Shown in pieces: positions 1-32,931 of a stretch of 32,931 nucleotides of DNA. Position numbers and translations under genes: made by a program. The stretch covers positions 1-32,931 of the forward strand of contig JAFGVM010000017.1 of the NCBI GenBank assembly GCA_016937995.1, given 5' to 3'. Origin of the DNA: Candidatus Delongbacteria bacterium (GTDB lineage Bacteria > UBA4055). The first letter of the stretch is position 1. Each line of letters begins with the position of its first letter. The notes under the pieces were generated by a model. That model was not told the DNA's origin. It did not search any database and saw only the letters and a list, made by a program, of their open reading frames with translations.

Positions 1-45
1 ATTGATATAAACATTCCTGAACCTGAACAGGATAATAATAACTGA
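1..45 (+). CDS. possible 3' end of a truncated upstream gene
   Basis: Frame 1 reads 14 codons from the window edge to a TGA at 43-45, ending in an acidic, Asn-rich tail (PEPEQDNNN). The composition looks like a protein C-terminus, and the gap before the tRNA promoter fits a gene end. It is too short to identify and may be chance. Confidence 0.3.
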   Translation: MDINIPEPEQDNNN

Positions 46-80
46 CTTGATACAAGCCTTAAAATCCTTTCAAAAAATAC

Positions 81-109
81 TTGACAATAAAAGCTAAGAG
101 CGTTATATT
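81..109 (+). promoter_or_regulatory. sigma-70 type promoter of the tRNA gene
   Basis: A perfect -35 TTGACA (81-86) is followed by a 17-base spacer and TATATT (104-109). Transcription would start near 116, about 18 bases before the tRNA. It is the only clear promoter before the genes that follow, so it may also feed nif3 and rnpB by read-through. Confidence 0.85.
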
Positions 110-133
110 TGCTAACCTGCAAAATGCAGTATC

Positions 134-207
134 GGGGCTATAGCTCAGTCGGTTAGAGCAGTAGACTCATAATCTATTGGTCCGGGGTTCAAGTCCCTGT
201 AGCCCCA
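134..207 (+). tRNA. tRNA with CAU anticodon (elongator Met or lysidine-modified Ile2)
   Basis: A full cloverleaf can be drawn. The acceptor arm GGGGCTA pairs with TAGCCCC and the D stem is GCTC/GAGC. The anticodon stem GTAGA/TCTAT holds the loop CTCATAA (anticodon CAT), and the T arm is CGGGG-TTCAAGT-CCCTG. The G1-C72 pair and the lack of a GGG/CCC anticodon stem exclude initiator tRNA. Elongator Met and Ile2 (read after TilS modification) share this anticodon, and the sequence alone does not decide between them. The 3' CCA is not encoded (A-CAA follows), so it must be added by a CCA-adding enzyme. Confidence 0.95.
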
Positions 208-216
208 CAAGTAACG

Positions 217-242
217 AAAAGGTGCCTAGCACCTTTTTTTTT
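217..242 (+). terminator. intrinsic terminator after the tRNA
   Basis: A 9-bp stem AAAAGGTGC/GCACCTTTT with a 3-base loop runs into nine T residues (234-242). It ends only 14 bases before the next start codon, so it either ends the tRNA transcript or attenuates read-through into the Nif3 gene. Confidence 0.85.
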
Positions 243-256
243 ACTATGGAGAAATT

Positions 257-1381
257 ATGCTGGTAAACGATGTTTTAAAAATACTTAACAAGAGAATTAT
301 TCCATCTATCAAATGGAAGGATGATCCTGTTGGTCTTTTAGTTGGAAATAAGAGCTCAGAAGTTCGATCTATACTGGTAAGTCTTAATCCAACTATTGAT
401 GTTGTTGAGGAGGCTGTTGAAAAAAAATGTAACCTTATCGTTACACATCATCCGCTTTTTAAAAATCCATTGAAAAAATTAATTCACGGAGAATATTATT
501 CCGACATTATCTCAATGATGATCAAAAACGACATCTCTTTTATAGCATGCCATACAAATTATGATCTTCTGGATGGTGGAGTAAGTCATTTACTTGCCGG
601 TAAATTTAATTTAAAAAACATAAAACCACTGATACCGCTAAATGAAATATCCGGGGTGGAAGTTACAGAGTTATTTAAGATCGTAGTCTATGTTCCTTCT
701 GAATTTGAAGATCAGATCAAAGAAACGATCAGTAGCAACGGTGGAGCTTCCATAGGAAATTATGATCATGTATTTTTTCAAACAAAGGGTGAAAGCAACT
801 TCAGACCGGGAAAGAACTCATCACCATTCATAGGAACAAAAGGTGTTATTGAGCGTGTAAATGAGATAAAAATAGAGACCGTTGTACCTTCATGGAAGTT
901 GAATGAACTGATTGAAAAAGTTAAGTCTGTACATCCTTATGAAGAGCCTGTCATCGATATTTTCAAACTTGAGAATCTTTCAGGTAACTTTGGACTGGGG
1001 GTAATTGGAGACCTTGAATATGAATTAAGCTTAAAGGAATTTGCTCAAAATACAGAAAAATATTTGAACACAAAAACTTTAAGAATAGCTTCGACTACCT
1101 CAAAAAAGATCAAAAAAGTCGCTGTTTGCGGTGGAAACGGTTCATCCTATTGGAAGCATGCTTATATGGCTGGTGCAGACCTGTATCTTACATCGGAATT
1201 TGGACATCATCTCTATCAGGAAGCATCGAAATATATTCACATCATTGATGCAACTCATCATGCGACGGAAATTGTTGCGTCTAACGGATTGTTTGATTAT
1301 CTTAGTAACGAAATATTGGATAACAGGATAATTCTTTCTGAAGTAGATAAGGATCCTGTTATAAGTGTTGACGAAATATAA
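257..1381 (+). CDS. Nif3-like dinuclear metal centre protein (YqfO/YbgI, DUF34), long form
   Basis: This 374-residue protein belongs to the Nif3/YbgI family, often annotated as GTP cyclohydrolase 1 type 2 homologue although the physiological reaction is unsettled. Metal ligands of the family are visible: THHPLF (His64-His65), CHTNYD (His99, Asp103) and near the C-terminus DATHHATE (His334-His335, Glu338). About 374 residues matches the long YqfO form, which carries a central PII-like insert; the SVHPYEEPVIDI stretch belongs to that insert. The ATG has GGAG at 248-251. The gene follows the tRNA terminator without room for its own promoter and is followed after 29 bases by the zinc-ribbon gene, a pairing common in bacteria. 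It is cytoplasmic. Confidence 0.93.
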   Translation: MLVNDVLKILNKRIIPSIKWKDDPVGLLVGNKSSEVRSILVSLNPTIDVVEEAVEKKCNLIVTHHPLFKNPLKKLIHGEYYSDIISMMIKNDISFIACHTNYDLLDGGVSHLLAGKFNLKNIKPLIPLNEISGVEVTELFKIVVYVPSEFEDQIKETISSNGGASIGNYDHVFFQTKGESNFRPGKNSSPFIGTKGVIERVNEIKIETVVPSWKLNELIEKVKSVHPYEEPVIDIFKLENLSGNFGLGVIGDLEYELSLKEFAQNTEKYLNTKTLRIASTTSKKIKKVAVCGGNGSSYWKHAYMAGADLYLTSEFGHHLYQEASKYIHIIDATHHATEIVASNGLFDYLSNEILDNRIILSEVDKDPVISVDEI

Positions 1382-1410
1382 ATAAGACCTGTTTTATCAA
1401 GGAGTAATAA

Positions 1411-2130
1411 ATGCAAAAAAAACTACAACAGCTTACAGATCTACAAACTTTAGATACAAAGTTGTACAAAATTGAAAAAGCAAAAGGAAACCTTCCTTAC
1501 CTTGTAAATGAATTTACCCGTGAGATAAATGAGATTCAAAAAGTTCTAGAGGAACTGAATACCGATTTTTCAGATACTAAAAAGGATATCCTTGATTCAA
1601 AAGCAACAGTCGATGAATCAAATAAGTTGCTTGAAAAATACAAAGATCAGAGAAGTATGGTAACAAATAATAAAGAGTATGAAGCTCTTGTTAATGAAAT
1701 GGCTTACCGAGAAAATTTAGTAGAAGAACTTACCTTAAAAATATCTGAATCAAACGTTAATTTACAAAGTATCACTGAAAATATTGACCAACAAAATAAA
1801 TTGCTTGAAGAAAAGACTGAAACACTGAAAGAAAAACAGAAGCAGCTTGATGAAAAACTTGCTGCGACTGCAGAAGATGAGAAAAAGTTAGCTGAAAAAA
1901 GAAATAAACTTGTTGCAAAAATTGACAAACATTTATATAATTTGTATGAAAGAATATATAGTTCAAAGAACCAAGCTGCAGTTGTACCTGCTGATGAAGG
2001 GCATTGCGGTGGTTGCTTCACTGTGTTACCGTCTCAAAAACTCTCTGAATTAAAGAGAGGGGATTCGATAGTACAGTGTGATACATGTAGCAGGATATTG
2101 ATATACAGTTTCGGAAACGAAAGTAAGTAG
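1411..2130 (+). CDS. coiled-coil zinc-ribbon protein (COG1579 / DUF164 family)
   Basis: The 239-residue protein has a long charged coiled coil (about residues 10-180, rich in Glu, Lys, Leu and Asn). A C4 zinc ribbon follows: Cys199-x2-Cys202 in HCGGC and Cys223-x2-Cys226 in CDTC. This is the architecture of the COG1579 family, suggested to bind nucleic acid but without an established reaction. AAGGAG at 1399-1404 sets the ATG. The gene lies 29 bases after the Nif3 gene and its stop codon is 7 bases before the RNase P RNA. That context suggests co-transcription and perhaps a role near RNA or translation, which is inference. Confidence 0.9.
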   Translation: MQKKLQQLTDLQTLDTKLYKIEKAKGNLPYLVNEFTREINEIQKVLEELNTDFSDTKKDILDSKATVDESNKLLEKYKDQRSMVTNNKEYEALVNEMAYRENLVEELTLKISESNVNLQSITENIDQQNKLLEEKTETLKEKQKQLDEKLAATAEDEKKLAEKRNKLVAKIDKHLYNLYERIYSSKNQAAVVPADEGHCGGCFTVLPSQKLSELKRGDSIVQCDTCSRILIYSFGNESK

Positions 2131-2137
2131 TGCAAAA

Positions 2138-2500
2138 AAAGTTGGTTGGATGGTCGTGTTTCAATTGATATTGGAATAAGGAAAGTCCGGACACCATAGA
2201 GCAGGATGCCTGTGAAAGCAGGGTGCAGAAATGCAACGGAAAGTGCAACAGAAAGCAAACCGCCTTGAACTAGATTCAGGGTAAGGGTGAAAGGGTGTGG
2301 TAAGAGCACACCGCGAAAGATCGTAAGATCATTCGGCATGGTAAACCCCATCCGGTGCAAGACCAAGTAAATCTTCCTTTTCAAACTGCTCGTTTGAGCT
2401 TAGGCGGGAAGAAGGGTCGGTCGCTTAGCAGCTTTGCTGCGTAGATAAATGACCATCGATTCTCCAGGGAATTACAGAATCCGGCTTATAGACCAACTTT
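2138..2500 (+). ncRNA. rnpB: RNase P RNA, bacterial type A
   Basis: This is the catalytic RNA that removes 5' leaders from precursor tRNAs. The conserved blocks are in order: AAGGAAAGTCCGGAC near 2180, a GTAAGAGCACACCGC block near 2300, GGTGCAAGACCAAGTA near 2355 and the 3' block AATCCGGCTTATAGACC near 2480. The ends pair as the P1 helix, AAAGTTGGT (2138-2146) with ACCAACTTT (2492-2500), which fixes the borders. No promoter with good hexamers is visible in the 7-base gap after the zinc-ribbon gene and no T-rich terminator follows. The RNA is therefore probably processed from a longer transcript. Confidence 0.96.
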
Positions 2501-2529
2501 AAATTGTAATTAAAAAGTTAGATATAGAT

Positions 2530-3309
2530 ATGAGAATAATAATACCTGTAGTGATATTAGCAAGTCTCGTAAACATTTTTTGTAAGGTACCCTTCAAAAC
2601 GCTTTACGTTGAGATCAAGAAAGAAAGGTATGAAGGTGATCCTGAATTACTAAAAAGACATCAGGAAAATATTGATAAACTTGACGTATTTATTTCAGTG
2701 CAAAAAATATGGGTCGATGTTGAGAATAATTCCTATTTAATGATCGAAGAACCTGCTGAGGGTAACAATGTCCTTGAAAAAAATGGTAAATTGAAATACA
2801 AGGACAGGCATTACACACTTGATTATGGACTGAATTTTGCCTGGGATGGTACGGAAGTGGTAGGTGAGCTCATTTTTGATAACTATACAACAGATGTTCC
2901 AAATTATGAATATTACAAAGCTAAGTTGGTAAAAAAAGTGCGTATTACATGTGGCGATGGAGAGAAAAGAAAAGCACATATTTATAGCTACATGTTCTTT
3001 GATCCCACAGATCAGGATGAAACTGACGCATACGTGAATGAAATTAAGAACAGTGATATGCCTGAAGAAGACAAAAATGTAGAGATTCAGGCTGCGATAG
3101 GAGCTTTAGAAAAAAAAGCGATACGGTATACTGAGTGGATCTGGGTGGATAACGATATTGAAACCAAGATGTTCTTAAGAAAATATGAAACTTCGAATGA
3201 TGTTAGAACTGTTTTTGAGGTGACAAAGTTGATCGTTAATGAACCTCTGGATAAAGACATTTTTGAAGAGACTCTGTCAAAGTTCAAAATAAAACAAGTT
3301 AAGGGTTAG
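2530..3309 (+). CDS. secreted protein, possibly LolA-like (outer-membrane lipoprotein-sorting type)
   Basis: The 259-residue protein starts with a hydrophobic segment (about residues 2-18) that looks like a signal peptide or anchor. No proper lipobox is seen, since the Cys18 context is VNIFC. The rest is charged and beta-rich. The closing part, with a bent strand pattern and a LIVNEPLDKDIFEE segment, resembles the C-terminal part of LolA/LolB-like periplasmic proteins; this is a resemblance, not a firm family call. The start has no strong ribosome site. It lies just after rnpB and before recJ on the same strand. The function is unknown. Confidence 0.6.
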   Translation: MRIIIPVVILASLVNIFCKVPFKTLYVEIKKERYEGDPELLKRHQENIDKLDVFISVQKIWVDVENNSYLMIEEPAEGNNVLEKNGKLKYKDRHYTLDYGLNFAWDGTEVVGELIFDNYTTDVPNYEYYKAKLVKKVRITCGDGEKRKAHIYSYMFFDPTDQDETDAYVNEIKNSDMPEEDKNVEIQAAIGALEKKAIRYTEWIWVDNDIETKMFLRKYETSNDVRTVFEVTKLIVNEPLDKDIFEETLSKFKIKQVKG

Positions 3310-3362
3310 CCTCAGGCTACAACTACCATGATTTTAATAATATTATATAAATTAGGCCAAAA

Positions 3363-5123
3363 GTGGAAAAAAGATGGGAATTCAAAAATGATCCAGAACC
3401 CTATATAATTGATGATCTGGCAAGCCAAACAGGGCTTCCGTCAGCTATTCTCAAGTTACTAGTCTCAAGAGGTTACAAAACCCGGGAGGATATAGAGACC
3501 TTCCTGCACCCCGAAAATGTTGAATACCACGATCCTTTTTTAATGAAGGATATGGATAAGGCAGTGGAAAGGGTAATTGAAGCACTGGTCAACAGAGAGA
3601 ACATTCTGATCTGGGGAGATTACGATGTTGACGGAATTACCTCGACCTCTATTCTTTACCTGTTTTTTCTGAGAAGATTAGGGCTGAAAGTAGATTATGC
3701 AATACCTAATAGGGAATCTGAAGGATACGGTTTAAGCAATAATGGAATATTGCAGGCATCCAAAAATGGTGTTGACCTTATCATTACCGTTGATTGCGGT
3801 ATTACTTCCGTTCAGGAAGTTGAATATGCTAAATCTCTTGGCATAGATATTATTATCACTGATCATCATGAACCTGATAATGAACTGCCGAAAGCATATG
3901 CTATCATTGACCCGAAAAGAAATGACTGTGACTACCCGTACAAACATTTAGCTGGAGTTGGAGTTGCTTTCAAGCTTATTCAGGGTATTCTTGCCAATAA
4001 CGACATGCCGTTAAAAATATCTGAAAAATTCATTAATATCACAGCTATTGGTACTGCTGCTGACATCGTTCCTATGACCGGGGAGAACAGAAAGATCGTT
4101 TATGAAGGTCTCAGAACTTTAGGCAATTGCCCTAATATAGGTCTAAGTACACTTTTAAAAAAGCTTAATTTCTATGGAAATGATGTGAAAGTCAATCATA
4201 TCCTTTTTGGACTTGCTCCAAGGATCAATGCTGTGGGAAGAATGGGGGATGCAGAGAGAGCTGTAAACCTTTTAATTACTAACGACATTCAGGAGGCAAC
4301 TGAGATAGTTGCTGATCTTGAACTTGAAAATAAAAGAAGAAGAGAATTTGATGCTGAAACATTGAGTGAGGCAATAAATATTCTTGAAGAAGTTGATCAT
4401 TTTGATCCTAAAGCTGATAAAGCTATCGTAGTTGCAAATGAGAACTGGCATGTGGGAGTTATAGGGATAGTTGCCTCAAGATTAGTGGAAAAATACTACC
4501 GACCAAGTGTTGTAATATCCATAAATGACGGTATTGGTAAAGGATCCTGCAGAAGTATTTCCGGAATAAACATATATGAAGTTCTTACAGAGTGTTACGA
4601 GTTGAACCTGTTGGAACAGGAGAATTTTGGAGGTCATAACTATGCGGCCGGATTTGAGATAGACAGTAAAAATATTCCTGAGTTCAAAAAGAAATTCAAT
4701 GAGATAATCTCACGGACAACACCTGATAAAGATTTTAAACCTTTCCTTAAGATCGACCTGAAAATAGATTTTAACGATATTGATCAGGATATGATGGATA
4801 ACCTATATCTCTTTGAACCTTTTGGTCCATATAACGAACAGCCTGTCTTTGCTACAGAAAATGTTGATATCGTAGGTGAAGTACGTATCGTAGGATCGAA
4901 ATTGGATTCCAACAACAGAAAAATGAAGTCCAAAGGTAATCATCTTCGTATGAAATTAAGACAGAATGGTATCGTTTTCGATGCTATCGGTTTTAACCTT
5001 GCTGATAAGTTCGATCTTGTGAATGATCTTAGATCAAACCTTAAATTTGCATATTTGATCGAAGAGAACAACTGGAATGGATCTTCATATATTCAACTTA
5101 AGATCAAAGATATTTTGGCTTAA
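3363..5123 (+). CDS. recJ: single-stranded-DNA-specific exonuclease RecJ
   Basis: RecJ degrades single-stranded DNA 5' to 3' in recombination and mismatch repair. All DHH-superfamily motifs are present: WGDYDVDGITS (Asp86, Asp88, Asp90), VDCGITS (Asp144), ITDHHE (Asp167-His168-His169) and GTAADIVPM (Asp234). The DHHA1 part includes VGVIGIVASRL and the FGGHNYAAGFEI glycine-rich motif, and a C-terminal OB-like domain follows. At 586 residues the length is normal. Translation starts at GTG, with weak ribosome-site support (AGG upstream). The MBL hydrolase gene begins two bases after the stop codon. Confidence 0.96.
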   Translation: MEKRWEFKNDPEPYIIDDLASQTGLPSAILKLLVSRGYKTREDIETFLHPENVEYHDPFLMKDMDKAVERVIEALVNRENILIWGDYDVDGITSTSILYLFFLRRLGLKVDYAIPNRESEGYGLSNNGILQASKNGVDLIITVDCGITSVQEVEYAKSLGIDIIITDHHEPDNELPKAYAIIDPKRNDCDYPYKHLAGVGVAFKLIQGILANNDMPLKISEKFINITAIGTAADIVPMTGENRKIVYEGLRTLGNCPNIGLSTLLKKLNFYGNDVKVNHILFGLAPRINAVGRMGDAERAVNLLITNDIQEATEIVADLELENKRRREFDAETLSEAINILEEVDHFDPKADKAIVVANENWHVGVIGIVASRLVEKYYRPSVVISINDGIGKGSCRSISGINIYEVLTECYELNLLEQENFGGHNYAAGFEIDSKNIPEFKKKFNEIISRTTPDKDFKPFLKIDLKIDFNDIDQDMMDNLYLFEPFGPYNEQPVFATENVDIVGEVRIVGSKLDSNNRKMKSKGNHLRMKLRQNGIVFDAIGFNLADKFDLVNDLRSNLKFAYLIEENNWNGSSYIQLKIKDILA

Positions 5124-5125
5124 AA

Positions 5126-5914
5126 ATGGAGAAATTACATATAATATCTGATGGGAAATTGGAAGTTAGATACAGTACCGGGAGACATGATTTGTCTCCC
5201 GTTTCATTAGATGACAGCTATCCCTCAATGAAGATGGGGTCCAATTGCCTGCTTATTCAGAAAAATGATAAAAATGTTTTAATTGATACCGGAACCGGAC
5301 TTTTTAACCCTGATGAAAACAAATATAAAATTGACTACCCAAGAAAGCTTTTAACAGGTCTGAAAGATCTTAATATCACCCCCTCAGACATTGATATAGT
5401 AATTTTGACACACTTCCATTTCGATCATTGCGGTGGATGTATAAGTGAAGATAAGGAACCTGTATTTTCAAATGCGGTACATTACCTTCAGTCCAGTGAA
5501 ATTGAATTTGCTGAAAAAGATCCTACATTATATAAATACTGGTCTGTCTTTAAAGATATTCTTGGGAAATACAATTTACTCAAAATAATTGACGGTAATT
5601 TTAATCTTGAAAAATCAGTTAAACTTATGCTATCACCTGGACATACCGCAGGATTGCAGTACGCAAAATTTACTATCAATGATCAGAATTATATATTTCC
5701 CGGAGATATAATTCCTACTCTTTGGCATTTGAATAATGAAAATATTATATATCTTGACTACGATCCAGAGGCATTGAAAACAGCAAAACGAAATATCATA
5801 AATGATTGTATCGAAGACGATTCAGTTATGATATTTCAACATTCAGTCAGACCTATGATGGGAAAATTGATTAATAAGGGATCAAAAATTGGATTTCAAA
5901 GAATATATTGTTAA
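5126..5914 (+). CDS. MBL-fold metal-dependent hydrolase
   Basis: The 262-residue protein is a metallo-beta-lactamase fold enzyme. The metal motif HFHFDH covers residues 96-101 (His96, His98, Asp100, His101). Further ligands are His173 in SPGHTAG, Asp194 in FPGDIIP and a late His in IFQHS. The layout resembles the lactonase/glyoxalase-II-like branch; the substrate cannot be read from sequence. There is no signal peptide, so it should be cytoplasmic. The ATG follows the recJ stop by two bases, so it is probably translated by coupling with recJ. Whether it shares a pathway with RecJ is unknown. Confidence 0.85.
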   Translation: MEKLHIISDGKLEVRYSTGRHDLSPVSLDDSYPSMKMGSNCLLIQKNDKNVLIDTGTGLFNPDENKYKIDYPRKLLTGLKDLNITPSDIDIVILTHFHFDHCGGCISEDKEPVFSNAVHYLQSSEIEFAEKDPTLYKYWSVFKDILGKYNLLKIIDGNFNLEKSVKLMLSPGHTAGLQYAKFTINDQNYIFPGDIIPTLWHLNNENIIYLDYDPEALKTAKRNIINDCIEDDSVMIFQHSVRPMMGKLINKGSKIGFQRIYC

Positions 5915-5938
5915 TATTATTTCAGGTATTCTTAAAGC

Positions 5939-5967
5939 TTGACATTCTAAATATATTACACTACCTT
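5939..5967 (+). promoter_or_regulatory. probable promoter of the outer-membrane protein gene
   Basis: TTGACA (5939-5944), a 17-base spacer and TACCTT (5962-5967, fits TAnnnT) place a start near 5974, about 30 bases before the ATG at 6003. Confidence 0.6.
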
Positions 5968-6002
5968 TATCAAACTAATTAGTTTTAATATAGGAATTAT
6001 AT

Positions 6003-7250
6003 ATGCGTACTCTAAATTTATTTTTGTTTTCATTTTTCTTTTTTACATTATCGTTGCTTGCTGATGATAAAAGTTTAATACCTAAAATATACATCGACTG
6101 CAACAACTGCGATCTCGATTTTGTAAGAAGTGAAATAAAATTCGTTAATTATGTTATTGACCGGAAAGTTGCAGATGTATTTATCATGATCACTGATGAG
6201 ACAACCGGTAGCAACGGACAGAATTATACTGTTGAATTCACAGGACAGGAAAAGTTCATTAATAAAAATGATACTTTGAAATTTACTTCTATGCAGGATG
6301 ACACTGAGGATATCATTAGGCAAAAATTCGTTCAATGCTTAAAATTGGGACTGATTCCTTATATAACAAACACTCCTATTTGTGAAAATATTAAAATTAT
6401 TTATGATCCTGGTACTGAAGAGGAAAGTATTCTTGATGATCCATGGGACAGCTGGGTTTTCAGTATAAGTGCGTACGGGAATATGAATTCTCAAAAAAAT
6501 AATGACTCTTATTATACTTATGGGAGTATTTCCGCCAAAAGAGTTACGGAGGACTGGAAATTCAATACTTCAATATTTGCGGACTATCAGGAACAGAATT
6601 TCTACTCTTTCGATGAAAATGATAATATTGTTTCATCTGCAACCGATTCTTATTTTTCCAGGGGACAAAGTCTTAGTTCGCTGCTTGTAAAAAGCATCGG
6701 AGATCACTGGTCAGCAGGAATTTCATGCGATATTTTATCTTCTACATACTCCAACTATGACTATAGAATTTCTACTTATCCTGCAATAGAATACAATTTA
6801 TTTCCTTACTCTGAATCTACAAGCAGAGAGTTGAAGTTTTTATATAGAGTTGGATATCGTTATTTCAAATATAATGAAACTACCATATACAATTATCTTG
6901 CAGAAGGGAGATTCAGACAAATACTTGAGATATCAATGGAAATTAAAAGACCTTGGGGTAATATTGAGACAAATATAACCGGTTCTAATTACTTTTTTGA
7001 CCTTGATAAGAACAGAGTAGACATATACTCCGAAATATCTCTGAATATACTTAAAGGTCTCTCAGTGAATATTTACGGAGGTTATTCTATCATTCATGAT
7101 CAGCTTAATCTACCGAGGGGGGAGGTCAATGCGGAAGAATTGTTACTGCAGAAACAGGAGCTTTCAACGGAATATACTTTCTGGTCATCAGTAGGTCTTA
7201 GTTACACATTTGGTTCTATATATAATAATGTCGTTAATCCGAGATTTTAA
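6003..7250 (+). CDS. predicted outer-membrane beta-barrel protein of unknown function
   Basis: The 415-residue protein has a clear signal peptide (about residues 1-20, ending LSLLA-DD). Residues 30-120 form a globular N-terminal part with IDCNNCDLDFVRSEI and a repeated VADVFIMITD style. The remainder has alternating aromatic and polar residues typical of beta strands, closing with a strand (SVGLSYTFGS) and a terminal Phe, the usual end of an outer-membrane barrel. The DCNNCD motif could be a disulfide or a metal site. AGGA at 5992-5995 supports the ATG. It ends 5 bases before the stop of the convergent chalcone-isomerase-like gene. No specific function is recognised. Confidence 0.7.
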   Translation: MRTLNLFLFSFFFFTLSLLADDKSLIPKIYIDCNNCDLDFVRSEIKFVNYVIDRKVADVFIMITDETTGSNGQNYTVEFTGQEKFINKNDTLKFTSMQDDTEDIIRQKFVQCLKLGLIPYITNTPICENIKIIYDPGTEEESILDDPWDSWVFSISAYGNMNSQKNNDSYYTYGSISAKRVTEDWKFNTSIFADYQEQNFYSFDENDNIVSSATDSYFSRGQSLSSLLVKSIGDHWSAGISCDILSSTYSNYDYRISTYPAIEYNLFPYSESTSRELKFLYRVGYRYFKYNETTIYNYLAEGRFRQILEISMEIKRPWGNIETNITGSNYFFDLDKNRVDIYSEISLNILKGLSVNIYGGYSIIHDQLNLPRGEVNAEELLLQKQELSTEYTFWSSVGLSYTFGSIYNNVVNPRF

Positions 7251-7255
7251 TTAAA

Positions 7256-7822
7256 TTATTCACCCAGCATATCTTCTTTTAAGCTCTTCTGAGCAGGTTC
7301 TTCGCATAGCCATATCCCGAATAAAGCCTCTTTGAATCTGTGACCTTTTATCAGTGCGGAAGGAACTCCATTCTTAATGATACTTGTTCCCAGAGAGTCA
7401 GTATATATCATTTCAAAAATATCACCGTCTTTTATCTCGTCTTTGAATACTGAAGTAAATTCTCCGATCTCTTTCTTGATAGGAGCTGTGTTGTTATTTG
7501 TCGAATTTTCGAAACCTTCGTTAACTGCATTTCTCATCTTCTTACTTGTAATCAATGAAGATGTGATGTAAAGTCTGATAGCCATATCCTCTTTCGAGTT
7601 TATTATGGCTTTTGCGACCTTGTCTTTTTTTTTCAAATATAAAGCACCTACATAAAGGTCCATAAAAAATTTCTCTCTGACACCTGCTCCGTTTAAAATC
7701 AGCTGTGTACTGTTAGACTTTAAAGTTTCAGGTATTTCTATACCGCTTACGATCCTTGAATATAGAACTGAACTTGGAATGATCAGTGCTGAAATAATAA
7801 AAGATAAAATAATATTTTTCAT
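7256..7822 (-). CDS. secreted chalcone-isomerase-like protein
   Basis: The 188-residue protein begins with a signal peptide (about residues 1-22). It continues with the pattern of the bacterial chalcone isomerase-like domain: IVSGIEIPETL, LILNGAGVREKFFMDLYVGALYL, the TSSLITSKKMRNAVNEGF helix and a terminal FGIWLCEEPAQKSLKEDMLG. Bacterial members keep the fold but usually not the plant catalytic reaction; fatty-acid binding or envelope roles have been suggested. GGAG before the ATG supports the start. It is convergent with the outer-membrane protein gene and divergent from the M16 peptidase gene. Confidence 0.85.
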   Translation of the reverse strand: MKNIILSFIISALIIPSSVLYSRIVSGIEIPETLKSNSTQLILNGAGVREKFFMDLYVGALYLKKKDKVAKAIINSKEDMAIRLYITSSLITSKKMRNAVNEGFENSTNNNTAPIKKEIGEFTSVFKDEIKDGDIFEMIYTDSLGTSIIKNGVPSALIKGHRFKEALFGIWLCEEPAQKSLKEDMLGE

Positions 7823-7844
7823 ACTTTCTCCGTTTTTTAATCAA

Positions 7845-7871
7845 ATTATAGTTTATACTTATTATTGTCAA
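7845..7871 (-). promoter_or_regulatory. promoter-like hexamers with a 15-base spacer
   Basis: On the minus strand a perfect TTGACA (7866-7871) and a perfect TATAAT (7845-7850) are separated by only 15 bases. They lie about 25 bases upstream of the start of the chalcone-isomerase-like gene. The short spacer suggests a weak promoter or one that needs help from a regulator. Confidence 0.55.
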
Positions 7872-7955
7872 TAAAATAACATTAATTTTCTTGCTCAAAT
7901 CAATTATATTTCATTCCTTTCTAACGATTAAATAATTAATAAAGGGTTATACTGA

Positions 7956-10880
7956 ATGAAAGAATTTTTAGAAGGTAAAATTTACCAAGGTTTCAAGCTT
8001 ATACATAAGGAATATATTAAAGAGATAAGTTCTGAAGTGTTGATGTTCGAACATTCAAAAAATAAAGCTAAATTAACCGCACTGAAGAACGATGATGATA
8101 ATAAAACTTTTGCTATTAGCTTTAAAACAATCCCTACAGATTCAACAGGAGTACCGCACATTCTTGAGCATTGTGTTTTATCAGGATCGGAGAAATACCC
8201 GTTAAAAGATGTATTCGCAGAACTTGTAAAGGGTGGTTTATCAACTTTCATAAATGCCTTTACCGGATCAGATGCAACTTATTACCCATACTCTACAAGG
8301 AATAATAAAGAATACTTCAATTTTATGAGTGTTTACCTTGATACTACTTTAAGACCGCTTCTTGAAAAACATACATTCTATCAGGAAGGCTGGCATTATG
8401 AACTTGACAAAGCGGATGAACCTGTAAAATTTCAGGGTATCGTATTCAATGAGATGAAAGGGGCAATGTCTAATCCTGTCAGTATTCTTATGGACAAGCT
8501 CGCCGCAACATTGTACCCTGGATCAACTTATTCAGTTAACTCAGGTGGCGACCCTGAAGCTATTCCTGATCTTACTTACGAACAATTCAAAGATTTCCAC
8601 AAGAAATTCTACCATCCGTCTAACAGTAAGATATTCCTGTACGGAAATGCTGATCTGAACGAGGAGTTGAAATTTATCAATGATAATTATTTGAAAGACT
8701 TTGAGTATCTTGATGTTGATTCATCAATATTTGAAGGTGACTCGATTTCTTCTCAACAGTTTGCAGAATTTAAATATCCGATCAACCCTTCAGAATCAGA
8801 TGAAAATAGATCATATATCGTTGTAGGAACAAAGATCACTACCCCTGATAACATAAAAGAGAATATCGCTTTTAATATCATCACCAATATTCTTTTTAAT
8901 TCTGATGCTTCGATCTTGAAGAAAAATATTATGAAAGCCGGTATAGCAAATGATCTGACAGGTTATTATGATGATAATGCCTACTTTACATCAATGGTAA
9001 CGTTCATTTCCGGTAGCAGTCCAACTGACAGATATAAATTTTTGGATGTTTATTATTCCTCTCTTGAAGAGTTGGTCAAAAATAAACTTGATCTTGATCT
9101 TGTGAAAGCGGAGATAAATAATATTGAATTTAAGATCAAGGAGAAAACCGCAAGCTCTCAGCGTGGTATCAGCTACATGTTCTCTGTACTTAACTCTATG
9201 CTTTATGACACTGACACGATCAAAGCTTTAAAGATCAGTAACATTCTTGCAGAGATCAAAAAAGAAGCGATTGAAGATAACCTGTTTGAAAAACTTATCG
9301 AGAAGTATTTGTTGAACAGAGATCTTTCTGCAGTTGTTACTTTAATACCTGATAAAGAATTGAATGCTGCAAAAGCGGATAAAGAAAGAAAAAGATGTGA
9401 AGACCATAAGAACAGCTTGTCAAAAGAACAGATCGAAGAACTTGTTAAATTCACTGCAGCATTTAAAATAGCTCAAGAAGCACCTGTATCTGATGAAGAT
9501 ATTCAGAAAGTTCCAAAGCTGAGTCTATCTGATATCGAAAGAAAATCTATTTTTCTGTTACCAGAAGTATCAGAGGTTTCAGGAGTGAAATTCCTGGCAA
9601 ATGAACACTTTACAAATGATATCATCTATTTAAGTCTTGGAATGAAAATTGATTCTATCCCGACAGAGTTATTGCCTTACATGAATATTTTCACTGACCT
9701 TCTTAAAGAGATCGGCACAAAAACCAGAGACTATGAAACTTTAACTAAAGATATTGCCGCCTATTTTGGTGGATTCAATTGTGTGTTTAATAATGTAACT
9801 TCTGTTGATGATCCAAATAAATTCACTCCGATTATGTGGGCCGAGATCAAAACTCTGAAAGAATATTTCCCTAAGGTCAAAGAGATCCTGATCGATATAA
9901 TCCAAAATATCTCTTTTGAAGATAAGGAAAGAATAGAAGAGATCATTAAAAGCAGGTTGCATCACAGGGATACATCATTAAAATCTGAAGGTTACCAGTA
10001 CGCAGTGAACCGTATAAATGCAAACTTGAACGATCAAGGAAAATATTTAGAGTACGTTAAAGGATTTACTTCATACTTCAAATATAAGGAAGTAAGTGAT
10101 AATTTTGACACTGTATTCGATGACCTGATAGAAAAAATGAAACTTATCAGAGACCTGATGTTCAGAAAAGATAATTTGATAATAAATGTTACTTCCGATA
10201 AAGAAGGTATTGATATTGTTAAAAACAATTCAGAAGACATATTGAAAGTGTTTAGTACAGAACCAGTGAAAAAGATATTTCCGAAATTTGGTAAATTCGT
10301 ACCTGGTGAAGCTTTTTTAACTTCCTCGGATATTGTTTTTGCATCTGAAGGTGCCCAGTTATTTGACGATGAATACAAATATTCCGGAAAGGTTGAAGTT
10401 CTGAAAAACTATCTTTCTTCAGACTACCTGTTCAATAAGATCAGGATACAGGGTGGTGCATACGGAGCATGGGTATCTCTTAACACGATAAGTGGAATAA
10501 TGACAATGACAAGCTACCGAGACCCGAATGTAAAGAAAACCTATGAAGCCTATAAAAGCATATCTGAACATATAAGTAAATTCAAGATAGACAGTGATAC
10601 TTTTGACAATATCAAGATCGGTGCATATTCCGCGTTCGATCCGCTTCAAAGCCCTAACGGGAAGGGTATAAAGGCCAGAAATGATTATTTATCCGGAGAG
10701 AGAGAAGAAAGAGTTGAAAAAATAATTGATGAGATACTTGAAACAACTCAGCAGGATATCAGGGACCAGGCTCCTCAGCTGAAAAAGTTTAATGAAAAGG
10801 CTATAAAAAGCATCATCGGAAGCTCTGAACTGATAAAAAAGGATGCTGACCTTTTCTCAGAACTGATTGAGATAAAATAA
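7956..10880 (+). CDS. M16C family metallopeptidase (presequence protease / Cym1-like)
   Basis: At 974 residues this is a full-length PreP-type inverzincin, with two halves of about 480 residues folding into a closed chamber that degrades unstructured peptides. The zinc motif HxxEH is HILEH (His68, Glu71, His72), and the third ligand is Glu166 in GIVFNEMKG, the usual distance in this family. The GGLSTFINAFTGSDATYYP stretch and the C-terminal GGAYGAW...SYRDPN segment are M16C signatures. There is no signal peptide, so it is probably cytoplasmic. AAAGGG upstream is a plausible ribosome site. It is a single gene followed by a repeat-rich gap. Confidence 0.94.
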   Translation: MKEFLEGKIYQGFKLIHKEYIKEISSEVLMFEHSKNKAKLTALKNDDDNKTFAISFKTIPTDSTGVPHILEHCVLSGSEKYPLKDVFAELVKGGLSTFINAFTGSDATYYPYSTRNNKEYFNFMSVYLDTTLRPLLEKHTFYQEGWHYELDKADEPVKFQGIVFNEMKGAMSNPVSILMDKLAATLYPGSTYSVNSGGDPEAIPDLTYEQFKDFHKKFYHPSNSKIFLYGNADLNEELKFINDNYLKDFEYLDVDSSIFEGDSISSQQFAEFKYPINPSESDENRSYIVVGTKITTPDNIKENIAFNIITNILFNSDASILKKNIMKAGIANDLTGYYDDNAYFTSMVTFISGSSPTDRYKFLDVYYSSLEELVKNKLDLDLVKAEINNIEFKIKEKTASSQRGISYMFSVLNSMLYDTDTIKALKISNILAEIKKEAIEDNLFEKLIEKYLLNRDLSAVVTLIPDKELNAAKADKERKRCEDHKNSLSKEQIEELVKFTAAFKIAQEAPVSDEDIQKVPKLSLSDIERKSIFLLPEVSEVSGVKFLANEHFTNDIIYLSLGMKIDSIPTELLPYMNIFTDLLKEIGTKTRDYETLTKDIAAYFGGFNCVFNNVTSVDDPNKFTPIMWAEIKTLKEYFPKVKEILIDIIQNISFEDKERIEEIIKSRLHHRDTSLKSEGYQYAVNRINANLNDQGKYLEYVKGFTSYFKYKEVSDNFDTVFDDLIEKMKLIRDLMFRKDNLIINVTSDKEGIDIVKNNSEDILKVFSTEPVKKIFPKFGKFVPGEAFLTSSDIVFASEGAQLFDDEYKYSGKVEVLKNYLSSDYLFNKIRIQGGAYGAWVSLNTISGIMTMTSYRDPNVKKTYEAYKSISEHISKFKIDSDTFDNIKIGAYSAFDPLQSPNGKGIKARNDYLSGEREERVEKIIDEILETTQQDIRDQAPQLKKFNEKAIKSIIGSSELIKKDADLFSELIEIK

Positions 10881-10925
10881 TATAACTCACGAAGTCACAA
10901 AGATCACTGAGGTTACTTACGATCC

Positions 10926-10953
10926 GTCATCTTCGTACCTGATACGGAGATCC
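10926..10953. repeat. palindromic intergenic repeat, GTCATC...GAGATCC type
   Basis: A 28-base unit with arms ATCTTCGTA and TACGGAGAT, pairing over 9 bp with one G-T. It shares the GTCAT start and ATC end of the other intergenic palindromes but has a different stem, so it is probably a second subfamily. Confidence 0.55.
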
Positions 10954-11000
10954 ATGTGTACTAAACAATTATTTCTAATTTCTGACTTCTAACTTAAAAT

Positions 11001-11026
11001 GTCATTCTGAACTTGATTCAGAATCT
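11001..11026 (+). repeat. 26-base palindromic intergenic repeat, copy 1
   Basis: The unit starts GTCATTCTGAA and ends TTCAGAATCT; ATTCTGAA and TTCAGAAT pair perfectly over 8 bp. It has the same length and frame as copies at 14611, 14655 and 20549, which have different but still paired stem bases. Confidence 0.75.
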
Positions 11027-11068
11027 TAAAATTGTTAACTTTTGTTTAAAGAAAAATAGGATAAAATT

Positions 11069-11611
11069 ATGAAAATAAAGATATTGATCCTAACTGTATT
11101 CTCAGTATTACTTTTTTTGTCTTGTACTCCTGAAGTGGATGATGATCTTCTGACCATTTATTCTCAAAATAATTCTGTCTATTCAAAGTTTGACTCCGAT
11201 ACTATAGTTGCTCTGGTTAGGACAAGGTATTCTTCATTTCCTTACAGAAATGGTGTTGCATTAGGAGATACTTCGTATTCAGCCAACACGTTATTCATGA
11301 AAACTTTTGATTCTTCCAACTGGCTATTCCTTGGAAAACTTGACAATGACTCCAATTTGAATGTTGTAAAATGGGATAATATTAACAAAAAGATCCATAT
11401 CAGATATGATGATACTCTGGTATTTGTGAAAGATCTTAGACATATTGGCATGGATGATACAATCGCTTTCAATGATTCGGTCTATCCGAATATAGAGACC
11501 TTTACACTGACATTATCAGCCGATTCCACATATATCGATAGTATCAATAATGGAAACTGGTACAAAACATACAGAAGCTGGAAAGATGATATGATAAATC
11601 TGTACAGATAG
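11069..11611 (+). CDS. small lipoprotein of unknown function
   Basis: The 180-residue protein has a lipoprotein signal peptide with lipobox LFLSC (Cys19), so it should be lipidated and face the periplasm or outside. The acidic EVDDD after the Cys is followed by a beta-rich, Asp/Ser/Tyr-rich region without a motif I recognise. AGGA lies before the ATG. It stands alone between two non-coding gaps, with repeats upstream and the rpsO terminator region downstream. Confidence 0.75.
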   Translation: MKIKILILTVFSVLLFLSCTPEVDDDLLTIYSQNNSVYSKFDSDTIVALVRTRYSSFPYRNGVALGDTSYSANTLFMKTFDSSNWLFLGKLDNDSNLNVVKWDNINKKIHIRYDDTLVFVKDLRHIGMDDTIAFNDSVYPNIETFTLTLSADSTYIDSINNGNWYKTYRSWKDDMINLYR

Positions 11612-11783
11612 TGATAAGTGGCGAGTAATAAGTTTTTAAATATCATAACACACTCAAAATTAATTTTTGATTAAAAACAAGTAGTTCAAGGAATAATTTT
11701 CTTTTTTGAATGAACCTAGTGACCCAGGTGACTTGAATAAAAATAATATTATGAAGAAGAAATACGCAGTTTATCATCAGAAA

Positions 11784-11813
11784 TAAAAAAACCCCGAATA
11801 ATTCGGGGTTTTT
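11784..11813 (-). terminator. intrinsic terminator of rpsO, probably bidirectional
   Basis: Arms AACCCCGAA (11790-11798) and TTCGGGGTT (11802-11810) form a 9-bp stem with a 3-base loop. The run of A residues at 11784-11790 is the U tract for the minus strand, 20 bases after the rpsO stop. A shorter T run on the other side could also stop plus-strand transcription. Confidence 0.9.
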
Positions 11814-11831
11814 ACTTTCTATGATCTTAGC

Positions 11832-12104
11832 TTAGTAACGATCTTTAATTCCAAGATCAGCGATCAAAGCTCTATATCTCTCAATATCCTTGTTCTTCAA
11901 AAACTTTAACAATCTACCTCTTTTACCAAGTAACAATCTCATACCTCTTCTTGAGTGATTGTCTTTTTTATTGATCTTCAGGTGTTCAGTCAACTGCTTT
12001 ACTCTTGTTGACATGATAACGATCTGCACTTCAGCTTTTCCGGTATCTTTTTCAGAACCACCGTACTTTTTTACGATCTCCAGTTTTCCTTCTTTTCCTA
12101 GCAT
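11832..12104 (-). CDS. rpsO: 30S ribosomal protein S15
   Basis: The 90-residue protein is a full-length S15, an early-binding small-subunit protein that contacts 16S rRNA helices in the central domain. Family signatures are visible: GSEKDTGKAEVQIVIMSTRVKQLTEHLK, then NKKDNHSRRGMRLLLGKRGRLLKFLK and the C-terminal RYRALIADLGIKDRY. The ATG has a strong AAGGAG. The gene has its own promoter and terminator and is not followed by pnp, the neighbour in many other bacteria. S15 often represses its own mRNA; the leader of about 70 bases could hold such a site, but none is recognised with certainty. Confidence 0.97.
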   Translation of the reverse strand: MLGKEGKLEIVKKYGGSEKDTGKAEVQIVIMSTRVKQLTEHLKINKKDNHSRRGMRLLLGKRGRLLKFLKNKDIERYRALIADLGIKDRY

Positions 12105-12182
12105 GTGTATCTCCTTGATTTTTTAATCGTTGCCCAGCAAGAATATTCCATCCAAACCGAGTTCAACATTAATTGAATGCCA

Positions 12183-12211
12183 AATATAACTATTATTTAA
12201 TCTTTTGTCAA
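12183..12211 (-). promoter_or_regulatory. promoter of rpsO
   Basis: On the minus strand TTGACA (12206-12211), exactly 17 bases, then TATATT (12183-12188). The -35 lies inside the last codons of the upstream Cys/His protein gene. The start would be near 12176, giving a leader of about 70 bases before the rpsO ATG. Confidence 0.85.
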
Positions 12212-12547
12212 ATGGAAACCGTCATTTTCGGGACATTCATAGACTTTCAATCTCACTCCCTGCTCTTTAAATAAAATTTCAGCTCTTCTTTGTGCATCAT
12301 CTTTTGAAAAATATAATTCTTTAGGTTTCCCTTTTGAATCTGTGCAGAACCTGCACTTTCTGCTTGGAGTTTGCCTGTCTGAAGGTGCCAAGTGCCACAA
12401 ACCGCATTTTTCACAGCGGTAGGGAACCATATTGTTATTATGCTCCTGCCTGATAAAACTAGCACTGTCCTCAGCTTCCAGTTCTGTAAAATATTCTGTT
12501 AACGGTTTACCTTTTCTGCTGAAACAGGTCGAACTCTTTGCACCCAT
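12197..12547 (-). CDS. small Cys/His protein made of two tandem zinc-ribbon-like repeats
   Basis: I do not recognise a named family. The 116-residue protein is built from two aligned units offset by exactly 60 residues, about residues 8-53 and 68-113. Shared positions without gaps include Cys8/68, Lys12/72, Gly13/73-Lys-Pro15/75, Tyr19/79-Phe20/80, Ala25/85, Ala29/89, Glu35/95, Tyr43/103, Cys45/105 and His52/112-Leu53/113. The first unit has CEKC and the linker has CRFC, so at least one zinc site is likely; the second unit has lost one Cys (CPEN). The ATG has AAGGAT upstream. It lies between selB and rpsO. A nucleic-acid-binding role is plausible but unproven. Confidence 0.75.
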   Translation of the reverse strand: MGAKSSTCFSRKGKPLTEYFTELEAEDSASFIRQEHNNNMVPYRCEKCGLWHLAPSDRQTPSRKCRFCTDSKGKPKELYFSKDDAQRRAEILFKEQGVRLKVYECPENDGFHLTKD

Positions 12548-12599
12548 TTATAATCAGATCCTTTTCTTTATCTTTCTGTATTATGACTTTTATTAATTG

Positions 12600-14492
12600 T
12601 TATTTTAATTTTCTGTAATCCCCGTCCCTGACGGTAAACCCGATCTTATCCAGATACTCCATCAATGGAACCATATATTTCCTTGAACTATCCAATAGCT
12701 CAGAAATTTCACCGAGTTTCATGGGACCGGAATCTTTTATCTTCTTCGAAATAAGAACTTTCACTTCATCCAATAAAGCCTTTGAGATCAAAAGACCTTC
12801 ATCGAGTTTAATTACTTTACCCATGAACATCAGCATACCTGCCAATTCTCTGGCATCCCTTTCCAACATTGGTATCTGATCAGCAACTGTTTTAATAACA
12901 GGTGGTTTAAATTTGTTTTCATCAAGTACTTCTAGGAATGTATCCAGCTTTTTCTTCATTTCTTCATTTATCTGAATTTCAAAACCTTTCTTTGAAATAA
13001 CATTCTGTGATATCTGAATAAAATTTTCTGTTTCGGCTTTTTTAAGTATAAAATCAAATATGACCTGGTTCAGATCCTGTGATATCTTTGTACGAAGATC
13101 CTCTTTGGAAATTCCCTGCCTGTAAGGATTTTTCAAATGAAATTCATCAAGAGCATCAGCTATCTTGGACAAAGTAATTTCTATATTCCTGCTGTGGAAA
13201 TAAACCTTTTTGTTACCTTTTCCGATAACAATGATCTTTTGCCTGGATACCAGATCATCAAGCATTGTCAAAGTCTCATCATCTGTCCTTGCAAGCTTTT
13301 TAGAAATATCTCCGGGTACTAAAGGCTCATACTTTGAACTTAGAAGTATCTCTTCAACCAGCTCCTGAGGATCACCCTTTTCAAGTTCTTTAAGTAGAGT
13401 GATCTTTTCTTCATCAAATCTTTTACTTTTTTTCTTGGCTGTTGTAAGTATCTGACCACCGCCTATTGTCATCTGAGGTGAATAAGACCTGATCACAAAT
13501 CTCTCACCCGGAGATAAATTCATCTCCTCTTCCAGTCTGATCTCTACCAAAGCTTCTTTACCGGGTTCTAATTTTTCCTTGTCCAGAAGAATTACCCTGC
13601 CGAAAATTTCATTTGTTCCGGCATGAATACGCACCCTTGCCCTGTTTTTCAGTTCTTTAGCTGTGCTCAGTAGATATAACTTGCCGTCAAAAATAAATGT
13701 CGGCTCAAGATAACCTGTGGAAACCAGGATATCACCTCTCTCGATATCTTCCACACTTACTCCGTGAAGATTGATCGCGGCCCTGTCCCCACTTGTTAAT
13801 GCAGTTTGTTTTTGACCATGACACTGAAGACCTTTTACCCGAACGTTAATACCTTTTGGCTGTAGTGATAATGTTTCACCCTCTTTTACATCACCCGAAA
13901 GGATAGTCCCGGTTATTATAGTTCCGAAACCTTTCATCGTAAAAACTCTGTCTACAGGAAGTTTGAAGATGCCTTTGTCGATCCTTTCAACTTTACTGAG
14001 TTTCTTCTCGTTGATCATTTCAAGAACTTTATCAATTCCTTTTCTGCTCAGAGAATCAACTGTGACAACCGGAGCACCTTCCAGGAATGTTCCCTGCAAG
14101 TAATCCTTGATCTCCTCTGTTACCAGATCTAGCCACTCTTCCTCGACCATATCCGATTTAGTGACAATAACCATGCCATCCTTGATCTGAAGAAGGTTAA
14201 GTATGTCTAAATGCTCTCTGGTTTGAGGCATTACTCCATCGTCTGCTGCAATAACAAAGAGAACGAAATCAATTGTCGAAACACCTGCGACCATATTCTT
14301 AATGAATTTCTCATGCCCCGGAACATCAATTATAGTAATATCATCACCGAGAAAAGCAAAACCGATATCAATAGTGATATTTCTCTCTTTCTCTTCCTTT
14401 AAAACATCGGTATCCATACCTGTCAAAGCTTTAACAAGTGAAGTTTTACCATGATCAATATGACCTGCTGTTCCAATTATAAAATGTGACAT
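12600..14492 (-). CDS. selB: selenocysteine-specific translation elongation factor SelB
   Basis: SelB is the GTPase that brings selenocysteyl-tRNA to UGA codons marked by a SECIS hairpin. The N-terminal GTPase has GHIDHGKT (G1, residues 10-17), DVPGH (G3) and TKSD (G4), with EF-Tu-like beta-barrel domains after it. The C-terminal 250 residues or so are winged-helix repeats that bind SECIS RNA. I place the start at the ATG giving [11 protein letters not shown], preceded by AGGA at a good distance. An ATG 24 bases further upstream lies inside a palindromic repeat and is unlikely. Its presence implies that the organism makes selenoproteins, although selA, selC and selD are not in this window. 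Confidence 0.95.
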
Positions 14493-14511
14493 TATAATTC
14501 CTGTTTTGTTT

Positions 14512-14547
14512 GTCATTGCGAGGATTGCTTACAATCCGTGGCAATCT
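14512..14547. repeat. GTCATTGCGAGG...CGTGGCAATCT palindromic repeat
   Basis: Outer arms ATTGC/GCAAT and inner arms GGATT/AATCC form a nested hairpin. The GTCATTGCGAGG start and GTGGCAATCT end look like a dispersed intergenic repeat type seen in many bacterial genomes. It directly abuts the selB start region. Confidence 0.6.
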
Positions 14548-14557
14548 TTTTTAAAAG

Positions 14558-14583
14558 AGGGGACGACCGTTGGGCTGTCCCCT
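14558..14583. repeat. AGGGGAC/GTCCCCT hairpin repeat
   Basis: Arms AGGGGAC (14558-14564) and GTCCCCT (14577-14583) form a 7-bp stem. It lies between two other palindromic repeats in the same gap. On the minus strand it is followed by a T-rich stretch and might serve as a transcription stop after lptD. Confidence 0.5.
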
Positions 14584-14588
14584 ACATT

Positions 14589-14636
14589 GTCATCCTGAAC
14601 TTGTTGTTCCGTCATGCTAAATTTATTTCAGCATCT
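14589..14636 (+). repeat. 26-base palindromic repeat: one truncated and one full copy
   Basis: A partial copy (GTCATCCTGAACTTGTT, 14589-14605) is followed by a full 26-base copy at 14611-14636 with arms ATGCTaAA and TTtCAGCAT. It has the same frame as the copies at 11001 and 20549 but different stem bases. Confidence 0.65.
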
Positions 14637-14654
14637 ATCTTCATTCTTTATTTT

Positions 14655-14680
14655 AGACCCTGAAATAAATTCAGGGTGAC
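14655..14680 (-). repeat. 26-base palindromic repeat, inverted copy
   Basis: ACCCTGAA (14657-14664) and TTCAGGGT (14670-14677) pair perfectly. Read on the minus strand the unit starts GTCACCCTGAA and ends CAGGGTCT, nearly identical to the copy at 20549. Confidence 0.75.
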
Positions 14681-14727
14681 GATTTCTGATTGTCCATTGT
14701 AAATTGTCAATTAGAGTGCGTAAATGA

Positions 14728-17376
14728 TTACCACTTTCTTACTCTCGTATCTTTATCGAACTTAATATCCGAGAAAATACTACTCTTTGTATTTATCAGT
14801 AACTTGAACCCTTTCGAGAACATATCCCACTCGAATTCCCCCTGCCAGCAGTGCATTTCTCTTCTGATCTTTATTCTTGTTGAAGTTAACTTCTTTGGTG
14901 TCAGGAAATTTATTGTTGAAGTATACTCAATTTCCCAGTTCTCTGTTGGCTTTATTTTACCGGACAGGGTCATATATAGATTCTTTGAGTAATTATCTTC
15001 TGAGTCATATCTCTCTGAAAAGGTCAGATTGCCGGTAATATCATATGACAAACTGGTAAAGTTATTCCTGTCGAGTGAAATTATATCAACTTCTGATTCA
15101 CTTTCAGTGAAAATACTGATATCCTTTGAAAAAATACCTTTGAAGTTTATAGGTATTCCAACATTATAGTTGGCATTCCAGCTCTCCGTTCTGAACGGAT
15201 TTTTATTCCAGAAATCAAAATTCGGATTAATATACTTCCCAGATGCTCTATCTCCGGTATATGGAGTAGTTACAGCATTCGCATTCACATTTATTGCCAT
15301 TCTAAAGTTGTCGACAAATAATTTTCCGTTATATAACGTAGAGTAGAATCTTGTATTTATTACGGACATTTTATTGCTGTCTGCGACAAAATTATAATAA
15401 CCTGACATATCAACATTGAACAAAGTTTTTGAAACCTCTCTGTCTCCGTTACGGATCTTTGCATCCATGATATTCTTTAAAGAGTATGATAAGGTCGCAG
15501 ATTCTCCCCGCGGAGTTGCTCCGACGAGTGAAGGTGAAAAGATATCAGTCTTCTTTTCTGATATAGAGATAATACTGTCAGCAGGAGAAGAAGCAAATGT
15601 TGTATCGTAGCTTGTAATGAAATAGCCGTATTTATCTTTAGAGAAATCAGGTCTGTACGACATTGAAATAGCTGGTGATATCGTATGTCTGATCTTTTTT
15701 AAAGCAAGTATCTCAGGCTGGAATATTCCGTAAATATTTGTGTTGGCAGTAATACTCGCGTCATAGGTTGACCTTGAAACATTACCGGTTACAACATCCA
15801 TATCCACGTCATAATACTTAAAAGCAACATCATGTTTGTAATTAAATGACTCCCTGAAGCTAATATATCTGAACAGTTTGTGATTGTACTGAATATATGA
15901 ATTTGTTTTAAAGCCGTAATTTTCAAAGGTCGAATCCACATTCTGGTAAGTTATCATACTGTCTATTTCAGAAGTAGAATAGTGTTTGTCTCTGTAGTTT
16001 GTCGCCATAAAGTTCTGACTCGAACCTATCCTGAAATCCTCATAGTTTGTCGTTTGACTTAAATTAAAGGATGACCTGGTATTGTCAGTAAAAATATTAC
16101 GGTCATTGTTGATATCCACCAATCTGTTTGAAATTATTGATCCATTGATCTGGAACTTTTTTATCATTGAAGGAGCGTTTTCTATTCCCGAGAAAGGTTT
16201 TCTACCGCTTAGGCTAAAATTCACCGATGGGAATTGGTACTTGACCAGTCCGGTATCCACATACTGTGTATAAGATGACATCAAAGAAAAATTGTCCCCG
16301 GTATTTCTCCATCTTTTACTGAATCTGCCGCTTGATGTAAGTTTATTTTGCATTCTGTCCATACTTGTATATCCAAGATCCCTTACCAGAGAAGTTTTTG
16401 TAATATAATCAGCCACACCATCCAAAGACATAGTTGGAGTTATCTGATGGTGATGATTACCCCTTATTCTCCAGTCCATACTTTCATGGTCATTTGTCAG
16501 ATCAGCATTGATATTTCCCCTGATCGTGTATCTGTTCTTATACCTGAACTGCTGATTGAGCAGGTATCCGAAATTATCATAATAATCCATCAGAACTGTA
16601 TAATCAGTATAGTCTGACATATCCCAGAAATATCCCAGATGCTTAAAACTGTTACCTTTTGAACTGCTGTAATAATAAGAGGGAAGTATGAAACCTGAAT
16701 TGCGACCTTTATTTTTCTTGTACAAAATATAAGGGAACCAGGCGACAGGTACGTTATCAAAATATAACGAGATTGGTTTCGCATAGACCCAGTTATCTTT
16801 TGTAACGATCACACTGTCAGCTTTGAAATAATAGTGGGGGTGATCCAGATCGCAACTGGTAATGATAGCATTGGTACCGTGAATATCATCATTTTCAAGC
16901 TTGATCATGCTTTCCGTATGAAAGAAAGTGTTATCAGCAACACTCGCACTTTTCATTACAGTCCTGGCATTATGAACGATCCCGTTCTTTGTATCAAGAT
17001 CGTACATCATATAGGTACCCTGCACAGTCTCTTTGTTCTCAGTGATCTCAGGTCTTCCTGTAATAACTATAGAGTCTATTTTCCCAGGTTCAGTTTTAGA
17101 AAATACAGTATCTTCTTTCTGTACTGCTGTAACAGTATTTTCCTTCATGTCCAGGATTATCTGATATGCTTCAAATGTAACATTTTTGTATTTCAATCTT
17201 GCATTTTCGGTGAGATAAAGCTTTTGATCAATATTATCAAAATCTACATTTTCCCCGAAATAAAAAATTGTCGTATCCGGATTTGTGTAGGTCTTACCTT
17301 TTACAAGACCACTTTGCCCTGCCAATAATGAAAGTAAAAGCAAAACGATTATGAATATGTACTTCGGTAAGACCAT
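14728..17376 (-). CDS. lptD: LPS-assembly protein LptD-like outer-membrane protein
   Basis: LptD is the outer-membrane barrel that, with LptE, inserts lipopolysaccharide into the outer leaflet. The 882-residue protein has a signal peptide (about residues 1-24). An N-terminal OstA-type beta-jellyroll region follows (about 40-200), with repeated strands such as LYLTENARLKYKNVTFEAYQI. A LptD-type central motif, PVAWFPYILYKKNKGRNSGF, comes next, and then a long barrel of alternating aromatic and polar strands. GGAG precedes the ATG. It starts 13 bases after the PD-(D/E)XK-like gene, in line with nadE and gmhB. The overall form is the one seen in Bacteroidota and relatives. It implies an LPS-bearing outer membrane. 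Confidence 0.88.
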   Translation of the reverse strand: MVLPKYIFIIVLLLLSLLAGQSGLVKGKTYTNPDTTIFYFGENVDFDNIDQKLYLTENARLKYKNVTFEAYQIILDMKENTVTAVQKEDTVFSKTEPGKIDSIVITGRPEITENKETVQGTYMMYDLDTKNGIVHNARTVMKSASVADNTFFHTESMIKLENDDIHGTNAIITSCDLDHPHYYFKADSVIVTKDNWVYAKPISLYFDNVPVAWFPYILYKKNKGRNSGFILPSYYYSSSKGNSFKHLGYFWDMSDYTDYTVLMDYYDNFGYLLNQQFRYKNRYTIRGNINADLTNDHESMDWRIRGNHHHQITPTMSLDGVADYITKTSLVRDLGYTSMDRMQNKLTSSGRFSKRWRNTGDNFSLMSSYTQYVDTGLVKYQFPSVNFSLSGRKPFSGIENAPSMIKKFQINGSIISNRLVDINNDRNIFTDNTRSSFNLSQTTNYEDFRIGSSQNFMATNYRDKHYSTSEIDSMITYQNVDSTFENYGFKTNSYIQYNHKLFRYISFRESFNYKHDVAFKYYDVDMDVVTGNVSRSTYDASITANTNIYGIFQPEILALKKIRHTISPAISMSYRPDFSKDKYGYFITSYDTTFASSPADSIISISEKKTDIFSPSLVGATPRGESATLSYSLKNIMDAKIRNGDREVSKTLFNVDMSGYYNFVADSNKMSVINTRFYSTLYNGKLFVDNFRMAINVNANAVTTPYTGDRASGKYINPNFDFWNKNPFRTESWNANYNVGIPINFKGIFSKDISIFTESESEVDIISLDRNNFTSLSYDITGNLTFSERYDSEDNYSKNLYMTLSGKIKPTENWEIEYTSTINFLTPKKLTSTRIKIRREMHCWQGEFEWDMFSKGFKLLINTKSSIFSDIKFDKDTRVRKW

Positions 17377-17389
17377 TTATCTCCGTTTT

Positions 17390-18382
17390 TCAAATTGTAT
17401 TTTCCTTGGCTAATCCCAGAGGTTGTCCTTTGATATACAATATCTCTTTGTTCGTGATCATATTCCACAGAACAGAATTCACATCCTGTGGAGTAAGATG
17501 GGACAATGCACCCACAAATTTCGATATTTGAGATTCCTCTGAGTAATATCCGCTGAGAATATAAGGTAAATATGTTTTATATGTTTTCTCTTTGGATATC
17601 ATATCTGTTATTACGATCTTAACTTCATCCAGTGAGTTCAGCATAAGATCGGTGGACATTTTAACCTGTTCCCTGTCTATTTTTTTATCAAAGTCCAGAG
17701 AAGAAATTGTATTTGTGCATGTAAACAGGTCTGCAGGGATCTTATAAGAATAGAACATTCCGCTTTTCTTTCCAGCTTTTGAGTTTAAACTTCTAACGAA
17801 TTTTTGTATCAGGGCAACAGGGGCAATGTAGAATTTATTGTCCGGGAAAGTATTATTTTCTTTTTTATAATTCGCAAAGTCCTTTATTGCTACCCACACA
17901 GGAATATCAAGATCTTTCTCAATATTGTTCAATTCAAGTATCTCCTCTTTGTCCAAACTGAAGAACTTGAAATTTTCCTGATCATTAATTTCAACTTCGA
18001 ACATCTTTCTGCATTTCACATCAATGAATATTTTACCGATCGAGGGTATTTTGACCAAAAAATCCGGTCTTGAATTTCCGATGTTCAGATAAAATCCCTG
18101 TCTCTGTTCGCTGATCTGAAGAAAACTTCCGGTGTAAAGACTTTTGTACTGACGTCTTTCAAGTATTTTTTTCATTTCATTTTCAGCATGATATGAAGCC
18201 AGCTCTATTGTTTCGAAGAAATTCTTAAGCTTAACACCGGTAATCTTTTTCTTGTCTTTAATAAGATCATATTCAGAATTTTTAACCGGAATATATTCCA
18301 TTTCATCTCTGAATTTGCTTTTGTGGAATCCCTCGTAGATTTCCAGAAAATTTTCTTTTGAGTTTCTTGTGATCTCTGCCAT
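17390..18382 (-). CDS. unknown protein with a PD-(D/E)XK nuclease-like motif
   Basis: The 330-residue protein is not a family I can name. Residues 103-125 read NSRPDFLV...IFIDVKCR, which matches the PD-(D/E)XK core: Pro106-Asp107, then Asp121-Val-Lys123 on the next strand. A helix with several Glu (about 58-76, ELASYHAENEMKK) sits upstream where the fold places its first acidic residue. The rest is mixed alpha/beta without a second recognisable domain. The ATG has AGGAG about 9 bases upstream. It sits 19 bases after gmhB and 13 before lptD, so it is probably co-transcribed with envelope genes, an odd place for a nuclease. Divergent non-nuclease use of the fold is possible. Confidence 0.65.
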   Translation of the reverse strand: MAEITRNSKENFLEIYEGFHKSKFRDEMEYIPVKNSEYDLIKDKKKITGVKLKNFFETIELASYHAENEMKKILERRQYKSLYTGSFLQISEQRQGFYLNIGNSRPDFLVKIPSIGKIFIDVKCRKMFEVEINDQENFKFFSLDKEEILELNNIEKDLDIPVWVAIKDFANYKKENNTFPDNKFYIAPVALIQKFVRSLNSKAGKKSGMFYSYKIPADLFTCTNTISSLDFDKKIDREQVKMSTDLMLNSLDEVKIVITDMISKEKTYKTYLPYILSGYYSEESQISKFVGALSHLTPQDVNSVLWNMITNKEILYIKGQPLGLAKENTI

Positions 18383-18401
18383 GATGATTTTACTCCTTAC
18401 T

Positions 18402-18953
18402 TTATTTTATTATCTTTTTTAGTTCTGAAAAGTCCTGGATATAGTGGTCGTAGTCTTTACAGGTTTTTACAGTTTCCTTCCCGTAACCGGAACTGACAAG
18501 TATCGTTGTTAGTCCCATTTTCCGTCCCAATTCCATATCCGCAGGCTTATCACCAATAAAGTAAGAATCTGACAAGGTCAAATAGTGAACTTTTGCTGCT
18601 TTTTTTAAAAAAAATGTTTTCGGTTTTCTGCATTCACAATCAATTGCATACTTTTTGACTACACCGTCCCTGTGATGAGGACAATAGTAAAATTCTGTGA
18701 AATGAAAACCGTATTTTTCAGCTTCATGTTGTATATGTTCGTGTAATTTCTTTAGATCTTCCTCAGTGTAGTATCCCCGGGCAATTCCCGATTGATTTGT
18801 CACTACGATAAGTTTATATCCTTTATCAAAAAAAAATTTTAATGCTTCAGGAACATTTTTCTCAAATTGAAAATCTTCAATCTTGTACAAATAGTCAGTA
18901 TCGACATTGATCGTACCATCTCTATCGAGAAAAAGTGCTTTATCCTTCATCAT
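18402..18953 (-). CDS. gmhB: D-glycero-D-manno-heptose 1,7-bisphosphate 7-phosphatase (HAD family)
   Basis: GmhB removes the 7-phosphate in ADP-heptose synthesis for the LPS inner core. The HAD nucleophile motif is FLDRDGTI (Asp10, Asp12). The family's substrate segment is TNQSGIARGYYTEEDL, the zinc loop is CPHH...CECRKPK, and motif IV is FIGDKPADMELG. At 183 residues the length is normal. Two ATG codons are adjacent and the second may be used. It lies between nadE (42 bases) and the PD-(D/E)XK-like gene (19 bases). A related histidinol-phosphatase role is the main alternative, but the zinc loop and the LptD neighbour favour GmhB. Confidence 0.88.
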   Translation of the reverse strand: MMKDKALFLDRDGTINVDTDYLYKIEDFQFEKNVPEALKFFFDKGYKLIVVTNQSGIARGYYTEEDLKKLHEHIQHEAEKYGFHFTEFYYCPHHRDGVVKKYAIDCECRKPKTFFLKKAAKVHYLTLSDSYFIGDKPADMELGRKMGLTTILVSSGYGKETVKTCKDYDHYIQDFSELKKIIK

Positions 18954-18995
18954 TTACCGTTTATCATGCAAAAATAATTTTATATTAATATCAGA

Positions 18996-19763
18996 CTATT
19001 TATATTCGTACTTATAAGGTACTTCACCTTTGAATTTGTTTGTTTCAACTCTTAGCAATACTTCGTTTATATCATCCATATCGTAACCGAGATTGGTTGT
19101 TTTTATCTTGCTGTTCTTTTCATCAAATATCGAGAACATTATTTCATCGGCTTGTTTGTAAGAAAATCCCAGATCATTTTCATCTGTCTGTCCTTCAAAT
19201 AGATCTGCTGAAGGGGTCTTTTCAATAATTTCACCCGGAACTCCCAAATGTTCTGCCAGCAATCTGATCTGAGATTTATAAAAACCGGCTATAGGATTAA
19301 TTATAGATGCAAGATCTCCATGCAGAGTTCCGTAACCAAGAAGAAGTTCACTTTTATTACTTGTTCCCAGAACTACAGCGTTATTCTCAGCTGCGATATC
19401 AAAGAGTATCGTCATTCGTATTCTTGCCATTATATTTCCAAATCTGGTGGGATCTCCGACTTCCAGTTTTTTCCCGAACGATTTTGCTATATCGGTAATA
19501 TCTATCTCTCTTGATTCAACTCCCAGCAGTTTAATGACCCTATCAGCATCAATTATAGAGGAGCGGCTGCTAGTTTTGTATGGTAATTTGACACATATCA
19601 CATCTTTTGGAGCTAAAGCTCTTACTGCCAGATATGCAACAACTGCAGAATCAAGACCTCCTGACAATCCTACAACAACTTTTAACTGTTTTGTTTTCGT
19701 AAAAGTTTTCTTTAGCCATGTAGTTATTTTGGGTATCTCTTTTTTAGGGGATATGCTTAACAT
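18996..19763 (-). CDS. nadE: NAD synthetase, ammonia-dependent type
   Basis: NadE makes NAD from deamido-NAD, ATP and ammonia in the last step of NAD synthesis. The ATP-binding P-loop SGGLDS lies at residues 34-39. Further signatures are VLGTSNKSELLLGYGTLHGD, INPIAGFYKSQIR and KTPSADLFEGQTDENDLGFSY. At 255 residues it is the short form without the N-terminal glutaminase (nitrilase) domain, so it uses free ammonia. GGAGG before the ATG fixes the start. It is the first gene of the run toward lptD. Confidence 0.94.
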   Translation of the reverse strand: MLSISPKKEIPKITTWLKKTFTKTKQLKVVVGLSGGLDSAVVAYLAVRALAPKDVICVKLPYKTSSRSSIIDADRVIKLLGVESREIDITDIAKSFGKKLEVGDPTRFGNIMARIRMTILFDIAAENNAVVLGTSNKSELLLGYGTLHGDLASIINPIAGFYKSQIRLLAEHLGVPGEIIEKTPSADLFEGQTDENDLGFSYKQADEIMFSIFDEKNSKIKTTNLGYDMDDINEVLLRVETNKFKGEVPYKYEYK

Positions 19764-19867
19764 GATTATTCCTCCAGTGTTACCGGTTTATGTGTATACA
19801 TTAATTTACTTGACCATATATGTATTGTAAAATACTATAAATAGCTTGAAAATAAAATTCTTTTTTT

Positions 19868-19901
19868 CAAAAATAAAAAGGGCACGCAATCTTGCATACC
19901 C
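19868..19901 (-). terminator. intrinsic terminator after the basic secreted protein gene
   Basis: On the minus strand GGGTATGCAA and TTGCGTGCCC form a stem with G-T pairs and a tight loop (19880-19901), followed by a T-rich run (A on the plus strand, 19868-19879). It lies about 50 bases after the stop at 19951. Confidence 0.7.
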
Positions 19902-19950
19902 CGGTCGATCAATTTTGTGGTACGGAACGCATGAATTTGTTCCATATTTT

Positions 19951-20481
19951 TTATTTTTTCGCTTTTCCTTTACCCTGATTCGACTTTTTTATTTCACTTT
20001 TTTGAGGTTTTACTTCAGATTTATTTTCTATTTCTTTCTTTTCCTGCTTCTTTTCTTTTCTGTGCTTTCTCTCTTTAATTCTGTTCTTCATTCCCTTAAA
20101 TTCTTTTGAACCGGGTTTTACACCCATTTTTTTTGCTATAAATCCCCAGCCGTTCCAACCGTTTTCTTTATACTGCAAGAGAACATCTCTCATTGGTTTA
20201 CCTGAAGCTTTTGAAACTTCCAGTGCCATATATACATCTGCAGGTTGCATTCTATAATCAACTTTCAACATTTCTAGTTTCTTTTCTGTAACATCATAGT
20301 TTGTGATCATTTCCCGGTTAAAATTTTTAATATTCAGTTTCGCTTCAACATTGAATTCTGATAATGAAACATCCAGTTCTTTATCTCCGGTCTTGGCACT
20401 GAATTCAATTTTAGTTGCATTAGGTACTGCAAAAGCGATTGTCATGCTTAATGCAAGAATAAGCATCATTAGTTTTTTCAT
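19951..20481 (-). CDS. secreted protein with a strongly basic C-terminal tail
   Basis: The 176-residue protein has a signal peptide (about residues 1-18, ending AFA-VP). A helical middle contains KASGKPMRDVLLQYKENGWN and GWGFIAKKMGVKPGSKEF. The last 50 residues are almost only Lys, Glu, Arg and Gln. I do not recognise a named family; the GWG.IAK..GVKPGS pattern is distinctive enough for a search. The ATG has GGGAG upstream. It stands alone between the nadE run and the DUF3795 gene, with palindromic repeats upstream. The basic tail could bind nucleic acid or the acidic cell surface, which is speculation. Confidence 0.7.
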   Translation of the reverse strand: MKKLMMLILALSMTIAFAVPNATKIEFSAKTGDKELDVSLSEFNVEAKLNIKNFNREMITNYDVTEKKLEMLKVDYRMQPADVYMALEVSKASGKPMRDVLLQYKENGWNGWGFIAKKMGVKPGSKEFKGMKNRIKERKHRKEKKQEKKEIENKSEVKPQKSEIKKSNQGKGKAKK

Positions 20482-20548
20482 TTCTTTTCTCCCAGGTTGT
20501 TAATTTCTACTCCTTTTTGCAAGGGGTTAAAACCGCCTTGTTACAGTC

Positions 20549-20574
20549 GTCACCCTGAATTAATTTCAGGGTCT
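20549..20574 (+). repeat. 26-base palindromic intergenic repeat
   Basis: ACCCTGAA and TTCAGGGT pair perfectly over 8 bp, with the GTC start and CT end of the family. It matches the inverted copy at 14655-14680 almost base for base. Confidence 0.75.
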
Positions 20575-20593
20575 CAGGATCTTTGCTTATACG

Positions 20594-20616
20594 GGAACAG
20601 TTTGAAACAGTTCCCT
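20594..20616. repeat. GGGAAC/GTTCCC palindromic repeat
   Basis: A 23-base unit with outer arms GGGAAC/GTTCCC and inner GTTT/AAAC, broken by one mismatch. It lies between the 26-base repeat and the end of the DUF3795 gene and just touches that gene's stop codon. Confidence 0.5.
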
Positions 20617-20956
20617 ACAAGCTATTTTTTACCTTATCTAATTGTTCTTTTGCTGTTGGAACATATTCAAAGAATTTTGACAAAATATCACATGGATAAA
20701 TATCACAATATGCACAGTTCGGCAAACCTTTCTCCATACTGCACTGCCTCATCTCGCATACATTACAATGACTGAAGACAACCTCACTTGAAAAACACCC
20801 CTGACAGTTAATATCTTCCGGTTTAATATCTGCACCATAATCCTCTGACCATTTCTGAGCAGTTTCTGCCCTGAGTTTATTGTCATCATTTTTCATCGCT
20901 AAATAAGCCGGGCATTCATGACAGCACAATCCGCAATGACCTATAATTTCTTCCAT
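20615..20956 (-). CDS. DUF3795 Cys-rich protein
   Basis: The 113-residue protein has 12 Cys residues: CGLCCHEC at the N-terminus (Cys8, 11, 12, 15), then Cys51, 54, 64, 67, 72, 81, 84 and 89 in CxxC-like pairs. This is the DUF3795 pattern, a family of unknown function widespread in anaerobes. The Cys spacing suggests binding of zinc or Fe-S clusters. GGAGG before the ATG supports the start. It is a single gene with its own promoter, and that promoter overlaps two perfect palindromes, so expression is probably under tight control. Confidence 0.85.
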   Translation of the reverse strand: MEEIIGHCGLCCHECPAYLAMKNDDNKLRAETAQKWSEDYGADIKPEDINCQGCFSSEVVFSHCNVCEMRQCSMEKGLPNCAYCDIYPCDILSKFFEYVPTAKEQLDKVKNSL

Positions 20957-20990
20957 ATTTCCTCCGTTTTAAAAATTTGTCATATAAGTT

Positions 20991-21019
20991 AAAGTATCAT
21001 ACTTTACACACTGTGTCAA
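20991..21019 (-). promoter_or_regulatory. DUF3795 gene promoter overlapped by two palindromic operators
   Basis: On the minus strand TTGACA (21014-21019), 17 bases, then TACTTT (20991-20996). A perfect 15-base palindrome, AAAGTAT-N-ATACTTT (20991-21005), covers the -10. A perfect 11-base palindrome, ACACA-N-TGTGT (21006-21016), abuts it and enters the -35. This is the usual geometry of repressor sites; the regulator is unknown. Confidence 0.7.
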
Positions 21020-21224
21020 TAGTAGAATAAAAGTTAATTTTGATTAATAATTCCAATCAAATAGTTTGATTTTACCTAATAATAGATTTACATTCCCGTC
21101 GAAATAATAACAACTTAAGACAATGCTTAGTTTAAATACTAAATAATATCATTTGTCATAAAATAAATAAGGTAAGTTGTTTAACTTTAATCATGAATTA
21201 GAATAAACAAATGAGGTAAAAATC

Positions 21225-22070
21225 ATGGCAGACGGATGCTCAACAGAAGGATGTTCTTCCTGTTCATCAGGAGAAACTCATTCACATAGTAAACCTTCAC
21301 AGGTAGAATATAAAAATTTGCTTCCTACGGCAAAAAATATCATTGGTATTGCAAGTGGCAAAGGTGGAGTTGGTAAATCTACTGTAGCAGCTAATGTTGC
21401 TGTAGCATTGACAAAACTTGGATATAAAGTAGGATTGCTTGACGCAGATGTTTTCGGACCATCAATATCAAAAATGTTCGGAACTAAAATAGGTGATGTA
21501 ACTGTTACAGATAAAAAAATGGATCCCGTTGAAATGCACGGTGTGAAAACCATGTCTATCGGAAATCTTGTAGATCCTGAAAGAGCTACAATTTGGAGAG
21601 GACCATTAGTTCATTCAGCTGTTACACAAATGATCTCAGATGTGAACTGGGGAGATATCGATTACTTTATTCTTGATCTTCCTCCGGGAACCGGAGATAT
21701 CCAGCTTTCTATAGTCCAGTCACTTAAAGTTGACTGGGTAGTTGCAGTCTCAACACCGCAGGAAATGTCACTTATCGATGTTAGAAAAGCTATTGACATG
21801 TTCCAGAAAGTAAATGTAAAAGTTCTTGGAATCGTTGAAAATATGTCATATTTTGTATGTGATAGTTGTGATAAAAAACATTACATTTTTGGTGACAGCG
21901 GAGCAAAAAAATATGCAGAACAAAAGAATTTTGAACTTCTCGGTCAGGTTCCTTTGATCGATAAGATCATGAATTCAGGTGAGGAGAGCGTACCTTATGC
22001 TGTTACAGATGAAGACCATGTTTACGAAAATATCGCAACAAATATGGTAAAAATTATGAACCCAAAGTAG
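21225..22070 (+). CDS. mrp: Mrp/NBP35 family Fe-S cluster carrier ATPase
   Basis: The protein is a P-loop ATPase of the Mrp/ApbC/NBP35 group that carries and transfers iron-sulfur clusters. The deviant Walker A is GKGGVGKS (residues 45-52), followed by DADVFGPS and DLPPGTGD. The cluster-binding CDSC pair is at Cys212/Cys215. The short N-terminus is Cys- and His-rich (Cys5, Cys10, Cys13, then HSHS) and may hold a second site as in NBP35. At 281 residues it is the compact form. GAGG precedes the ATG. The RapZ-like gene starts immediately after the stop codon, so the two are surely one transcript. Confidence 0.92.
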   Translation: MADGCSTEGCSSCSSGETHSHSKPSQVEYKNLLPTAKNIIGIASGKGGVGKSTVAANVAVALTKLGYKVGLLDADVFGPSISKMFGTKIGDVTVTDKKMDPVEMHGVKTMSIGNLVDPERATIWRGPLVHSAVTQMISDVNWGDIDYFILDLPPGTGDIQLSIVQSLKVDWVVAVSTPQEMSLIDVRKAIDMFQKVNVKVLGIVENMSYFVCDSCDKKHYIFGDSGAKKYAEQKNFELLGQVPLIDKIMNSGEESVPYAVTDEDHVYENIATNMVKIMNPK

Positions 22071-22490
22071 GTGATCAACTTGACAAAAGAAAAGCTGGAC
22101 AAAAGATCTCTTATGATCTCGGTATATTCTTTCGGATTTCAGAAGAACGGTATTCCTGCAAATGAACATGGAGATGGTGGAGGATTTGTTTTTGACTGCA
22201 GATTCCTTCTAAACCCTCACAACGATCCTAAATTAAGAGAGTTTACAGGCAAAGACCAGCCGATCATTGAATTTTTCAGTGATTATCATCCGATAGATAT
22301 ATTTATTGATGAGTGTTATCTGATGGTGGAAAGGTCTGCGATCTCATATATTGAATCAGGCTATACTAATCTTCAGGTTTCTTTCGGGTGTACAGGGGGA
22401 AGGCACAGATCAGTATATTGCGCTGAAAAAGTAACAAAAAAATTATCTTCGAAAGGTTTTCAGGTACAAATTTTCCATCAGGAGATATAA
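22071..22490 (+). CDS. stand-alone RapZ C-terminal domain-like protein
   Basis: The 139-residue protein matches only the C-terminal half of RapZ/YvcJ: FDCRFLLNPH near residues 41-50, then GCTGGRHRSV (106-115), the phosphate/ligand-binding loop of that domain. The N-terminal P-loop kinase half is absent, and the upstream frame is the complete mrp gene, so this is a genuine single-domain protein. In E. coli the C-terminal domain binds glucosamine-6-phosphate pathway signals and RNA; the role here is unknown. The GTG start abuts the mrp stop; a TTG at 22080, with AGGTG upstream, or the ATG at 22113 are alternatives. A strong terminator follows. Confidence 0.8.
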   Translation: MINLTKEKLDKRSLMISVYSFGFQKNGIPANEHGDGGGFVFDCRFLLNPHNDPKLREFTGKDQPIIEFFSDYHPIDIFIDECYLMVERSAISYIESGYTNLQVSFGCTGGRHRSVYCAEKVTKKLSSKGFQVQIFHQEI

Positions 22491-22584
22491 TTAATTATTT
22501 TTGAACTTTTATAAAATTGCAGGAGTTAAAGAGTTGTAATTAACATTACGTTCATTAACTTCCTCCTCAAGAAAATGAAAATAT

Positions 22585-22617
22585 AAAAGCCCCGCAGTAA
22601 GGGGCTTTTTTATTTTT
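22585..22617 (+). terminator. intrinsic terminator after mrp and the RapZ-like gene, probably bidirectional
   Basis: AAAGCCCC (22586-22593) and GGGGCTTT (22601-22608) form an 8-bp stem, followed by TTTATTTTT. The stop codon of the convergent lipoprotein gene lies in the T run, and the A-rich side may also serve that gene. Confidence 0.9.
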
Positions 22618-23692
22618 GACCGGAAATTGTCTGGATCGAACGCCCGTCAGTTAATATCCTGATAGAACCATTGATATCTGTTCTTAAAATCGAACCTGAA
22701 TTAGCCTTCAACCTACCCAGAACTTCATCTGTCGGATGATCCCATGGATTTCCCTCTCCCACACTTATCACAGATAATTTCGGTCTGACATATTCTAAAA
22801 AATCTTCTGAAGAACTTGAACTGCTACCGTGATGAGGGACTTTTAGTATATCGTAATTTTGGAAGGACTGGAAATAACTCTGCTGTAACAAATATTCCTC
22901 TGTCTCAACTTCAATATCAGATGTGAACAGCATTTCAAGATCTTTGTATACCAGCTTCATCGTTATCGACCTATTATTTTCCTCTGTTTCAACAGAATCC
23001 AGTATGTCCGTTGGAAGATCTCCATAATGCAACATGATCCCAAAAACATCATCTGAGAAAAATAAAGTATCATTGACTGCGGGAAGATCGGTCGAATTAT
23101 TTGTAAAATAATCATCGCAAGTAATAGTTCCGTCATTGACCACATCGTTCAACCCTCCGTAATGGTCTGCATCATCATGTGTCTGGAGAATATATTTTAG
23201 ATCAGCAATTCCTTCGTCTTTCAAATAATTTAATAATGTCGGTTCTCCACCATCCTGCCAGTCATAGAATCCCATAGTTCCAAAACCTCCATCCATTACC
23301 GAAGGTCTCTCATTCAAAGGTGAAATAATAAATGAATCACCCTGACTTACATCCAGAACTGTAATTTCGATCAGATCATTGTGGATCTCGTTCAAATAGA
23401 CAGATCTGCTGAAGATCGTATCATTCTCAAAGATCAGTGACATCTGATATGTACCTGAAATATCTATATTAAAAAAGGTAATGGTATTATCTTCATTGCA
23501 GGGAAAAGCTGAATACAGGAAGTTGTCATTTTCCAGTATCACATGATCGAACTGATAACCACCAGGTTCGAATTCATAAACACCGTTGGCCAATGCCAGT
23601 TCCGGTTCCCGTTCAAGAAATAATCTGTCTTCACATGAGATAAAAATTAAAATTAACAAAACAAATGAAATATTCAACAGTCTTGTGACCAT
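22610..23692 (-). CDS. lipoprotein with a ComEC-like MBL-fold hydrolase domain
   Basis: The 360-residue protein has a lipobox, IFISC (Cys20), so it is membrane-anchored outside the cytoplasm. Residues 25-110 form a beta-rich N-terminal region. An MBL domain of the ComEC/Rec2 C-terminal type follows, with LDVSQGDS, the metal motif THDDADHYGG, the SDIE strand, VPHHGS and a late ISVGEGNPWDHP. In ComEC this domain is thought to degrade one DNA strand during uptake; here it has no channel domain. The start codon lies two bases after the stop of the YihY gene, so the pair is translationally coupled. A secreted nuclease or phosphodiesterase is possible but unproven. Confidence 0.83.
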   Translation of the reverse strand: MVTRLLNISFVLLILIFISCEDRLFLEREPELALANGVYEFEPGGYQFDHVILENDNFLYSAFPCNEDNTITFFNIDISGTYQMSLIFENDTIFSRSVYLNEIHNDLIEITVLDVSQGDSFIISPLNERPSVMDGGFGTMGFYDWQDGGEPTLLNYLKDEGIADLKYILQTHDDADHYGGLNDVVNDGTITCDDYFTNNSTDLPAVNDTLFFSDDVFGIMLHYGDLPTDILDSVETEENNRSITMKLVYKDLEMLFTSDIEVETEEYLLQQSYFQSFQNYDILKVPHHGSSSSSSEDFLEYVRPKLSVISVGEGNPWDHPTDEVLGRLKANSGSILRTDINGSIRILTDGRSIQTISGQK

Positions 23693-23694
23693 TT

Positions 23695-25008
23695 TTATTT
23701 ATCCAGAAAGCTGCTTAACATAGAATCTTTACCGGCTATGATCTCATTTTCCTGGTTCAGGACCCTGTTCAATTCAGGAAACTGTTTTTCACTACCATAA
23801 ATTTTTGTTTCTAAATACATCTTATCCACTGCTTTTAAGACTCTTTCTACTGTAAGCTTTTCAACAGGTATATTCAATGTATAAGCATCATGTTTTTTTG
23901 CGATCTCGATTATTATTCCGCTTTGCTCGAGTTTTGCAATACACTGATTAACATCTTTCAACGGTATATCAAGTTCTGAACTGATCTCCATCAAACTTGA
24001 CCTTTCATTACCATCGATAAAATCTTTAAGTATTTTTAATGTTATCATCATAGCTATTTTGATCTTATCTACCCTGTTTGTTTCCACATTTATTTCCATG
24101 TGCTTTAAGTTGTGGATGTTCTGTCTTACAAAAGTGATCTGAACACTGAGAAGAACTATTATCCATGAAAAATATATCCAAAGCATGAAGAACGGTAAAA
24201 CCGCAACAGAACCGTAGATCACGTTATAGCTGACCGCCATTCTTGTATAGTGAATGAATATCGCTTTAAGGATCGTGTAGAGGATCGCCCCGATAAACGC
24301 ACCAACTGCAGCATGTTTAACCTTGACTTTAGTATTAGGCATTATTATCAGCAGGAACATGAACATCAGCATTATCAGAAAGAACGGTAACATCTGAAAT
24401 ATTATGAAGGTTGAAAAACCTCCCCATACATTATCACCCGCCTGAATAATGAATTCAAGTCTACCCGCAAGCCAGATCGATACAATCAGAAGAACAGGAG
24501 TAATGAACACGATCGATAAATATGTCTTCAATTGCTCTAACGGCTGTCTGTCCTTGTTCATCTGCCAGACCATATTGAACGATCTTTCTATTGATGACAG
24601 AATTGAATACACTGCCACTAGTAAAAACACAGCACCAATACTTCCCAAAGCATCCACTGTTGCTGAACCCAGAAATGAATCGATGTATTCTGAGATAGTA
24701 TCTCCGGCACCTGATGCTAAAAAGTCATAGATCATCGGCTTGATCTTCGTTTCTACCATCTTTCCGCCGAAAGCTTTGAAGAACATGAATAATATCGCTA
24801 AAACAGGTATAAGTGATAAAAGGGTGGTAAATGCAAGGGCAGAGGCTCTGCTGAAAAGATTGTTCCTCTGCAGAAGTTTAACTTCAAGAACAAGCATCTG
24901 TAACTCTTTCATAAAAAATCGTTTAGCTCCGCTAAAACTCTCCTCAATATCAGTGAACCAAAGATCATGAGTTAAAAATTTGTGTGCTTTCTTAATGAAT
25001 TTAGTCAA
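23695..25008 (-). CDS. YihY/BrkB family inner-membrane protein with a C-terminal winged helix
   Basis: The 437-residue protein has the YihY/BrkB family pattern: the FSRASALAFTTLLSLIPVLAILF opening helix, five to six membrane segments up to about residue 280, and the family motif near YNVIYGSVAVLPFFMLWIYFSWIIVLL. The old name RNase BN is wrong for this family. A soluble tail (about 310-437) looks like a winged helix (LMEISSELDIPLKDVNQCIAKLEQSGII), suggesting ligand- or DNA-linked control. Translation starts at TTG with GAAGG upstream; no good ATG is near. It is co-transcribed with the ComEC-like lipoprotein gene downstream. Confidence 0.88.
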   Translation of the reverse strand: MTKFIKKAHKFLTHDLWFTDIEESFSGAKRFFMKELQMLVLEVKLLQRNNLFSRASALAFTTLLSLIPVLAILFMFFKAFGGKMVETKIKPMIYDFLASGAGDTISEYIDSFLGSATVDALGSIGAVFLLVAVYSILSSIERSFNMVWQMNKDRQPLEQLKTYLSIVFITPVLLIVSIWLAGRLEFIIQAGDNVWGGFSTFIIFQMLPFFLIMLMFMFLLIIMPNTKVKVKHAAVGAFIGAILYTILKAIFIHYTRMAVSYNVIYGSVAVLPFFMLWIYFSWIIVLLSVQITFVRQNIHNLKHMEINVETNRVDKIKIAMMITLKILKDFIDGNERSSLMEISSELDIPLKDVNQCIAKLEQSGIIIEIAKKHDAYTLNIPVEKLTVERVLKAVDKMYLETKIYGSEKQFPELNRVLNQENEIIAGKDSMLSSFLDK

Positions 25009-25342
25009 AATATAACCTTCAAGTTAATTATTTGATCTTAGTGTTGTGCCGCAAACTGTATTTTTGTCAGAAATAATTTGTAAATAAATGCCTGATAAGT
25101 CAAGAGATATATTTAATAGTCCGTAGAACTCAAAAAAAATAAAATGAAGAGTTTGAAGTCAATTAACACTTTAGATCTTGAAAACTTCATAGTGTAAAAA
25201 TTAACAATTCACCGCAAATTTTAAAATGAATTTAAATAAAGATATGCAAGGAGAATGTAAATTTTCGAAAATGAGTTTACATGATGTAAATGAATTGAGA
25301 ATAATTTACACTTCAACGCAGCAGATCAAAGTTTAAAACATT
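25009..25342. other. 334-base intergenic region with a two-tier hairpin repeat
   Basis: No coding region is seen between the YihY start and the dnaB stop. It is AT-rich. The notable content is the nested hairpin at 25256-25310, a copy of which lies at the right end of the window. A further weak hairpin (ACACT...AGTGT) lies near 25170-25197. No terminator with a T run was found for dnaB. Confidence 0.6.
25256..25310 (+). repeat. two-tier hairpin repeat, copy 1
   Basis: The outer stem TGTAAATT (25256-25263) pairs with AATTTACA (25303-25310). The inner stem GTTTAC (25275-25280) pairs with GTAAAT (25286-25291, one G-T) around a 5-base loop. The inner part, TGAGTTTAC...GTAAATGAA, is conserved in copy 2 at 32883-32929, while the outer stem bases differ but still pair. 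Confidence 0.65.
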
Positions 25343-26725
25343 TTATATTTGACTGTATCTATCTTCAGCAAACCTGTCAATATTATCCTCAAACTTCAAA
25401 CATTTTTTATCAAAATGAAGGTTGACGATCCCGGTCGGACCACTTCTCTGCTTACCGATAATAACTTCAGCAAGACCTGACTGATCCCGCCCGTTAGCAT
25501 CCTTTATACCATAAAATTCAGGTCTTAAAATGAACATAACAAGGTCTGCATCCTGCTCGATCGCACCTGATTCCCGAAGATCAGAAAGAATAGGTCTCTT
25601 GTCCTGTCTTTTATCAACCTCTCTGTTCAGCTGTGATAGGACCATAATTGGAACATCAAGTTCTTTTGAAAGACCTTTTAATGCTCTGGATATCCTGGAA
25701 ATACCTTCATGTCTCTCTATCTTTGAGTCTGTCTCCATCAAACCGATATAATCAATAATGATCAGACCGATATTTTTATCTTTTTTCAATCTTCGGCATT
25801 TTGTTCTAAGCTCAAGAACATTCAGTGAAGTGGAATCATCAATGAAAATTGGAAGTTCTGCAAGGGCACCCATTGCAATGCCAAGAGATGTCCATTCATC
25901 AGCCTGTAGATTTCCGGCTTTAAGATTTTTAAGGCTGACATTACCAACCATAGAAAGTAATCTCATTGCCAATTCACTTCTACCCATTTCAAGGCTGAAA
26001 ATAGCTACCGGAGTCTTTTCTTCTGATCTCGCTGCATTTATAGCAAAATTCAAAGCCAGCTGAGTTTTTCCCATACTAGGTCTTGCAGCAAGAACTAAAA
26101 GATTACTGTTCTGCCATCCGGCTGTCAGTGAATCAAGTCTCTCATATCCTGAAGTAACACCTGAGACATCACCTGATTTTTTACTCCACTCTTCTATCTG
26201 TGCGTATACTTTATATAATGATTCCTCAATTTGTAAAGGTATGTTCCTCTGCTTTTTTTCCGCCAGTTCAAATAATTCCCCACTGAGCTTGTCCAATAAC
26301 TGATTGGCCTCTTTCTCCTCAGAATATGCAGTTTCTATAGAATCAGTGCTTAAGTGTATTAATGATCTCAGCAAATATTTATTTTGAACTATTTCTGCAT
26401 AATGCCTGATATTTGCGCTTGTGGAAATTGCATCTATTACTTCTGCCAGATAAGGAGCTCCTCCTGCATCACTTAGTTTCCCTGTCTTATGAAGGTGATT
26501 TTTTAAACTAAGCAGATCAATAGCATGATTATTTGACATGAGATTTTTCATTGCCTGATAAATATATCTGTGTTGTTTTGAATAAAAATATGATTCCTCT
26601 GGACGCATATCACCTAGTTTTTCATCCCAGTCCTCATCTATCATAATACAACAAAGTAATGCTTTTTCTATTTCAAGGTCATGCGGTGGTATTTTTTTTA
26701 TATCTTCGTTCATCTCAGGATCCAT
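25343..26725 (-). CDS. dnaB: replicative DNA helicase DnaB
   Basis: DnaB is the hexameric 5'-3' helicase that unwinds DNA at the replication fork. The N-terminal primase-interaction domain opens with PPHDLEIEKALLCCIM. The RecA-like core has Walker A ARPSMGKT (residues 214-221), SLEMGRSELAMRL, Walker B LIIIDYIGLM, the LSQLNREVDKR motif, and the C-terminal KQRSGPTG with the arginine finger. At 460 residues it is normal and there is no intein. The ATG has no strong ribosome site; a second ATG four codons later is an alternative. Transcription is away from the EamA gene. Confidence 0.97.
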   Translation of the reverse strand: MDPEMNEDIKKIPPHDLEIEKALLCCIMIDEDWDEKLGDMRPEESYFYSKQHRYIYQAMKNLMSNNHAIDLLSLKNHLHKTGKLSDAGGAPYLAEVIDAISTSANIRHYAEIVQNKYLLRSLIHLSTDSIETAYSEEKEANQLLDKLSGELFELAEKKQRNIPLQIEESLYKVYAQIEEWSKKSGDVSGVTSGYERLDSLTAGWQNSNLLVLAARPSMGKTQLALNFAINAARSEEKTPVAIFSLEMGRSELAMRLLSMVGNVSLKNLKAGNLQADEWTSLGIAMGALAELPIFIDDSTSLNVLELRTKCRRLKKDKNIGLIIIDYIGLMETDSKIERHEGISRISRALKGLSKELDVPIMVLSQLNREVDKRQDKRPILSDLRESGAIEQDADLVMFILRPEFYGIKDANGRDQSGLAEVIIGKQRSGPTGIVNLHFDKKCLKFEDNIDRFAEDRYSQI

Positions 26726-26758
26726 TTTGATATTTTGACTGATTTATTCGGGACGTTC

Positions 26759-26787
26759 AAGATACTTGTAAAATTTTAATTCCTCAA
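26759..26787 (-). promoter_or_regulatory. possible dnaB promoter
   Basis: On the minus strand TTGAGG (26782-26787), 17 bases, TATCTT (26759-26764, fits TAnnnT), about 34 bases before the dnaB start. The -35 is only partly consensus. Confidence 0.45.
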
Positions 26788-26973
26788 TATTAATGTCAGA
26801 AAATTTTATTTTTTTTGTTCCACTGCCTAAAATTGTGAAAAAAATTGCCAAATCTCACTTTTTATGAATGTGAATTATGTTGATAAAAAATACTGTATTG
26901 ATTTATATGACCAAATAAAGTAAATTTATCCCCTTACTCGCAATGTGTATAACCTAACAGAGAAACTGATTTT

Positions 26974-27840
26974 ATGCTTATTTTACTTGTCATTATAAAT
27001 TTATTATGGGCTTCTACCTTTATCTTCGGAAAAGTACTTTTGGTCGATTATGAATTACCTGTCTCATTTATCATCTCATTTCGATTTTTACTTGCAGGTA
27101 TCACTGTAGGAATATTCTTTAAGAAAAAGATCACATTGAACAGGAATAATATCATAAAAGGTAGTATAATCGGTTCCATCAATGGTCTTGCAATGATATT
27201 TCAGCTTGTCGGACTTCAATATACAACTGCATCAAATTCGGGATTCCTGACTGCAACATATATTTTATTCTTACCTTTTGTTGAAAAACTATTCTGGAGG
27301 AACAAGATCAGGGCGATAGTTCTTTTCAGTGTGGCTACCGCATTTATCGGAGTTTATCTTCTTTCTGTAAGCGACATAGGCAGTTTCAGCTTTAATATTG
27401 GTGATATTTATACGATCGCATGTGGTTTGACCTTTGCTTTCCAGATCATGTTCATCAGCCATTTTACAAAAGAAAAAAATATGTTCTCACTGATATTCGT
27501 TCAATTTATTGCAAGCGCTGTTCTGGGATTCGGTTACCTGGGTTATGAGATATTTGTGTTTGGAAGGTCTATCGATCTTGATACAGTATTTGACCCTATC
27601 GTAATTTTAACACTTGTATTTCTTGCTGTATTTGCTACATTTATTCCATTTTCACTTCAATTTTATATTCAAAAGAGAATTCAGCCTACTATTGCAGGAT
27701 TAGGATATCTGATGGAGCCAGTTTTTACTGTTATACTTGCTGTAATTTTTCTCAGTGAAGGTTTTGGATGGCAGACATTTTTTGGGGTTTTACTTATTCT
27801 GACAGGTATTATTATGGTCAATATTAAGAAAAAAGCTTGA
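26974..27840 (+). CDS. EamA/DMT superfamily transporter
   Basis: The 288-residue protein has ten hydrophobic segments in two halves of five, the drug/metabolite transporter form. The first half begins NLLWASTFIFGKVLL, a usual EamA opening, and the second half ends with LMEPVFTVILAVIFLSEGFGWQTFFGVLLILTG, the typical last two helices. It sits in the inner membrane and probably exports a small metabolite or amino acid; the substrate cannot be read from sequence. AGAGAAA upstream is a modest ribosome site. Its last codons overlap the -35 of the toxin-antitoxin promoter. Confidence 0.9.
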   Translation: MLILLVIINLLWASTFIFGKVLLVDYELPVSFIISFRFLLAGITVGIFFKKKITLNRNNIIKGSIIGSINGLAMIFQLVGLQYTTASNSGFLTATYILFLPFVEKLFWRNKIRAIVLFSVATAFIGVYLLSVSDIGSFSFNIGDIYTIACGLTFAFQIMFISHFTKEKNMFSLIFVQFIASAVLGFGYLGYEIFVFGRSIDLDTVFDPIVILTLVFLAVFATFIPFSLQFYIQKRIQPTIAGLGYLMEPVFTVILAVIFLSEGFGWQTFFGVLLILTGIIMVNIKKKA

Positions 27841-27865
27841 CTTTTACACTTGCCGTATATACATT
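27837..27865 (+). promoter_or_regulatory. promoter of the toxin-antitoxin operon
   Basis: TTGACT (27837-27842) lies over the stop codon of the EamA gene. It is followed by a 17-base spacer and TACATT (27860-27865, fits TAnnnT), about 22 bases before the antitoxin start codon. The -10 lies inside the palindrome at 27853-27875. Confidence 0.65.
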
Positions 27866-27875
27866 ATGTATACGG
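27853..27875. promoter_or_regulatory. palindromic operator of the toxin-antitoxin operon
   Basis: A 23-base inverted repeat with perfect 7-bp outer arms (CCGTATA/TATACGG) and a nearly symmetric centre. It covers the -10 and start region, the usual site for self-repression by the antitoxin or the antitoxin-toxin complex. Confidence 0.7.
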
Positions 27876-27887
27876 AAGAGGCTTTAA

Positions 27888-28115
27888 ATGATCAAAAAAA
27901 TGATAAAACATGGAAACAGCTCCGCACTTGTAATTGATAAACCAATTATCGAACTGCTTCATATTGATGAGAGTACCGCATTAGAACTTTCTACTGACGG
28001 AAAAAATATCATTATTTCTCCCGTAAGTGATGAAAAAAGGATGGACAGACTGAAAAATTCTCTCGACTTTATCAATAGAACTCATTCAAAAACTTTAAAT
28101 AAACTATCTGAATGA
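27888..28115 (+). CDS. AbrB/MazE-like antitoxin
   Basis: The 75-residue protein has the SpoVT/AbrB swapped-hairpin pattern at its N-terminus: IKHGNSSALVIDKPIIELLHI, then a strand pair through KNIIISPV. This DNA-binding fold is shared by MazE-type antitoxins. The C-terminal 25-30 residues are charged and helical and would wrap the toxin. AGAGG before the ATG supports the start. It overlaps the toxin start by four bases (ATGA) and has a palindrome over its promoter, so self-repression is likely. Confidence 0.85.
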   Translation: MIKKMIKHGNSSALVIDKPIIELLHIDESTALELSTDGKNIIISPVSDEKRMDRLKNSLDFINRTHSKTLNKLSE

Positions 28116-28519
28116 AAAAAGCTGTCTTATTTCTTACACTTGCAGAAGTAATAGAGATCCATAACAATCAAATTGAAATATACGGCGGCAGGAAAGGCTT
28201 GAGAGATATTACCCTTTTAAGCTCAGCTCTATCTATGGCTGAGACAACCTTTGAAGGCAAATATTTACATACTGATCTTTTCAGTATGGCAGCAGCATAT
28301 ATTTTTCATATTTGCCAGAATCATCCGTTTGTAGATGGAAATAAAAGGGTAGCTCTTGTAACCGGTCTGGTATTTCTTGATTTTAATGGAATTATTTTAA
28401 CAGATCCTAATGAAGAACTATATACGATGATGATGAAAGTAGCAAAAGGAAAAGAGAACAAAGAATTTATTTCTAACATTTTAAGAAAACTTTCAGAATG
28501 TATAATCAAGAACAAATAA
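28112..28519 (+). CDS. doc: Doc-like (death-on-curing, Fic fold) toxin
   Basis: The 135-residue protein belongs to the Doc branch of the Fic fold. The key motif HPFVDGNKR (residues 71-79) fits HxFx(D/N)(A/G)NKR. In phage P1 Doc this site phosphorylates elongation factor Tu and stops translation. GGRKGLRDITLLSSAL near residues 25-40 is also typical. The motif is intact, so the toxin is probably active. The start overlaps the antitoxin stop (ATGA), so the two are coupled. The partner is AbrB-like and not Phd-like, a known but less common pairing. The exonuclease III gene follows after 13 bases. Confidence 0.92.
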   Translation: MKKAVLFLTLAEVIEIHNNQIEIYGGRKGLRDITLLSSALSMAETTFEGKYLHTDLFSMAAAYIFHICQNHPFVDGNKRVALVTGLVFLDFNGIILTDPNEELYTMMMKVAKGKENKEFISNILRKLSECIIKNK

Positions 28520-28532
28520 TTTAGGAATTTTT

Positions 28533-29297
28533 ATGAAAATCTACTCATTTAACGTAAATGGTATCAGAGCAGCATCGAAAAAAGGTTTCTTTGAATGGTT
28601 AGACTCTGAGAAACCTGATATCCTATGTCTTCAGGAAACAAAGATACATGATGATCAGCTGGAAGATGATATGAGGAACCGTGAGGGATATCATTCTTAT
28701 TTTTCATTTGCAGTTAAAAAGGGCTATAGCGGAACAGCAGTATATTCTAAGATAAAACCAAAGAACGTAACCTATGGAGTCGGAATAGAAGAATTCGACA
28801 CGGAAGGAAGGATCGTCCAGGCCGAGTATAAAGATTTTACATTGTTGAATATTTATTTCCCGAACGGCCAAATGAGTGACACAAGACTTGATTATAAACT
28901 GAGATTCTATGATGCTATTCTGGAACATTGTGAAAAACTTAGATCAGCAGGAACAAACCTTGTCATTTGCGGAGATTACAACACTGCACATCATCCTATA
29001 GACCTTAAAAATCCGAAATCAAATGAAACCAGATCAGGCTTCCTCCCTGTAGAAAGAGAATGGATGACAAAATTTGAAAATACCGGATACGTTGATACTT
29101 TTAGAAAATTATACCCTGAAAAAGTGGAATATTCATGGTGGAGCTATAGATTTAATGCAAGACAGAATAATGCCGGATGGAGAATAGACTATCATTTTGT
29201 AAATAAAGAATTCTTTAATAAAGTAAAAGATTCATACATCTTAAATGAAGTGGAAGGATCCGATCACTGTCCTGTTGTACTTGAATTAGATTTGTAA
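28533..29297 (+). CDS. xth: exodeoxyribonuclease III (AP endonuclease, ExoA/Xth type)
   Basis: This enzyme cuts DNA at abasic sites in base-excision repair and degrades 3' ends. Catalytic residues of the exonuclease-endonuclease-phosphatase fold are in place: Asn7/Asn9 in FNVNGIRA, Glu35 in LQETK, Tyr109 in NIYFPNG, Asp149 and Asn151 in CGDYNTAH, and the final Asp244-His245 in SDHCPV. WWSYRFNARQNNAGWRIDY is a strong family segment. At 254 residues it is complete. AGGA upstream of the ATG gives the ribosome site. It starts 13 bases after the toxin stop with no separate promoter seen, so it may be transcribed with the toxin-antitoxin pair. Confidence 0.95.
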   Translation: MKIYSFNVNGIRAASKKGFFEWLDSEKPDILCLQETKIHDDQLEDDMRNREGYHSYFSFAVKKGYSGTAVYSKIKPKNVTYGVGIEEFDTEGRIVQAEYKDFTLLNIYFPNGQMSDTRLDYKLRFYDAILEHCEKLRSAGTNLVICGDYNTAHHPIDLKNPKSNETRSGFLPVEREWMTKFENTGYVDTFRKLYPEKVEYSWWSYRFNARQNNAGWRIDYHFVNKEFFNKVKDSYILNEVEGSDHCPVVLELDL

Positions 29298-29323
29298 GGG
29301 TCGCAGATCTGTGACCCTTACAA
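29292..29323. repeat. 32-base near-perfect palindrome between convergent genes
   Basis: Arms TTGTAAGGGTC (29292-29302) and GACCCTTACAA (29313-29323) pair over 11 bp, and the loop holds a further CAGATCTG palindrome. The stop codon of xth lies in the left arm. No T run follows on either strand, so it is not a standard terminator; it may be another dispersed repeat. Confidence 0.65.
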
Positions 29324-29330
29324 AATCCGC

Positions 29331-30011
29331 TTACTCTATCGGTCTTATATCCAAATATTTAACATGCATTGTAAAATACGACATTGTCCCACCGTAAGGC
29401 ATAGCGATCGGCTCAAGAACTTTAAATTTTACACGGTATTTCCTTCCCTGAATTAAACTTTCAAGCCTACTTGCCTGCTTATCCGAAGTTAACCAATCCT
29501 TTGGTTTTCCACCCGGATTTACCGAACTGTAGTACTGTGTTCTCAGTTTCCAGCTCTTCTCCTGGAACATATAATTTTGAGTAATATTCTTTTTCATACT
29601 GAAATCAAGAGTAATAACAGCATCTTTGGCAAAAAGTTTTTCTACTTTACTCTTATATTCGTCCGACTTATCATAGAATTCTTTTGCAGAAACACTTTTC
29701 CCTCTTCTTTCATAGGCTTTGGCTGTTTCTACTGCCTCAAGGTATTCTTCTACATCAGCAATTATTGCAGTAATATTTGCTGAAGATTTATTAAAAACAC
29801 CTTTTGATGAAGCGGTGTTCGTTGAAGTGCTTGTTGATGATTTGGTCTTAGGTTTACTTTTTTTACCGGCTATCACTGTTTCAAGACTGTCTATCTTTGC
29901 TTCAAGCTTAGCAATTTTATTCTTATTTTCCTCCTGGGTACTCAAGTCTATACATCCGGTGAACACGAATGCAAGCACAATTGTAAAAACTACTACTGAA
30001 CATCTTTTCAT
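29331..30011 (-). CDS. coiled-coil lipoprotein of unknown function
   Basis: From the chosen ATG the protein has about 226 residues. Its lipoprotein signal peptide ends in VFTGC (Cys20). A short coiled coil follows (NKIAKLEAKIDSLETVI), then a Ser/Thr/Lys linker (about 50-75) and a C-terminal domain with no motif I recognise. The start is the ATG at 30009-30011, because GGAGGGGA lies just before it and the signal peptide begins there; an upstream in-frame start would add eleven residues that spoil the signal peptide. It lies downstream of serS but beyond its terminator, so it probably has its own promoter. Confidence 0.8.
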   Translation of the reverse strand: MKRCSVVVFTIVLAFVFTGCIDLSTQEENKNKIAKLEAKIDSLETVIAGKKSKPKTKSSTSTSTNTASSKGVFNKSSANITAIIADVEEYLEAVETAKAYERRGKSVSAKEFYDKSDEYKSKVEKLFAKDAVITLDFSMKKNITQNYMFQEKSWKLRTQYYSSVNPGGKPKDWLTSDKQASRLESLIQGRKYRVKFKVLEPIAMPYGGTMSYFTMHVKYLDIRPIE

Positions 30012-30048
30012 TTCCCCTCCTCTAAATAATTTATGAACTATCATTATT

Positions 30049-30078
30049 AATATAACAAATCGTTTACAAATTTGCCAA
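30049..30078 (-). promoter_or_regulatory. possible promoter of the coiled-coil lipoprotein gene
   Basis: On the minus strand TTGGCA (30073-30078), an 18-base spacer and TATATT (30049-30054), directly after the serS terminator and about 38 bases before the start codon. Confidence 0.5.
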
Positions 30079-30106
30079 AATAAAAAAGGCAGGTCATTAA
30101 CCTGCC
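30078..30106 (-). terminator. intrinsic terminator of serS
   Basis: On the minus strand GGCAGGT and ACCTGCC form a 7-bp stem with a 5-base loop (30088-30106), followed by TTTTTTATTTT. It lies 17 bases after the serS stop codon. Confidence 0.9.
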
Positions 30107-30122
30107 CTCCAATTCTCCATTA

Positions 30123-31388
30123 TCAATTTATGAGATCAAACCCGGTGTATTTTCTAAGAACCTCGGGAACCGTGATAGATCCATCCTCATTTTGATAATG
30201 CTCCATCAAAGAGACCATCAATCTTGAAGTTGCCAACCCGCTTCCATTTAGAGTATGAATAAATTCTGGTTTCGCTTTTGGTTCAGGTCTATAACGGATG
30301 TTCATTCTTCTTGCTTGAAAATCTTCAAAGTTACTGCATGATGATGCTTCTAAATATTTATCTTCAGCCGGTGACCATGTCTCTATATCATAGCATTTTG
30401 CTGCTCCAAAACTAAGATCTCCGGTACAAAGCTCCAATACTCTGTATGGAATTTTCAGTTCTCCAAGAATTCCTTCAACCCTTTTCAGCAACTCTTCCAG
30501 TTCATCGTAAGAAGTCTCAGGCCTTACAAATTTTACCATCTCAACTTTATTGAATTGATGAACTCTTAACAAACCTTTAGTTTCTTTACCATAACTTCCC
30601 GCTTCTCTTCTGAAACAAGGTGTATATCCTGTATAATTTATAGGTAATTCTTTAACATCAAGCATTTCTTCTCTGTGAATATTTGTAAGAGTTACTTCAC
30701 CGGTCGGGATCAAATATATGTCATCTCTTTCACTGTAATACATATCATCTTTCAACTTTGGTAGTTGAGAAGTTCCCTCCATTGCGGAAGGTAGTGCTAC
30801 TATTGGTGGAATCACTTCCCTATATCCGTCTTTAATATGAAATTCAAGCATATAATTTATCAATGCTCTTTCGAGCTGTGCTCCTTTCCCGATATATAAA
30901 GGAAATCCTGAACCTGACATTCTGCTTGCACGCTTAAAGTCCATAATTCCAAGTTTTTCGGTAAGTTCAATATGATCAAGAACTTTAAAACCAAAGTTTC
31001 TCTTCTCACCAACCTCTTTTACAGTGACATTTTCTTTCTCACTCTTACCTACAGGAACTGAATCATGAGGTAAATTTGGAATTGACATCATTATTTCTCT
31101 GATATCTACATCTATCTCTCTGATCTTACCGTCCAGAACAGCTATATTATCACCGATCTCTCTTGTTGCTGTGATCGGCTCAGTTGCGTCTTTTTTTTCT
31201 CTTTTCAGCTGAGCTATCATTTGCGTAGCTTTATTTCTTTCAGCTTTTAACTGCTCTACTTCACCCAGAAGATTTCTTCTGTCAGTATCAAGTTTTAATA
31301 ATTTATCAATATCAATTATAGTATTTTTTGTTTCTAATCTCTTTTTAACTTCATCAGGATTTTCCCTGATATATTTAATGTCTAACAT
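30123..31388 (-). CDS. serS: serine--tRNA ligase
   Basis: SerS charges tRNA-Ser (and tRNA-Sec, the precursor for the SelB pathway) with serine. The N-terminal 110 residues are the coiled-coil tRNA-binding arm. The class II core has PTGEVTLTN, the motif 2 loop CFRREAGSYGKETKGLLRVHQF, DIETWSPAEDKYLEASSCSNFEDFQARR and motif 3 LNGSGLATSRLMVSLMEHYQ. I chose the ATG of MLDIKYIREN, with GGAG six bases upstream; an in-frame TTG four codons earlier would overlap this ribosome site. From there the protein has 421 residues, a normal length. It is followed by a strong terminator. Confidence 0.97.
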   Translation of the reverse strand: MLDIKYIRENPDEVKKRLETKNTIIDIDKLLKLDTDRRNLLGEVEQLKAERNKATQMIAQLKREKKDATEPITATREIGDNIAVLDGKIREIDVDIREIMMSIPNLPHDSVPVGKSEKENVTVKEVGEKRNFGFKVLDHIELTEKLGIMDFKRASRMSGSGFPLYIGKGAQLERALINYMLEFHIKDGYREVIPPIVALPSAMEGTSQLPKLKDDMYYSERDDIYLIPTGEVTLTNIHREEMLDVKELPINYTGYTPCFRREAGSYGKETKGLLRVHQFNKVEMVKFVRPETSYDELEELLKRVEGILGELKIPYRVLELCTGDLSFGAAKCYDIETWSPAEDKYLEASSCSNFEDFQARRMNIRYRPEPKAKPEFIHTLNGSGLATSRLMVSLMEHYQNEDGSITVPEVLRKYTGFDLIN

Positions 31389-31496
31389 TATATGCTCCAA
31401 TTTTTTGTATTTATGGCTTGTAATATAAAAAATATTTATGTTTTAGCAATTTGTTTTAATCTTTAAGGAATTAAAACAAATTCATAAACCAGGAAT

Positions 31497-32690
31497 TTAT
31501 TTCATTAATATCATTTTTTTTGTCGATCGAACACCGTTAACTTCAAGCTGATAAAAATATAGACCCGAATTCAAATCCTGACCATCGAAACTGAAACTAT
31601 GGGAACCTTTCTCTAATCTTCCGACATTTAAAACTTTAACTACTTCACCGTTAGAATTAAAAACAGTAAGTTTAGTCACAGAATTATGCTTTAAAGTAAA
31701 ATTAATTTCTGTTGTCGGGTTGAACGGATTCGGATAATTCTGATGAAGTTCAAAATTTGAAATATTTCCGGAATAATATGTTTCTTCGATTCCTGTTGTT
31801 AGATTATAGACCTGCATTCTCATATACCATGCACCGTTGTAATCCGGAGTGTAAGAATTTGCCAATTCCCAGTAGTCATAATCCTCTAATTCAGCATATA
31901 TCCATGTGCCGGAACTCTCAGCATTTGGATCCATAGACATAAAATTACCGTCAGATGAGAAAACCAATGCCACATCCCCCGAAAAATATGTATCTGTAAA
32001 ATTAGATTGTATATAATCAAATTCAACATAAGAAGGTTCGTTCGCAGAACACAATAATGAATCCGCCATATCTCCGATCAGAATATCTGTTGGAACTTCA
32101 TTGAATTCAACAAGTTTCCAGTCCACCATTTCTTCTTCCTGAAAACCAAACTCTATCTGCTTAAGATACATTGAATCAGTACCGAAAGAAAAATGAGTGG
32201 CAGCTTTCCATTTAATTGTATCGATACCGACACAATATTGGGGTAAAAAACTGTATGCACTTCCCATTTCTATCCAGGAATATGCAGGATCATCTACTGT
32301 TAAAGTAAAAGTATCTGAAGTTTGGACTTCAAAAAGTGTATCTGCATAAACAGTATAAGTAATATCAGTTCTTCCAATTTGATCGCTTGAAGTTACTCTG
32401 ATATACAGATCATCGTTCAATATTGTTTGGGTTGCCGAAGCCAGGTTATTATCCATAATTACAACACCATTAGGATCATATGCTAGAAGTGGCAAACTGA
32501 ATCTGTTTTCAACATTTATTTCCAATACACTGTTGAAATACATGGACTTGCGGACAACTGGATTTATAACATAAAAACTATCCTGTTTTGCATCGCTTAA
32601 ACCCAGATGCTCTTTGTAAGTTGAAAAGGGATTTGCATAAGATATTGCTGCAAATATAATTATAAATATAACCGGTAGTGTTCTTTTCAT
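31497..32690 (-). CDS. secreted protein with a type IX secretion (Por) C-terminal sorting domain
   Basis: The 397-residue protein has a signal peptide (about residues 1-19, ending ISYA-NP). A middle part of beta-rich, Asp/Tyr-rich sequence has no catalytic motif I recognise. The last 80 residues are a clear T9SS type A sorting domain: HQNYPNPFNPTTEINF, then VFNSNGEVVKVL and the ending GLYFYQLEVNG...TKKMILMK. Such proteins cross the outer membrane through the Por machinery and are released or anchored at the surface. The machinery genes are not in this window. It has its own promoter; the ribosome site is weak and A-rich. Confidence 0.9.
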   Translation of the reverse strand: MKRTLPVIFIIIFAAISYANPFSTYKEHLGLSDAKQDSFYVINPVVRKSMYFNSVLEINVENRFSLPLLAYDPNGVVIMDNNLASATQTILNDDLYIRVTSSDQIGRTDITYTVYADTLFEVQTSDTFTLTVDDPAYSWIEMGSAYSFLPQYCVGIDTIKWKAATHFSFGTDSMYLKQIEFGFQEEEMVDWKLVEFNEVPTDILIGDMADSLLCSANEPSYVEFDYIQSNFTDTYFSGDVALVFSSDGNFMSMDPNAESSGTWIYAELEDYDYWELANSYTPDYNGAWYMRMQVYNLTTGIEETYYSGNISNFELHQNYPNPFNPTTEINFTLKHNSVTKLTVFNSNGEVVKVLNVGRLEKGSHSFSFDGQDLNSGLYFYQLEVNGVRSTKKMILMK

Positions 32691-32729
32691 TATTCGATCT
32701 TTAGTGTTTAGTTACAGTTGTTTAAACAG

Positions 32730-32758
32730 ATAATATAATATCTTTGTTCGAATGTCAA
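32730..32758 (-). promoter_or_regulatory. promoter of the T9SS cargo gene
   Basis: On the minus strand TTGACA (32753-32758), exactly 17 bases, TATTAT (32730-32735). The start would be near 32723, about 33 bases before the ATG. Confidence 0.8.
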
Positions 32759-32882
32759 ATTAAATTCTATTTGCAAACATACAGAAATGTATTTATCTTA
32801 CCACCCGTATTTCACTTGTGTGAAAACAAATGCGACTAAAATAAAGATATTGTGTAAAAATGCAGATTTTTTAGGAAGTAAC

Positions 32883-32929
32883 GAAATTATAAAGTGAGTT
32901 TACAGACGTAAATGAACGAATATAATTTC
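32883..32929 (+). repeat. two-tier hairpin repeat, copy 2
   Basis: The outer stem GAAATTATA (32883-32891) pairs perfectly with TATAATTTC (32921-32929). The inner stem GTTTAC (32898-32903) pairs with GTAAAT (32908-32913) around a 4-base loop. The inner core matches copy 1 at 25256-25310. The element may continue past the window edge. Confidence 0.65.
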
Positions 32930-32931
32930 TA

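Follow-up and report, generated by a model that had tools for sequence, protein, structure and literature searches.

The stretch of DNA analyzed here, referred to as the window, is a contig of 32,931 nucleotides from a Candidatus Delongbacteria bacterium (assembly GCA_016937995.1, contig JAFGVM010000017.1). It includes a minus-strand gene for a BrkB-family membrane protein (positions 23695–25008; Pfam PF03631, 2.3e-50) and dnaB, also on the minus strand (25343–26725; Pfam DnaB_C, 1.6e-99). The 3' end of dnaB carries, in antisense, a full-length copy of a hairpin element at positions 25223–25346 of the plus strand (82.3 bits, E 1.3e-19 with R3, the broadest of the covariance models described below; fold −30.8 kcal/mol), and the 3' end of this copy overlaps the dnaB stop codon. 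The segment 25230–25345 has a fold z-score of −3.73 relative to 200 shuffles. The middle and inner helices of the copy, also on the plus strand, occupy 25256–25310, and its apical hairpin (25272–25294), of the form T-GA-G-TTTAC-loop-GTAAA-T-GA-A, contains tandem G·A/A·G pairs and a G·T closing pair. A second plus-strand copy (32847–32931), whose 3' side is cut by the end of the contig, gives a partial match to R3 (29.6 bits, E 3.4e-05) and 59.1 bits with the earlier model R1. The third, at 11663–11784 of the plus strand (R3 93.5 bits, E 1.1e-22), lies between a plus-strand ORF at 11069–11611 and the minus-strand gene for ribosomal protein S15 (11832–12104, identified by Pfam). In addition, an Rfam search of the window found a class A RNase P RNA (2138–2504) and a tRNA gene (134–207).

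Two of these copies were recognized in part by a first-pass annotation, made from the letters alone, which marked a hairpin at 25256–25310 and a second near the contig end and gave their coordinates and pairing correctly, as read in the sequence. In the first, TGTAAATT (25256–25263) pairs with AATTTACA (25303–25310) and, in the second, GAAATTATA (32883–32891) pairs with TATAATTTC (32921–32929), all on the plus strand; the outer stems consist of different bases and each is perfectly paired, the core TGAGTTTAC...GTAAATGAA is common to both hairpins on the same strand, and both are in gene-free intergenic gaps, as had been noted. An upstream AAATAAAGATAT block, which had been thought to be common to the two flanks, is a chance resemblance: its distance upstream of the core is 38 nt in one copy but 56 nt in the other, so that the two blocks are not in register, and a third exact match is found inside an ORF at 11073; the block was dropped as a part of the element. 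The hairpins themselves are real, but the true element is longer, reaching the boundaries given above, and the third copy in the window had been missed. The observation is confirmed and is larger than first described: what was marked as two hairpins is the inner part of two copies of an interspersed, gene-less element of ∼124 nt. The suggestion that a structure is under selection here, as a small RNA, a protein-binding hairpin, or a mobile repeat, is supported, and the data favor a mobile or interspersed hairpin repeat; the covariance-model search proposed as a check was clearly positive, with many copies found and outer stems that covary.

A bipartite core pattern has three matches in the 2.75-Mb genome of the window and none in the reversed control, and a slightly shorter core yields a fourth copy, on contig C9 of the same genome. 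Alignment of these four copies indicates conservation beyond the coordinates noted earlier, and the covariance model built from them (R1) gives 33 matches at E ≤ 0.017 in the genome of the window, of 38 up to E 10. With a second model (R2; 124 positions and 41 pairs, from 51 copies), there are 35 matches in this genome (G000), where C37:34065 matches on both strands, and 82–83 in a relative, G004, the most of any; the numbers in G001, G002, G005, G006, G007, G008, and G009 are 7, 19, 3, 1, 11, 1, and 2, respectively, and R2 has no match in G003 and G010. Large scans extend this distribution: R2 has matches in at least 13 of 386 genomes, 11 in the family of the window together with G259 and G307 from other families (46 and 6 matches), and the broader R3 has matches in at least 35 of 384 genomes around G259, the counts being lower limits because nine candidates were scored per genome and weak matches were lost. 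The 35 genomes positive with R3 carry 18 family labels, as counted from the listing, and the weakest among them are G035 (7e-4), G297 (2.9e-6), and G131 (2.1e-6). G259 and its congeners are probably Deferribacterota and G407 is probably close to Mucispirillum, on the basis of gene order and GC content. Several copies are at contig ends. In G259, the copies are often directly preceded by another repeat, which ends in GCAGTGACGGG or GCAAAGACGG. A search of plasmid and phage collections with one divergent copy as query gave no match, and in Rfam 15 the window at gathering score gave no family matching the element, while 5 and 9 loci searched at a relaxed E-value gave only tRNA and weak subthreshold matches.

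The element forms a rod in which, from the outside inward, a variable outer stem is followed by short covarying stems, a conserved AAGG(A/C)/(G/A)ACG loop, a variable middle stem, and the apical hairpin. When 51 copies were aligned with MAFFT (alignment A5, which excludes L025, L034, and L040 because they are cut or near-duplicates), 80.8% of cells were paired, whereas shuffled controls gave 61.1% and slid partners no more than 48.5%; cells changed on both sides number 449 versus 189, changes of this type are present in 37 of the 41 pairs, and the covariation is 0.510 versus 0.197 for shuffled and at most 0.194 for slid partners. In a model-fitted alignment of 111 copies, which is biased toward structure, 86.6% of cells pair (57.6% shuffled), covariation is 0.677 (versus 0.197), and double changes occur in 39 of 41 pairs. 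Compensatory changes are also seen at one orthologous locus, between a uppP-like ORF and a tRNA-Arg gene, represented by L019, L049, and L056. Between the helices, tandem G·A/A·G pairs at columns 29/100, 30/99, 55/76, and 56/75 are present in 47, 46, 46, and 47 of the 51 copies, respectively, and are presumably of the sheared kind, as established nucleic acid chemistry would indicate; a kink-turn was ruled out, as the tandem G·A pairs have no adjacent 3-nt bulge. In 85 of 111 copies, the apical stem is closed by a G-U pair.

In 49 of 54 copies, the plus strand of the element gives a more stable fold than the complement, the mean difference being −10.4 kcal/mol with RNA parameters, and the helix cells include 288 G-T versus 86 A-C pairs (203 versus 86 when the apical closing pair is excluded). 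Because the plus strand folds better and G-T exceeds A-C, the fold that has been kept is that of one strand, an outcome that fits folding as RNA or as single-stranded DNA alike.

The copies are also oriented with respect to genes. Of 152 copies, 87 have an opposite-strand ORF whose stop codon is within 60 nt of their 3' end, compared with 11 in the mirror arrangement, in which a same-strand stop is within 60 nt of the 5' end. The binomial p is 8e-16, but this overstates independence because the five sets from which the copies come include tandem and homologous ones. The count, for which ORFs were called mechanically, is without L025 (at a contig end), the partial L232:7445, and L211, L220, and L226, each of which duplicates another locus. 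Opposite-strand starts are found upstream of 21 copies, and a same-strand ORF starts within 60 nt downstream of 15, a frequency that led to rejection of a riboswitch or 5' leader, the idea having come from the fourth copy, which is upstream of an ORF taken by eye as hcp. An intrinsic terminator, which would have a GC stem and then a T-run along the folded strand, was likewise rejected; what follows 30 of the 152 copies is an A-run (a T-run precedes 14), and for several copies in G259 this A-run is the T-run of a terminator on the opposite strand. One relative has five copies between putative atpB and atpE genes (ORFs read by eye), all of them antisense, the first being ∼12 nt behind the atpB stop.

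It could be proposed from these features that the copies are transcribed, as antisense or stand-alone RNAs, and that the rod, with its G·A loops and G·U closing pair, binds a protein. This structured RNA family is the main rival to the mobile-element reading developed below, and we consider it unlikely. The better folding of the plus strand, the prevalence of the G-U closing pair together with the strictness of the tandem G·A pairs, and the compensatory changes at the locus of L019, L049, and L056 are all as expected for an RNA, but the copy number ranges from 0 to more than 80 within one family, most copies are directed into the 3' terminus of an opposite-strand gene, with no regular target gene, no promoter-like sequence was seen by eye to be common to the regions upstream of the Delongbacteria copies, and none of the Rfam matches is above chance. 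A second RNA-level explanation, in which a REP-like hairpin in the mRNA of the gene itself shields the 3' end of the transcript or causes ribosomes to stall past the stop, would account for the position directly behind stop codons or a reverse-strand terminator run. However, what the mRNA would contain is the complement, the worse-folding strand in 49 of 54 copies, with the conserved G·A pairs turned into T·C mismatches and the G-T pairs into A-C, and a 3'-UTR element appears improbable.

The orientation extends to replication. In G259, a near-complete genome, the minimum of the cumulative GC skew, near 265–270 kb of contig C3 beside recF- and gidA-like motifs, was taken as the origin, and other contigs were placed by their own skew; a DnaA-like motif is found at 103 kb. 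With this assignment, the plus strand of the element is on the negative-skew strand, the template of the leading strand, in 42 of 45 copies (binomial 8.7e-10; one partial match, C7:42578, left out) and, by strictly local 20-kb skew, in 38 of 45. A similar bias was described for sedentary integrons, where, in the portion of that study considered here, the attC bottom strand is on the leading-strand template in 25 of 30 (PMC5371416).

As attC sites are described in the portions of two papers used for comparison (PMC5371416, PMC2727003), they resemble the element in lying directly behind a stop codon, in having one strand, antisense to the gene, that forms the hairpin, in keeping their shape while the sequence varies, in their similar length, and in placing the folded strand mostly on the leading-strand template. 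Like an attC site, the element has one folding strand and stands behind a coding sequence, a likeness of fold and placement. It might therefore be asked whether the copies are true attC sites served by a diverged integron integrase, an explanation that fits their position behind stop codons, the antisense folded strand, a length of 100–125 nt with kept shape and variable sequence, the replication bias, and the presence of integrase-like proteins in G000, G001, G002, G003, and G006. Nevertheless, there is no constant AAC/GTT R box as in attC: at columns 13–16/116–119 of A5, C-G at 16/116 is found in only 22 of 51 copies, and one subgroup in G259 has ATGC/GCAT at these columns. In addition, the terminal structure is the variable part of attC, whereas the apical hairpin of the element is conserved, and the copies are dispersed singly behind housekeeping genes, with no cassettes or cassette array and no attI seen. 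The richest genome, G004, has more than 80 copies and no integron integrase, only Xer-grade matches to the integrase model. Matches to TIGR02249 above the cut-off were found in only 2 of 14 genomes, G005 and G008, which have 3 and 1 copies, and not in G000, G002, G004, or G007, all of which have more. We accordingly regard true attC sites as highly unlikely. The tyrosine recombinases at C43:14625, C16:7579, and C78:46103 of G000, and those in G001, G002, G003, and G006, match the integrase model on either side of model positions ∼180–238, with a gap between, and may be close outgroups of IntI.

Comparison of related genomes indicates that copies can be present or absent at the same site. At the dnaB site, three relatives (L089, L090, and L091) have only a short spacer that gives no model match, and the window has ∼230 bp more; alignment with these relatives places the insert, which includes copy 1, at 25110–25346, its boundaries being approximate, with the BrkB-family gene on its far side. 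The insert is within the last codons of dnaB, the new stop is inside the outer arm of the element, and a stretch resembling the old end of dnaB is found beyond the insert; no clear target duplication was seen within these approximate boundaries. The insert also contains ∼100 bp (25117–25222) with another inverted repeat (TTAACACT...AGTGT), DNA that is missing from the three relatives and may be a second kind of element. Copies at two of three sites in G259 are also present in G386, G388, and G389; the third is present in G386 and G388, with only a remnant, judged by eye, in G389, and the congener G387 is without all three. Exact empty-site boundaries were not obtained from G387, which differs beyond the element, or from the near-identical regions L228 and L234, both of which have the element; the latter two are ∼93% identical and also differ by several further lineage-specific inserts rich in inverted repeats. 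Four copies are in a single prophage structural module (terminase, portal, protease, and head and tail proteins; PHROGs), three of them starting within 14 nt of, or overlapping, the stop of the preceding ORF and one 187 nt behind.

At the sites compared between G259 and its congeners, and likewise between L228 and L234, the cores can differ while the outer stem stays paired, and tandem copies 1–2 nt apart can carry different cores. In L246, L247, L161, and L184, adjacent tandem copies have different inner hairpins and nearly the same outer arms, a pattern that suggests exchange of cores between sites. Arrays of 119-bp units occur in G389, and tandem arrays of such units are found at L255 2135–2510 and L256 1975–2442; in L255, the last unit is the only one with a complete outer arm. 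Swapped or rebuilt inner parts and arrays of this type might arise without selection if template switching in replication kept the arms of dispersed palindromes complementary, but this would erase mismatches, yet the G·A mismatches are among the most constant parts and the same plan is found in many families, and such an origin has little to recommend it.

The preferred reading is that of a gene-less interspersed element read as a folded single strand and mobilized in trans, in the manner of attC or REP, and it derives from the gene-less dispersal, the one-strand fold with its constant irregularities, the gene-end placement, and the presence and absence at orthologous sites. A putative recombinase or transposase acting in trans would most likely recognize the folded strand by shape and not by sequence, by analogy with integron integrases and attC or REP-associated transposases and REPs; copies would come to rest at the very 3' ends of genes and would persist mostly at positions where the folding strand is single-stranded least often, serving there as template for the gene as well as for the leading strand. 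Established here are the existence of the family and its fold, the preference for one strand, the bias with respect to gene ends and replication, and the presence or absence at dnaB; we infer folding in DNA, the action of an enzyme, and exposure as the cause of the orientation. The reading is put forward tentatively because no enzyme was found and selection at the RNA level explains the fold equally well and would likewise produce the covariation and the excess of G-U. Neither of the enzyme families tested tracks the copies, integron integrase as noted above and Y1 transposase (PF01797) in having 1 match in G000, 4 in G002, and none in G004. Also, the persistence of copies at orthologous sites in several congeners is more in keeping with a feature that is maintained than with a transposon that is active, and the differing inner parts of orthologous copies could also come from gene conversion.

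The hairpin repeat belongs to a known sort, the interspersed hairpin repeats, and shares features with several of them. Like the REP, BIME, and REPIN sequences associated with Y1 transposases (RAYTs), the element is a short, gene-less intergenic hairpin that recurs tens of times, at gene ends and sometimes in tandem. REPs are short palindromes with stems conserved in sequence and a GTAG/GGAG foot. The element, in contrast, is 124 nt long, its stem sequence is not conserved, its foot covaries with its partner (at column 20/111, TA in 20 copies, AT in 19, and others) and is not fixed as GTAG/GGAG, and G004 has no Y1 transposase. MITEs are similar in being gene-less and dispersed with inverted arms, but the arms of the element are paired and locus-specific with no common terminal repeat, and no partner transposon was found. 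Multicopy palindromic families that are dispersed and intergenic, some of them called predicted short RNAs, are described for Geobacter and Pelobacter in the sections of the papers drawn on here (PMC2700814, PMC2996986, PMC3543383), and Cozzuto et al. (2008) describe, in the part of their account used, families of intergenic stem-loop repeats sharing a fold (PMC2267715). The element resembles the former in being dispersed, intergenic, and palindromic and the latter in its intergenic location and common fold, as compared by description and not by alignment or lists. A literature search that stopped short of the Geobacter sequence supplements gave no description of the present family, part of which may already be listed in the Geobacter and Pelobacter papers under another name.

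It is possible, though doubtful, that the mobile-element reading extends to a new class of single-strand recombination elements in many bacterial families: shape-coded hairpins with tandem G·A loops that would be moved in trans into the last codons of genes or behind their stops, would swap inner hairpins, and would persist only where replication and transcription do not expose the folding strand, the logic of attC without integrons. The repeat can mislead, as contigs break at it and integron finders based on hairpins could call it attC. A structure-coded repeat that reaches tens of copies per genome and is spread over many bacterial families offers a large target that is easy to test, and it would reveal either a new system of single-strand recombination or transposition or a new family of structured RNA. 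Through the tie between the folding strand, the gene end, and the direction of replication, it can also be tested directly where large hairpins are tolerated in bacteria.
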